From contig OX031071.1 in NCBI GenBank assembly GCA_943736015.1, forward strand, positions 10,202,119 through 10,266,118: a stretch of DNA of 64,000 nt, in the 5' to 3' direction. Below the pieces are notes generated by a model. It was given only the letters and a program-made list of their open reading frames with translations. It had not been told where the DNA came from and searched no databases. The position numbers and the translations under genes are program-made. Source of the stretch: Tridacna crocea (taxonomy: Eukaryota; Mollusca; Bivalvia; Cardiida; Cardiidae). This document shows positions 1 through 64,000 of this stretch, piece by piece (position 1 is the first letter of the stretch; the number at the start of each line of letters is the position of its first letter).

Positions 1-214
1 AGACTGTATAGTGCTCTACCTTTGCTACCGGAAATTTTTTGATGGACTTGAGACGGTACGGTGCAAAATCACTGTAGTGTCACATTATTGAGACCCCAAG
101 TTTTTGCTGTTACTTTGCCATAAATTTACGTAACAGTCAGGTCATCAAGCTGGTATGTTTTTTGATTACTATGCAGCAGATGGTTTTGTGTGAATGAAAT
201 CAGCTGAAACTTTG
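1..214. other. no recognised feature
   Basis: AT-rich sequence with no repeat seen elsewhere in the window and no coding signal. Confidence 0.5.
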
Positions 215-349
215 TTAAAGGTGGGTATTAGAATTTTCAAATCCCATCAAATGAAAAAATTTATATACCAGTATCACTTATAAATTATATGAAAAAACAA
301 TACAAATCATCAATAATTAAGAATCACAAAATAACAAAAAAAAATTGTA

Positions 350-578
350 TTAACCCATTACCACACAATCCCTACTTTTGACGCCCCTGAGAAAGAAGTC
401 TTCAGAAAACATTGTGGGAAAAGGAGAAAACGCTGGTTACCAGCATTTTCTCCTTTTTCCACGATGTTTTCTACCCTTCACAAAACAAATTTCTAATTTT
501 CAGTCACTTTTATTTTGTCGTCTGCAAATGCTTTCAATTTGGACCAGTCTAAAATATTGTCGTTTGGTAATGGGTTAA
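350..578 (+). mobile_element. TH-A MITE (type copy for the family)
   Basis: Full copy. The ends TTAACCCATTACCA and TGGTAATGGGTTAA are inverted repeats including TTAA. The centre is a long hairpin: AAAACATTGTGGGAAAAGG, then an A-rich segment up to CTGGT, then its mirror. Asymmetric arms separate the TIRs from the hairpin. TTAA target plus a terminal CCY suggests a non-autonomous piggyBac-type element (inference). It is inserted in element C: copy 2 of C shows TTGA at the empty site. Confidence 0.9.
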
Positions 579-607
579 TGGTATCCCTTAAAAGGCTATG
601 TAGCCTT

Positions 608-837
608 TTAACCCATTACCTGATATGCCAATTTGAGATTCTTCCATTTCAGCAGCAAATAAAGATATGATGTCAAATATATGGACAAATGAGGATACAA
701 ATATCTGATTGAGTGGAAAACATTGTTAGAAAAGGAGAAATTGCTCGTTACAAGCAATTTCTCCTTTTCCCACAATGTTTTCAAAAGCTGACTGTTGTTG
801 ATACGTCAAAATGAGTATCTGTGGAGTAAAGGATTAA
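608..837 (-). mobile_element. TH-B-like MITE with an A/B hybrid hairpin
   Basis: TTAA at both ends. The right end is the inverse of the TH-B start (TTTACTCCATAGATACTCAT, changed at a few sites). The hairpin uses the TH-A style GGAGAAA stem around the TH-B style TTGCTCGT centre. It is inserted in element C at a TTAA still intact in copy 2 (7252-7260). Confidence 0.75.
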
Positions 838-1168
838 GCTATTTTTAGATTTCCTGCCAAAAATAAAAAAAGAAACATTGTTGGAATGTTAGTGACTAAT
901 AACCTTGAAATTCCATAACATACAAACATGTAATTATTTTCCGAAATGTCATCTTTGGATGCTATGTTTGAAGCTTCGTCTGTACATTTCAGGTATGTAG
1001 ATGTCGGTGTTGACCTGGGCGGTAGTAAATCTCATATATCTCTTGTTGTTGGATGGTTTTCAACTGCTAGAGCTTTATGAATGAAAATTAAATGGCTTTG
1101 AGAGTATAAGGATGATTTTTTGGATTTTTGTAAAATTATCGTCCCAAAATCTTCAGGGCTATCTTTAA

Positions 1169-1790
1169 AGGTAAAAATCTCTTAAAAATAACATCAGAGG
1201 AGTTCAAACAATGTAGACCCTCTTTTAGAGAACATTGGATGTGTGGGTACAAAACAGGTTAAACAAAAAAATTCTGTATAAATTATGTATTCTGTATGAA
1301 GTAAAATATTAAAATCTTTACTGTCAAAAACTTCAAATTGAATGCTGACATAGTTTGATCAGATTAAGATTTTACAACAATGATTACTATGGCATCTAGG
1401 TCCAATTCGGAACAAAACAAGTATGATGTCGACGTCATAGCAATGTCGAAACTCTGAGCCTCTTTATTTCATATTGATTTTAGTTTTTATCTCGAACCCG
1501 TAGCATCCCAAAACCTGTTATGTCGAAGTAATTTGGAGAGCAATTTCGTACATCAGATCATATTATCATCCATATATCCGCTTTTGTTTGTACATAATAA
1601 GGTGCCAAATAATGAAATTTACACAATACTTCGTTATCTTAATTGATTCCATAGATATCTGATTATAAAAGGTGCCAATAAGCTTGTAGCAGCGGCTCGT
1701 GTAAGACTTACACATCGTGAAAAATACACCGAACGGTGAGGCTTGTTAGTTTGTCTCTCTTTGTAATTATCGCTTGTGTCTTTCGTGTTT
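1169..1790. other. AT-rich stretch, possibly Tc1/pogo-like debris
   Basis: No coding signal. Bases 1475-1540 contain TATCTCGAAC- and TATGTCGAAG-like strings, reminiscent of internal repeats of pogo/Tigger-type elements whose possible end is at 2297. Weak. Confidence 0.25.
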
Positions 1791-2017
1791 TGACCCTTTA
1801 CTCCATAGATACTCATTTCTACGCATTGCATATAGGAGCCCTTGGAAAACATTGTGGCAAAAGGTGAAATTGCCTGCGACGAGCAATTTCACCTTTTGCC
1901 ACAATGCTTTCTATGCTATCAAAAGGTGTCATATACACATTAGAAATGGCTTCATCCTTGCTGTTATTTAAGGTCAATCAGAGATACCTTAAAAATGCCT
2001 TATGGGGTAAAGGGTTA
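1791..2017 (+). mobile_element. TH-B MITE (type copy)
   Basis: The left end is TTGA-like and the right end TTAA (2014-2017). TIRs read CCTTTACTCCAT and GGGGTAAAGGGTTAA. The hairpin arms run GAAAACATTGTGGCAAAAGG to TTGCCTGCGACGAGCAA and back. Its outer arms differ from TH-A (ATAGATACTCAT; GCTTCATCCTTG), so it is a sister family sharing the ends and the stem start. Confidence 0.85.
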
Positions 2018-2297
2018 AGCCGGTCTGCACAAACGCGGCCTATTTATTTGTTGAATGCGCATAAATGTCATCAGAAATGCAACTTAGTTGTGCTTTTGCT
2101 ATGCTCAAGCAAACCAGGGAGGAACCTTTGAATTTCCCGGGTTTGTCCACAAATCGATGGCGATAATTAATCCCTGTTCTTATTTTATGTTTACTCCAGG
2201 TTTTTGAAGTCGGTGCTCGAATTCTCATATCGAACTCCAGTTGTGTCAAACTATTTTTGTTGTCCCCAGAGATTGGAGATAACGAGAGTCGACTGTA
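2018..2297. mobile_element. possible pogo/Tigger-type element end
   Basis: The stretch ends AACGAGAGTCGACTGTA at 2281-2297, like the inverse of the CAGTCGAACCTCG-type termini of pogo-group Tc1/mariner elements, which sit at TA. No matching left end was found, so this is a remnant at best. Confidence 0.3.
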
Positions 2298-2439
2298 TTT
2301 TAAAAAAGTTTCAGTGTGACCAATCAATTATCAGAGGTTTTAGGCTATATCCCAGCACCTGATCATGGAATGTTGAAGTATGTTTGTGGTTATTGCTTCA
2401 TGTTGAATTAGTGTATTCGTAAGTTGTTTGTAATTCGAT

Positions 2440-2705
2440 ATTTCATTGGCGATAAAAAATAATGATGTAAAGGGAGATAATTGGCAGCATCCAATAGGAG
2501 CCGTATCGCGGGAATCTCAAAATCAGGCTTGATCCACCAAGGCAAGATCCACATAACCTTGTTTCACGTAGACAGCACAACAATAGATTATCTGTTACTT
2601 CAGAACTTTGACTTGACTGTGTATAAGATCCACATAACCTTGGTTAGCGAAGATGGCGCAACAATAGGTTATCTGTTACTTCAGAACTTTGACTTGACTG
2701 TGTAT
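2440..2705 (-). repeat. Element F fragment with an 81-bp tandem duplication
   Basis: Bases 2490-2570 match the right arm of element F (8160-8260): TGGCAGCATCCAATAGGAG, then TTGATCCACCAAGG. The unit starting AAGATCCACATAACCTTG occurs twice, at 2544-2624 and 2625-2705, including 47 bases of non-F flank, so the duplication happened after F arrived. Confidence 0.6.
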
Positions 2706-2877
2706 TAGATAGTATTATGGTTGGAGTGTATTGATTTGTTTCCTGACAAAAATAGACACTTTTTTATGTGATTAATTCATGATTCTAGATATCGGAAAAA
2801 GTTCTAAACAGAAACACTCTGTGTAACAGATACATACATGTATGGTGATAATGCAAACTGCTAATTTCTTCTCTCAC

Positions 2878-3083
2878 TTAACTCATTACCAAACAACAAA
2901 ATTTTATATTTGCTCAAATCAGAAGCATTTTCCGACGTCAAAATATTGATTATGAAGGGTGGAAAACATTGTGGGAAATGGAGAAAATGCTGGATAACAG
3001 CATTTTCTCCTTTTCCCACAATGTTTTCCAAAGGTTTCTTCCTCAGGGTCGTCAAAAGTCGGGATTCTGTGGAAATGGGTTAA
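2878..3083 (-). mobile_element. TH-A MITE
   Basis: Full copy, TTAA at both ends, hairpin intact around CTGGATAACAG. The arm outside the hairpin is shortened compared with the type copy. Confidence 0.85.
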
Positions 3084-3170
3084 CCCTATCTTGCTATGTA
3101 TATGAAATGAAACTTGCAAGCCGATAGTAGAAATCCAGATTTTACTCTTTCATGGAACATATCTCTACCA

Positions 3171-3250
3171 GACAATGTAGATCCAAGATCAGACTGCACA
3201 GTTTGTGGAGTCTGATCTTGATCTACGCTGTCCACAAAAGGTGCTGGAGT
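3171..3250. repeat. Repeat G (palindromic, GATCAGACTGCACA)
   Basis: GACAATGTAGATCCAAGATC followed by its near-inverse ending GATCTTGATCTACGCTGTC. Related pieces lie at 28880-28905, 30237-30299 and 48096-48133. A foldback repeat with no coding content. Confidence 0.6.
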
Positions 3251-3570
3251 CATACTTGGCAGTGTAAGGGTGAACAATCAGGTTTGATTGTGCCAGACCT
3301 ACAGGCTTTGTGGAACTATATAGTGCTAGTGGCTGTTGTGTGAATTACTGCCTGATTGTGGAATTTTGTTTTCATTGTTCCTATGAGAAGTTTGAAATGC
3401 CAGAAATTAAAATACTGGCTAATAATAGACTTATGATACTGGCTATTTTACGACTCATAGGAACTCTAGTTACGTAAAGGAAAAGCTATTTGAAAAAAAA
3501 GGTAAATTTATATAATGTAACTATGATAATATATATATATTTTTTTTACTCTAGGAAAATGAGCTATTAC

Positions 3571-3799
3571 TTAACTGTTTACCACTCATTCTCGACTTTT
3601 AATGACTCTGAGGAAGAAAGCCTTTGAAAACATTGTGGGAGAAGGAGAAAATGCTGGTAACCAGCATTTTCTCCTTTTCCCACAATGTTTTCTACCCTTT
3701 CCAAATTAAATTTCAATTTTTGAGTCACGTTTATGTTGTCGTCTGCAAATGCTTTCAGTTTGGACTAGTCCAAAATTTTGTCATTTGGTAAAGAGTTAA
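3571..3799 (+). mobile_element. TH-A MITE
   Basis: Full copy: TTAACTGTTTACCA left end, GGTAAAGAGTTAA right end, hairpin complete. Confidence 0.88.
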
Positions 3800-4074
3800 G
3801 CAAGAAGCAGCTCCTTTGCGTACGTATATTGTACATTAATGTTTTCTGAATCTGTATCGATGCAAACTTGGCAGAAACTTTCTGCTTTCGGTCAATTTTC
3901 TGCGTGTCAAAGGGCTATTTTACCTCTTGTTTCAGTCAGTTGTTAGAGAAGTGGATTTTATGGTTCCCCGAGTATTGTGATGACTTCCTTGGTATACTGC
4001 ATTACAGGGATCCATTAACCCATTACCACACAATCCCTACTTTTGACGCCCCTGAGAAAGAAGCCTTTAGAAAA

Positions 4075-4237
4075 CAGCCACGTAGGAAGCATTTCAAGTA
4101 TGGGGGGGGCTAACTTCGAAATACTGAGGTTTTTTGCTTAGTTGTTGCATTGCCCTAAGGACTCATATTTAAGTTACAATGATTTTCAGAATTATGGGGA
4201 GGGGAGGGGGGCTAGCCCCCCTGTTCCTACGGGCCTG
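4075..4237. mobile_element. 163-bp MITE with CAG...CTG termini
   Basis: Ends CAGCCACGTAGGAAGC and, inverted, CAGGCCCGTAGGAACA (13 of 16 match). Flanked by GAAAA at 4070-4074 and 4238-4242, present once in uninterrupted TH-A. The terminal CAGG is hAT-like, but the repeat is 5 bases rather than 8, so the superfamily is open. The interior is G-rich near its right end. Confidence 0.65.
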
Positions 4238-4362
4238 GAAAACATTGTGGGAAAGGAAGAAAATGCTGGTAACCAGCATTTTCTCCTTTTCCCACAGTGT
4301 TTTCTACCCTTCACAAATCAAATTTCTATTTTTTAGTCACTTTAATTTTGTCGTCTGCAAAT

Positions 4363-4622
4363 CGAGGAGTTTAGGAGAAACTATTCCATCTGCATTTTGG
4401 AAAATTTTACAGGTGAGGGAAAAAACTTCACATTTCTCTGGAAAGCATTGTTAGGTCATCATTCTTAGATATGTAATGTTGAACTCATTTATTCAGTTCT
4501 ACACAACATAATATTATCAAAAAAATGTGATCTAACAATGCTTTCCAGAGAAATGAAAAGTTTTTTCGTACCCTGTAAAATTTTCCAAAATGCAGATGGA
4601 ATAGTTTCGCTTTCACCCCTCG
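4363..4622. mobile_element. FB foldback element, copy 1
   Basis: Inverted arms of about 100 bp: CGAGGAGTTTAGGAGAAAC at the left, its near-inverse ending TTTCACCCCTCG at the right, with the shared core ACTATTCCATCTGCATTTTG. Flanked by AAAT at 4359-4362 and 4623-4626, single in intact TH-A, so a 4-bp target duplication. Confidence 0.8.
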
Positions 4623-4671
4623 AAATGCTTTCAATTTTGGCAAACATAAGATTTTGTTGTCTGGTCATGAG

Positions 4672-4767
4672 TTAACTCTTTACCATACAATCCCAACTTT
4701 TAACACCCATGAGAAAAAAGCCTTCTGAAAACATTGAGGGAAAAGGATAAAATGCTGGTAACCAGCT
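4672..4767 (+). mobile_element. TH-A left half, sharing TTAA with the previous copy
   Basis: Begins at the very TTAA that ends the preceding copy and runs to the hairpin centre GGTAACCAGC, then stops. Confidence 0.75.
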
Positions 4768-4876
4768 GATGAGTGTTAAAAAAAGTTGTGGTTTCAAAGT
4801 TCAAACACAAATTGCAATATTTCGGCCACATTGAATTTGTTATCTAATGACTACTATGCCTTCAACCAGGATAAGT

Positions 4877-4972
4877 TTAACTCTATACCACACAATCCCA
4901 ACTTTTAATGAACCTGAGAAAGAAACCATCTGAAAACATTGCAGGAAAAGGAGAAAATATTGGTAACCAACC
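4877..4972 (+). mobile_element. TH-A left half
   Basis: TTAACTCTATACCACACAAT to just past GGTAACCAAC; the right half is absent, the same break position as the copy at 4672. Confidence 0.7.
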
Positions 4973-5058
4973 TTTGGTCAATACTATATGATTTCCTCAA
5001 TTATATTATGGCTGCTTTTGCAAGTGGAATTCACCAGTTCATTTAACACTTCAGCATA

Positions 5059-5290
5059 CGGAGGGCTGAAAGCGAAACTATTCCATCTGCATTTTGAAAA
5101 ATTTTACAGGTGAGGGAAAAAACTTCTCATTTCTCAGAAAGGCATTATTTGTTAAATCACATTTTTAAGATATGTTTTGTAAAATTGTGAAAATGAATTC
5201 ATTATCATATAATCTAAGAATGATGATCTGAAAATGCTTTACAGAGAAATGAGAAGGTTTTTCCGTCACCTGTAAAATTTTCCAAAGTGT
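5059..5290. mobile_element. FB foldback element, copy 2
   Basis: Same arms as copy 1 (GCGAAACTATTCCATCTGCA at left, CACCTGTAAAATTTTCCAAA at right) with an AT-rich loop. The outermost right arm bases are lost. Confidence 0.75.
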
Positions 5291-6547
5291 ACAATGTATA
5301 CTGGTCCTTTTAGATGGGATAAATGACCAATGGCAGAAAGTTTTGATCCTGGTCAGGCTGGTTGGGCTGGTTGGATAATTATTGCAGATGTATAAAGCCC
5401 CCTTTTCATGGAGCAGGACTCAGGTGTTTGTATTGCTGCTTACGTTTTAGAAATGGTTGTGGTAGAATGCACAGTAATTAGTTGGCAGCACTGAATAGAT
5501 AACCACATTTTCTCTATGTTTTGCTGTGCTCGTTGGAATTTTACATGTGGAAAGGTACAAAGTGTTGACAGAAAAGTGTGCTGAGTGGTGCATACTTGTC
5601 AGCGTGCTGAAAACTTACCCTAAGAATTCAGAATTTATAAAAAATATACATTTTTCATTCCGTTACGAAAATAAATATTTGTTAGTTGAGTGCTGCTGTT
5701 CAGAACCGTTACAGCACAAAATAGCAAACAGAATGAAATAAGATCAGGCAGGATGTTTTTGCATTATGATCTTGGTATACATTGCCTGCAAAAGTGCTTT
5801 GAGGATGGTTGTTTGTAAGTGATACAACTATTATTTGTTACAATATTGTGTTACTATTGCTCCACTGTAATAGATCTTTTTTTTTCTATACCCCTATTGT
5901 TATTACAATCCAAGCATTGAGAACCCTGATGTGGCATTTGTCAAGGAAGCCATTGTATGGAATTAATAATTATAAAGGAGAGTATTGGTACCAAAGTCTG
6001 CATTATTTGTGTAGTGGTGGTATCGCTTTGATCGTTCAGGAGGAGTCAGGAGTAATATCTCTTGACGATAAGGTATATGATGAGTAGAGAGAGAAACCAT
6101 GTAAATATATTGAATTAAATTAAGGTTGTACCTGAAAACTATGATTTTGAGATATCTTTGACCATCAGGATCTAATTTCAAACAATACAATAAAGTTTTC
6201 TAATAGTAAATATTCATGCACAATCTACTGGACTAGCATGTAATCATGGGACGAACAAGCCAAGGGACGCACTTGCTTAGACACGAACAAGCCTGTAGAC
6301 GTCTTGGGGGGGTGGGGGGGGGGGGTTAAGCTATTTTCAATCAAAAACAAGTATTCAATACCTTAAATGCAATTTATACCAATGTGCTATTTCCAATTGG
6401 ATATTGAACTCATTTGCTTTAGAAAAATTGAGTTTCATTGGGTGTCTTTCCTTTTGTTTTGCACAAAATACAATACATGGTCTTCAAAATTCAACATTGA
6501 AGTTTCATTATTGCCTTTGACAAATGCCACAAAAATCCGTCATGAAC
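5291..6547. other. no gene recognised; poly-G tract at 6306-6325
   Basis: Short open frames here have no recognisable domain and no splice support. A G-rich run (two G blocks split by one T) sits at 6306-6325. I see no repeats shared with the rest of the window. Confidence 0.4.
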
Positions 6548-6640
6548 TTAACCCTTTACCACACATTGCAAAATTTACTTTTTACCGAACGACAAAATTT
6601 TAGACAGGTCCAGATTGGAAGCACTTGCAGATGATAAATG
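6548..6640. mobile_element. TH-A end pieces (deletion derivative)
   Basis: A TH-A left end (TTAACCCTTTACCACACA) followed within 35 bases by an inverse right end (ACCGAACGACAAAATTTTAG); the hairpin is absent. Confidence 0.6.
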
Positions 6641-6809
6641 GGCTGTCAGAGAGCTTTTTAAAGCTGGGCAATTAGTTAAGTAGGAAATATTGTTATTGTA
6701 TAAGAACATTGTAATCTATGTAAATCTGATGATATCCGTTTCTCTATAACCCTTCAAAGGATAAAAAAAGTGGACTTTTCTTGATAGAAAACATTCGCAG
6801 ACGACAAAT

Positions 6810-6982
6810 TTTAACATTGTGGGAAAGGATAAAATGTTGGAAACCAGCATTTTCTCCTTTTCCCACAAATGTTTTCTACCCTGCTGGAAACAAATTACAA
6901 TTTTTGAGTTCGTTTATTTTGTCATCTGCATGCGCTTTCAATTTGGACCGGTCTAAAATAATGTCTCTTGATAAAGAGTTAA
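6810..6982 (+). mobile_element. TH-A, left end replaced
   Basis: Hairpin onward to TTAA at 6979-6982 is present. The left portion is replaced by AACATTCGCAGACGAC, which looks like a stray inverse right-end piece. Confidence 0.7.
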
Positions 6983-7642
6983 ATGATTATAACAAGATGA
7001 GAAAAATCATGGGAAAAGAAGAAAATGCTGGTTACAGGCATTTTCTTCATTTCTCATAAATTGTTTTCAAAAGACCTTCATCAGGGTTGTTAAAGGTGGG
7101 TATTTAGAATTTTTACATCTCACCAAATTAAAAAAAAAATATATATCACTGAAATTCATATGAAAAAATAATACAAATCATCAATAATTAAGATTCATAA
7201 AATTACAAAAAAAGATTTTTTGATGGTATTCCCTTAAAAGGCTACATAGCCTCTTAAGCTATTTTTAGATTTCACGCCAAAAATCAATAAAGCATGACTC
7301 ATAACGCTTAAATTCCCTAACATAACAAACATGTAATAATTATTTTCCATAATGTCTTCTTCGGATGCTATATTTGAAGCTTCTTCTGTGTATTCCTGTA
7401 AGTAAATGAACGAATTGATCATCTAAAAATAGAAAGTGTCTCCCGTTGGTGTCAACCTGGGCCATAGTAAATCTCAAATTTCTCGTGTTGTCAAACGGTT
7501 TTCGACTTAACTGGGGTTTTATGAATGAAAATTAAAAGGCTTTGGGAGTATAGGGATGATTTTTTTGCACTTTTGTAAAATTTTTCGTCACAAAATCTGA
7601 AGGGCCACATTTAAAAATCAGAATTGTTTTGTAAAGGATTAA
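6983..7642 (-). mobile_element. TH-A remnant split by element C
   Basis: Hairpin remnant 6995-7089, then element C, then the TH-A terminal part 7611-7642 ending GTAAAGGATTAA. Joining at the single TTAA restores the normal TH-A arrangement around TCAGGGTTGT. Confidence 0.75.
7094..7610 (+). mobile_element. Element C copy 2 (uninterrupted)
   Basis: 517 bp between TTAA at 7090-7093 and 7611-7614. TIRs read AGGTGGGTATTTAGAATTTT and, inverted, ATGTGGCCCTTCAGATTTTG. No coding frame. TTAA target plus short TIRs fits Kolobok- or piggyBac-type elements; the superfamily is unresolved. Confidence 0.8.
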
Positions 7643-7686
7643 GTCTGTATCAGACAGAAATTTAAAAAAACTTTATTAATGATATC

Positions 7687-7729
<43 letters not shown>
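7687..7729 (+). repeat. (GTCT)n microsatellite
   Basis: About 10.75 perfect GTCT units at the head of repeat E. Shorter runs mark the same place in the other E copies. Confidence 0.95.
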
Positions 7730-7859
7730 CATCCATTCATAGGTCCTTCCGTCTTTTAGCAATCTCTTGTGTGTGTAACTCCTCCTACAGTTTTTACTGG
7801 AATAAATTCAAACTCACCATAATGAATCTGTATGATGTGTACTAAGTCTCATGACTTTT

Positions 7860-8260
7860 CATCTTCGCGAACCAAGCTTACGATCACTACATGGATCTTA
7901 CCTTCGCTGATTGAGCCCGATTTCGAGATTACTTCAATGCACCCTCTATTGGATGCCGGTTATTACCCCCCTTTACATCATATTTCTAAAAGCCAATGAA
8001 ATATTGTTTTACAAACTGCTTGCGAATACACATGCAGCGATAAGCAGACATCCATGAGAGTTTCATGTTTACCTTCTATTCGAAAGGTAGCGACCTTGTT
8101 CTATTTTTATCAAAGATGAAATGCTGTAAGCGATTTCATTCGTTGCAGTTAGAGCTGGCTGCATCCAATGAAAAAGCGTATGGGGGAATGTAAAAATCAA
8201 GCTTGATCCGCCAAGGGTAGAGTAATGTAGTGAATCGTCAGCGTTGGCTTGCGAAGATGG
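7860..8260. mobile_element. Element F, 401 bp, 8-bp target duplication
   Basis: Ends CATCTTCGCGAACCAAGC and, inverted, CCATCTTCGCAAGCCAACG, with imperfect arms of roughly 100 bp. Flanked by TGACTTTT at 7852-7859 and 8261-8268. The homologous unoccupied site is at 27231-27251. An 8-bp duplication with long TIRs fits hAT, Merlin or a short Mutator-type element; no coding frame. Confidence 0.85.
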
Positions 8261-8596
8261 TGACTTTTAAAATTTGGATTGAGGCCTTCTCAAGTTTAAC
8301 CCATTTCACTCACAGGCGTATAATGCACTGCTCTGCAAAGCTCTTGTCTCTGACTTTGTCCCTGTTCTTGAGTTTGTAACAAACGCAGAATGGCTTTGTA
8401 GAGAGATAAAGTGTTCTCTGGGTAACCTTGGGGATAAAATGTCTCATAAAAACCATTAAACATATCTGTAATGTAATGGATGTAAATCCTGCTCTTTGTT
8501 GTATTTTTCTGTAAACTGTTGAGTTTCTATAGAAACATGAAAGTACACTTAACCAGCACTGTACAATAATTATTTTTCCAGTCTCTCACAGAAGAC

Positions 8597-8798
8597 CAGG
8601 GCTGGTATTCACCAACAATTCCATAGAACATTCTTGGTTGTATTCTCCAGAATTTTCTACATCTGTAAGTAACACAACTTCTGATTGGTTAAACCATTCA
8701 GTTTAGCCAATCAGAAGTTGTGTTACTTACAAATTTGAAAAACCGTGAAGAATAAGGCAAAGAATATTTTGAGAATGGTTGGTGAATACAGACACTGG
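8597..8798. mobile_element. PAL-H palindromic MITE, copy 1
   Basis: Ends GGGCTGGTATTCACCAACAA and its inverse. The centre is a strong hairpin: CTTCTGATTGGTTAAACC, then GTTTAGCCAATCAGAAG. Copies also at 33963 and 35892. Confidence 0.8.
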
Positions 8799-8892
8799 AG
8801 ATAGTGTGAGAATAGGAGTCATTGCTCCATTCCCACAATATTTTCCAAATCAATTTACAAAAAATTGTCTCTCAGTTCTGCATTTCTCTTCT

Positions 8893-9052
8893 ATCATTTA
8901 CCAAACAATTCTGAGTTTAAACAACTCTTAAGAAGGAGCCTTTTGAAAACATTGTGGAAATAAAAGAAATACTAGTTACCAGCATTTTTTCTTTTTCCAC
9001 AATGTTTTCTAAAATTCCATAGTCAAATTTTCAATTTCTAAGTCAAATTGAT
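8893..9052 (+). mobile_element. TH-A cut by HINE-A
   Basis: Diverged left end and hairpin, continuing to AGTCAAATTGAT where a HINE-A head begins. A diverged TH-A right part reappears at 10616-10720. Confidence 0.65.
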
Positions 9053-9609
9053 TTTTAGCTCACCTGAGCACATGATCAAGGGGAGCTTTTAGGATCACCT
9101 GGAGTCCATCGTGCGTCAGTGCGTTGTCAACAATCCTAAACCGTTGGGCCAATTTGGACCAAACTTCGCTGGAGTCTTCCTTGGGTGGTCCCCTTTAAAA
9201 ATTGTTCACAGAATTTGATTCCATCAAAAACTCTGGTTGCCATGGCAATGCAACCAAATGGAATTTTCTAAGAAATCCATTAAAAATCTTCTCCTTTGAA
9301 ACCGCTGGTAAGATTTTGAAATAATTTCACAGAGATGTTCCTTGGATGACCCTTTTCAAAATTTGTTTGTGAAATTTTGATTCCTCAAGAAACATGGCTC
9401 TGGTGAATGGGGGCTACTTGCACTACACAGAAATGGAGGAATTCTTAAAGCTTTTTTTTTTCTCTGAAACCAGTGGTCAGATTTTGAAATAGTTTCACAG
9501 AGATGTTCTTTGGGTGACCTTCTTCAAAAACTGTTCGCAAAATTTTGATCTGTCAAGAAGCATGGCTCTGGTTAGTGGGGGCTACTTGCACTATATGGAA
9601 ATGAAGAAT
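9053..9609 (+). mobile_element. HINE-A copy 1 (head plus internal units)
   Basis: Head TTTTAGCTCACCTGAGCAC, then GTGCGTTGTCAACAAT, the block ending GGTTGCCATGGCAA, then internal 166-bp units marked by TTCACAGAGATGTTCCTTG and AAACATGGCTCTGGTGAA. Truncated where a second head starts. Confidence 0.85.
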
Positions 9610-10615
9610 TTTTAGCTCACCTGAGCACAATGTGCTCAAGGGGAGCTTTTAGGATCACCCGGTGTCCGTCGTGCATCCGTGCGTCTTGCTGCGTCAACAG
9701 TTCTTTAAACCTCAACTCCTCCTAAACTGCAAGGCCAATTTGAATCAAATTTGGCTGGAATGTTCCTTGGGAGGTCTCCTTTAGAAATCGTTCACAGAAT
9801 TTGATTCTGTCAAAAAGTCTGGTTGCTATGGCAACCAATTGGAATTTTCTAAGAAATTCTTTAAAAATCTTCTTCTCTGAATATGCTTGCCAGATTTTAA
9901 AATAATTTCACAGAGATGTTCCTTGGGTGACCCTTTTCAAAAATTGTTCGGGGAATTTTGATCCATCAAGAAACATGGCTCTGATGAATGGGGGCTACTT
10001 GCACTGTACAGAAATGAAGAAATTCTTAAAAATTCTTCTTCTCAGAAATCTTCTTTAGAAATCGTTCACAGAATTTGATTCTGTCAAAAACTCTGATTGC
10101 TATGGCAACCAAATGGAATTTTCTAAGAAATTCTTTAAAAATCTCTGAATATGCTAGCCAAATTTTAAAATGATTTCACAGAGATGTTCCTTGGGTGAAC
10201 CTTTTCAAAAAGTGTTCGGGGAATTTTGATCCATCAAGAAACATGGCTCTGATGAATGGGGGCTACTTGTACTTTATACTGAAACTAAGAAATTTTTGAA
10301 TGTTCTTCTTCTCTCAAATGGCTGGTCAGATCTTGAAAATTAATGATGAGATGTTCCTTGGGTGACCCTTTATAAAACTTGTTTGTGAAATTTTGATTGG
10401 TCAAGAAACATGGCTCTGGTGAATGGTGGGCTACTAGCACTATATGGAAATGAAGAAATTCATGAGAATTCTTCTTCTCTGAAACCCCTGGTCAGATTTT
10501 AAAATTATTTCACAGCAATGTTCCTTGGGTGACCCCCTGGTCTTTTAAAAAGTTGTTTGCGAAATTCTGATACAGCAAGAAACATGGCTCTGGTGAATGG
10601 GGGCTACAAGGTTGC
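9610..10615 (+). mobile_element. HINE-A copy 2 (no tail)
   Basis: Second complete head with the GAGCACAATGTGCTC stem-loop, followed by about six internal units. A segment starting TCTTTAGAAATCGTTCACAG is repeated at about 9780 and 10048. Ends inside a unit at a junction with TH-A-like sequence; no 3' hairpin. Confidence 0.85.
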
Positions 10616-10787
10616 ACTTCCCAAATCAGATATCAATCTTTCAGTCACATCTATTCACTTGTTTTCAAATCTTTTCAGTTTGAAAGCTGCTTTCCAATAG
10701 TAACAAAATTGGAACAGTGTTAACCCATTACCACACATCCCTATTTTTGAAGCCCCTGAGAAAGAAGCCTGTAGAAAACATTGTGAG
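10616..10787 (+). mobile_element. TH-A right part plus TH-A left end (first duplicate)
   Basis: 10616-10720 resembles a diverged TH-A right half, and TTAA at 10720 starts a new TH-A that stops at AAACATTGTG. Bases 10641-10787 are repeated almost exactly at 10855-11001. Confidence 0.65.
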
Positions 10788-10854
10788 ATGTTCCTTGGGT
10801 GAACCTTTTCAAAAAGTGTTCGGGGAATTTCGATCCATCAAGAAACATGGCTCA
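10788..10854 (+). repeat. templated 67-bp HINE-A piece
   Basis: AGATGTTCCTTGGGTGAACC to AAACATGGCTC, nearly identical to 10184-10250 of HINE-A copy 2, wedged between the two duplicates. Confidence 0.7.
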
Positions 10855-10930
10855 GTCACATCTATTCTCTTGTTTTCAAATCTTTTCAGTTTGAAAGCTG
10901 CTTTCCAATAGTAACAAAATTGGAACAGTG

Positions 10931-11132
10931 TTAACCCATTACCACACATCCCTATTTTTGAAGCCCCTGAGAAAGAAGCCTGTAGAAAACATTGTGGGAA
11001 AAGGAGAAAATGCTGGTAACAGGCATTTTCTCCTTTTCCGACAGTGTTTTTTACCCTTCACAAAACAAATTCCAAATTTTAAGTCACTTTTAATTTGTCA
11101 TCCTTAAATATTGTCATTTGGTAAAGAGTTAA
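10931..11132 (+). mobile_element. TH-A MITE
   Basis: TTAA at both ends, hairpin complete (CTGGTAACAGG centre), a short deletion in the right arm. Confidence 0.85.
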
Positions 11133-11292
11133 GGGATGAAATGATGAATTTAGCGGAAATGTTTTTCCTCACTCTTCACCAGGAGTTCTAGTATGGCTGG
11201 GTTTCAAACTGAAAACTGAAGGGTTTCTATCTCTAAATGCTGTAAATGGTACCAGAGGATCACCAAGGCATAGAATTTTCAAATCTACTGGT

Positions 11293-11517
11293 TTAACTCT
11301 TTACCAAACGACAAGATATTTTACTTGTCCAAGTTGAAAGTATTTGCAGACAGCAAAATAAATGTGAATCAAAAATTGAAGATTTGGAAAGGGTAAAAAA
11401 CATTGTGGGAAAAGGAGAAAATGCTGGTTACCTGCATTTTCTCCTTTTCCTACAATGTTTTCAAAGACTTTCTTTCTCAGGGTTGTCAAAAGTCGGGATT
11501 GTGTGGTAAAGAGTTAA
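11293..11517 (-). mobile_element. TH-A MITE
   Basis: Full copy, TTAACTCTTTACCAAACGAC left, GTGTGGTAAAGAGTTAA right. Shares its last TTAA with the next copy. Confidence 0.88.
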
Positions 11518-11750
11518 CACTTTACCACACTACCCTGACCTTTAAAGACCCTGGTTGAGAAATCCTTTGAAAACATCATGGGAAAAGGAGAAAAATGCTA
11601 GGAGTGTTGTCTACCTACTTAACTATGACTAACAATGTTTTCTACCCTAAAAATGACAAATTTCATGGTTTAAGAAACATTAAATTTTGTTGCCTTCAAA
11701 TGTTTTCAGTTTGAACAAGTCAAAAATTATATCATCTGGTAAAGGGAAAC
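11514..11750 (+). mobile_element. TH-A, diverged, hairpin lost
   Basis: Begins at the shared TTAA; outer arms are recognisable, the hairpin centre is replaced by AGGAGTGTTGTCTACC, and the right TTAA is mutated to GGAA. Confidence 0.65.
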
Positions 11751-11796
11751 AATCCAGAATTTGATAAACAACAGTTATTGTTATTGAAATTTATTA

Positions 11797-11950
11797 ATCT
11801 TTTGAAAACACTGTTGGGTAAGACCAACATTCTTTTTTCCCACAATGTTTTCTACCCTTATTTAAGACTAATTTTCCCATTTTGAGCCACATGTATACTG
11901 TCGTGTACAAAATGCTTTCTTTATGGACAATTCTAATATTTCCTTTTTAC
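11797..11950 (+). mobile_element. TH-A fragment, diverged
   Basis: CTTTTGAAAACACTGTTGGG to TCGTGTACAAAATGCTTTC, with neither end. Confidence 0.55.
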
Positions 11951-12140
11951 CTATCAAAATATTAGACTTGTCCAAATTCAAGGCATTAGCAGATGGCAGA
12001 ATAAACATCACCCAAAACTTTCAACTTGACTTTATATTAAAGTAGAAAATGGTTTCCAGCATTTTCTCCTTTCCAACAATGTTTTGAAAAGGCTTCTTCC
12101 TCTGGGTCGTAAAATCCAGGGATTTTTGGTAAAGGCTTAG
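11951..12140 (-). mobile_element. TH-A, diverged, part of hairpin lost
   Basis: TTACCTATCAAAATATTAGA left end through a half hairpin to GGGATTTTTGGTAAAGGCTTA. Confidence 0.55.
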
Positions 12141-12306
12141 GGGAGGTTTGAAGGTTTACCTTATCATTACCTGAGTAATTGAGGCACTTACGATAACTTA
12201 AACAGTTTGCACCTGGTACAGGCCACTACCAAATGATTCCATGGGTTTTACGCCAAGGAAAAGGCATTTGACAAAACTGTGGAAACAGAAGAACATTTTC
12301 TGAAAT

Positions 12307-12365
12307 TTTACCAAACCACAATATTTTAGACTGGTCGAAATTATAAGCATTTGCAGACAGGAAAT
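12307..12365 (-). mobile_element. TH-A end fragment
   Basis: TTTTACCAAACCACAATATT to GCATTTGCAGACAGG only. Confidence 0.5.
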
Positions 12366-13759
12366 TTAAAAAGTTGCAAAAATTATGAAATTTTTCTTGG
12401 TGTCCTGTGCTTGGATTTTCTGGGTTTGAGCCAAATACTGAATTGTCTCAGGTTTTTAGGTCAACTGAGCACAGTGTGCTCAAGGGAAGCTTTTAGGATC
12501 ACTCAGTGTCCGTCGGCCTTTGTGTGTAAATTTTGTCATCAACAATTCTTTAAACATCACCTTTTCCTAAACCCCTGGGCCAATTTGGACCAAACTTGGC
12601 TGGAATGTTCGATGGGAGGTTCTCTACAAAATTATTTAGATAATTTGATTCTATCAAAGATTCTGGTTGCCATGGCAACCAATGGAATTCTATAATCTTC
12701 TCCTCTGAAACCGCAGGAGTGCTTAAAGTAATTTCATAGAGATGTTCCTTGGATGACCTTTTTCAGAATCTGTTTGCCAAATTTTGAACTGTCTAGAAAT
12801 GTATCTCTGGTGAATGGGGGCTACTTGCACTTACATGGCCATGAAGAAATTTTTAAAAACTCTTCCTCTGAAACCGCTGGTCAGATTTTGAAATAATTTC
12901 ACAGAAATGTTTGCTGTAGTGACCCTTTTCAAAAATTGTTCACAAAATCAAGAAACATGGCTCTGGTGAATGGGGACTACTTGCACCGTACAGAAATGAA
13001 GAAATTCTTAAATATTCTTCTTCTCTGAAACACCTGGTCAGATTCTGAAATAATTTCACAGAGATGTTCCTTGGGTGACCATTTTCAAAAAGTGTGAGCG
13101 AAATTTTGATCTGTGAAGAAACATTGCTCTGGTAATTTGGGGCTACTTACACTATACTGATATAAAGAAATTCTTAAAAATTCTTTTCTGAAACCATTGA
13201 TCAGATTTTGAAATTATTCCAGAGAATTGTTCCTTCGATGACCTTTTTCAAAACATGTTTGCGAAATTTTAATCCCTCAAGATACATGGCTCTAGTGACT
13301 GGTGGCTACAAGTTTGCACAATATGGCAATGAAGAAATTCATAAAAATTCTTCTTCTCTCGGACACTTAGTAACTGGTCAGATTTTGTGATAATTCACAG
13401 AAAAGCTCCTTGGGTGACCCTTTTCGCAAATTGTTCTTGAAATTATGATCTATCAAGAAACATGGCTCTTATGGCTGTGGGATATTAATTACACTATATG
13501 GACATGAAGAAATTCTTAAAAATTCTTCTACTCTGAAACCGCAGATCAGATTTTGAAATAATTTCACAGAGATAATCCTTGGGTGACTTTTTTCTCAAAC
13601 TGTTTACAAAATTGTGATCTATCAAGAAACATGGCTCATGTGGTGGTGGCTATTTGCACAGTATTGGGACGTGAAGAGGAATTTCTGAATTCTTCTCTGG
13701 AGTGGTTGGTCATAGTTTGAAATGATTTCACAGAAATGTTCCAAGGGTGATTCTTTTAA

Positions 13760-14510
13760 AGGTGGGTATTTAGAATTTTCACATCACACCAAATTTAAAA
13801 ATATATGTATCACTGAAATTTATATGAAAAAACAATACAGTTCATCAATAATCAAGAATCATAAAATTTCAAAAAAAAAATTGGGTGGTATTCCCTTAAA
13901 AGGCTACGTAGCCTCTTAAGCTATTTTTAAATTTCCTGCCAAAAATAAAAAAAACATTGTGGGAAGGTTAAACCTTTACTCCATAGATACTCATTTCTAC
14001 GTATTGCTTGTAGGAGCCTTTGGAAAACATTGTGGCAAAAGGTGAAATTGCTCGTGAGGAGCAATTTCACCTTTTGCCACAATGTTTTCTGTGCTATCAA
14101 ATGGTGTCATATACACATAAAAAACAGCTTCATCCTTGTTTTTATTTAGGGTCAATTAGAGATACCATAGAAATGCCTTACGGGGTAAAGGGTTAAGCGA
14201 GTAGCACGTGACTAATCACTCTTAAATTCCATAAGATAACAAACATGTAATTATTTTCCAAATGTCTAGAACTATGAATGCTACATTTGAAGCTCTGTCT
14301 ATATATTTCCGGTATGTATATGAGCGAGTAGCTGATGTAAAAATAGACGGTGTTTCCCTTCAGTGTCAACCTGGGCTGTCATAAATCTCTAATTTCTCTT
14401 ATTGTCGGATGGTTTTTGACTACTTGGGTTTTATGAATGAAAATTATAAGGCTTTGGGAGTATAAGGATAACTTTTTTGTATTTTTGTAAAATTTTCTGA
14501 AGGGCCACCT
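13760..14510 (+). mobile_element. Element C copy 3, carrying TH-B
   Basis: Left flank TTAA (13756-13759), right flank TAAA (14512-14515). Inserted in an internal unit of HINE-A copy 3; joining across it restores the normal unit order. Contains TH-B at 13968-14196. Confidence 0.8.
13968..14196 (+). mobile_element. TH-B MITE
   Basis: TTAA at both ends, hairpin GGTGAAATTGCTCGTGAGG and mirror. Very close to the 1791-2017 copy. Confidence 0.85.
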
Positions 14511-15042
14511 ATAAAAGATTGTTAGGGAAAAGTTTTATTCCTTGAAAAACAACAGCCAATTGTTGGCACCTGCATGTGGCACTCTTGTTCAACTTCAATT
14601 TTAGTCACTATGGATCATAATTATGCTCTTCTTCAAGAAATTGTCCTGGGTGATCTATCCAAAAATTTACTTACAGAATCTAAATTCATTGCTGTGGTGA
14701 TGATTGTAGGGGTGCTGACAGATTTTACAATGTTTTATACAGGTGACCTTTTCAAATTGCTTGGCAAAATAATGATTTTGTTTCCAAAGTTTCAAAACCT
14801 CGAAAAAATTGGCTGTGATCCTCTCAAAAATTCAGATGAGCGATCCTGAGGGTCATCTTGGCCCTCTTGTTCTAATTTCAGGATTGTATGGTAATGGATT
14901 ATGTAGTAGTTCCTTCTTCTACAGTCTTTTTACCATGTCAAAGACTGAGACCTATGATGACACATTTTGTCATCTTTAAATGCTTTTAAGATAATTTAGC
15001 TGATAGTTAGCCTCAGTAATAATATCAATAATAATATCAGGT

Positions 15043-15270
15043 TTAACTCTTTACCACATGAGAAAATTTTAGACTGGTCCAAATTGAAAGCATTTGCAGA
15101 CGACAAAATGAAGGTGGCTAAAAATAGAAATTTGTTCTGGGAAAGGTAGAAAACACTGTGGGAAAAGGAGAAAATGCTGGTTACTAGCATTTTCTCCTTT
15201 TCCCATAGTGTTTTCAAAAGGCTTCTTTTTCAGGGGCGTCAAAAGTAGGGATTGTGTGGTAATGGGTTAA
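15043..15270 (-). mobile_element. TH-A MITE (chain member 1)
   Basis: Full copy; its final TTAA (15267-15270) is also the first TTAA of the next copy. Confidence 0.88.
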
Positions 15271-15475
15271 CTCTGTACCAAACGATCACTACTTTTAACG
15301 ACCCAGAGAAAGAAAACTGTAGAAAACATTGTTGGGAAAAAAAGAAAATGCTGGTAGCCAGCGTTTTCTCCTTTTCCCACAATATTTTGTACACTATTAA
15401 AAGTTGGAAATTATCATAATTACCAAGATCGAAATTTCGTCTAGTCCAAAATTTTGTTGTTTGGTAAAGAGTTAA
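15267..15475 (+). mobile_element. TH-A MITE (chain member 2)
   Basis: TTAACTCTGTACCAAACGAT left, TTTGGTAAAGAGTTAA right, hairpin slightly decayed, shortened right arm. Confidence 0.82.
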
Positions 15476-15519
15476 AAATGTTGGAACAGAGGAAAGTACT
15501 GGGCTTTTGTGATAATGGG

Positions 15520-15760
15520 TCAGACTCCTTATCAGACAACAGAATTCTAGACATATCTAAGTTGACAGCATTAATATTTTGCAGATCATGACAAGAAAAT
15601 TGTGGCATAAATGATTGCACAAGTCTTTGGATTAGAAGAAAGAAGAAAATCATTGTGGGAAAAGGTATGGTTGCTGGTTTCCAGCATTTTCTCCTTTTCC
15701 CACTATGTTTTCAAAATCTTGTCATGTCAGTGGTGTGTTATTTATGTGGTAATGAGTTAA
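15520..15760 (-). mobile_element. TH-A, diverged left part
   Basis: TTATCAGACAACAGAATTCT onward, hairpin present, right end GTGGTAATGAGTTAA shared with the next copy. Confidence 0.75.
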
Positions 15761-15934
15761 CTCTTTACCACACGACAAAATTTTAGACTGGTCCAAATTG
15801 AAAGCATTTGCAGATGAAAAAATAAATGTGACTGAAAAATCTGGAGAAGGGTTTCCAGCATTTTCTCCTTTTCCCACTTTGTTTTCAAAATCTTGTCTTG
15901 TCAGTTGTGTGTTATTTATGTAGTAACGGGATAA
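15757..15934 (-). mobile_element. TH-A, half hairpin lost
   Basis: Starts at the shared TTAA. The right part (CTTGTCTTGTCAGTTGTGTG) matches its left neighbour rather than other TH-A copies, so the two share history. Right end GGATAA. Confidence 0.75.
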
Positions 15935-16037
15935 GGAGAATTAATTAGTTTGAGGAGAATTTTATCAGTTGTGTTTAAAGCAGCATGGGAAGATAAATCC
16001 AAAATCTGAAGAAAAAAAATGAAGATCAAGCGCAAGA

Positions 16038-16282
16038 TTAACCCTGTACTGCTCAGAAAAATTTAAGACCTTTCTAAATTGAAAACATTTGTAACAACCA
16101 TGTTATAGTTGCTCAAATGACAAAGTAATTTATTTTTAAATTAAGTAATTTATATTTAGAAAACTGTATTGAAAAAGGAGAAAATGCTGATTACCAGCAT
16201 TTTCTCCCTTTTCCACAATGGGTTTCAAAAGGCTTCTTTCTCAGGGTTTACAAAAAGTCATCATTGTGTGGTAAAGAGTTAA
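16038..16282 (-). mobile_element. TH-A MITE with AT-rich insertion
   Basis: TTAA both ends; hairpin GGAGAAAATGCTGATTACC intact; the left arm is expanded with an AAATTAAGTAATTTAT-type direct repeat. Shares TTAA 16279-16282 with the next copy. Confidence 0.8.
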
Positions 16283-16507
16283 CCCATTACCACACAAAGA
16301 AATTTTAGACTGGTCCAAATTGAAAGCATTTCCAGACGACAAAATAAAGGTGATTGAAAAATTGAAATTCGTTCTGGGAAGGGTAGAAAACACTGTGGGA
16401 AAAGGAGAAAATGCTGGTTACCAGCATTTTCTCCTTTTCCCACAGTGTTTTCAAAAGACCTCTTTCTCAGGGGCGTCAAAAGTAGGGATTGTGTGGTAAT
16501 GAGTTAA
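16279..16507 (-). mobile_element. TH-A MITE
   Basis: Full copy with an intact hairpin of the AACACTGTGGG subtype. Confidence 0.9.
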
Positions 16508-16639
16508 GCGGTAAAAGACTTAGGGTCATTAAATTTTGGCATACCTTGGTGATGGAAGCCATCAAATCCCTGGGCTGAATTTGGTGGATTGATTTATTGA
16601 TACCAGATCAGCACATTTCATTGCTGAAAATGTGAGGCC

Positions 16640-16703
16640 TTAACATGTCATTTCCTGAAGTAGGTCGGTTTACTGTTCTGAAAATTGTAAGGCTGCTCTT
16701 TAA
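16640..16703 (+). repeat. direct duplicate of a 64-bp flank, unit 1
   Basis: AACATGTCATTTCCTGAAGT to CTGCTCTTTAA, repeated at 16927-16990 with few changes. The TH-A at 16700-16928 lies between the units. Confidence 0.8.
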
Positions 16704-16928
16704 CCCATTACCACACAATCCCAACTTTTGATGCCCCTGAGAAAGAAGCTTTTTGAAAATACTGTAGGAAAAGGAGAAAATGCTGGTAACCAGCATTTTC
16801 TCCTTTTCCCACAGTGTTTTCTACCCTTCCCAGAACAAATTTCAATTTTTCAGTCACGTTTATTTTGTCGTCTGCAAATGCTTTCGATTTGGACCAGTCT
16901 AAAATATTGTCGTTTGGTAATAGGTTAA
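16700..16928 (+). mobile_element. TH-A MITE
   Basis: Full copy, intact hairpin, TTAA both ends, lying between two copies of the same 64-bp flank. Confidence 0.9.
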
Positions 16929-16986
16929 CATGTCATTTCCTGAAATAGGTTGGTTTACTGTTCTGAAAATTGTATTAGGCTCCTCT

Positions 16987-17219
16987 TTAACTCTTTACCA
17001 CACAATCCCGACTTTTAACGACTCCGAGAAAGAAGCCTACTGAAAACATTGTGGGAAAAGGAGAAAATGCTGGTAACCAGCATTTTCTCCTTTTCCCACA
17101 ATATTTTCTACCCTATCAAAGAAAAAAAAAAATCATCATATTAACAAGAATGAATTTGTTGTCTGCAGATGCTTTGAAGTTGGTCCGGTCCAAAAATTTG
17201 TCATTTGGTAAAGAGTTAA
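16987..17219 (+). mobile_element. TH-A MITE
   Basis: Full copy at the end of the second 64-bp unit; TTAACTCTTTACCACACAAT left end, A-rich right arm. Confidence 0.88.
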
Positions 17220-17569
17220 AAAGAAAGATTGAGTTTCGATTTTCTATTGAAATCTTTCTAACTATATTTCAGCTGATAAACAGTTTTTATATTAATTTTC
17301 TAACATGGTTTATCAATTCTGGTTGAAGGTTTCATTGACAGATAGATAGATGTGAATAACTTCATTTAGGTTTTTTATTGCGTTAGGACTTAGAGTGGCT
17401 GCACCAGGTGTAAGATCACATGAATAACAGTTTAAATGGAAATGACTGTTATGTGGACAATGTTAGATGTAGGTATGGAATCGGCTGAGGTGTTATACTC
17501 GTAAGTGACTCAAGATGTGTAACTTCAGTTTCTCTTGGTCTCAGTATCAATTTGTCACTAAGTCTTGTT
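17220..17569. other. no recognised feature
   Basis: AT-rich, non-coding, no repeat shared within the window. Confidence 0.4.
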
Positions 17570-18470
17570 TAAAAGTACATGTAGGTAGCGACTGATATGT
17601 CAAATCAGTTAATACACAGGTAAGGTCTCATTTTCAGTTCAATTCCACATGTAACATTGTCAGAAGTACGTAACTACTGATATCTCAAATCAGTTAATAG
17701 TTAATATACAGTTGAAGTCTCATTTTCAGTTCAATTCTGCATGTAGTAACATTGTCAGAAGTACATGTAGGTAACTACTGATATTTCATATCAGTTAATA
17801 CACAGTCATGGTCTCATTTTCAGTTAAATTCTGCATGTCACATTGTCAGAAGTAGATATTACCACTGATATCTCAAATCGGTTAATACACAGTCAAGGTC
17901 TCATTTTCAGTTTAATTCTGCATGTAACATTGTCAGAAGTAGATATTACCACTGATATCTCAAATCGGTTAATACACAGTTGAGGCCTCATTTTCAGTTT
18001 AATTCTGCATGTAACATTGTCAGAAGTAGGACTGGTACATGTAGCTACTGATATCTCAAATTAGTTAATACACAGTCGAGGTCTCATTTTCAGTTTAATT
18101 CTGCATGTCATATTGTCAGATGTAGTTAACCACTGATATCTCAAATCAGTCAATACACAGTTGCGGCCTCATTTTCAGTTTAATTCTGCATGTAGCATTG
18201 TTAGTACTGATATCTCGAATCAGTCAATACACAGTTGAGGCCTCATTTTCAGTTCAATTCTGCATGTAGCATTTTCAGAGGTAGGTACATGTAGCTCCTG
18301 ATATCTCAAATCAGTCAATACACAGTTTAGGCCTCATTTTCAGTTCAATTCTGCATGTAACATTGTCAGAAGTAGGCACATGTAACTACTGACATCTCAA
18401 ATCAGTCAATACACAGTTTAGGCCTCATTTTCAGTTCAATTCTGCATGTAGCATTGTCAGAATAACTCTC
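17570..18470 (+). repeat. tandem array, about ten units of 74-101 bp
   Basis: Each unit has CTGATATCTCAAATCAGTTA (itself an imperfect inverted repeat), then AATACACAGT, CTCATTTTCAGTT, AATTCTGCATGTA and CATTGTCAGAAGTA. Unit starts at about 17596, 17681, 17782, 17869, 17956, 18052, 18137, 18211, 18302 and 18393. Length varies through indels in the GTAGGTACATGTAG spacer. Confidence 0.9.
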
Positions 18471-18496
18471 TTGATAGTTTGTACTTTTTTAAGGGT

Positions 18497-18725
18497 TTAA
18501 CCCTTTCCCAAACAATCCCTGGTTTTTACGGGAAAGGAATGGGAGCCTTTTGGAAACATTGTGGGAAAAGGAGAAAATGCTGGTAACCAGCATTTTCTCC
18601 TTTTCCCACAATGTTTTCTACCCTATCATATAGGAAAATCATCTTTTAAGCAACTGTTAATTTGTCATCGGCAAAATGCTTTGAATTTGGTCTGGTCCAA
18701 AATTTGCCGTCTGGGAAAGGGTTAA
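18497..18725 (+). mobile_element. TH-A MITE
   Basis: Full copy, intact hairpin, left end TTAACCCTTTCCCA. Confidence 0.88.
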
Positions 18726-18894
18726 CACCAATGTAACAGCTTAGATTTTGTCATAGTGGTCATTGTACATGCTTCAAGTCCTCATACCAGTACTTGCACA
18801 AATTTCTTTCCAAGTCCCTACTTATCTCACATGCACCAGAGCTGAGAGGCAAAAAGTTGCTGGAAAGAAAGTTTGCCTCAACTAGGTATTGAGC

Positions 18895-18965
18895 TGGCTA
18901 CCATCAGGTCGCAAGTCAGTATGGCAAGCCACTGACCTACCTGTATGTGCCTCTCTTGATAGTAT
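18895..18965 (-). repeat. tRNA-like SINE head remnant
   Basis: On the minus strand: GGTAGGTCAGTGGCTTGCC (A-box-like), ACTGACTTGCGACC (anticodon-arm-like), then AGCTCAATACC (B-box-like, one mismatch). No intact tRNA fold is claimed. Confidence 0.4.
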
Positions 18966-19427
18966 TTGGTTGAAAATGGATCACCTTGAATCAAAATTAA
19001 GGTCATTATGTCAAATGTCTATAACACTGTGCATGTTTTATAAATGCTTTTCTGCACAGTGTCCATGAAACTTGCTCAGAATGTATTCTTTACAATATCT
19101 GGAATGTTGAAAAGTGGGTCAATTAGGGTAAAATAGTAGGTCACTACAACAGGTTTTAAGTAATCTTTATATGGACTCTAGTACAAAACATGGTCAGAAT
19201 ATATGATAATATCATGGTTAAATTTCAAATAGAAATCTCTTGGATGAAAGGAATCCATAAAGTCAAATTTTGGAAGGAAAAAATACATGTGCATCGATTC
19301 TGGGAGAGTATGTTTTCAGTGCTCATGAAATTTTATTTATGAAAGTGTTTTTTTCCGATAACATCCTGAGTGACACTAAAAAGCAGGTAGTCTGACCATT
19401 AAATTAGTAGATCATTTGTTAGAATCC
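18966..19427. other. unrecognised low-complexity-free stretch
   Basis: No coding signal and no repeat shared within the window. Phrases such as AGTGGGTCAATTAGGGTAAA resemble repeats I associate with molluscs, but I cannot support a family. Confidence 0.3.
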
Positions 19428-19497
19428 TTTTTTCCACAATGTTTTCAAAAGGCCTCTTCTTTAGGGTCTGTAAAAGGTGTTGTGTGATAAAGGGTTA
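19428..19497 (-). mobile_element. TH-A right-end fragment
   Basis: TTTTTTCCACAATGTTTTCA to GATAAAGGGTTAA. Confidence 0.65.
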
Positions 19498-19763
19498 AGC
19501 TAGGTTCCAGGCCCTCAGTGTGTTTTGTATTGATTTTCTGAGAATTCTAACTGGAGAAGGTACTAGGCCTGTTACACATTGATTAGTCATTATTATCAGT
19601 GCATTATGGCAAGCTGTTAAAAACTTTTTATGGATGACCCACAATGGGATGAAAGTAGGATAGCCCCCAGCTCAATGGACGGTGTCAGACTAACCAGTGA
19701 CTTTTGCATAATTGTAGTCCTATTTTTCGTTAAATCTTTGCTGGAGGTCCTGCGTGGCCCAGT

Positions 19764-20750
19764 GGCAAAGCTTTCAGGATCACCCCGTGTCCGTCGTGCA
19801 TGGTCAACAATTTTTTAAACATCAACTATTCCTAACCGCTTGGCCAATTTGGACCAAACTTGGCTGGCTTGTTCCTTGGGAGGTCCTCTTCAAAAGTTGT
19901 TCACAGAATTTGATTCCATCCAAAAAACTTTGGTTGCCATGCCAACCAAATGTAATTTTCTAGGAAACTCTTTAAAAATCTTCTCCTCTGAAACTGCTTG
20001 TCAGATTTTGAAATAACTTCACAGAGTTTGAAATAACTTCACAGAGATGTTCCCTGGATGACCTTTTTCAAAAACTGTTAGTACAATTTTGATCCATCAA
20101 GAAACTTGGTGAATGGGGGCTACTTGCACTATACAGAAAATAAGACACTCTTAGAAATTCTTCTTCTCTGAAACCTCTGGTCAGATTTTGAAATAATTTC
20201 ACAGAGATGCTTTTTGGGTGACCCTTTTCAAAACATGTTTGTGAAATTTTGATCCGTCAAGAAACATGGCTCTGGTGAATTGGGGCTAATTGCATTATGT
20301 GGAAATGAAGAAATTCTTAAGAATTTTGCCCTGAAACAGCTGGTCAGATTTTGAGAAAATTTCACAGAGATGCTCTTAGGGTGACCCTTTTCAAAAATTG
20401 TTCGTGAAAGTCTGATTCGTCGAGAAACATGGCTCTGGTGAATGGAGGCTACTTGCACTGTACGGAAATGAAGCAGTTCTTAAAAAGTCCTCTTTTCTGA
20501 ACTGGCTGATCAAATGTTGAAATAATTTCATAGAAATGTTCCTTTGGTGACCCTTTTCAAAAACTTTGCAAAAGGCTGATTTGTCAAGAAACATGGCTCT
20601 GGTGAATGGGGCCTTCTTGCACTATATGGCCATGAAGAAATTCCTAAAAATTCTTCTTATCTGAAACGGCTGATCAGATGTTGAAAATATTTGCTATTGT
20701 CCTCTCAAAAACTCAGGTTAGCAATCCAGCGACATCTTGGCCCTCTTGTT
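19764..20750 (+). mobile_element. HINE-A copy 4
   Basis: Degenerate head (AGTGGCAAAGCTTTCAGGAT), good TGTCCGTCGTGCATGGTC block, about five units, and tail TCAGGTTAGCAATCCAG with CTTGGCCCTCTTGTT. Confidence 0.82.
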
Positions 20751-20873
20751 CATTAAACCTTGACTATTGTGTGTGTAATACACTGTGTGATTCGAACAAT
20801 GGTTTTTCCTATCAGGGATTCTGCATAGCCAAAGTGACAAAGGTAAAAGATTGAATGCAAGAATCACAGAAAT

Positions 20874-21204
20874 ATGGGGGGAAAAGCTGGTTATCAGCAT
20901 TTTCTTGTTTCACAGAATGTTTTCTAGCTGTTCATGACTGTCATTTAAAAAAAAAACTTTAATTCTTATCTGTAAATTCCTTCAATATGAGTGAGTCAAA
21001 TATGGCAGACAGTCAACCTGATACCACACAAATTTCTAGTACACTTTGAAAGCAAATTTGAAATATAGCATATTGTCTGTGAAAGGATAGAAAACATTGT
21101 GGGAATAGGAGAAAATGCTGTTACAGTTAGCAGCATTTTTCTCCTTTTCCCACTATGTTTTTAAAAGGCCTGTCCCTCAGGACCATTGAGACTTTGGATT
21201 GTGT
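20874..21204 (-). mobile_element. two diverged TH-A remnants
   Basis: 20874-20930 holds a decayed hairpin (GGTTATCAGCATTTTCT). 21014-21204 is a fuller minus copy with an intact stem, a widened centre (TGTTACAGTTAGCAGC) and right end ATTGTGTGAACTC. Confidence 0.6.
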
Positions 21205-21556
21205 GAACTCTTTACCACATGATAAAGTTTTAGACTGTTCCGAATTCAAAATGTCTTACCACATGACAAAGTTTTAGGCTGTTCTAGATTGAACATGTGT
21301 GAACTCTTTACCACTAGACAAAGTTTTAGGCTGTTCTAAATTGAACATGTGTGAACTCTTTACCACTAGACAAAGTTTTAAACTGTTCCAAATTGAACAT
21401 GTGTGAACTCTTTACCACTAGACAGTTTTAGGCTGTTCTAAATTGAACATGTGTGAACTCTTTACCACTAGATAAAGTTTCAGACTGTTCCAAATTGAAC
21501 ATGTGTGAACTCTTTACCACATGATAAAGTTTTAGACTGTTTTAAATTAAAAACTT
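21197..21556 (-). repeat. 52-bp tandem array derived from the TH-A terminus
   Basis: Unit GTGTGAACTCTTTACCACTA followed by GACAAAGTTTTAGGCTGTTC and TAAATTGAACAT. GAACTC occurs at 21205, 21301, 21353, 21405, 21455 and 21507, spaced 52, 52, 50, 52 after a less regular first step. The unit is the first 50 bases of a minus TH-A repeated before the element continues. Confidence 0.88.
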
Positions 21557-21732
21557 TTGCAGATGACATATTTACATGTGGCTCAAATGATTATATTTGT
21601 TTCTAAAAGGTGACAAAATATTGTGAGAAAAGGAGGTAATGCTGGTTACCTACATTTTCTCCTTTTCCCACAATGTTTTTAAAAGTCTTCTACCCGGTCA
21701 TTAAAAGTCGTCATTGCATGGTAAAGGGTTAA
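21507..21732 (-). mobile_element. TH-A MITE downstream of the array
   Basis: Continues from the last array unit through the hairpin (GCTGGTTACCTACATTT) to GCATGGTAAAGGGTTAA. Confidence 0.8.
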
Positions 21733-21959
21733 CCCATCAGCACACAATCCCTCCTTTTGACGACCCAGAGAAAGAAGCCTTTGGAAAACATAGTGGGAAA
21801 AGGAAAAAATGCTTGTAACCAGCATTTTCTCCTTTTCCCACAATATGTTTTCTACCCATCCAGAAAAAAAATTCAGTTTTTCTGTTGTATGTATTTTGTC
21901 GTCTGCAACTGCTTTGAATTTGGACTAGTCTAAAATTTTGTCGTTTGGTGAAGAGTTAA
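21729..21959 (+). mobile_element. TH-A MITE
   Basis: Shares TTAA with the preceding copy; full, TTAACCCATCAGCACACAAT left and TTTGGTGAAGAGTTAA right. Confidence 0.85.
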
Positions 21960-22273
21960 AGGTCTAAGGGACAAAAACACTGCAAAACAGGTAGATGTAG
22001 TTATCATAATTTCAATCAGTTTTAATTATTCTCTCTTCCAGATGTCTCTATAGATAACACTGGAAACTGCATTTTGAATTTCATCTACCCATGGTGCCTC
22101 ATTCAACCTGGCTGACTAGAGTTACGGTACAGACAGATGTAAGGCAGTTCAAAGACAATACTTGAGATATTTTTAAACCTTAATGGAAAATGTAAGTAGA
22201 GATAAAAGGTATTAAGTTCTCTGGTTTCTCAGTGGCTCTTTTGAAGGCAGCTGTTTTATTCATCCAACAACTG
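21960..22273. other. no recognised feature
   Basis: Non-repetitive within the window; no convincing exon. Confidence 0.35.
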
Positions 22274-22468
22274 CTTAACTCAGAAGAATTTGCAGACGAA
22301 AAATATAAGTGACTAAAAATTCAAAATTTGTTTTGCGAAGGGTAGAAAACGTTGTTGGAAAAGGAGAAAATGCTGGTTACCAGCATTTTCTCCTTTACCC
22401 ACAATGTTTTCTAAAGGCTTCTTTCTCAGGGTCGTCAAAAGTAGGGATTGTGTGGTAAATGGGTTTAC
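22274..22468 (-). mobile_element. TH-A, left arm shortened
   Basis: TTAACTCAGAAGAATTTGCA left, intact hairpin, right end mutated to GGGTTTAC. Confidence 0.75.
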
Positions 22469-22495
22469 ACTCTACCACATAACAAAATTGTAGAT
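22464..22495 (-). mobile_element. TH-A left end cut by HINE-A
   Basis: TTACACTCTACCACATAACA to TTGTAGAT, then directly the HINE-A head. Confidence 0.6.
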
Positions 22496-23590
22496 TTTTA
22501 GCTCACCTGTGTACAACATGCTCAAGGGGAGAAGTTTTAGGATTACCCATTGTGCATTGTCCGTCGTGCATCATGAACAATTCTTTAAACATCTTAAACT
22601 TTTAAACCAATGGGTCAATTTGAACCAAACTTGGTTGGTATATTCCTTGGGAGGTCCTCTTTAAACTGGTTGCCATGGCAATGCCATGGCAACCAAATGG
22701 AAATTTCTAAGAAATTCTTCAAAAATATACTTTCCTGAAACCGCTGGCCAGATTTTAAAATAATTTCACACAGATGTTCCTTGGGTGACTCTTTTCAAAA
22801 ACTGTTTTGAGAAAAAACATTGATCCGTCAAAAAAAAATTTTGATTCGTCAAGAAACATGGCTCTGGTGAATGGCGGCTACTTGCACTATACAGGAATGA
22901 AGAAATTCTTAAAAATTCTTCTTCTCTGAAACCACTGGTCAGATTTTGGAATAATTTCACAGAGATGTTCCTTGGATGACCCTTTTGCAAAAGATGTTTG
23001 TGAAATTTTGATCGGTCAAGAAACCTGGCTCTGGTGAATGGGGGCTACTTGCACCATATGGAAATGAAGAAATTTTTGAAAATTCTTCTTCTCTGAAAGT
23101 GCTGATCAGATTTTAGAATAATTTCACAGCAATGTTCCATGGGTGAACCTTTTCAAAAGTGTTCGCGAAATTTAGATCAGCCAAGAAACACCGCTCTGAA
23201 TGGGGTCTACTTGCACTATGCGGACATGAAGAAATTCTTGAAAATTCTTATGCTGTGAAAAGGCTGATCAGATTTAAAAATAATCTCACAGAAATGTTTC
23301 TTGAATGACCCTTCACAAAGTGTTTGTGAAATTTTGATTGGTCAAGAAACACGGCTCTGGTGAATGGGGGCTACTTGCACGGTACGGAAATTTAGAAATT
23401 CTTAAAAATTCTTCATTTCTGAAACTGCTGGTCAGATTTTGAAATGACTTTTAGAGGTGACCTCTTGAGAATTGCTTGGCAAAATAATGATATTGTTTTC
23501 AATATTTCAATACATCAAAAGAAAAAAAAATGGCAATGGTCCTCTAAAAAATTAAGGTGAGTGATCCAGGGCCATCTTGGCCCTTTTGTT
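22496..23590 (+). mobile_element. HINE-A copy 5
   Basis: Head TTTTAGCTCACCTGTGTAC, about five units (one with an A-rich expansion near 22810), tail GGTGAGTGATCCAGGGCC with CCCTTTTGTT. Confidence 0.88.
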
Positions 23591-23685
23591 AAGTTTTATT
23601 CAGCGATTGTTGTCCTACGCATCCAACGATCATCGATTTTGGCACAAAAGTCCACCATAGATATTTTTCAGTGACCGACCATAGG

Positions 23686-23726
23686 CTATGGTCTTTTCAA
23701 AAATTCAGGTGAGCAATCCAGGGCTC
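23686..23726 (+). mobile_element. HINE-A solo tail
   Basis: GGCTATGGTCTTTTCAAAAA then TTCAGGTGAGCAATCCAGGG; the terminal hairpin is incomplete. Confidence 0.55.
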
Positions 23727-23732
23727 AAATAC

Positions 23733-23910
23733 AAACTGTATCTGGCAGGATTTGAACCCTTGGAGCGGCAAATAATCTAGTTTTTTGAGGATTAAAAGAC
23801 CAAAATCCATAACCACTAAGCCAAAAAGATATCTCTCTGATGCTGTTGTCAGGTATTGTATTTAAATCATGATAATGCTATGCACGAAGAAGTGGTCACC
23901 CATAACAAGC
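23733..23910 (-). repeat. tRNA-derived SINE-like repeat
   Basis: The minus strand carries TGGCTTAGTGGTTA (A box) and, about 55 bases on, GGGTTCAAATCC (B box). Its upstream flank (GATTTAAATACAATACC, TTCGTGCATAGC) matches the 26869-27035 and 24330 copies. Confidence 0.55.
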
Positions 23911-23925
23911 TTTTCAGTCAGGAAT

Positions 23926-24104
23926 TCTAGGGTGTGGATCGTGCCCAGTCCCTTATTTCTGCAATGCATTTGTTGTTTTGTTACAGACTGTGTTCATAAG
24001 ATGGTAGCTGGTTTGGGATTGGCCACTGAGCTATTAATCCCATTCGTTTTGGAAAAAACAGACATTCTGCCTGAAATGCTTTGAGTCATCAATAAATGAT
24101 GACT
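23926..24104 (+). repeat. SINE-like 3' body, copy 1
   Basis: CCTTATTTCTGCAATGCATT through GGGATTGGCCACTGAGCTAT to the terminal stem-loop GTCATCAATAAATGATGAC. A TH-A is inserted right after it. Confidence 0.55.
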
Positions 24105-24314
24105 TTAACCCTTTACCACACAATGACGACTTTTAACTACCCTGAAGAAGAGGCATTTTGAAAACTTTGTGGGAAAAGGAGAAAATGCTGGTAACCACCA
24201 AGTTTTCTTCTCTATCAAAGAAAAAATGTGTTGATTGAGCCACTTTGGAAATATTGCCTACAAATGCTTTCCATTCGGATAAATGTAAGACTCTGCTGTT
24301 TGGTAAAGGGTTAA
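24105..24314 (+). mobile_element. TH-A MITE, half hairpin lost, inserted at a SINE end
   Basis: TTAA at both ends. Flanks GATGACT and GACGGGGATCG correspond to the continuous GATGACTTTACGAGG at about 24560, where no MITE is present. Confidence 0.8.
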
Positions 24315-24329
24315 GACGGGGATCGTTAC

Positions 24330-24572
24330 GGGAGACCCGTCCTTCATGCATGGCTTCATCCAGATTTAAATACATGTACAATGGTTCAAATCCTGCCTGG
24401 TCCTTTATTTCTGCCATACATTTGTTCATTTGTTACTTTGTTATGGACTTTGTTTGTAAGATGGGGGCTTGTCCAGGATCGGCTATTCAGCTATGAATCC
24501 CATTTGTTGTCCAAAGAACAGACCCTCTACCAAATAAGGCTTTGAGTCATCAATAAATGATGACTTTACGAG
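24330..24572 (+). repeat. SINE-like repeat, copy 2 (internally deleted)
   Basis: GGAGACCCGTCCTTCATGCA, GATTTAAATACATG, GGTTCAAATCCTGCC (B box), then the 3' body and GTCATCAATAAATGATGAC. The A-box part is missing. The start sequence recurs at 24584-24630. Confidence 0.55.
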
Positions 24573-24734
24573 GGGGGGTGTTATTGGAGACCCCTCCTTC
24601 ATGCATGGCTTCATCCAGATTTAAATACAACACTTAGCAACTGGGTTTGGAGAAAATATCTTGAAAGAGGGATAAAAAAAATGCTACAAGAAAATATTGA
24701 TAATAAATGTTGTTTGTTTGGACCTTGGACTTTG

Positions 24735-24870
24735 TTAGCAGCACTTTTTCCTGGTTGTCAGCATTTTCTCCTTTTTCCACAGTGTTTCTACTCTTACAAA
24801 GAAAAATTACACCATTTGAGCCACACTGAAGTTGTTGTCTGCAAAGACTTTTATTCTGGCCTAGGCTAAA
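24735..24870 (+). mobile_element. TH-A right part, diverged
   Basis: GGTTGTCAGCATTTTCTCCT to GTTGTCTGCAAAGACTTT; ends lost. Confidence 0.55.
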
Positions 24871-25146
24871 ATCACCCGCCTGGTTAGGGTAAGAAATTGG
24901 TATCGTATAGGGACAGATTTTGTATTAGAAACATTGTGGCATTTTATAGAAGGGTCATTGGAAAAAGCATGGATGCACATGAATGAGTTTTATTGCCTGC
25001 TTTACTGCAATTTTGAATGTTTGAACTTTTTACTGTATTGATCTTACTAACCAACAGCTGGCATTTATGGTTTTACAAGAGCATTATTGTGTGTTGTTTA
25101 GCTTTTGACCTTTGGAGCACCACCAGAAGCAATCGAAACCTTTTGT

Positions 25147-25283
25147 TTTGTACCAAACAGCAAAATGTTGCACTTGTCAAAATTGAAAGCATTTGCAGAT
25201 GTCAAGTAAACTGTAGTTGTAAGTAACTTGTAACGGTGTAAAATGCTTGTGGTAGTGTAGAAAACATGGTGGAAAAACCATAT
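25147..25283 (-). mobile_element. TH-A cut by HINE-A
   Basis: TTTGTACCAAACAGCAAAAT through GCATTTGCAGATG to the hairpin start GAAAACATGGTGG, where HINE-A copy 6 begins. Confidence 0.7.
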
Positions 25284-26830
25284 TTTTAGCTCACCTGAGC
25301 ACAACGTGCTCAAGGGGAGCTTTTAGGGTCACTGGGTGTCCGTCGTCCGTCTTGCGTCGTCAACAATTCTTTAAACATCAAATCCTCCTAAACCGCTGGG
25401 CCAATTTGGACCAAACTTGGCAGGAATGTTCCTTGGGAGGTCCTCTTTAAAAATTGTTCACAGATTTTGATTCCGTCAAAAACTCTGGTTGCCATGGCAA
25501 CCAAATGGAATTTTTTAGCAAATTCTTTAAAAATCTTCTCCTCTGAAACTGCTGGCTGGATTTTGAAATTATTTCACAGATATGTTCCTTGGGTGACCCT
25601 TTTGAAAAATTGTCCGTGAAATTTTGATCCGTCAAAAATTGTGGCTCTGGTGAATGGGGGCTTCTTGCACTATACAGAAATCAAGGAATTCCTTACAAAC
25701 CTTCTCCTCTGAAACCGCTGGTTGGATTTTGAAATAATTTCACAGATATGTTCCTTGGGTGACCCATTTCAAAAGTTGTTCGTGAAATTTTGATCCGTCA
25801 AAAATTGTGGCTCTGGTGAATGGGGGCTACTTGCACTATACAGAAATGAAGGAATTCTTAAAAAATCTTCTTCTCTGAAACCGCTAGTCAGATTTTGATA
25901 TAATTTCACAGAAATGTTCCTTGGGTGACTCTTTTCAAAAATTGTTCGCGAAATTTTGATTGGTCAAGAAACATGGCTCTAGTGAATAGGGGCTACTTGC
26001 ACTATAGTGAAATGAGGAAATTCTTAAAAATTTTTCTTCTCTGAAACCGCTGGTCAGATTTTGAAATAATTTCACAGAAATGTTCCTTGGGTGACCCTTT
26101 TCAAAATTTGTTCGTGAAATTTTGATTGGTCAAGAAACATGGCTCTGGTGAATGGGGGCAACTTGCACTATAGGGAAATGAGGAAATTCTTAAAAAATTT
26201 TTCTTCTCTGAAACCGCTGGTCAGATTTTGAAATTATTTCTCAGGGATGTTCCTTGGGTGACCCTTTTCAAACAGTGTGTGCGAAATTTAGATTGGTCAA
26301 GAAACATGGCTCTGGTGAATGGGGGCTACTTGCACTATATGGAAATGAAGAAATTCTTGAAAATTCTTCTTCTCTGAAACCCCTAGTCAGATTTTAAAAT
26401 AATTTGACAGAGATGTTCCTTGGGTGATCCTTGCTCTTGTGAATAGGGGCTACTTGCGCTATATGGACATGATGAAATTCTTGAAAATTCTCTTTCTCTG
26501 AAACCCCTGGTCACATTTTAAAAGAAATTTTCCGAAATGTTCCTTGGGTGACCCTTTTCAAAACTTGTTCGTAAATTTTGATCCATCAAGAAACATGGCT
26601 CTCGTGGATGGGGGATACTTGCTCTTACACAGAAATGAAGAATTTTTAGAAATTCTTCTTTTTGAAACTGATGGTCAGATTTCGAAATTAATTTTACAGG
26701 TGACCTTTTGAAAATTGCTTAGCAAAATTATAAATTTGGTTCCAATGTTTCAATACCTCAAAAAAAAATGGGCTATGGTCATCTCAAAAATTCAGGTGAG
26801 CAATCCAGGGCCATTTTGGCCCTCTTGTTT
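25284..26830 (+). mobile_element. HINE-A copy 6 (best full-length copy)
   Basis: About 1.55 kb. Head TTTTAGCTCACCTGAGCAC with stem-loop GAGCACAACGTGCTC; unique block with CCGTCGTCCGTC, GGGCCAATTTGGACC and GGTTGCCATGGCAACC; about seven 166-bp units; 3' region; tail TTCAGGTGAGCAATCC, hairpin GGGCCATTTTGGCCC, CTCTTGTT. The head start AGCTCACCTGA and the subterminal TCAGGTGAGC are inverted repeats, the asymmetric-TIR layout of Helentron-type elements. No protein coded; mobility would depend on a helicase supplied elsewhere. Confidence 0.92.
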
Positions 26831-26868
26831 AAAAATAAAGTCCTTAACAAAAAACTAATGAACAAAAT

Positions 26869-27035
26869 TTTTATGCATGGCAGAAATACAGGACGGGCAG
26901 GATTCCAACCCTAGAATGCCCAGATGAAATGCCAATACTTCAACAACTAATCTAAAGAGATTTCTCTCCAATGCAGCTGTTGGGTATTGTATTGAAATCG
27001 GAACGAAGCCATGCATGAAGGAGTGGTCTCCATTA
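26869..27035 (-). repeat. SINE-like repeat, copy 3
   Basis: Minus strand: GGAGACCACTCCTTCATGCA, GATTTCAATACAATACC, then a decayed tRNA-like region with AGGGTTGGAATCCTGCC. Confidence 0.5.
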
Positions 27036-27054
27036 ACACATTGTTTTCTCCTTT

Positions 27055-27325
27055 TCATGTGCCCGAAGGATAGTTTTATGTTATTGCCCGGGTCGTCTGT
27101 CCATCTGTTTGTCTGTCCGTCCCTTAGCAATTTCCTGTGTCTGCAACTCCAAAAGTTTTTGTTGGAATAAGTTTGAACTTACAATAATGAATTCCTATGA
27201 TGTGTAGTTGTGCATGTGACTTTAAAATTGTGATTTCTTTAGGCATTTCAGATTTTAGCTCATTTCACTGGCAAACCCCTTCAGGTGTTTATGTGCCACT
27301 TTGTGAAGCTCTTTTTTTTTATCTA
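27055..27325 (+). repeat. Repeat E copy (uninterrupted)
   Basis: GTGCCCGAAGGATAG, short GTCT-type run, CTTAGCAATTTCCTGTGTCT, GGAATAAGTTTGAACTTAC, GTGACTTTAAAATTGTG, GTGAAGCTCTT. Provides the empty site for element F. Confidence 0.7.
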
Positions 27326-27469
27326 AATGGAGTTGAAAGAGAGAAAAACATGTAATCCTGTAAATTATGGCTGTTGCACGTCCCTAATTCTCCAATGTTT
27401 TTGTTTTGAATTCCAGAAACAGGCTTCTGTAATCAGTCTTTATGGAGCGGCAATTAAATCAACTGTTAT

Positions 27470-27681
27470 TACACAGTCCTGAGTTTTAAAGGATCCATTA
27501 GGAAGACACCTTTCAAGAAATTTGTTGGAAAAGGAGAAAATACTAGTAATCTGCATTTTCTCCATTTCCCAAAATGTTTTTTACCTGAAGAAGAAAGTAA
27601 ATTTTTGACGCACAAATATGTGTCTGCAAAAATTTTCAGTTTGGGAAAAATAGAAACATTTTTGCTTGGTAAAGAGATAAC
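27470..27681 (+). mobile_element. TH-A, diverged
   Basis: CCTGAGTTTTAAAGGATCC through a decayed hairpin to GCTTGGTAAAGAGATAA. Confidence 0.65.
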
Positions 27682-27894
27682 CATTCTATCAAAGCTCATT
27701 TAATTGGCAGACATTTATCTCTGTCCAAGACTACAGTAGACTCTCTGACCAAAAGAATAAATGAGAGTTCCACACTTTGTAGAACTCCTTCAAGCAATGT
27801 TTATCATAATAGCAGTTGTCTAAGACTCAGTAAAGTGGGATTTTTTAGACAGGGTCATTTCGGAAGTGGGCTACTTCTTGTCAAGGGAGGTTAC

Positions 27895-28123
27895 TTAACT
27901 CTTTACCACACGATCCTTACTTTTAACAACCCTCAGAAAGAAGCCGTTAGAAAACATTGTGGGAAAAGGAGAGAATACTGGTTACCAGCATTTTCTTCTT
28001 TTCCCACAATGTTTTCTATCCTTCTCGATACAGATTTTAAATTTTCAGTCCCTTTTATCATGTTGTCAGCAAATGCTTTAAACTTGGACCTGTCCAAAAA
28101 TTTGTCGTTTGGTAAAGGGTTAA
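27895..28123 (+). mobile_element. TH-A MITE (three-copy chain, 1)
   Basis: Full; last TTAA (28120-28123) shared with the next. Confidence 0.9.
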
Positions 28124-28349
28124 CTCTTTACCAAGCTACAAAACTTTATACTCATCAAAATTGGAAGCATTCATTGATGACAAAATAAATGTAACTCAAA
28201 AATTGAAATTTGTATCCATCAGGGTAGAAGACATTGTGGGAAAAAGAGAAAATGCTGGTTACCAGCATTTTCTCATTTTCCCAGAATGTTTTCAAAAGGC
28301 TTTTTATCTCAGAGTGGTAAAAACCAGGGATTGTTTGGTAACAGGTTAA
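28120..28349 (-). mobile_element. TH-A MITE (three-copy chain, 2)
   Basis: Full, opposite orientation to the first; last TTAA (28346-28349) shared with the next. Confidence 0.9.
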
Positions 28350-28574
28350 CCCATTACCAAACGGCAATATCTTAGACTAGTCCAAATTGAAAGCATTTGC
28401 AGATGACAAAATAAAAGTGACTGAAAATTTGAAATTTGTTTTTTGAAGGGTAGAAAACATTGTGGGAAAAGGAGAAAATGCTGGTTACCAGCATTTTCTC
28501 CTTTTCCCACAATGTTTTCTATAGGCTTCTCTCCCAGGGGCGTCAAAAGTAGGGATTGTGTGGTAATGGGTTAA
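28346..28574 (-). mobile_element. TH-A MITE (three-copy chain, 3)
   Basis: Full, hairpin perfect by eye, near-consensus. Confidence 0.92.
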
Positions 28575-28910
28575 ATGGACATGATGATGTTGCCAGACAG
28601 CTTTTTCCAATGATACCTTTTCTTTTTATTCAAAATGGGATTCTTTTTGGCAAAGCATGTAAATTCCTAGTTCTATGATTTTTTTCGTTGTTTATTTTTT
28701 ATGCAGGAATGTCAGGCATTGGGTCTGAATTTATGAGGGATTCGAAAAAAAAAAATCGTATGAATCCAACAAACATGAGTCCTAGAATAAACACTGCTAA
28801 GCTAATCAGATGGCTTATCCATATATTTTGAACTCGGTTATTTAGAATGTTTAGTGAGTTACAATGGCTCCCTGTATGGTGCAGCCTGATCGTGATCTAT
28901 ACTGCCCTTC
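28575..28910. other. AT-rich spacer with a repeat G piece
   Basis: Bases 28880-28905 (GCAGCCTGATCGTGATCTAT) match repeat G. The rest is unassigned. Confidence 0.4.
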
Positions 28911-29127
28911 TCAACTCTTTACCACACTATCCCGACTTTTAACGACCTTGAGAAAGAAGCCTTTTGAAAACACTGTGGGAGAAGTCACCAGCATTTTCTC
29001 CTTTTCCCACAGCGTTTTCTACCCTTCCCAAACCAAATTTTAATTTTTCAGTCACATTCATTTTGTCGTCTGCAATTGCTTTCAATTTGAATCCATCTAA
29101 GACTTTCTCATGTGGTAAAGAGTTACA
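28911..29127 (+). mobile_element. TH-A with one hairpin arm shortened
   Basis: TCAACTCTTTACCACACTAT left; GGGAGAAGTCACCAGC marks an arm deletion; right end TGTGGTAAAGAGTTA. Confidence 0.8.
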
Positions 29128-29255
29128 TAATCCTCTGATTCACACTCGGGTCTTATTCACCAGCCATTCTAAACTGTTTTCTTATTCTCAAAGTTCAGAA
29201 TTTCAAAGGAAAGCCATAAGTGCCTGAACAAAACAGTTGAGCTCTCATACTGTCC

Positions 29256-29510
29256 TACCTCTTTACCGTATGACAAAATTTCAGCCTTGTCCAACTTGAA
29301 AACATCTGCAGACAATAAGGTCTAGTGTCTCAAATGGTGCAATTTTCTCTTTGGGTAGAAAATATTGTGGGAAAAGGAGAAAATGCTATTTTTGAATACC
29401 TGATAGAGATAAATACCTGCTGGAGAAGGCTTTCAAAAATATTATGGGAAATGCAGACAAAGCTGGTAACCAGCATTTTATCCTTTTGCTCCACAAAATT
29501 TTCCCTGTCA
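29256..29510 (-). mobile_element. two TH-A pieces
   Basis: 29256-29388 is a minus left half ending at the hairpin start. 29419-29510 is a separate decayed hairpin (GCTGGTAACCAGCATTTTAT). Confidence 0.6.
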
Positions 29511-29530
29511 TCTGAGAAAAGTACCATTAT

Positions 29531-29763
29531 TTAATCCTTTATCAAACAACAAATTTTAAGACTGGTCCAAATTGAAAACACTTGCAGACAACAAAATGAA
29601 TGTACCGGTAATTCAAAAAATGAAATTTGTTTCCAGCAGGGTAGAAAACATAGTAGGAAAAGGAGAAAATGCTGGTTACCAGCATTTTCTCCTCCCACAA
29701 TGTTTTCCAAAAGGCTTCTACATCAGGGACATAAAAACCAGGGATTGTTTGGGAAAGGGTTAA
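29531..29763 (-). mobile_element. TH-A MITE
   Basis: TTAATCCTTTATCAAACAAC left, hairpin slightly shortened, TTTGGGAAAGGGTTAA right. Confidence 0.82.
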
Positions 29764-29770
29764 TTTATAT

Positions 29771-29930
29771 TTAACCATTTCCCAAGCAACAAGTTTTGGA
29801 CACTTCCATATTAGATGGATCCGTAGATGGTAAGTTTGAAATGGGGACAAATGAGGTTAAGTTCTTTGATAGGATAGAAAATATTGTTGCAAAAGAGGAA
29901 ATTCTGGTTTTCTTCTTTAGGGTTGTTTAA
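29771..29930 (-). mobile_element. TH-A, right part deleted
   Basis: TTAACCATTTCCCAAGCAAC through TGTTGCAAAAGAGGAAATTC then TTCTTTAGGGTTGTTTAA; TTAA shared with the next copy. Confidence 0.6.
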
Positions 29931-30147
29931 CTCTCTACCACACAATTCCGACTTTTGACAATGCTGAGAAAGAAAGCCTTTGAAAAAATTGTGGGAAACG
30001 GAGAAAATGCTGGCAACCAGCATTTGCTCCGAATCCCACAATGTTTTCTACCTTATTAAAATCTAATTTCAGTTTTTGATTCACATTTTTTTTTTGTCTG
30101 CAGATGCTTTAGATAAGTCAAAAATTTTGTAGTTTGATAAAAAGTTA
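29927..30147 (+). mobile_element. TH-A MITE
   Basis: TTAACTCTCTACCACACAAT left; hairpin with several mismatches; right end GATAAAAAGTTA. Confidence 0.78.
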
Positions 30148-30236
30148 TCTTAAGAATGTGAGGTAAGTGATTATGTGACACTGTTACTTGTTAGCTGCAA
30201 ATTCTTTAACTCCTGGGCTGCTATGACTTTTTGTGA

Positions 30237-30299
30237 ACAATGTAGATCAAGAACAGACTGCACAGAATGTGCTGTCTCATCTTTGATCTACATTGTCTG
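30237..30299. repeat. Repeat G (foldback)
   Basis: ACAATGTAGATCAAGAACAG to GATCTACATTGTCT; inverted arms around ACTGCACAGAATGTGCTGTC. Confidence 0.65.
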
Positions 30300-30636
30300 A
30301 TAAAGGGAAATTATTCCCAAAAAGTTTCTTTGAAATAGTAATATTTAGGTTTTTACTATCAAAATTGAAAAGTTCATTTTGGCTATTCAGCAGGACAAGG
30401 GTTGATATTGAAGAAAGTAAAATTTTGTTGTTCAGAAAAGCCCTTATTTAGAATGAGAGAATGTGATTTAAACATAGTTGGTGAAATCCAGATTGTGAAC
30501 AGTTGAGAAAGGAGGTGGTAAAAATCAATGAACCTGCAGTGATTTCCAAGATTTATGGGAGAGAATTTAGTGCTGGAATTTTTTTCCCATGCAAAGTACA
30601 CAAAACTGTTGCTTGAATGTTCTTGCACTTTTTGTA

Positions 30637-30742
30637 TGCCCCAAGGATTGTACATGTATTATGTTCTGGCCTGGTCATCTGTCTGTCTGTCGTGCCTTCC
30701 ACCATTTGCAATTTCTTGTTTGTGCGACTCCTTCATGCAGTA
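30637..30742 (+). repeat. Repeat E start, cut by HINE-A
   Basis: TATGCCCCAAGGATTG, TCTGTCTGTCTGTC, TTTGCAATTTCTTGTTTGTG, then the HINE head. An E end piece lies at 32296-32350. Confidence 0.6.
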
Positions 30743-32040
30743 TTTAGCTCACCTGAGGACAACATGCTCAAGGGGAGCCTTTAGGATCACTTGGTGTCCG
30801 TCGTCTGTCGTGCGTCGTCAACAATTATTTAAACTTCAGCTCCTCTGAAACCATTATGCTAATTTGGACCAAATTCTGCTGGAATGTTCATTCGTAGGTC
30901 CTCTTTAAAGATTGTTCACAGTATATGATTCCATCAAAAACTCTGGTTGCCATGGCAACCAAATGGAATTTTCTTAGAAATTCTTTAAAAATCTTGAAAT
31001 ACTTTCACAGAGATGTTCCTTGGGTGAACCTTTTCAAACAGTGTTCATGAAATTTTGATCTGTCAAGAAACATGGCCTTAGTGAATGGGGGATACTTGCA
31101 CTATAGATACAGAAGTGATGGAATTTTTAAAAATTCATCTTCTTTGAGACCGATGGTCAGATTTTGAAATAAATTCACTAGATGTTCCTTTGGTGACCCT
31201 TTTCAAAATCTGTTCACAAAATTTTTATCTGTCAAGAAACATGGCTCTGGTGAATGGAGGCTACTTGCACTATACGGAAATGAAGAAATTCTTGAAAATT
31301 CTTTTTCACTGAGATGGCTGGTCAGAATTTAAAATAATTTCACATAGATGTTCTTTGCATGACCCTGTTCAAAACTTGTCCCAGAAATTTTGATCCATCA
31401 AGAAAGACAAGAATTATGGCTCTGGTGAATTGGGGGCTACTTTCACTATAGGGAAATGAAGAAATTCTCTGAAATAAAATAAATTTCACAGAAATTTTCC
31501 TTGGATGACCCTTTTCAAAAATTGTTTGTGAAATTTTGATCCATCAATAAACATGTCTCTGGTGAATGGGGGCTACTTGCACTATAATTATGGCCATGAA
31601 GAAATTTTTCAAAATTCTTGTTCTCTGAAAGGGCTGATCAGATTTTGAAATAATTTCACAGAAATGTTCCTTTGGTAACCCTTTTCATAAATTGTTCTCA
31701 AAACGCTGATTTGTCAAGAAACATGGCTCTGTTGAATGCACTTTTAGGCCATGAAGAAATTTTTTAAAATTCTTAATTTTCTCCCAGAACTGGCTATCAA
31801 ATTTTGAAATAATTTCACAGAAATGTTTCCTGGCTGACCCTTTTCAAAAGCTGTTCGAGAAATTTTGATCCATAAAGAAACATGGCTCTGATGGCTGTGG
31901 GCTATTTACACTATACGGACCTGAAGAAATTCTTAAAAATTCTTCTTCTCTGAAATGGATAGTTAGATTTTGATAAAAATTGGCTATGGTCCTCTCAAAA
32001 ATTCAGGTGAGCAATCCAGGGCCACCTTGGTCCTCTTCTC
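30743..32040 (+). mobile_element. HINE-A copy 7
   Basis: Head TTTAGCTCACCTGAGGAC; about six units; tail TTCAGGTGAGCAATCCAGGG with hairpin GGGCCACCTTGGTCC then TCTTCTC. Confidence 0.9.
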
Positions 32041-32074
32041 TTTTAAGGGACAATCTCAAAAAACCAGCTTTGAA

Positions 32075-32290
32075 TGTATGGGTGGCAGATGTCCAGGGGC
32101 AAATGTCTGGGGGGCAAAATTTTTATGTCCTAAGGGGGCAGATTTCCTACGGGGGCGAATGTCCGGGTGGCAGATGTCAAGGGGTAAGATGTCCTAAGGG
32201 GGCAGATGCCCTATAGGGGCAAATGCTGGGGGCAGATGTCTAGGGGGCAAAAGTCCGGGGGCACAAGTCGGGGGGGCAGATGTCCTGATA
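32075..32290 (+). repeat. G-rich minisatellite (GGGGGCAGATGTCCTA-type)
   Basis: About twelve variable units of 15-20 bases: GGGGCAAATGTCTGG, GGGGGCAGATTTCCTAC, GGGGTAAGATGTCCTAA and others. No purity; degenerate. Confidence 0.8.
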
Positions 32291-32295
32291 CCCTT

Positions 32296-32350
32296 AAAAT
32301 TTCATTGACAAGCCCCTTCGAGCATAAAAAGCACTGCTTTGCGAAGTTCT
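32296..32350 (+). repeat. Repeat E end piece
   Basis: ATTTCATTGACAAGCCCCTT, then AGCACTGCTTTGCGAAG, as at the end of the other E copies. Confidence 0.5.
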
Positions 32351-32464
32351 TGCTCACCTGAGTACAATTTGTCTCTCATCTGTTGCATGTTTCATCTGTT
32401 TGTCTACCATGAATTAATTGTACCATTTGGTTGTAACCAGTGTGCCTGTGTGCATTCTGGAGGC

Positions 32465-32732
32465 TATAGTTGCACCAGTCTAAAGTTTTGTTGTTTGATA
32501 AAGAGTGAACTCTACAAAACGGCAAAATTTTGAACTTGTCCAAATATAAAGCATTTTCAGATGACAAAAGAAATGTGAATCAAAAATTGAATTTGATTTT
32601 GGGAGGGTAGAAAACATTGTGGGAAAAGGAGAAAATGCTGGTTACCAGCATTTTCTCCTTTTCCCACAGTGTTTTCAAAAGGCTTTCTTTCTCAGGGGCG
32701 TCAAAAGTAGGGATTGTATGGTAAAGGGTTAA
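32465..32732 (-). mobile_element. TH-A MITE next to the PKI exon (plus a + end fragment)
   Basis: 32465-32505 is a + right-end fragment. 32505-32732 is a nearly full minus copy with a perfect hairpin, ending GTAAAGGGTTAA. Its last base is 44 bases upstream of the PKI exon. Confidence 0.85.
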
Positions 32733-32776
32733 TACACACGACCCTCAATCAAGATTCATTTAAAATCTCTTTTCAG

Positions 32777-32957
32777 TCTGATCAGCGGTCAGCAACTAGT
32801 ACGCCAGCCCCGATGGATGAGGGAATGTCACTGGAGGAGTTCATCGCCTCTGGTAGAACAGGAAGAAGAAATGCCATGCCAGATATTTTAGACTCACATA
32901 AGGCTGGAGTTGGGACAGGGCAGTTGTCTTTTGACATGGAAAAACTCAACTGCTCAG
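32777..32957 (+). CDS. PKI exon A (pseudosubstrate and export-signal exon)
   Basis: The acceptor is a pyrimidine tract ending TCTTTTCAG at 32776 and the donor is CAG|GTACAG after 32957. The exon begins in phase 0; its first 36 bases are either 5'UTR or upstream coding, and the ATG is at 32813. A TH-A MITE ends only 44 bases upstream of the exon. A longer open frame starting at 32714 runs through that MITE and past the donor, and is not the real protein. Confidence 0.88.
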
Positions 32958-34631
32958 GTACAGTAGACAATTTTGTTGTCAGGTTGATATTAAGCTTATG
33001 TCATGAAATAGCATTTGAAACAAAATATTATTAACCCTATACCACCCAATCCAGACGTTTATGACACTGGGAAAGAAAACTTTTGAAAGCATAGTGGAAA
33101 AAGGAGAAAATGCTGGTGACCAGCATTTTCTCCTTTTCACACAATGTTTTCAACCCTTTCTAAATAAAATTTTTCAATTTTTGATTCACATTTATTTTGT
33201 CATCTGCAAATGATTTCAATTTCGACAAGTCCAAAATTTTTTTGTTTGGTAGAGTTAAACAAGGAAAAATATCATTAAGCAAGCTTTCAAATATTGTTTG
33301 TTGACAAGTTTCATATAATTTTACATCAAAACCCAACATAATGCTTACATTTACATGTGTATTCATCCAAATTTACTTGAAGCCTGTTTACATCTTTGAT
33401 GGGTACATTACAGACAAAAAATAGTTCAAATATAATTCACAGTACATTGGTTTGTTTTGAATCTAAAGGTGAAAAGAGTTTTTCAAAGAAACCCTAGTCA
33501 ACAATATGTTAGAAATGAGGGGTATGATTGTAGTGTTTTGACGAAATACATGTATGGCACTACTTGCTTGTAACAGATACGTGTAAGCTATGAAAATTAC
33601 TCACGACTGATTCAGACGGAAAACAAGGGTAGTTATATGACAAGAAATTTTAGATTGACTATTTTCCACGCAAATCCAGTTTTAACAACTCCGAAATGGA
33701 AAGCCTTTGAAACATTTGGAAAAAGAGAAAATGCTGATAACCAGCATTTTCTCCTTATCCAACAATGTTTTCTATCTGATTAAGAATAGCTTTCACAATT
33801 TTTGCCACATTTAATCTGGCGCCTGTAGATGCTTTGAGTTTGGTCAGGTCTAAAATTGTCGTGTTGAAGGGTTTACTTTATCTGAAGGGAAATCTTACAA
33901 GAAGGACAGGTAATGATGAAAATATTTTTGACAGTTTTGCCCCTTTTCTACAGTGAATTTTCCGGGCCTGTATTCACGAATCATTCTTAAGAAGGTTCTT
34001 TGTCATATTCTCCACAATATTCTAAATTTGAGAGTAACTCAACTCCAGATTGGCTAAACCATTGTGTTTAGCCAATCAGGAGTTGTGTTACTTTCAAAGT
34101 TAGAAAATCTTGGAGAATAACCTTGAGAATAACCTCGGGAATAGTTGATGAATACCGGCCCAGGTTGCTGCAGCTGTAAGTAGGCACGGACATGTGTTGC
34201 TCTTGTTCATTATCGCCCACTAGATGGCATTCTACAAGTACTCATCTAATTTGGGCATCCTGGGTACAGAACTGGACTACTTTTCTATGCAACAACTGTT
34301 ACTTTGAATTTCAAACTAAAATAAATGTTTACTCAATAAAACGCTACCTGGTGCAATTTATTCAACTGTGATCAGCAGTTTAGAGAAATCTGGAGCTAAA
34401 ACAGGCCTGATTTTTTCTCAAACATATTGATAAAAGCCATTGCTACTTTATAGGACGTATTACTACAATCTCCCCAATGTCGCGGAGAGTGATGTGTCAT
34501 ATAAGACTGGTTGAACTTTGAAGAATATGACACGCGCAGACAATGTGCTCTTTTTTATTATTGCAGATAGCAATCAAGCACAGCCTTCCCAGCAGACCTC
34601 ACCCACTCCATCAACTAGTCAAGGTTCCTAG
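32813..34631 (+). CDS. cAMP-dependent protein kinase inhibitor (PKI family), two coding exons
   Basis: Joined coding sequence 32813-32957 plus 34567-34631 gives 69 residues; vertebrate PKI proteins are about 76. PKI binds the PKA catalytic subunit as a pseudosubstrate and carries it out of the nucleus. Residues 10-26 read FIASGRTGRRNAMPDIL. Phe10, Arg15, Arg18, Arg19 and pseudophosphorylation Ala21 fall at the same numbers as in mature PKI-alpha, which supports the start at 32813. Residues 38-47 (LSFDMEKLNC) align position for position with the PKI export signal LALKLAGLDI. The tail is Ser/Gln/Pro-rich with no domain, as in PKI. The donor CAG|GTACAG and acceptor TTGCAG join in phase 1 (GAT, Asp49), and TAG closes at 34629. 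The Kozak context is weak (C at -3, G at +4), so Met5 is an alternative start. The exon is open for 12 codons upstream of Met1, so an N-terminal extension from an earlier exon cannot be excluded. No other host gene is visible. Confidence 0.9.
33031..33258 (+). mobile_element. TH-A MITE in the PKI intron
   Basis: TTAACCCTATACCACCCAAT left; hairpin GGTGACC centre; right end TTTGGTAGAGTTAA. Begins 74 bases downstream of the exon A donor. Confidence 0.85.
33656..33876 (+). mobile_element. TH-A, diverged, in the PKI intron
   Basis: TTTTCCACGCAAATCCAGTT left, hairpin GCTGATAACCAGCATTTTC, right end GTGTTGAAGGGTTTAC. Confidence 0.65.
33963..34163. mobile_element. PAL-H palindromic MITE, copy 2, in the PKI intron
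   Basis: CGGGCCTGTATTCACGAATC and the inverse ATGAATACCGGCCC; centre GATTGGCTAAACC ... GTTTAGCCAATC, with a CCAAT motif in each arm. Confidence 0.82.
34217..34228 (+). promoter_or_regulatory. candidate CTCF-type binding motif
   Basis: CCACTAGATGGC matches the bilaterian CTCF core CCASYAGRKGGC at every position. It lies in the unique part of the PKI intron, 338 bases upstream of the last exon. A 12-base match can occur by chance, so this is only a candidate. Confidence 0.35.
34567..34631 (+). CDS. PKI terminal coding exon
   Basis: It follows a TTATTGCAG acceptor and encodes the 21-residue tail starting at Asp49 (after DSNQAQ, rich in Ser, Gln, Thr and Pro), then TAG at 34629-34631. The frame continues exon A exactly in phase 1, which is the main evidence that the two belong together. 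Confidence 0.85.
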
Positions 34632-35296
34632 CACTTAACAGTATTCATTTTGTGATTCTTGATCATATCATGTGATGTGTCATGTAACTTGTCATTTCTG
34701 GCTTGGACAATTCAGAATGAGGCTACAGTGTCTGATTGAATGCAGTGAAAAAACTGGTGTGTTCAGTGTTAAAGTTTGTGCTTTGTTTGAGTTAGATTTT
34801 TCTAGACATTAGAAGTTGGATTGTTTTAAAGATTGTGTTGTAACTAAGTGAGCCATGCTGTGTGAAGAGGATTTAATTTATCTTCAAAAGGTATCTACCC
34901 AGGTCAGTCTTCACAGGCTGGCCTGGATCTAAACCTTTTTTTATGTGGTATATTTTATGCATGTCGAAGGACAGTTCCATCTCACGTGCCAGTTGAGTGT
35001 TAGACAAAATGGATTATATGAGTCCATAGTTACCACATTTCTCAAAATAAAAGTTCCCTCCCTAGTTATAGCCCTCCTGTCTTGAAAAAACCCTTATCTT
35101 GTCAACCTGATGTATGTTAGTTAACTCATTACCAAGCGACAATATTTTGGGCTTGTCCAAATGGAAAGCATTTGCAGACGACTTAAAATTTGAAATTTGT
35201 TTTATGAAGGATAGAAACCTCTTAACAATATCTAAAACACAAAGAAATACTAGATGAGACATACTTTTTGCTTTGCAAATTTTGTATAAAATAAAG
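34632..35296 (+). terminator. PKI 3'UTR with candidate poly(A) signals
   Basis: The sequence after the stop has no repeat for about 250 bases. Canonical AATAAA occurs at 35046-35051 and again at 35290-35295. If the first is used, the 3'UTR is about 430 bases. If the second is used, it includes a TH-A fragment (35121-35215). Bases 34895-35040 resemble the dispersed repeat J seen at 60830-60960. Confidence 0.45.
35121..35215 (-). mobile_element. TH-A left half, possibly within the PKI 3'UTR
   Basis: TTAACTCATTACCAAGCGAC to GTTTTATGAAGGATAGAAAC; stops at the hairpin start. Confidence 0.75.
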
Positions 35297-35371
35297 ACTC
35301 CCTAGCCATGTTTTGCATTGCTCCTGGGAGCTCTTATTAGGAGAAATATGGTATGTGATGAGATGTTTGGT

Positions 35372-35594
35372 ATAACCCATTACCACACAATCCCTACTTT
35401 TGACGCCCCCTGAGAAAGAAGCCTTTTGAAAACACTGTAGGAAAAGGAGAAAATGCTGGTAACCAGCATTTTCCCACAGTGTTTTCTACCCTCCCCAGAA
35501 CAAATTTCAAATTTTTCAGTCACCTTTATTTTGTCGTCTGCAAATGCTTTCAATTTGAACCGTTCTAAAATTTTGTCGTTTGGTAATGAGATAA
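35372..35594 (+). mobile_element. TH-A MITE flanked by ATAA on both sides
   Basis: Near-consensus interior with part of the second hairpin arm missing (CAGCATTTTCCCACAGTG). Both flanks are ATAA (35372-35375, 35591-35594) instead of TTAA. Confidence 0.85.
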
Positions 35595-35807
35595 TCCACT
35601 ATGGAGATGCGTTTTGACCCCTCTTTGCTATAGCATGGCCGGAGAAAGTTTGGTTGGAAGATTTTCAGACATCTCAAGACATTCCACTTAGTGGAGTTTG
35701 ATCATGCTTGTAGTGGCGGACTGGAAAACAAGTTGTTTATTTTTTTGAGACGCTAGTCAAGTAACTTTTATTTTCTTAGGTTCAGCAAGTTTCACAGAAG
35801 TAATTTG

Positions 35808-36243
35808 ACTCTCTGTCAAAAAATTGGTGTCAACGGAATTGAAAGTATTTGCAGATGACAATTAAAATGTGGCTGGAATTATGATATTTGGGTTCTTATT
35901 CACCAATCATTCTTGAGAACATTCTTCAATTTATCTTCCAGAATTTTCATCTTTTGAATGCAAACATCTTCTAATTGGCTAAACCATTTCATTTGGTTTA
36001 GCCAATCAGAAAATGTGTTTTATTCAAATTCAGAAACCATCGGACAATTAAACAAAGACTGTTCTTAAGGATGGTTTGCCAATAAGGGCCTTGGTTGTGA
36101 AAGAATAGAAAAGAATAGAAAACATTGTGGGAAAAGGAAAAAATGCTGGTTAACAGCATTTTCTCCTTTTCTCACTATGTTTTCAAAAGGCTTCTTCATT
36201 TGGGTCATGAAAAGTTGAGATTGTGTCATAGAGGGATTAGAGA
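35808..36243 (-). mobile_element. TH-A split by PAL-H
   Basis: Left part 35808-35891, right part 36091-36243 (hairpin and the decayed end GTCATAGAGGGATTAG). Between them is PAL-H copy 3. Confidence 0.7.
35892..36090. mobile_element. PAL-H palindromic MITE, copy 3
   Basis: GTTCTTATTCACCAATCATT and the inverse GGTTTGCCAATAAGGGCC. Flanked by TTGG at 35888-35891 and 36091-36094, a candidate 4-bp duplication. Centre GGCTAAACCATTTCATTTGG. Confidence 0.78.
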
Positions 36244-36463
36244 AGAACATGTGATGTGATATGTACATAGATAGATTTGTGTCGGCATTACCTGTGATTT
36301 TGAATTAGCACTTCATGAATGCTGTGTATATATTGAATACCTGTATAGCTTACAATTTCCAAATCTTTTAGAGATCTCAGACACTCTGTATCCATAGACC
36401 TGTATATACATGTAGATGTATGGACATGATTGTTTGACCCTAGAGTCATCTTTTTTTTCCCTC

Positions 36464-38067
36464 TTTTTAGCTCACCTGAGCACAGCATGCTCAAGCGGGG
36501 GCTTTAAGGATCACCAGGTGTCCGTCGTCCATCGTGCGTCATCAACAATTTTCTGAACATTTACTCTCCTAAACCACTGGGCCAATTTGGACCAAACTTG
36601 GCTGGAATGTTCCTTGGAAGGTCCTCTTTTAAGTTGTTCAAATGGTTTGATCCCATCAAACACTCTGGTTGCTATGGCTACCAAATTGAATTTTTTAAGA
36701 AATGCTTAAAAAAAATCTTCTCTGAAACTGCTGGTCACATTTTGTAAAACATGTAATTTTACAGAAATGCTCCTTGGGTGACCCTTTTCAATTTTTTTTC
36801 CACGAAATTTTCGTCCATCAAGAAACATGGCTATGGTGAATTTGGGCTACTTGCACTGTATGGAAATGAAGAATTACTTAAAATTTCTTCTTCTATGAAA
36901 GGGCTGGTCAGATTTCTCAATAATTTTACAGAGATGTTTCTTGGGAGACCCTTTTCAAAAGCTGTTCGTGAAATTTTGATCCGTTGAGAAGCATGGCTCT
37001 GGTTCCTGGGGACTACTTACACTATACATATATGAACATAATCTTAATTTTTTTCTATTCTGAAATGGCTGGTCAGACTTTGAAATAATTTCACAGAAAT
37101 GTTCCTTTGGTGACCCTTGTCAAAAACTGTTGGCGAAATTTTGATCCCTCAAGAAACATGGCTCTGTAAAATGGGGGCTACTTGCACTATGTAGCCACGA
37201 AGAATTTCTTAAAAATACTTCTTCTCTGGAACTGTACAGATGCTCCTTCAGTGACCCTTTACAAAAACTGTTCGCAAAGTTTTGATCCGTCAAGAAGGAT
37301 GACTCTGGTAACTGGGGGTACTTGCACTGTATGGCCATGAAGAAGTTCTTAAAAATTCTTCTTTTGTGAAACAGCTGGTCAGATTTTGAATTAACTTCAC
37401 AGAAATGTTCCTCTGGTGACCCTTTTCAAAAATTGTTTGCAAAATGCTGATTCTTCAAGAGACATAGCTCTGATTAGGGAGGGCGCACTTGCAATTGTTC
37501 TCTGAAACGAATGATCAGATTTTGAAATCATTTCACAGGAATGTTTCTTGGGTGACCCTTTTTGCAATTTTCCGAGAAATTTTGATCCCACAAGAAACAT
37601 GGCTCTTATCACTGTGGGCTATTTACACTATATGGACATGAAGAAATTTATGAAAATTCTGTTACTCTGAAATGCCTGGTCAGATTTTGAAACAATTTCA
37701 CAGCAATGTTCCTAAGGTGACTCTCAGAAATTGTAGGGAAATCTTTATCTATCATACTTGCATGTGGTACTCTTTTTCGACTAATGTTTTTAGTCACTAT
37801 CGAGCATGTGATCTTCCTCAAGAAATTGTCCTAGGATGATCTATCCAAAAATTTCTTTGCAGAATTCAGATTCATGAAAATCATTACTGTGGTGATGATT
37901 GGTGGTGTAGCGACAGATTTTGAAATGACTTTTACAGGTGACCTTTATAAAGTTTGCTTGGCAAAATAATGATTTTATTTCCAAAGTTTCATTACCTTAC
38001 AAAAAATGGCTGTGATCCTCTCAAAAATTCAGGTGAGAGATCCAGGGCCATCTTGACCCTCTTGTTT
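36464..38067 (+). mobile_element. HINE-A copy 8
   Basis: Head TTTTTAGCTCACCTGAGCAC with stem-loop GAGCACAGCATGCTC; about seven units; 3' region; tail TTCAGGTGAGAGATCCAGGG, hairpin, CCCTCTTGTT. Confidence 0.9.
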
Positions 38068-38218
38068 CTTTTTGAAAAACTGGAGGCGTGGCAGATCATG
38101 TTATCTCTAAATACTGATTTCTTTGTAAACGTGCCTGTGTACATGTACATAAAGCATTTTTTCCATCCTTAAGTCAGAATCTGCAACCATGTAATCTAAA
38201 AAATCTACAGCTTTTAAT

Positions 38219-38262
38219 TAACTTTTACCACACAGTCTTAAGTTTTAACAACCCTGAGGAAA
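38219..38262 (+). mobile_element. TH-A left-end fragment
   Basis: TTAACTTTTACCACACAGTC to AACAACCCTGAGGAAA, then HINE-A units. Confidence 0.6.
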
Positions 38263-38269
38263 TACATGT

Positions 38270-39035
38270 AAATTAAAAATTCTTCTTCTCAGAAACTGAT
38301 GGTCAGATTTTGAAATATTTCACAGAAATTTCCTTGTGTGACTCTTTTCGATAATTGTTCGCAAAATTTTGATTCATCAAGAAATATGGCTGTGGTGAAT
38401 GGGGGATGCTTGCACTGTACAGAAATGAAGAAATTCCTAAAATTATTCTTCTCTGCTGAAACCGCTGATCAGAAGTTGAAATATTTTCACAGAGATGAGC
38501 CTTGGCTGGTCCTTTTCAGCAATTGTTTGCTAAGTTTTGATCCTTCAAGAAACATGGCTCTGGTGAGTGGGGGCTACTTGCACTGTACGGAAATAAAGAA
38601 ATTCTTGAAAGTTCATGTTTCTGAAATGGCTGGTCAGATTTTGAAATAATGTAATAGAGATTTCCCTTGGGTAATTCTTTTCAAAAACTTTTGCAAATTT
38701 TGATCCATCAAGAAACATGGCTCTGGTGAATGGGGGCTACTTGCACTATATGGAATCAAGAAATTCTTGGAAATTCTTCTCGTCTGGAATGGCTTGTCAG
38801 ATTTCGAAATAATTTCACAAAGATGTTTCTTGGGTGACCCTTTTTAAAAACTCTTTCAAAATTTTGATCTGTCAAGAAATATGGCTGTGGTGAATGGGGG
38901 CACCTTGCACTATACAGAAATGAAGGAATTCTTAAAAATTCTTCACCTCTAAACCACTGGCCAAATTTCAAAATAATTTCACAGAAATGTTCCTTGGATG
39001 ACCCTTTTCAAAAACCGTTTGTGAAATTTTGATCT
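38270..39035 (+). mobile_element. HINE-A copy 9 (internal units only)
   Basis: About five 166-bp units without head or tail. Confidence 0.8.
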
Positions 39036-40256
39036 GCCGTCAAACAACAGCCATCGTCTCTTGTTCGTCATCAACAATTCTTTAAATATCAACTCCTCCT
39101 AAACTGCTGGGCCAATTTTGACCAAACTTGGCTGGAATGCTACTTGGGAGGTCTTCTTTATAATTGTTTACATAATTTGATTCCACCAAAAACTCTGGTT
39201 GCAATGGCAACCAAATGGAATTTTCTAAGAAATTCTTTTGAAATCCTCTTCCCTGAAACCACAGATCAGATTTTGAAATGATTTCACAGAGATGTTCCTT
39301 GGCTGACCCTTTTCAAAAAGTGTTCTCAAAATTTTGACCCGCCAAGAAACATGGCTCTGGTGAATTGGGGCTTCTTGCACTAACTAGAAATGATGAATAT
39401 TTGAAAATTCTTCTTCTCTGAAACTGCTGGTGATCAGATTTTGAAATAATTTCACAGAGATGTTCCATTGGTGACCCTTTTCAAAAGTGTTCATGACTTG
39501 CATTGAAGGGAAATGAAGGAATTCTTAAAAATTCTTCTCTGAAACCACTGGTCAGATTTTTTAATAATTTTAAACAGATGTTCCTTGGGTAGTCCTTTTC
39601 AAAATTTGTTGGCGAAATTTTGATCTCAAGAAACATAGTTCTGGTGAATGGGGGCTACTTGCACTATTGGGAAATGAAGAAATTCTTCAAAATTCTTCTC
39701 GTCTAAAATTGCTGGTCAGATTTTGAAATAATTTTACAGAGATATTGCTTTTGTGACCTTTTTCAAAAATTGTTTGCGAAATTTTGATTCTTCAAGAAAT
39801 ATGGCTCTGGTGACTGGGGGCTATTTGCACAATACAGAAAGAGAGAAATTCTAATCAATTCTTCTCTGAAACCGCTGGTCAGATTTCAAAATAATTTCAC
39901 AGAAATGTTCTTTTGTTCTGAAATTGTGATCTGTCTTAAAAAACAACAACCAATTGTTGGGTCTGCATGTGGTGCTCTTGTTTGACTTATGTTTTTAGTC
40001 ACTATCAAGCATGACATAGTGCTCTTCTTCAAGAAATTTTTTCCTTGGATGATCTTTCCAAAACTTTATTTGCAAAATTGTGATTGATCGAAATCATTGC
40101 TCTGGTGATGATTGTAGGGTTGGTGACTAACTTTGAAATGACTTTTGCCGGTGACGTTTTCAAAATCGCTTAATTAGTTTCAATATTTTAAAAAAATGGC
40201 TATGGCCCTCTCAAAAACTCAGGTAAGCAATCCAGGGCCATCTTGGCCCTCATGTT
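39036..40256 (+). mobile_element. HINE-A copy 10 (head truncated)
   Basis: Starts inside the head at TTGTTCGTCATCAACAATTC; units; the CCAATTGTTGG and GTGATGATTGTAGGG 3' region; tail CTCAGGTAAGCAATCCAGGG, hairpin, CCCTCATGTT. A new head follows directly. Confidence 0.85.
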
Positions 40257-41504
40257 TAGCTCACCTGAGTACAACGTGCATCACACTGTATCATATGTGC
40301 ATTGTTCGTCATCAACAATTTCTTTAAACATCTACACTTTATGGACATGAAGAAAGTCTTAAAAATTCTTCTCTGAAACCGCTAGTTAGATTTTTAAATA
40401 GTTTCACAGAAATGTTTCTGGGTCACCCAGTGTCCATCGTGCCTTAGTGCGTAGTCAATGATTCTTTAAACATCAACTTCTCCTAAACCACCGAGCAAAT
40501 TTGGCTGGAATTTTCCTTCGGAGGTCGTCTGTAAACTTATTTAAATAAGAATTTTCATATGATGTCCCTGGGGGTTAAAACTGGCCCAGCCCCGGGGGTC
40601 ACAAGTTTGAAACATAGGAACAAAGACGGAAAACTTTAAAATTCTTCTTCGCTGAAACTAGAAAGTGCAGAGCTTTGATATTTGGTATGTAGCATCTCCT
40701 AGTGGACTTATACCAAGACTGTTCATATGATGCCCCTGGGGTCAAAACTGGCCCCGCCCCTGGGGTCTCAGGTTTGAAACATAGAAATAAAGAAGAAAAA
40801 GTTTAAAAATGTTCTTTTCTGAATCTAAAAGGCGCAGACCTTTGATATTTGGTATGTAACATCTCCTAGTGGACATCTACTAAGATTGTTCATATGATGC
40901 CCCTGGGGTCAAAACTGGCCCCGCTGCGGGGATCACAAGTTTGAAACATAAAACAAAGAAGTTTGTTTTATAGGAACAAAGAAGGAAAACTTTAAAATTC
41001 TTCTTCTCTTTAACTAGGAAGTGCAGAGCTGTGATATTTGGAATGTAGCATCTCCTAGCAGACCTCTACCAAGATTGTCCATATGATGCAACTGGGGCCA
41101 AAAATGGCCCCGCCCCGGGGGTCACAAGTTTGAAACTTAGGAACAAAGAAGGAAAACTTTAAAAATTCTTCTCTGAAACTAGATGGTGCAGAGCTTTGAT
41201 ATTTGGTATGTAGCATCTCCTGGTGGACCTCTACTGAGATTGTCGATATGATGACCGTTGGGTGAAAACTGGCCGCTCCCTGGGGGTCACAAATTTGAAA
41301 CTTATGAACAAAGAAGGAAAACTTTAAAAGTCTTCTTCTCTGAAATTAGAAAGTGCAGAGCTTTGATATTTGGTATGTAGCATTTTCTAGCGGACCTCTG
41401 CTAAGAATGCCCACATGATGTTCCTTGGGTCAAAACTGGCCCTGCCAAGGGGGTCACAAGTTTGAATCATAGGAACAAAGAAGGAAAAATTTACAATTCC
41501 TCTT
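40257..41504 (+). mobile_element. HINE A-head / B-body chimera
   Basis: Head and one unit of A type (40257-40545), then from about 40550 only B-type 167-bp units (CTGGGGTCAAAACTGGCCC, GGTCACAAGTTTGAAACATA, GGTATGTAGCATCTCCTAG). The end is abrupt at CCTCTTGTT with no tail hairpin. Confidence 0.8.
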
Positions 41505-42485
41505 GTTAGCTCACCTGAGCACGAATGTCCGTCATCTGTCGTCTGTTGTCCACAATTTTTTAAACATCTTCTCCTCCTAAACCACTGGGCCAATCTTGAT
41601 GAAACTTGGCAGGGATATTCCTTGGTTGAAGCTCTACCAAAGTTGTTCAAGAGATTGAATTTCAGCAATAATTCTGGTTGCCATGGCATCCAAAAGTAAA
41701 AAAACATAGCAAAATCTTTAAAAATCTTCTCCTCTAAAACTAGAAGGCATAGAGCTTTGATATTTGGTATGTAGCATCTCCTAGTGGACCTCTACCAATG
41801 CTGTTCATATGATGCCCCTGGGGTCAAAACTGGCCCCGCTCCAGGGGTCACAAGTTTGAGACATAAAACAAAGAAGTTTGTTTTATAGGAATAAAGAGGG
41901 AAAACTATAAAATTCTTCTTCTCTTTAACTAGGAAGTGCAGAGCTGTGATATTTGGTATGGAGCAAAGGGGATCCAAAGGAAAAAAACCAGCAAAATCTT
42001 TGAAAATCTTCTTCTCTGAAACTAGAAGGCGTAGAGCTTAGATATTTAATATGTAGCATCTCCTAGTGGACCTCTACCAAGACTGTTCATATGATGCCCC
42101 TTGGGTCAAAACTGGCCCCACCCCTGGGGTCTCAAGTTTGAAACATAGAAATAAAGAAGGAAAACTTTAAAATTGTTCTCGTCTGAAACTAGGTGGTGCA
42201 GAGCTTTGATATTTGGTATGTAGCATCTCCTAGTGAACCTATACCAAGACTGTACATTTGATGACCATTGGGTCAAAGCTGGACCCACCCCGGGGGTCAC
42301 AAGTTTGAAACATGGGAACAAAGAAGGAAAAATTTAAAATTCATAGCATCTGCTAGTGGACCTCTACCACGTTTTTTTCTTATGAGACCCCTGGGGTCAA
42401 AACTGGCCCTGCCCAGGGGTCACAAGTCTGATTTTACAGCTTGGTAGTCAGGTGAGCGATATAGGACCATCATGGTCCTCTTGTT
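41505..42485 (+). mobile_element. HINE-B copy 2 (head to tail)
   Basis: Head TTAGCTCACCTGAGCACGAA, block GCCAATCTTGATGAAACTTG and GGTTGCCATGGCATCC, B units, tail GTCAGGTGAGCGATATAGGA with hairpin GGACCATCATGGTCC and TCTTGTT. Confidence 0.88.
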
Positions 42486-43575
42486 TTTAGCTCACCTGAG
42501 CACAACGTGCTCAAGGGGAGCTTTTAGGATCACCCGGTGTCCGTCGTCCGTCGTGCGTCGTCAACAATTCTTTAAACATCAACTCCTCCTAAACCGCTGG
42601 GCGGATTTGGACCAAACTTGGCTGGAATGTTCCTTGGGAGGTCCTCTTTAAAAATTGTTCACAGAATTTGATTCCATCAAAAACTCTGGTTGCCATGGCA
42701 ACAAAATGGAATTTTTTAGGTAATTCTTTAAAAATCTTCTCCTCTGAAACCGCTAGTCAGATTTTAAAATAATTTCACAGAGATATTCCTTGGGTGACCC
42801 TTTTCAAAAATTGTTCGTGAAATTGTGATCCGTCAAGAAACATGGCTCTGGTGAATGGGGGCTTCTTGCACTAAACAGAAATGAAGGAATTCTTAAAAAT
42901 TCTTCTTCTCCGAAACCGCTGGCCAGATTTTAAAATAATTTTACAGAGATGTTCCTTGGGTGACCCTTTTCAAAAAGTGTTCGTGAAAATTTGATCTGTC
43001 AAGAAACATGGCTCTGGTGAATGGGGGCTTCTTGCACTATACAGAAATGAAGAAATTCTTAAAAATTCTTCTTCTCCGAAACCGCTGGTCAGATTTTGAA
43101 ATAATTTCACAGAGATGTTCCTTGGGTGACCCTTTTCAAAAATTGTTCGCGAAATTTTTGATTGGTGAAGAAACATGGCTCTGGTGAATGGGGGCTACTT
43201 GCACTATATGGAAATGAAGAATTTCTTGAAAATTCTTCTTCTCTGAAATGGCTGGTCAGATTTGAAATTTATTTCACAGAAATATTTCTTGAATGACCTG
43301 TTTCAAAATTTGTTCGTGAAAATTTGATAGGTCAAAAACATGGCTCTGGTGAATGGGGGCTACTTGCACTGTACGGAAATTAAGAAACACCTAAAAATTC
43401 TTCTTTTCTGAAACTGCTGGTCAGATTTTGAAAGGACTTTTACAGGTGACCTTTTAAGAATTGCTTGGCAAAATAATGATTTTGTTTCCAGTGTTTCAAT
43501 ACCTTCAAAAAAAAAAGGCTATGGTCCTCTCAAAAATTCAGGTGAGTGATCCAGGGCCATCTTGGCCCTCTTGTT
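42486..43575 (+). mobile_element. HINE-A copy 12
   Basis: Joined directly to the previous tail. Clean head and near-consensus units with repeat anchors at 42746, 42912, 43078 and 43245 (166, 166, 167 apart); tail hairpin GGGCCATCTTGGCCC. Low divergence between units suggests it is young. Confidence 0.92.
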
Positions 43576-43596
43576 TGAAATACTTGTTATTTCACC

Positions 43597-43757
43597 TTAC
43601 CTCTTTACCACACATACCTGACATTTAACGACCCTGCGAGAGAAGCCTATTGGAAATGTGAGAAAAGGATAAAATGCTGGTAACCAGATTTTATTTGTTG
43701 TCTGCAGATGCTTTCAATTTTGTCCAGCCCAAAAATTTGTCATTTGATAAAGAGTCA
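43597..43757 (+). mobile_element. TH-A with hairpin arm deleted
   Basis: TTACCTCTTTACCACACATA to ATTTGATAAAGAGTCAA; one hairpin arm missing after GGTAACCAG. Confidence 0.75.
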
Positions 43758-43980
43758 ATCCATTACCAGACAATCCGGATTTTTAATGACCTTGAGGAAG
43801 AAGCCTTTTGAAAACTTTGTGGGAACAAGTGAAAATGCTGGTAGCATTTTCACCTTTTTCCCTCAATATTTTCTTCCCTTTATAAAATGAATTTCAATTC
43901 TTTAGTCACATTTCTTCTGTTTTCTGCAACGGCTTTCACTTTGGACCAGTCTAAAATTTTGTCTTTTGGTAAAGAGTTAA
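43754..43980 (+). mobile_element. TH-A MITE
   Basis: Abuts the previous copy at TCAA; hairpin shortened (GCTGGTAGCATTTTCACC); right end TTTGGTAAAGAGTTAA. Confidence 0.8.
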
Positions 43981-44273
43981 GTACTTGCTACTAGTATTTT
44001 ACCTACAGATGTATTGCATCTATCACTTTTTACAGCATTTCAGTCTATTTATCTGAAATAGTTAAGTATAACAGAGTTTCTGTAAGAATAGCCCAAAACA
44101 TGACAAATGGAGAAATTGGCTGTTTTATGACTGTTCCTACCAGACAACTCTGGGATGAGTAGTCCATTGAATATATACATTTGAAACGTAAGCGAAATGA
44201 CAATCTTTTACCCAACAGTTGCTTTTTGTCACATTGCTTTACAAATGCATCAAAAGGCACTTGCATTATCACT

Positions 44274-44492
44274 TTAACCCCTACTAGACACCAAAATTGT
44301 AGACTTGGAAAAATTGAAAGGATTGAAATATTGACAAAATACAATGTAAATATTCACCAAATGTTCAAAATGTGTTTTAGAAGAGGCAGAAACTTAAATA
44401 TCAAAATTTGTTTGTGGTAGATTACTGTGGTCATCTGCAAATGCTTTTCAAGTTGGACCAGTCTAAAATTTTGTCATTTGGTAGAGAGTTAT
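44274..44492. mobile_element. TH-A end fragments (both orientations)
   Basis: 44274-44330 is a minus left end (TTAACCCCTACTAGACACCA). 44425-44492 is a + right end (GTCATCTGCAAATGCTTTTC to TTTGGTAGAGAGTTA). The sequence between is not TH-A. Confidence 0.6.
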
Positions 44493-44607
44493 ATATCAAT
44501 GTCAGGTTAGCCTTTTACCACCAAATGGTTTGTTGTAAAGTTTATAATAAGGGTGAAATTTCTTGAAAATGCATTAGGGAAAGCAGAAAAAAATTGTGTT
44601 TTGCTTT

Positions 44608-44843
44608 TTAACTCCTTACCAAATGACAAAATTTTTGGCTTGTCCAAATCGAAAGCATTTGCAGATGACAAAATGAAAATAAAAGTGACTGAAAATTTGA
44701 AATTTGTTTTGTGAAGGGTAGAAAACTTTGTGGGAAAAGAAGAAAATGTTGGTTACCAGCATTTTTTCATTTTCACACAACATTTTCTACAGGCTTTTTT
44801 TCTCTGGGTCGTCAAAAATAGGGATTGTGTGGTAATGGGTTAA
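44608..44843 (-). mobile_element. TH-A MITE
   Basis: TTAACTCCTTACCAAATGAC left, GTGTGGTAATGGGTTAA right, hairpin with a few mismatches. Confidence 0.85.
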
Positions 44844-44964
44844 AAGAGAACTTCAGTGAGACATAATTTAGCATCTCAAAATACTTTCGAGTATTGATGT
44901 CTAAAATTTTGGAGTCTGGTAAAGGAATGGAAAATTAACATTGAATTTTCTCATCTCATCCCCT

Positions 44965-45197
44965 TTGACCCTTTACCACACAATGACAATATTCCCCCCC
45001 CCCCCCTCGAAAGAGAAAGCTTTTGAAAACATTGTTGGAAAAGGAGAAAATGCTGCTTACTAACAAGTTCTCCTTTTCCCACAATGTTTTCTACCCTATC
45101 AAAGAAAATCATTTCATATGAGCCACCTTTAAACTGTCATCAGCAAATGCTTTCGATTTGGACAGGTCTAAAATCTTGTCGTTTGGTAGAGGGTTAA
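44965..45197 (+). mobile_element. TH-A MITE with poly-C tract
   Basis: TTGACCCTTTACCACACAAT left, a run of about 14 C near 44995, hairpin partly altered, TTTGGTAGAGGGTTAA right. Confidence 0.82.
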
Positions 45198-45514
45198 ATT
45201 GCACAGATTGTATGTATTTTCCTTGCTTTCAGCAGTTGCAAATTAATGAAATTGTATTTGCCAGTTTAGGAAGCTGATTTAAAGTTTTACATTTAAAAAT
45301 TTTCTTCCATCAAATACATTGCAAAATCATAGGTAACACATGGTAAACATTTCCTTCTTGCCTGCACAGTTTTTTTGTTGTTGGATAAATGTTAGACATA
45401 TTGGTGATAAAACAGGTACATATAGTACTGTTTGTAAAAAGGAACATTTTGTAATTGTGAATTTATTTAATAAAGAACAATAAACAAATTCTTATTACTG
45501 TTCTGTACGTCCAT
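45198..45514. other. no recognised feature
   Basis: AT-rich, with AATAAA strings near 45468-45485 but no gene to attach them to. Confidence 0.35.
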
Positions 45515-45645
45515 CTTTACCATACTGATTTTTAATAACCCTGAGAAAGAAGGCTTTTACAAAAATTGTGGGAAAAAGGAGAAATTCCTGGGAGACAGCA
45601 TTTTCTCCTTTTCCAACAATGTTTTTCTAACCTATGAGAGACAAT
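45515..45645 (+). mobile_element. TH-A left part
   Basis: CTTTACCATACTGATTTTTA through the hairpin to AACCTATGAGAGACAAT, then a minus copy. Confidence 0.65.
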
Positions 45646-45834
45646 TTTTGTAGCATTTGCAGACAACAAAATAAATGTAATTGAAAAACTGGAACTTGGT
45701 ATGTGAAAGGTAGAAAACTTTGTGGGAAAATGAGAAAATGCTGGTTACCAGTATTTTCTCCTTTTCCGACAATGTTTTCAAAAGGCTTCTTTTTTCAGAA
45801 TGTAAAAAACCGGGATTGTTTAGTAAAAATTTAA
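45646..45834 (-). mobile_element. TH-A right part
   Basis: GCATTTGCAGACAACAAAAT, intact hairpin, right end TTAGTAAAAATTTAA with TTAA shared by the next copy. Confidence 0.75.
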
Positions 45835-48009
45835 CCCATTACCACACAATCACTACTTTTGACGACCCTGAAAAAGAAGCCCTTAGAAAACATAGTGGGA
45901 AAAGGGGAAAATGCTGGTAACCAGCATTTTCTCCTTTTCCCACAATGTTTTCTACCCTTCACAAAAAAAAATTCAAATTTTCAGTCACTTTTATTAGCTC
46001 ACCTGAAAATGAAGTGCTCATGGTGAGCTTTTGTGATCGTCCAATGTCCTGCGTCTGGCGTGCGTCGTCCACAATTTATTTAAATATCTTCTCCTCCTAA
46101 ACCACTGGGCCAATCTTGATGAAACTTGGCAGGGATGTTTCTTGGGTGAAGCTCTACCAAAGTTGTTCAAGACATTGAATTCCATCCATAACTCTGCTTG
46201 CCATGGCAACCAAAAGGAAAAAAAATAGCAAAATCTTTGAAAATCTTCTTCTCTGAAACTAGAAGGCGTAGAGCTTTGAAATTTGATATGTAAAATCTCC
46301 TGGTGGACCTCTACCAAGATTGTTCATATGATGACCCTGGGGTCAAAACTGGCTCGGCCCCAGGGGTCACAATTTTGAACATAGGAACAAAGATGGAAAA
46401 CTTTAAAATTCTTTTTCTCTGCAACTAGAAAGTACAGAGCTTTGATATTTGGTATGTAGCATCTCATAGTGGACTACTACCAAGATTTTTCATATGATGT
46501 CCCTGGGGTTAAAACTGGCCAAGCCCAAGGGGTCACAAGTTTGAAACATAGGAACAATGTTGGAAAACTTTAAAATTCTTCTTCTCTGAAACTAGAAAGT
46601 GCAGAGCTTTGATATGTGGTATGTAGCATCTACTAGTGGGCTACTATCAAGATTGTTTACATGATGACCCTAGGGTCAAAACTGGCACGGTCCCGTGGGT
46701 CACAAGTTTGAAACATAGGAACAAAGAAGGAAAAATTTTAAATTTCTTATTCTCTGAAACTAGAAAGTGCAGAGCTTTGATATTTGGTATGTAGCATCTC
46801 CTAGTGGACTACTACCAGGATTGTTCATATGATGTCCCTGGGGTCAAAACTGGCCCAGCCCCGGGGGTCACAAGTTTGAAACATAGGAACACAGAAGGAA
46901 AACTTTATAATTCTACTTCTCTAATACTATAAGGTGTAGAGCTTTGACATTTTGTAAGAAGCATCTCCTAGTGGACCTCTCTAAAGATTGTTCATATTAT
47001 ATCCCTGGAGTCAAAACTGGCCTCGCCGCGGGGGTCACAAGTTTAAAACATAGAAATAAAGAAGGAAAACTTTAAAATTCTTCTTCTCTGAAACTAGAAG
47101 GTGCAGGTTTTTGATATTTGGTATATAGCATCTCCTAGTAAATCTCTACCAAGTTTGTTCATATGATGCCCCTAGGGTCAAAACTGGTCCCTACCCGGGG
47201 GTCACAAGTTTGAAACATAGGAACAAAGAAGAAAACTTTAAAATTCTTCTTTTCTGAAACTAGAAGGTGCAGAGCTTTGGTATTTGGTATGTAGCATCTC
47301 CTAGTAAACCTCTACCAAGATTGTTTATATGATGCCTTTGGGGTCAAAACTTGTCCCACCCTAGGGGTCACAATTTTCGAAACATAAGAACAAAGAAGGA
47401 AATCTTTAAAATTCTTCTGCTCTGAAACTAGAAGGTGTAGAGCTTTGATATTTGGTATGTAGCTTCTCCCAGTAGACCTCTACCAATATTGTTCATATGA
47501 CGTCCCTGGGGTCAAAACTGGCCCCGCCCCGAGGGTCACAAGTTTAAATTAGAAATAAAGAAGGAAAACTTTAAAATTCTTCTTCTCTGAAACTAGAAGA
47601 TGTAGAGCTTTGATACTTGGTATGTTGCATCTCTTAGTGGACTTCTACAAAGTTTCTTCATACGATGCCCCTGGGGTCAAAACTTGCCCTGCCCCAGGGG
47701 TCACAAGTTTGAAACATAGGAACAAAGAAGGAAAACTTTATAATTCTACTTTTCTGAAACTATAAGGTGTAGAGCTTTGATATTTTGTAAGAACATCTCC
47801 TAGTGGACCTCTACCAAGTTTTTTCTTAGGATGCCCCTGGGGTCAAAACTGGCCCCGCCCCAGGGGTCACAAGTTCGATTTTACAGAATGGTGATTATTA
47901 TGATTAGTACTCAGGTGAGCGATATAGCACCATCATGGTCATCTTGTTTTGTCTGCAAATGCTTTCAAATCGGACAAGCCAAAAATTTTGTTGTTTGGTA
48001 ATAAGTTAA
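45831..48009 (+). mobile_element. TH-A split by HINE-B copy 3
   Basis: Left part 45831-45993, complete hairpin; right part 47949-48009 (GTCTGCAAATGCTTTCAAAT to GGTAATAAGTTAA). Confidence 0.85.
45994..47948 (+). mobile_element. HINE-B copy 3 (longest B copy)
   Basis: Head TTAGCTCACCTGAAAATGAA; GTCCTGCGTCTGGCGTGCG; GATGAAACTTGGCAGGGATG; GCCATGGCAACC; about ten B units; tail ACTCAGGTGAGCGATATAGC with hairpin ACCATCATGGT and CATCTTGT. The units carry a conserved GC core GGCCCCGCCCC-type string amid AT-rich sequence. Confidence 0.92.
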
Positions 48010-48095
48010 ACATTTACTACACTATTCTATGTTGTAATGACCTTGATGAAGAAAATATCTGTAAACATTGTGAATAGGAGAAAATAGTAACCAGT
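48006..48095 (+). mobile_element. TH-A left half
   Basis: Shares TTAA with the previous copy; diverged; stops at AGTAACCAG, followed by repeat G. Confidence 0.6.
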
Positions 48096-48133
48096 CTGTG
48101 CAGTCTGATCTTGATCTACACTCTCCACAAAAA
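48096..48133 (+). repeat. Repeat G half
   Basis: GTGCAGTCTGATCTTGATCT and ACACTCTCCAC; one arm only. Confidence 0.55.
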
Positions 48134-48221
48134 CAACTTAATTCGGTTTCAGCGCTTTAAGGATTAATGCTCTTTCTAAAGTTACTAAAAAAAAGACTTT
48201 CTTATCCATCATCTGCCTACC

Positions 48222-48412
48222 TACTTTACCAGACAAAATTTTTGACTGCTACTATATGTAATTGAAACACTTGCAGATGACAAATATTACAAAAACACGG
48301 AATTTTGTCACAGTAAAAAATGCTATAGAAAATTGAGAATATGAATTGTCTGCTTTTCCTACAATGTTTTTAAAAGTCTCAATTTGAACGCTATGAAGAT
48401 TGTGCGGTAAAT
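48222..48412 (-). mobile_element. TH-A, strongly diverged
   Basis: CTACTTTACCAGACAAAATT left, decayed hairpin, right end GATTGTGCGGTAAATGAA. Confidence 0.5.
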
Positions 48413-48507
48413 GAATGAACAAGACCTAACATTGTTCAGCAGTGAGAGAGGAATGAATCCTTTATCAGTAACTATCATTAGTGCTTGGAAAGATATCAGA
48501 GAAACAA

Positions 48508-48630
48508 ACCATCAACTCCTGCGAGGAAGAAGCCTTTTCTCCTTTCCTTTCAATGTTTTCTATTCTTTTAAGGACAAATTTTCTTGTTCAGTTACACTAA
48601 ATTTGTCATCTGCCAATGCTTTAAATCTGG
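48508..48630 (+). mobile_element. TH-A fragment
   Basis: GCGAGGAAGAAGCCTTTTCT to GTCATCTGCCAATGCTTT; one hairpin arm and the right interior. Confidence 0.5.
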
Positions 48631-49235
48631 CAATTGAAACTAGACCTGTCACTTAATGTGACTTAACAACCCCACCAGCACTTTGACAGAAACAGGCAAT
48701 TATTTGTACCCAGACGGAGACACGGACATACCAACGAATGATCATATGATGGGTACTTCATTAAAAAACTTTCTTGGTAACTTATACTTGGGTGTTAGTC
48801 AAGTATACTAACGAATGGGCACTAGTAATGCATTTTATTTGGACTTATTAGTTGGTTATTTTACTTAGACTAATTTCTTGGATACTTTTATTAGAAAATT
48901 TACATGAACTATACAGTACATGACATTTAGTAATTATATTTATAAGTTTTTATACAAAGACTGTACCATCACATTAAAACGATTATCTACTTAACCTTTT
49001 GTGTGAGACACAGCCTTGAGGGTCTTCTCATTTGAAAGTATTTTGCAAAAACATGGGACAAAAAATGCTTTGCTTCTGACAGAGTACGAAACATAATGGT
49101 TAACATAATTGTTATGAATAATTTGTCCTTTTCCAACAATGTTTTCCAACATTTTGAATTTCAGACCAGTCAAATCCTGCTCCTATGGACAAGGGCTAAC
49201 ATGTCTGCAAGTCGCTAACCTGATTACCATTTCTC
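48631..49235. other. AT-rich, no gene
   Basis: Possible very old TH-A traces near 49125-49150 (TTTTCCAACAATGTTTTCC). Otherwise unassigned. Confidence 0.35.
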
Positions 49236-49440
49236 TTAACTCTTTAGCACACAATCCTGACTTTTAACGACGCTGAGAAAGAAAGCCTTTGAAAACCATT
49301 GTAGGAAAAGGAGAAAATGTCGGTAACCAGCAGTTTCTCCTTTTCCCACAATGTTTTATACCCTTTCCAAATGAAATTTTAAATTTTTGAGTTACATTTA
49401 TTTTGTAGTCTGCAAATACTTACAATTTAGACTAGTCTTT
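49236..49440 (+). mobile_element. TH-A lacking its right end
   Basis: TTAACTCTTTAGCACACAAT, hairpin, to ATTTAGACTAGTC, then SAT86 sequence. Confidence 0.78.
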
Positions 49441-49978
49441 CATATATGTTTGGACCATGTAACCAATAGATAAACAGACCAAGTACTCAATAGTATTCTG
49501 GATGAAACAGAAGGCAGACAAGACTTACATGTATTTTGGACCCTGTAACTAATAGATCAATGGACCAAATACTCAACAGTATCCTGGAGAGAACGTAATG
49601 TAGATAAGACATTCAAGATACATACCCATGTATGTTTGGACCCAGTAACCAATAAATCAACAAAGTACTCAGTGCAACATCCAAGATAAATACCGATGTT
49701 TGTTTTGGGCCCTGTACCCAGTAAATAAACAGACAAGTACTCGACAATATTCTGGATAGTACAACATCCAAGATAAATACCAATGTTTGTTTGGATCCAG
49801 TATTCATAAAATAAATGCACAAGTACTCGACAATATTCTGGACAGTAAAACATCCAAGATAAATACCGAGGTTTGTTTGGACCCTGTACCCATTAAATAA
49901 ACAGACAAGTACTCGACAATATTCTGGACAGTACAACATCCAAGATAAATACCGATGTCTGTTTGGATCCAGTATTCA

Positions 49979-50196
49979 TTAACCCATTACCAAAAGACAA
50001 AATTTTAGGTTTGTCAAAATTGAAAGGAATTGCAGACGACAAAATAAAAGCGACTGAAAATTTGAAATTTGTTTTGTGAAGGGTAGAAAACATTGTGGGA
50101 AAAGGAGAAAATGCTGGTTACCAGCATTTTCTCCTTTTCCCACAATGTTTTCTAAAGTCTTCTTTCAAAAGTAGGGATTATGTGGTAATGGGTTAA
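49979..50196 (-). mobile_element. TH-A in SAT86, copy 1
   Basis: Full copy, flanks CCAGTATTCA and ATAAATGCACAAGTACTC. Shares a deletion after TCTTCTTTC with copy 2. Confidence 0.9.
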
Positions 50197-50451
50197 ATAA
50201 ATGCACAAGTACTCAAAGAATTTTCTGGACAGTGCAACAGCCAAGATAAATACCGATGTTTGTTTGGACCCTGTAACCATTAGATAAACAGACAAGTAGT
50301 CAAAAATATTCTGGGCGGTACAACATCCAAGATAAATACCGAGGTTTGTTTGGACTCTGTAACCATTAGATAAACAGACAAGTAGTCAACAATATTCTGG
50401 GCGGTACAACAGCCAAGATAAATACCAATGATTGTTTGGATCCAGTATACA

Positions 50452-50670
50452 TTAACCCATTACCAAACGACAAAATTTTAGGTTTGTCAAAATTGAAAGG
50501 AATTGCAGACGACAAAATAAAAGCGACTGAAAATTTGAAATTTGTTTTGTGAAGGGTAGAAAACATTGTGGGAAAAGGAGAAAATGCTGGTTACCAGCAT
50601 TTTCTCCTTTTCCCACAATGTTTTCTAAAGTCTTCTTTCAAAAGTAGGGATTATGTGGTAATGGGTTAAA
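50452..50670 (-). mobile_element. TH-A in SAT86, copy 2
   Basis: Almost identical to copy 1 including the deletion; same flanks. Confidence 0.9.
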
Positions 50671-51011
50671 TAAATGCACAAGTACTCAAAGAATTTTCTG
50701 GACAGTGCAACATCCAAGATAAATACCGATGTTTGTTTGGACCCTGTAACCATTAGATAAACAGACAAGTAGTCAAAAATATTCTGGGCGGTACAACATC
50801 CAAGATAAATACCGAGGTTTGTTTGGACTCTGTAACCATTAGATAAACAGACAAGTACTCTAAGAATTTTCTGGACAGTGCAACATCCAGGATAAATACC
50901 GAGGTTTGTTTGGACCCTGTAACCATTAGATAAACAGACAAGTAGTCAAAAATATTCTGGGCGGTACAACATCCAAGATAAATACCAATGATTGTTTGGA
51001 TCCAGTATACA

Positions 51012-51245
51012 TTAACCCATTACCAAACGACAAAATTTTAGGTTTGTCAAAATTGAAAGGAATTGCAGATGACAAAATAAAAATAAAAGTGACTGAAAAT
51101 TTGAAATTTGTTTTGTGAAGGGTAGAAAACATTGTGGGAAAAGGAGAAAATGCTGGTTACCAGCATTTCTCCTTTTCCCACAATGTTTTCTAAAGGCTTC
51201 TTTCTCAGGGGCGTCAAAAGTAGGGATTATGTGGTAATGGGTTAA
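51012..51245 (-). mobile_element. TH-A in SAT86, copy 3
   Basis: Same insertion site. Retains the TCTCAGGGGCG stretch deleted in copies 1-2 and carries an extra AAAATA in the left arm. Confidence 0.9.
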
Positions 51246-51394
51246 ATAAATGCACAAGTACTCAAAGAATATTCTGGACAGTGCAACATCCAAGATAAAT
51301 ACCGATGTTTGTTTGGACCCTGTAACCATTAGATAAATAGACAAGTAGTCAAAAATAATCTGGACAGTATAAAATCCAAGATAAGTACCGATGT

Positions 51395-52092
51395 CTGTTT
51401 GAACCTGTGACCCCCGGGGCGGGGCCAGCTTTGACCCAAGGGGCATCATAGGAACAATCTTGGTGGAGATTCACTAGGAGATGCTTCACACCAAATATCA
51501 AAGCTCTGCACCACCTTCTAGTTTCAGAGAAGAGGAATTTTAAAGTTTTCCTTCTTTGTTCCTATGTTTCAAACTTGTGACCCCCGGGGCAGGGGCAGTT
51601 TTGATCCCAGGGTCATCATATGAACAATCTTGGTAGAGGTCGACTAGGAGATGCTACATGCCAAATATCAAAGCTCTATTTTTAGTTTCAGAGAAGAAGA
51701 ATTTTAAAGTTTTCCTTGTTTGTTCCTATGTTTCAAACTTGTGACCCCCGGGGCGCGGCCAGTTTTGACTCAATGGGCTTCATATGAATATACTGGTAAA
51801 GGTCCACTAGGAGATGCTACATACCAAATATCAAAGCTCTATGTCTTCTAGTTTCAGAGAAGATTTTTAAAGATTTTGCTATTTTTTTCCTTTATGAGTT
51901 ATGGGTGAAATTCAATCTCTTCAACAAGTTTGGTAGAACTTCACCCAAGGAACATCCCTGCCAAGTTTCAGCAAGATTGGCCCAGTGGTTTAGGAGGAGA
52001 AATTGTTGACGACGCACGACGCACAACAGACGCCGGACATTGGGCAATCACAAAAGCTTACCATGTGCACTTCGTGCTCAGGTGAGCTAAAA
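51395..52092 (-). mobile_element. HINE-B copy 4 (tail lost)
   Basis: Minus strand: head ends GAGCACGAAGTGCAC next to CAGGTGAGCTAAAA at 52078-52092, then the unique block and about three B units. Interrupts SAT86. Confidence 0.88.
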
Positions 52093-52145
52093 AGGTAAAA
52101 TATTGTTATTGGTAGACTATCATAAGGAACACACGTACAAAGTTC

Positions 52146-53054
52146 CGATTTTGTTTCAGAATAGAGGAATTTCACGGGGCTATGCCGTTTTGGACCCCAG
52201 GATCATCGTACGAACAAACTTGGTAGAGGTCCACAAGAAGATGCTACATACGAAATATCAAAGCTCTCTGACTTCCACTTTCAGAGAATTTTTTTTTTTA
52301 AGTTTTCCTTCTTTGTTCTTATGTTTCAAACTTTTGACCCCTAGGGCGATGCCAGTTTGGAACCCAGGAACATCATTTGAACAAACTCAATAGATCTCAA
52401 TTAGCAGATGCTACATATCAAATGTCAAAGCTCTACTACTGTTTGTTTCAGAAAAGAAGAATTTTAAAGTTTTCCTTCTTAGTTTCCATGTTTCAAACTT
52501 GTGACCCCGGGGGCGGGACCAGTTTTGACCCAAGGGGCGTCATAGGTACAATGTTGGTAGAGGACCACTAGGAGATGCTTCACATCAAATATAAAAAACC
52601 TGCACCTTCTAGTTTCAGAGAAGAAGAATTTTAAAGTTTTCCTTCTTTGTTCCTATGTTTCAAAATCGTGACCCCCATGGCGGGGCCAGTTTTGACCCAA
52701 TGGGCATCATATGAACAATCTTGGTAGAGGTCTACTAGGAAATGCTACATACCAAAAATCAAAGCTCTGCACCTTCTACTTTCAGAGAAGAATATTTTTG
52801 AAGTTTTCCTTCTTTGTTCCTATGTTTTAAACTTGTGACTTGGGGCCAGTTTTAACCCAAGGGGCATCATGTGAAGAATCTTGGTAGAGGTCGACTAGGA
52901 GATGCTACATACCAAATATCAAAGCTCTGCACCTTCTAATTTAAGAGAAGAAGATCTTTTAAAGTTTTCCTTCTTTGTTCCTATTTCAAACTTGTGACCC
53001 CCGGGGCGGGGCCAGTTTTGACCCGAGGGGCATCATATGAACAATCTTGGTAGA
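52146..53054 (-). mobile_element. HINE-B internal units
   Basis: Five to six B units without head or tail, the first one diverged. Confidence 0.82.
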
Positions 53055-53379
53055 ATGTTTTTAATTTAGTCGAGTCTATATCAGTCTGTACACTATGACA
53101 AAAATGTTGTACTTTGTGGTATCATGGGCCAAAGGTCTAAGTATAGAAATGACTCTATCCTGTTTACCATATCATTCCGAGTTTTAACGACCATTGAAAA
53201 GCCTTTTGAAAACATTGTGGAAGGGAGAAAATATGTGTATAGGCATCCAACCTTCTCTCCGCATTCGACGGTTATTTTCAACCATTCAGACCAGTTCAGT
53301 GATTACAATTACATCTAAATTGTCGTCTGCGACGCTTTGAATTTAGATAAGTCCACATTTTTGTCGTTTGATAGTTAAC
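53055..53379 (+). mobile_element. TH-A-like MITE within repeat with GGGCC tail
   Basis: Bases 53105-53145 carry TACTTTGTGGTATCATGGGC. Then a diverged TH-A (TTTACCATATCATTCCGAGT to GTCGTTTGATAGTTAA). Confidence 0.6.
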
Positions 53380-54190
53380 AAATGTATTTTAACATTGTAT
53401 AAGAGAATTAAGTTTATGCTGCACAGCTACAACTAAATTGTTGTCTGCTGATGTTTTAATTAAGTCAAGTTTAAATTTTTTCGTTTCCTAGAATTAATTG
53501 ATGTATGTCTATATGTTTTCATTGTGTATACTATGATGATATTGTTGTTTTGTGGTGCATTATGGGCCGGAGGCTTAAGTATTCAAATTTCCTATCTGTC
53601 TTGTTTTTTCACTATCCTTTGAAAAATGCCTTATGATAGTATTGAGAGAGGGGAGAAAACATGGGTAACCATCGTTTTTTGTTTTGTTTTTTCTTTTCAC
53701 ACTATGTTTTCTATCGTTTTATTTAGACAAGTACAATCATTGCAATTATGAACAACTAAATTGTCGTCTGCAAGTGCTTTTAATTTGGTCAAGTCTACAT
53801 TTTGTTGTTTGTTAAATTTAACATATATGTGTGTATATATTTTCACTCTGTACATTATGATGTTAACTTAGTACTTTGTCTTGTTTTTTTACTATCCTTT
53901 GAAAAATGCCTTATGATAGTATTGAGAGAGGGGTGAAAACATGGGTAACCATCGTTTTTTGTTTTGTTTTTTCTTTTCACACACTGTTTTCTATCGTTTT
54001 ATTTAGACAAGTTCAATCATTGCAATTATGAACAACTAAATTGTCGTCTGCAAGTGCTTTTAATTTGGTCAAGTCTACATTTTGTTGTTTGTTAAATTTA
54101 ACATATATGTGTGTATATATCTTCACTCTGTACATTATGATGTTAACTTAGTACTTTGTAGTATTATGGGCCGGAGGCCTAAATACCTGA
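53380..54190 (+). repeat. 280-bp tandem duplication of a TH-A derivative, with a non-LTR-like tail
   Basis: GAAAAATGCCTTATGATAGT at 53621 and 53901; the two units are nearly identical over more than 200 bases. Each holds a remodelled hairpin MITE (GGGTAACCATCG). The block ends ATTATGGGCCGGAGGCCTAA then AATAAATTGTCTGTTCTGTT, like a LINE/SINE 3' end with a short tandem tail; the same phrase lies at 53560-53590. Confidence 0.65.
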
Positions 54191-54199
54191 ATAAATTGT

Positions 54200-54685
54200 C
54201 TGTTCTGTTCTGGTAGAGGTCCACTAGGAGATGCTACATACCAAATATCAAAGCTCTGCGCCTTTTAGTTTCAGAGAAGAAGAATTTTTATAGTTTTCCT
54301 TCTTTGTGACCCCCGGGGGCGGGCCAGTTTTGACCAAAGGGGCATCATATGAACAATCTTGGTAGAGATCCACTAGGAGATGCTACATACCAAATATCGA
54401 AGCTCTAGGTCTTCTAGTTTCAGAGAAGACAGAGAAGAAGATTTTCAAACATTTTGCTATTTTTTTCCTGTTGGTTGCCATGGCAAGCAATTGTGGGTGG
54501 AATTCAATTTCTTGAACAACTTTGGTAGAACTTCACCCAAGGAACATCCCTGCCACGTTTAATCAAGATTGGTCCAGTGCTTTAGGAGAAGATGTTTATA
54601 GAAATTGTGGACGACGCACGTCGCACGACGGACATTGGGCGATCACAAAAGCTCACCATGAGCACTTCGTGCTCAGGTGAGCTAA
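54200..54685 (-). mobile_element. HINE-B copy (head plus 1-2 units)
   Basis: Head at 54655-54685 (GAGCACTTCGTGCTC next to AGGTGAGCTAAAA), block GGTTGCCATGGCAAGC, B units, no tail. Confidence 0.85.
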
Positions 54686-55010
54686 AAATTATGGACCAAG
54701 TACTCTAGAACCATTACTTTGGACAGTTTAACTCATTTGAAGAAACCCAGACTCAAATAGAGGAAAGTCATACGACAATTTATTACAAACATATACTGAC
54801 TGATTTGTGACAAACAGAATTTAACTGCAATAGGTCATTCCAAACCCTTGTTAATATAGAAGGGAAACAGACGTGTCGCCATGCTTTTCGTTAAAAAACA
54901 TAGTTTACAAAGACAAAATATACATGTACATAGTTTCTTATCTTGACTGATAAATACGCATGTTATGTTTGGACCCTGTATCCAATAATCGATTCTCGAT
55001 TAGTGTAAAT
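54686..55010. repeat. SAT86 remnants and unassigned sequence
   Basis: 54690-54730 (GACCAAGTACTCTAG) and 54960-54995 (GCATGTTATGTTTGGACCCT) are satellite pieces, showing the array once continued beyond the HINE-B block. Confidence 0.5.
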
Positions 55011-55028
55011 CTAGCCTATAGCCATTAG

Positions 55029-55703
55029 AGCCAGTTTTCTTGATGGATCAAAATTTCTCCAACAATTTCCAGAAAGGGTCACCCAAGAAACATTTCTGTG
55101 GAATTATTTCAAAATCTGAACAGCCGTTTCAGAGAAGAATGATTTTTAAGAATATCTTCATGTCCATACAGTGCAAATACTCCTCCACCCTCAAAGCCAG
55201 GTTTCTTGACGAATCAGCATTTCACTGACAATTTTTTAAAAGGGTCACCAAAGGAACATTTCTGTGAAATTATTTCAAAGCCTGACCAGCGGTTTCAGAG
55301 AAGAATTTTTAAGTATTTCTTCACTTCTGTATAGTGCAAGTAGCCCCCATTCACTAGAGCATGTTTCAAAACGAATCAAAATATCGGGAACAAGTTTTGA
55401 AGAGGGTCAGCTAGGGAACATCTCTAAAATTATTTTAAAATCTGACCAGCAGTTTCAGAGTAGAAGATTTTTCAGAAATTTCTTTAGAAAATTCCATTTG
55501 ATTGCCATGGCAACCATAATTTGCGATGGAATCAAATTCTGTGAAGACTTTTTAAATAGGATCTCCCAAGGAACATTCTTGTCAAGTTTGGTCCAACGAT
55601 TTAGGAGGAGTTGATGTTTAAAGAATTGTTGACAACGTATGACAGATGCACATCAGGAGATCATAAAAGCTCCGCTTGAGCACGTTGCGCTAAGGTGAGC
55701 TAA
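55029..55703 (-). mobile_element. HINE-A copy 13 (tail lost)
   Basis: Minus: head at 55674-55703 (GAGCACGTTGCGCTAAGG), block with GCCATGGCAACC, about three units. Confidence 0.85.
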
Positions 55704-55705
55704 TA

Positions 55706-55825
55706 AATGTGGGGTGAGTTGTCTAAGAATTTTGGGCAAGTTGTCTTCTGAAGGTGGGACGAGCTTTTAGCGGGGAGAGTTGTCGTTGGGCGAGTTGTCT
55801 TTAGGTTGAGTTTTCCTGCACCTTT
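55706..55825 (+). repeat. GGGCGAGTTGTC minisatellite
   Basis: About six degenerate units of roughly 19 bases: GGGGTGAGTTGTC, GGGCAAGTTGTC, GGGACGAGC, GGGGAGAGTTGTC, GGGCGAGTTGTC, GGTTGAG. It lies at the outer edge of a HINE copy, as does the minisatellite at 32075. Confidence 0.7.
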
Positions 55826-55997
55826 TATTTTTGATGACGAATAAATCAATTTGAATCAAAACAAATACAACATTTCCAACATGGAATCACAAATAAATCA
55901 TTTAAAAAATATCCCGGAAAATCATACTCATGCAATATCATTTATAATACGTAACTATGCATAAAAATCCATTAAGATTTCAGTTTACCATTCTAGA

Positions 55998-56231
55998 TTG
56001 TCCTTCGTCCAAACAAGACGGTGGATGACAACATGCATGTGCAAAAATTGTGGGGGAAAAACTCAGATGCAAACCGCATTGATTTCCGCCAAGTTTTGCT
56101 CAAAATGTAAATTGATCATTTATGGTAAAGTCAAACAGTTGGACTTTTTTATGGATAAAATGAAGTCCAAAAGGGTGATGGGTATTTTTTACCAGCTACC
56201 TAAGAAAAACACAATGGACAAAATTTACTAA
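55998..56231 (+). CDS. possible exon/ORF with a zinc-ribbon-like motif (hypothetical)
   Basis: A 78-codon frame (first ATG at 56025) contains CMCKNCGGKTQ followed 16 residues later by AKFCSKCK: two CxxC knuckles, the second in the AKFCxxC form common to zinc-ribbon domains. A TTCTAG at 55991-55996 could act as an acceptor. The rest (Lys-rich, no known domain) and the lack of a partner exon leave it uncertain; it could be a chance frame or a relic. Surrounding DNA is AT-rich and not an assigned repeat. Confidence 0.25.
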   Translation: MSFVQTRRWMTTCMCKNCGGKTQMQTALISAKFCSKCKLIIYGKVKQLDFFMDKMKSKRVMGIFYQLPKKNTMDKIY

Positions 56232-56327
56232 ACCATATTGTTGGGTGCACCCAACAAGTAGAAAGTAGCCAATAAGTCCCATTTATACATATGTAGTACC
56301 CATTAAATTACCTCTTGTTAGTGCTGA

Positions 56328-56418
56328 CGGATGGACAAACAGACACACACACAGACAGACAGGCTGATTCCAGTATACCCCCAAAAACATTAGTTTTGCG
56401 AGGGTTTAAAGATAAAAA
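56328..56418 (-). repeat. GACGGATGGACAAACAGAC / CCAGTATACCCCC repeat
   Basis: A short (ACAG)n-type run, then GGCTGATTCCAGTATACCCC and TTTTGCGAGGGTTTAAAG. It looks like a mollusc dispersed repeat; only one copy is here. Confidence 0.45.
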
Positions 56419-56659
56419 AATATTTGAAAAACAAGAGTCACATTTGAGATTGAAAATGAAAATGTGTTTTTTTGCAGTAATAGATAGTCTATTAAAAACA
56501 GAAGCATTTCAGGATTTTCATATTTTATTTCAGGAAACCAAAATTATATATTTAAACTTGACAACAATAACTTTGTCACTATATATACTGCATTTTAAAC
56601 ATTCCCTTATTTTATAAGGATTAATTTCAAATAATACAGGATCTTAATAGGGCTGTCTT
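56419..56659. other. AT-rich, no feature
   Basis: No repeat or gene recognised. Confidence 0.35.
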
Positions 56660-56887
56660 TACTCCTCTCACACTCAATGCCTACTTTTAAGAACCCCGAC
56701 AAAAAAGCATTAAAAGACATTGTTGGAAAAGGAGAAAATGCTGGTAACCAGCATTTTCTCATTTACCACAATGTTTTCTGGCCTTTTCAAGACTGAAAAA
56801 TCAATTTAGCAATATTCAATTTGTTGACTCTAATTGCCTTTAAGTTACGGTGGTCTAGTCCAAACTGTTGTCGTTTGGTAAAGAGTG
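56660..56887 (+). mobile_element. TH-A, ends decayed
   Basis: CCTCTCACACTCAATGCCTA left, intact hairpin, TTTGGTAAAGAGTGCT right. Confidence 0.72.
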
Positions 56888-56921
56888 CTATCAGAAACAG
56901 TAGAACACAACTTGTTATTGC

Positions 56922-57150
56922 TTAACTCTTTAACACTCAATCCCTACTTTTGACGCCCCTGAGAAAGAAGCCTTTTGAAAACACTGTGGGAAAAGGAGAA
57001 AATGCTGGTAACCAGCATTTTCTCCTTTTCCCACAGTGTTTTCTACCCTTTCCAGAACAAATTTCTATTTTTCACTCACCTTTATTTTTTCGTCTGCAAA
57101 TGCTTTCAATTTGGACCAGTCTAAAATTTTCTCGTGTGGTAACGAGTTAA
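56922..57150 (+). mobile_element. TH-A MITE
   Basis: Full, perfect hairpin by eye; TTAA 57147-57150 shared with the next copy. Confidence 0.9.
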
Positions 57151-57322
57151 CTCTTTACCAAACATCAAAATTTTAGACAGGTCCAAATTGAAAACATTTG
57201 CACATGACAAAATTAACGTGTCTCAAAAATTGAAATTTGTTCTAGGGGGATAGAAAACATGGTGGGAAAAGGAGAAAATGCTGGTTACAATTATTTTCTC
57301 CTGTTCCCAAAATGTCTTCAAA
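57147..57322 (-). mobile_element. TH-A lacking its right end
   Basis: TTAACTCTTTACCAAACATC, hairpin decayed on one side, to AATGTCTTCAAAAG. Confidence 0.75.
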
Positions 57323-57337
57323 AGTTTTCCTGTATTT

Positions 57338-57540
57338 CACCGACCCTGAGGTGAACAGCATTTGAAAATGTTGTGGAAAAAGAGGAAAAGCTAGCATTTT
57401 CTCCTTTTCCTTCAATGTTTTTTACCTTTTCCAATATAATCCCTTTTTCACCTTTTGTGATACAAATCTCATCATCTGTGCCACATGTAGTTGTTTTTCT
57501 GCAAACACTTTCAAAATGGATTAGTCTATTATCTGTTGGA
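57338..57540 (+). mobile_element. TH-A, diverged
   Basis: CACCGACCCTGAGGTGAACA, shortened hairpin GAAAAGCTAGCATTTTC, to GGATTAGTCTATTATCTG. Confidence 0.6.
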
Positions 57541-57847
57541 GAAGGACCCCTCATGATCCTGTCACTGACAATTATTTCTTTACAAAAACAATATGGTATT
57601 ACAACAAGGTTAATAGGCTGCAACAAAAACAAATACCATATTTCTCCAAATAAAAGCTCCTTTGAGCTATGCAAAAGATCCCTTTACTTTGTACCCAATT
57701 TGCAAAGCACAAAAACTGTCTACATTTGCATTTCTTTTAGTTTAAGTTATTGTTAAGAAAAAAAAATACTCAAATTAGAGGAAATATTCATCCACGTCTT
57801 CAAATACCGTCATTTTCATCAACAAATGTACATTAGGTTATCATGAC
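57541..57847. other. no gene; contains a dispersed 27-bp motif
   Basis: 57638-57662 carries (inverted) GGAGCTTTTATTTGGAGAAA followed by TATGG, related to 35328-35354 and 58085-58105. Confidence 0.4.
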
Positions 57848-58015
57848 TGCACTCTTTACCACACAATCGCGTCTTTTAACAACCCTGAGAAAGAAGCCTT
57901 TTGAAAACATTATGGGAAAAGCAAAAATGCTGGTTACTAGCATTTTCTCCTCTTTCCCAAAATTTTTTCTAACCTTGCCAAATCAAATTTTGATTTTTGA
58001 ATTCTGTCTTCTGGT
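57848..58015 (+). mobile_element. TH-A lacking its right end
   Basis: ACTCTTTACCACACAATCGC, hairpin around GGTTACTAGC, to TTCTGTCTTCTGG. Confidence 0.68.
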
Positions 58016-58189
58016 GAAAAAAATTAAAGATTTTTCACACATGCAGTGGGGAAAGAGAGGAGAGCTACTATCAGGAGGGAGGCAATCTTATTAGGAGAAA
58101 TATGGTATGTAGAATTTAAACTTGTACACAACATAAAGGTTGAACTTTGTACATAGAACAACTATTTCATAGAGACATAATCTTTCCTT

Positions 58190-58355
58190 AGCCCTTTACC
58201 GTGCAATTCCATGTTTCAATGACCCTGAGGCACAAAACTTAGGAAAACATCCTGGGAACAGTAGGAAATGCTGGTAAGAAGGAGTTTCTCCTTTTCCCAT
58301 GATGTTTTCTAACATTTTTACTGAAAGCATTTGCAGGTGCCAAATAATGTGTACA
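58190..58355 (+). mobile_element. TH-A, diverged
   Basis: CCTTAGCCCTTTACCGTGCA, decayed hairpin, then GAAAGCATTTGCAGGTGCC in inverse sense. Confidence 0.55.
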
Positions 58356-58373
58356 TTACGTTAAAATGATTTA

Positions 58374-58560
58374 GTTTTTACCACACAATCCTGACTTTAG
58401 CCACCCTTAAAAATAAAGCTGGTAACTAGCATTTTCTCCTTTTCCCACAATGTTTTCTACCCCTCCCAACTTGGATTTCAATTTTTGATTCACCTTCATT
58501 TTGTCCACTGCAAATGCTTTCAATTTGGACCTGTCCAAAATTTTGTTGTTTGGCAAAAAG
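58374..58560 (+). mobile_element. TH-A with one hairpin arm missing
   Basis: TTTTTACCACACAATCCTGA, GCTGGTAACTAGCATTTTC, complete right interior to TTGTTTGGCAAAAAG. Confidence 0.7.
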
Positions 58561-58589
58561 AAAGACTTGGAAACATATTTAATTAAGTG

Positions 58590-58792
58590 AAAATCAGCAT
58601 TTTCTCCTTTTTATATCATGTTCTAATGAAAATTTCTATTGGATTTATGGTTTCCTAACCTTCATTCATTTGCCAACAATGTTTTCTACCCCTCAAAGAC
58701 AAATTTCAAATTTTCAATTACATTCATTCTGTCATTTGCAAATGCCTTCAGTTTAGACCAGTCTGTAATTTTGTCGCTTGGTAAAGAGTTAA
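58590..58792 (+). mobile_element. TH-A right part with expanded hairpin loop
   Basis: CAGCATTTTCTCCTTTTTAT, an AT-rich insert, CAACAATGTTTTCTACCCC, ending CTTGGTAAAGAGTTAA. A minus end fragment follows to 58830. Confidence 0.65.
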
Positions 58793-58840
58793 CATAGTAA
58801 AATTTTAGACAAGTCAAAATTGAAAAGTAAAAGAATACAT

Positions 58841-59042
58841 TTAACCCATTACCACTCAATCCCTGCTTTTGACGCCCCTGAGAAAGAAGCCTTTTGAAAA
58901 CACTGTAGGAAAAGGAGAAAATGCTGGTAACCAGCATTTTCTCCTTTTCCCACAGTGTTTTCTGCCCTTCCCAGAACATTGTCGTCTGCAAATGCTTTCA
59001 TTTTGAACCAGTCTAAAATTTTGTAGTGTAGTAAAGGGTTAA
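58841..59042 (+). mobile_element. TH-A with right-arm deletion
   Basis: TTAACCCATTACCACTCAAT, intact hairpin, direct jump to GTCGTCTGCAAATGC, end GTAAAGGGTTAA. Confidence 0.85.
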
Positions 59043-59049
59043 ATGCAAC

Positions 59050-59122
59050 TTAACCCTTTATCACACAATCCAAGGGTTTTTAAAACTGTGAGAAAGTTGT
59101 TGTTTGCTAACGAGGGAATTAA
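59050..59122 (+). mobile_element. TH-A miniature (73 bp, hairpin absent)
   Basis: TTAACCCTTTATCACACAAT, then GTTGTTGTTTGCTAACGAGG and TTAA shared with the next copy. Confidence 0.6.
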
Positions 59123-59349
59123 CCCTTTACAAAACAATCCTGAGTTTAATAGCCTTGAGAAAGAGGCCATTTGAAAACATTGTGGGAAAAGGAGAAAATG
59201 CTACAGGTGACCAGCATTTTGTCCTTTTTCAACAATGTTTTCTATCTTATCAGAGATAAATTACATCAGTTAACCCACATTGAAAGTGCTGCCTGCAAAT
59301 GTTTTGAATTTGGACAACTTTACACTTTTGCAGTGTGGTAGGGAGTTAA
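59119..59349 (+). mobile_element. TH-A MITE, moderately diverged
   Basis: TTAACCCTTTACAAAACAAT left; CTACAGGTGACCAGC centre; GTGTGGTAGGGAGTTAA right. Confidence 0.8.
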
Positions 59350-59369
59350 TGCAGATCCCCTTATATGTG

Positions 59370-59487
59370 TGTAGATTACATTGTGGAAAAGGGAGTACAC
59401 ACTTATAACCAGCAGTTTCCTCTTCTCACAATATTTTTAAAAGATTTTTATGGTTGTTAAAACTCAGAATTGTGATGTATAGGGTTA
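59370..59487 (-). mobile_element. TH-A right half, decayed
   Basis: ACATTGTGGAAAAGGGAGTA, AACCAGCAGTTTCC, end ATGTATAGGGTTAA. Confidence 0.6.
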
Positions 59488-59631
59488 AGATCTAAATTTA
59501 ACAATTTTATGACAGAATGAACAATTCTTGATAGGAAAAAAAAAGTTTTAAAAGAGATGGTCTAGATCTTAGATCAAAATGCTACATTTTTTTTTGCCCG
59601 ATTGTGATATGAATTAGTTGAAAATCGGATA

Positions 59632-59845
59632 TTGACCCATTATCAGACGACACAATTTTAGCCTTGTCCAAATCAAAAGCATTTACAGGCCACAAATAAA
59701 GGGTTTTCAAACATGGTATTGTCATTAGGAAACCTTGTGGAAATGGAGAAAATGCAGATTACCTGCATTTTCTCATTTACCCAAGTGTATAAAAGGCTTC
59801 TACTTTAGAGTTGTTAAAAGTTAAGATCGTGTGGTAAAGGGTTAA
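59632..59845 (-). mobile_element. TH-A, diverged
   Basis: TTGACCCATTATCAGACGAC left; hairpin GGAGAAAATGCAGATTACC; GTGTGGTAAAGGGTTAA right. Confidence 0.78.
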
Positions 59846-60500
59846 ATTTATCTACCTTATCTAAATCATTGAACAATTTCATCAAATGACACATACATAG
59901 AAAAGTGAACAATATTCAGTTCCATGTACTGTTTGATTGTTTATCATTATGCTTTACAAATAAGGCAAGAGAGGGCTCATTGAAAGAGATTCTTTGCAGG
60001 TTCTTACATTATATTATGTATTCTGTAATATATTTCAGAATATATACATGTATTTCTATCAAAAATACTGAATTAACTATACGTTACTTTACTAATGCAA
60101 GATCAGAAACATCGGGAACAGATATACACAAGTAACCTATTTTTATAACATGACACATGAACAACAAAAGCATGGTAAAATCTACGTAATTCTATGTAGA
60201 GTGACCGTCATTCTTTATAGAGCGACATCATTCTGTATAGAGTAAGTTAGTTATTCAATGGAATATACTCTGCATCAGCGTTTTCACTCAAAGTACGACC
60301 TTGCTTTTGCTTCCAGCAAGAGTTAGTCATATCATAATCAAAATTAATCTTCTTCCTATTGTGGTTTATACAATTAACCATATTGTGAGTTATGACGTAC
60401 AATGAATAAACAACTGGAGCTATCATCCTTGTATCATATTCATGCCTCATAACTCATAAATGGTTTATTGAACGATATACCACGACAGAAAGAAGACTAT
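59846..60500. other. AT-rich; three 20-bp minisatellite units at 60185-60245
   Basis: Units read ATTCTATGTAGAGTGACCGT, ATTCTTTATAGAGCGACATC and ATTCTGTATAGAGTAAG. Otherwise unassigned; open frames are chance. Confidence 0.5.
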
Positions 60501-60502
60501 TG

Positions 60503-60718
60503 AATTAACTAATTTCAGACTTCTCCAAATTGAATGCATTTAGAGACAACAATTTAAATGTGGCTAAATTGATAAACTTGTAACTGATAGTATTAAAAAC
60601 ATTGTGGAAAAATAAGAGAAAATGCTGGTTACCATTATCTTCTCCTTTTCCAACAAGTTTTCATTAAGCCTTCTTCCTCAGGGTCATAAACACATGGGGT
60701 TGTATGGTCAATGATTAA
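60503..60718 (-). mobile_element. TH-A, diverged
   Basis: TTAACTAATTTCAGACTTCT left; hairpin GCTGGTTACCATTATCTTC; GGTCAATGATTAA right. Confidence 0.65.
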
Positions 60719-60799
60719 GGAGGCTAACTATACAGTGTACAAAAATCATGGGTAACAACATTGTGCATGAGCCATGCTCTATAAAAAGGGGCTTTAACG

Positions 60800-61500
60800 C
60801 ATCTACAAAAAGTATCAACCCAGATGAGCTGTTCCGTCTGCACAGGCTGATCTGAATCAAAACCTGTAAGTATCAATCTTTTTTTCTACATGTCAAAGGA
60901 CCAGTTTACTTCATGATTCAAGGGCTTGCTAGACATTCTACCTTGGATTCCTTCTACAATATGGATTTTTATTGATTTGCGATACTTGCTTAAAATCATG
61001 AGGATGCATTGTACCTTCTTTTGCCAGAGCATATCCCATATTGCCTGCAACACATAAATATGGGCATTCGGACATTTGCTTAACTCTTTACCTAACGACA
61101 AAATTTTAGACTTGTCCAAATTGAAAGCTTTTGCAGATAACAAATTAAATGTAACTTAAATGATGAAATTTGTGACAGGGTAGAAAACATTGTTGGAAAA
61201 GGAGAAAATGCTGGTTACAAGCATTTTCTCCTTTTCCAACAATGTTTTCAAAAGGCTTCTACTCCAGGGTTGTCTAAAGCCGGGATTGTGTGGGAAAGAG
61301 TTAAAGCGTCATCTGGGATCATCCTGTGCAGTCCACGAAGCTAGACATAAACTACAATTTACGTTTGTATATAATTTTATTTTTTGCACAAGTCTAATAA
61401 AGAACAAAATCTAATGTAGTTGTAAGGTGCTGTTTTGGAGTAGCCAAGATGACATTTTACGCAGATGTCCGAATGCTCCTTTTTGCGTGTTGCAGGCCAA
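60800..61500. repeat. Repeat J region, interrupted by TH-A
   Basis: GCACAGGCTGATCTGAATC near 60840 (cf. 34905). TTGCCTGCAACAC, GGGCATTCGGACATTTGC (61041-61080) continue after the MITE as AGCGTCATCTGGGATCATCC and later GATGTCCGAATGCTCC, TTTTTGCGTGTTGCAGGCC: inverted ends. Confidence 0.6.
61080..61304 (-). mobile_element. TH-A MITE inserted in repeat J
   Basis: Full; flanks GGACATTTGC and AGCGTCAT match the continuous GGACATTTGCGTACACTGTC at about 62174, where no MITE is present. Confidence 0.9.
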
Positions 61501-61516
61501 ATGTAAATTTCAATAA

Positions 61517-61976
61517 ACAAGAGGACCATGATGGTCCTATATCGCTCACCTGAGTACTAAGCAGGAAAGGTCTACAATGAAGATAAATACCAAATATCAA
61601 AGTTCAAGGTCAAATAATTCTGACAGGGTATATAACTGAAGATTTTTAAAGTTTTCCTTCTTTGTTCCTATGTTTCAAACTTGTGACCCCTGGGGCAGGG
61701 CCAGTTTTGACCCAAGGGGCATCATATGAACAATCTTGGTAGAAGACGACTAGGAGATGCTACATACCAAATATCATAGCTCTATGCCTTGTAGTTTCAA
61801 AGAAGAAGATTTTCAAAGATTTTGCTATTTTTTCCTTTTGGTTCCAATGGCAACCAGAGTTATGGCTGGAATTCAATCTCTTGACGGACAACACACGACG
61901 GACGACGCACAATGGACGATGGACATTTGGCGATCACAAAAGCTTACCATGAGTATTTCATGCTCAGGTGAGCTAT
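61517..61976 (-). mobile_element. minimal complete HINE-B (460 bp)
   Basis: Tail (inverted) AACAAGAGGACCATGATGGT and ATATCGCTCACCTGAGTA; one to two B units; head GAGTATTTCATGCTC beside AGGTGAGCTATAAA. Both termini are present with almost no internal array. Confidence 0.88.
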
Positions 61977-62139
61977 AAAGTGCAAAAATCATGGACATTA
62001 AGAAACATATCAAGAAACTAATAATCAGAAATCATATGAAATACTGTTATAATTCACAATTAGACATAAATCATGGACAATGATATAACAATCTGGAGAT
62101 AAGCATACTCAATTTATGCGCAATTATATAACAATGGCA

Positions 62140-62300
62140 GATATGGCATGCAACACGCCAATAGGGGCTTTTGGACATTTGCGTACACTGTCATCTCCGA
62201 TCAGTTTCGGTTTAGCCTGTGTGGACTGCACAGGCTTACCCCAAATGATACTTTATGCAAATGTCAAATTACACCTTTTTGCATGTTAATAGCCACAGAA
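62140..62300. repeat. Repeat J copy 2
   Basis: GGCATGCAACACGCCAATAG, GGACATTTGCGTACACTGTC, GGACTGCACAGGCTTACCCC, TTATGCAAATGTCAAATTAC, TTTTTGCATGTTAATAGCC: inverted ends around an inner inverted repeat (AGCCTGTGTGGACTGCACAGGCT). Confidence 0.65.
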
Positions 62301-63639
62301 ACAAAATATCAGACAACCATATAACAAATCAGAGATTATGGACAACAAAATCCATATAACTTACTGCAGAAATAGAGCTAGACTCTTCCAGCAAACAAAT
62401 TTTAGACCATCAAAAATGAAATTATTTTTCGGATAAACATCCTATATTAGCAGTATCTATTTCATTTAACTAACTGTTCAGAGAGAGTTTTCAATAAATG
62501 CAAGAATTCATTTTTAGAATGATGTAGTAACTTTCCTATTACTTGTATCTGCTTCGCACAATGTAATTTAACATCTTGCTTGAACTTTGGTCTCACACTG
62601 TTAAAATTTTTTTTAATGGCTCAAAGCAAGCACAAGCATCAGGAAAGACACAACATAATATTTCTTTAATGAAACTGTGACTCTTTACAATATAACAAAT
62701 TTTTTTTCCCTTTAATTTTTATACTACAGTAAAACCTTTGTAGTTTAGAGCCCAATGGACTGAAATTTTTATACAAACAATAGTTTGTTAAAAAAGTGTG
62801 TCTGTGTTTGGCTATTTACAGTGCTGTATACACAAACAGACAATTGGATTTACACAGCATGTCTTGCAGTACACTCCTTTTACGGCTTTGGTTCCATAGA
62901 TAATCTAAGCTTTTTTCCCTGCCAAATCCAATATGGATTTATTGAGAGTAGCTGCCAGTAAGCAAAAACATAGTAACCTACACTTTGACTACTAGCAATT
63001 TTACCATAAAACATCATTAAAGCCTATCAAATAGCGCAATTCAAAAATTCTGTTGTGGGGTTCCTCCAGACCATCCTAGCTAGCCATGCCCCTGACTGAT
63101 CATTTTTATAAAATGTACCTTATCAATCCATTTCAATACTATTTTTAGAATATATCAGTTATTGTTAGAAAAATTACATCTTTTTACACAACCAAATTAT
63201 TTTTAGATATGCCACTTACAATTTGACATACTACTTACCTGTTGACATTTGAATTATTCTAGGCAAAATCACGAACTACTTCTGATGACTTAAAAGAGCA
63301 ACAGCTGAGAGATACATGATAGTCTCCCTTTGCTCATGAAAATGTTTTTCAAAAAATTAGCAGTTGCTTGTTATATACCAATTTTTCCTTTCTCCATAAT
63401 GTTTGAAAAAGTTGTAAAATGTTTGGTTTTAAGAAGCTGTACAAAGGTATAACCATCTTAACACTTCTGGTGCAACATGGAATGAAATTTCGTATTAGTT
63501 GATAAAAGATTTATACTGATATAATATTTTAGCACATTTCCAACCAACCAGAAATTCCTTGGATGTCCATCTTGAAATTATTTGTTGATATATTTGTTAG
63601 TTTTCAGAAAGGGGAGATCAATATTATCTCCCTTTGTAA
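62301..63639. other. no gene or assigned repeat
   Basis: AT-rich, with one phrase CTACAGTAAAACCTTTGTAG at about 62725 that is self-complementary. No exon or repeat family recognised. Confidence 0.4.
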
Positions 63640-64000
63640 TGACCAGCAATTTCAGAGAAGAAGAATTTTTAAGAATTTCTTTTTGCCCTGTAGTGCAAGT
63701 AGCCCCATTCAACAGAGCCATGTTTCTTGATGGATCAAAATTTCGCAAACACTATTTGAAAAAAGTCATCCAAGGAAAATCTGTGTGAAATTATTTAAAA
63801 ATCTGATCAGCGGTTTCAGAGAAGAAGAATCTTTAAGGATTTCATTTCCCTATAGTGCAAGAAGCCCCCATTTACCAGAGCCATGTTTCTAGACAGATCA
63901 AAATTTTGCAAACGATTTACAAGTAGGGTCGCCCAAGGAACATCTCTGTGAAATTATTTCAAAATCTGACCAGCGATTTCAGAGAAGAAGATTTTTAAAG
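63640..64000 (-). mobile_element. HINE-A copy 14, running off the window
   Basis: At least two minus-strand A units (AGTGCAAGTAGCCCCATTCA, AAGGAACATCTCTGTG). Tail absent; the head would lie beyond 64000. Confidence 0.82.

Follow-up and report, generated by a model that had tools for sequence, protein, structure and literature searches.

A compact gene of the PKI family of protein kinase A inhibitors, with two predicted coding exons, in a repeat-filled stretch of DNA

A phenylalanine is known to play a role in the high-affinity N-terminal segment of the cAMP-dependent protein kinase inhibitors (PKI). The excerpted text of PMC7234811 assigns residues 1–14 of PKI to this high-affinity segment, residues 15–22 to the pseudosubstrate and residues 37–46 to a nuclear export signal, the rest being a disordered tail. 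The family has been described beyond vertebrates: a homology table, taken from an excerpt of PMC10838073, records the coral protein pdam_00011290 (70 aa) as homologous to PKI alpha, beta and gamma of humans. As this coral homologue is already published, the occurrence of PKI outside vertebrates is not new. A literature search by title returned no dedicated invertebrate PKI study among the matches listed, and an excerpt of another paper (PMC2724707) deals with a PKI peptide as a drug, with no bearing on native PKI.

Here we describe a locus in a stretch of 64 kb of DNA, the whole of which is referred to as the window. The first-pass annotation of this stretch had proposed two exons that join in phase to encode 69 residues followed by a TAG stop codon, and this structure is borne out by our analysis (Table 1). 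Exons 1 and 2 together comprise 246 nt in frame, with zero internal stop codons and the terminal TAG at 34629–34631, and all splice dinucleotides are canonical. The product predicted from the ATG at 32813 includes FIASGRTGRRNA, and exon 2 encodes a tail rich in S, Q, P and T. A second in-frame ATG is located at 32825. The acceptor TCTCTTTTCAG precedes position 32777 and the acceptor TTTTTTATTATTGCAG precedes position 34567, both after pyrimidine-rich stretches. The donor following position 32957 reads CAG/GTACAG (the slash marks the exon border); compared with the donor consensus GTRAGT, its positions +4 to +6 (CAG) are off consensus, and the site is weaker there. The GC content amounts to 0.49 in exon 1 and 0.51 in the coding piece of exon 2, versus 0.36 for the window.

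Table 1. Predicted features of the PKI locus and of the flanking element pair (positions refer to the window).
Feature	Position	Strand	Remarks
227-nt element copy, left arm	32508..32734	+	42 nt before exon 1
PKI exon 1	32777..32957	+	181 nt; acceptor and donor canonical, frame open; probably the last 36 nt of the 5' UTR, then codons 1–48
Start codon ATG, most likely	32813..32815	+	MDEGMSLEEF...; N-terminus of PKI length
High-affinity Phe and pseudosubstrate, FIASGRTGRRNA	32840..32875	+	residues 10–21; alignment to 3wyg_D, 1cmk_I and 1apm_I
Candidate nuclear export signal, LSFDMEKLNC	32924..32953	+	residues 38–47; aligned to LALKLAGLDI of PKI-alpha
Intron, predicted	32958..34566	+	1609 nt, phase 1, repeats inside
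227-nt element inverted copy, right arm	33029..33256	-	71 nt after exon 1
PKI exon 2	34567..34631	+	65 nt; remainder of codon 49, codons 50–69, TAG
3' UTR, predicted, as is its end	34632..35070	+	AATAAA at 35046, inside the repeat-free block 34166–35103

Membership of the predicted protein in the PKI family had been proposed together with a protein search as a check, and is confirmed by matches in both Pfam and the PDB. The spliced protein matches the Pfam family PKI (PF02827) with an E-value of 4.1e-16 and a score of 59.5 bits, the cut-off being 25, and covers profile positions 6–66 of 69. The best phmmer match in the PDB is PKI-alpha (3wyg_D, E 5.3e-06, aligned residues 7–63), from an entry that we take to be a CRM1 complex, and the next matches are the PKI inhibitor peptides 1cmk_I and 1apm_I. 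A six-frame search of the window for the shorter motif R.GRRN[AS] gave one hit, and 200 Markov-simulated windows combined also gave one. The PKI match is not due to chance, and nothing was found against membership in PF02827. An open reading frame (ORF) opposite exon 1 (32785–33000, minus strand) displays no Pfam match at E-values up to 1. A match of the PKI protein to HoxA13_N (E 0.024–0.034) lies below the cut-off of that family and was rejected.

Comparison with PKI-alpha (PKIA; 3wyg_D, 1cmk_I, 1apm_I) displays identity in 12 of 12 residues of the inhibitory core, GRTGRRNA included. The key residues are Phe10, the arginines R15, R18 and R19, and Ala21, which stands in the phospho-acceptor position; the eleven residues from Phe10 to Ala21 equal the spacing in PKI-alpha. 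In both proteins DIL follows two residues after the core, the spacing to the export signal is equal, and the lengths are similar (69 residues here, 76 in PKI-alpha). On the other hand, position P+1 is Met here and Ile in PKI-alpha, followed by Pro here and His in PKI-alpha, and residue 7 is Leu here and Tyr in PKI-alpha. The S/Q/P/T-rich tail has little similarity to its counterpart. The candidate export signal, which ends on Cys, also differs in sequence; its five hydrophobic positions are nevertheless occupied by L, F, M, L and C, as compared with L, L, L, L and I in PKI-alpha, and by this measure the export-signal pattern is kept. Cys is a weak terminal residue in an export signal, and because the last position is Cys here instead of the Ile of PKI-alpha, export could be weak. 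The coral protein pdam_00011290, compared here by its description in the excerpt only, is likewise of non-vertebrate origin and of nearly the same length (70 versus 69 aa).

Judged from sequence, counterparts of all PKI regions named in the excerpt of PMC7234811 appear to be present in the 69-residue protein. This may suggest a mechanism of action modelled on PKI-alpha. Most of the protein would be disordered. The segment at its N-terminus, which contains Phe10 and GRTGRRNAM, would fill the substrate groove of the free catalytic subunit of protein kinase A (PKA) as a pseudosubstrate, with Ala21 in the place of the Ser or Thr that is phosphorylated in a substrate. LSFDMEKLNC would then recruit CRM1/RanGTP, such that the kinase would be carried out of the nucleus. 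Expression, binding, inhibition and export are all what homology to PKI-alpha would predict.

The choice of the second exon merits separate consideration. We surveyed acceptors in the region 33010–39000, defined as an in-phase AG with at least 10 pyrimidines in the 16 bases before it and a resulting tail of 12–45 residues. Forty acceptors fit this definition, 11 of which, including the proposed one, have at least 12 pyrimidines; Pfam PKI scores were obtained for these 11. The proposed join reaches 59.5 bits, versus 50.3–53.7 bits for the ten alternative joins, which supports the assignment of exon 2. Without exon 2 the score is lower, at 52.0 bits for exon 1 by itself and 51.7 bits for a frame running on into the intron. 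Three other in-phase acceptors exceed the proposed one in pyrimidine content, and when the ORF of exon 2 (34515–34628) was scanned separately, Pfam gave no PKI match. Part of the gain in score of the proposed join may be due to the S/Q/P/T-rich composition of the tail.

The PKI gene had also been regarded as the only gene supportable in the 64 kb, which agrees with our Pfam scans of ORFs (stop to stop, at least 38 codons). These scans (E up to 0.01) covered all 211 of the 211 low-repeat ORFs, in two scans of 149 and 62, the second of which also took in 84 of the 603 repetitive ORFs; PKI was found in one ORF. About 1.5 such Pfam matches per scan are expected by chance, and besides PKI one was seen in the first scan and four in the second. 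We take these as chance matches, each in one ORF: Pacifastin_I (E 0.0049) in the first scan, and zf-CHY (0.004), SASRP1 (0.008), PLL (0.0081) and QueT (0.0096) in the second. In the window, ARAGORN predicted no tRNA, and Rfam gave no match at gathering score. No repeat-free block in the window is longer than that at 61989–63638 (1650 nt), where the Pfam search of ORFs of at least 38 codons gave nothing credited; exons that escaped recognition, or regulatory DNA, may be present in it.

A further claim, namely that the gene lies in a repeat desert, does not hold if few repeats are meant. A self-comparison (E<1e-5) shows 70.2% of the window to recur elsewhere within it, and the window contains 51 tandem-repeat rows. 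The expression fits only in the sense of a gene-poor, repeat-filled stretch, in which the PKI gene is an island: exon 1 is located inside the repeat-free block 32744–33017, and exon 2 and the likely 3' UTR share the block given in Table 1. Tandem repeat families with units of about 163–168 nt form many separate arrays in both orientations between 9297 and 63998 (e.g. 46231–47875 and 25521–26432). The tandem repeats of the window presumably resemble repeats of marine molluscs. An 86-nt tandem repeat at 49429–51412 is partly nested in a 473-nt higher-order unit (49722–50928, 2.6 copies, 92% matches). In addition, a 280-nt unit is present twice in tandem at 53597–54159 (97% matches), probably as the result of a recent duplication.

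In searches for relatives beyond the window, viral contigs yielded 12 pattern stretches and bacterial and archaeal genome contigs 144, with none confirmed in either set. An exact DNA pattern derived from the 167-nt tandem repeat matched no viral contig.

Among the dispersed repeats, an element of about 227 nt recurs 48 times in the 64 kb, counting copies no shorter than 120 nt and including two opposed copies that flank exon 1 (Table 1). Both flanking copies contain the palindromic core GGAGAAAATGCTGGTnACCAGCATTTTCTCC, and one end of the element reads GGGTTAA; in tandem copies near 28107 the sequence is GGGTTAACCC. In appearance the element resembles a small transposon with inverted repeats and target sites of TTAA. 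The two arms around exon 1 (227–228 nt) are 83% complementary over 230 aligned positions. In a predicted RNA fold they form a long stem that encloses exon 1 (-322 kcal/mol, z -15.5, 20 shuffles), a z-score that only restates the complementarity of the arms, because the shuffles do not keep repeats.

One conceivable addition to the PKI gene reading, which we consider quite improbable, is that this inverted pair folds the pre-mRNA around exon 1 and gives rise to circular RNA or to skipping of exon 1. The length and complementarity of the arms, their proximity to the splice sites and the fold itself speak for such a hairpin, and according to an excerpt of PMC8516420, backsplicing is favoured when the flanking introns carry complementary repeats. 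The same excerpt, however, states that many such circular RNAs are suggested to be splicing by-products. Among 47308 random 181-nt placements outside elements, only 125 (0.26%) are flanked on both sides by opposed copies at most 80 nt away, and about 46 of these 125 fall in exon 1's own gap by hand count. The arrangement was noticed after the fact, though; with the limit set at 500 nt, 2961 of the 47308 placements (6.3%) are flanked in this way. Moreover, of the 31 neighbouring element pairs spaced by less than 600 nt, 17 are in opposed orientation. Each element is also a near-palindrome and may fold locally, and the left arm lies only putatively in transcribed DNA. Given the density of this repeat, an accident is the likely explanation, and the inverted pair around exon 1 is probably due to chance. 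That the hairpin sets the amount of PKI by circularisation or skipping of exon 1, and hence constitutes a transposable-element switch on PKA tone, we regard as very unlikely. If true, the exon affected would be the one with the start codon, the PKA-inhibiting core and the export signal.

A second question concerns the N-terminus. The acceptor site at the start of exon 1 implies an upstream exon, and the first-pass annotation had considered that the coding sequence may extend into it; neither the first transcribed exon nor the promoter was located. A coding extension is possible but needless: counted from the ATG at 32813, the phenylalanine is residue 10, versus residue 11 of the PKI-alpha chain 3wyg_D in the alignment, so that translation from this ATG suffices for an N-terminus as long as that of a PKI. 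No Met is encoded in the 12 codons of exon 1 ahead of this ATG, and the upstream exon is probably noncoding 5' UTR. A more far-reaching variant would have the PKI core as an inhibitory segment of a larger protein with more upstream exons, and not as a small stand-alone PKI. The frame is indeed open across the 36 nt preceding the ATG and on up to 32711, such that an in-frame join to an upstream coding exon is possible; yet an open run of 12 codons is often to be expected by chance (a hand calculation for equal base use gives about 0.56), a PKI-length N-terminus is obtained from the first ATG, and no further domain was credited among the scanned ORFs. From this predicted start, the length of 69 residues compares with about 70–76 for small stand-alone PKI proteins. 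A larger protein appears most unlikely to us.

It is likewise highly improbable that the locus is a PKI pseudogene or silent copy, i.e. an intact-looking duplicate that has lost its expression: the repeat-rich surroundings, with repeats at distances of 42 and 71 nt from exon 1, might point that way, but the retained intron argues against a processed copy, no damage is seen in the reading frame or its stop codon, the splice dinucleotides, the inhibitory residues or the spacing of the export signal, and the 64-kb window holds a single PKI copy.

Based on the intact reading frame, the family match, the conserved inhibitory residues and the kept spacing of the export signal, we consider it very likely that the locus is a functional animal PKI gene. 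It adds one clear gene structure to the PKI family and leaves the view of the family unchanged. If the animal is an invertebrate, as we presume, the finding would fit with an ancient origin of PKA control by PKI in animals, as the coral homologue already implied.
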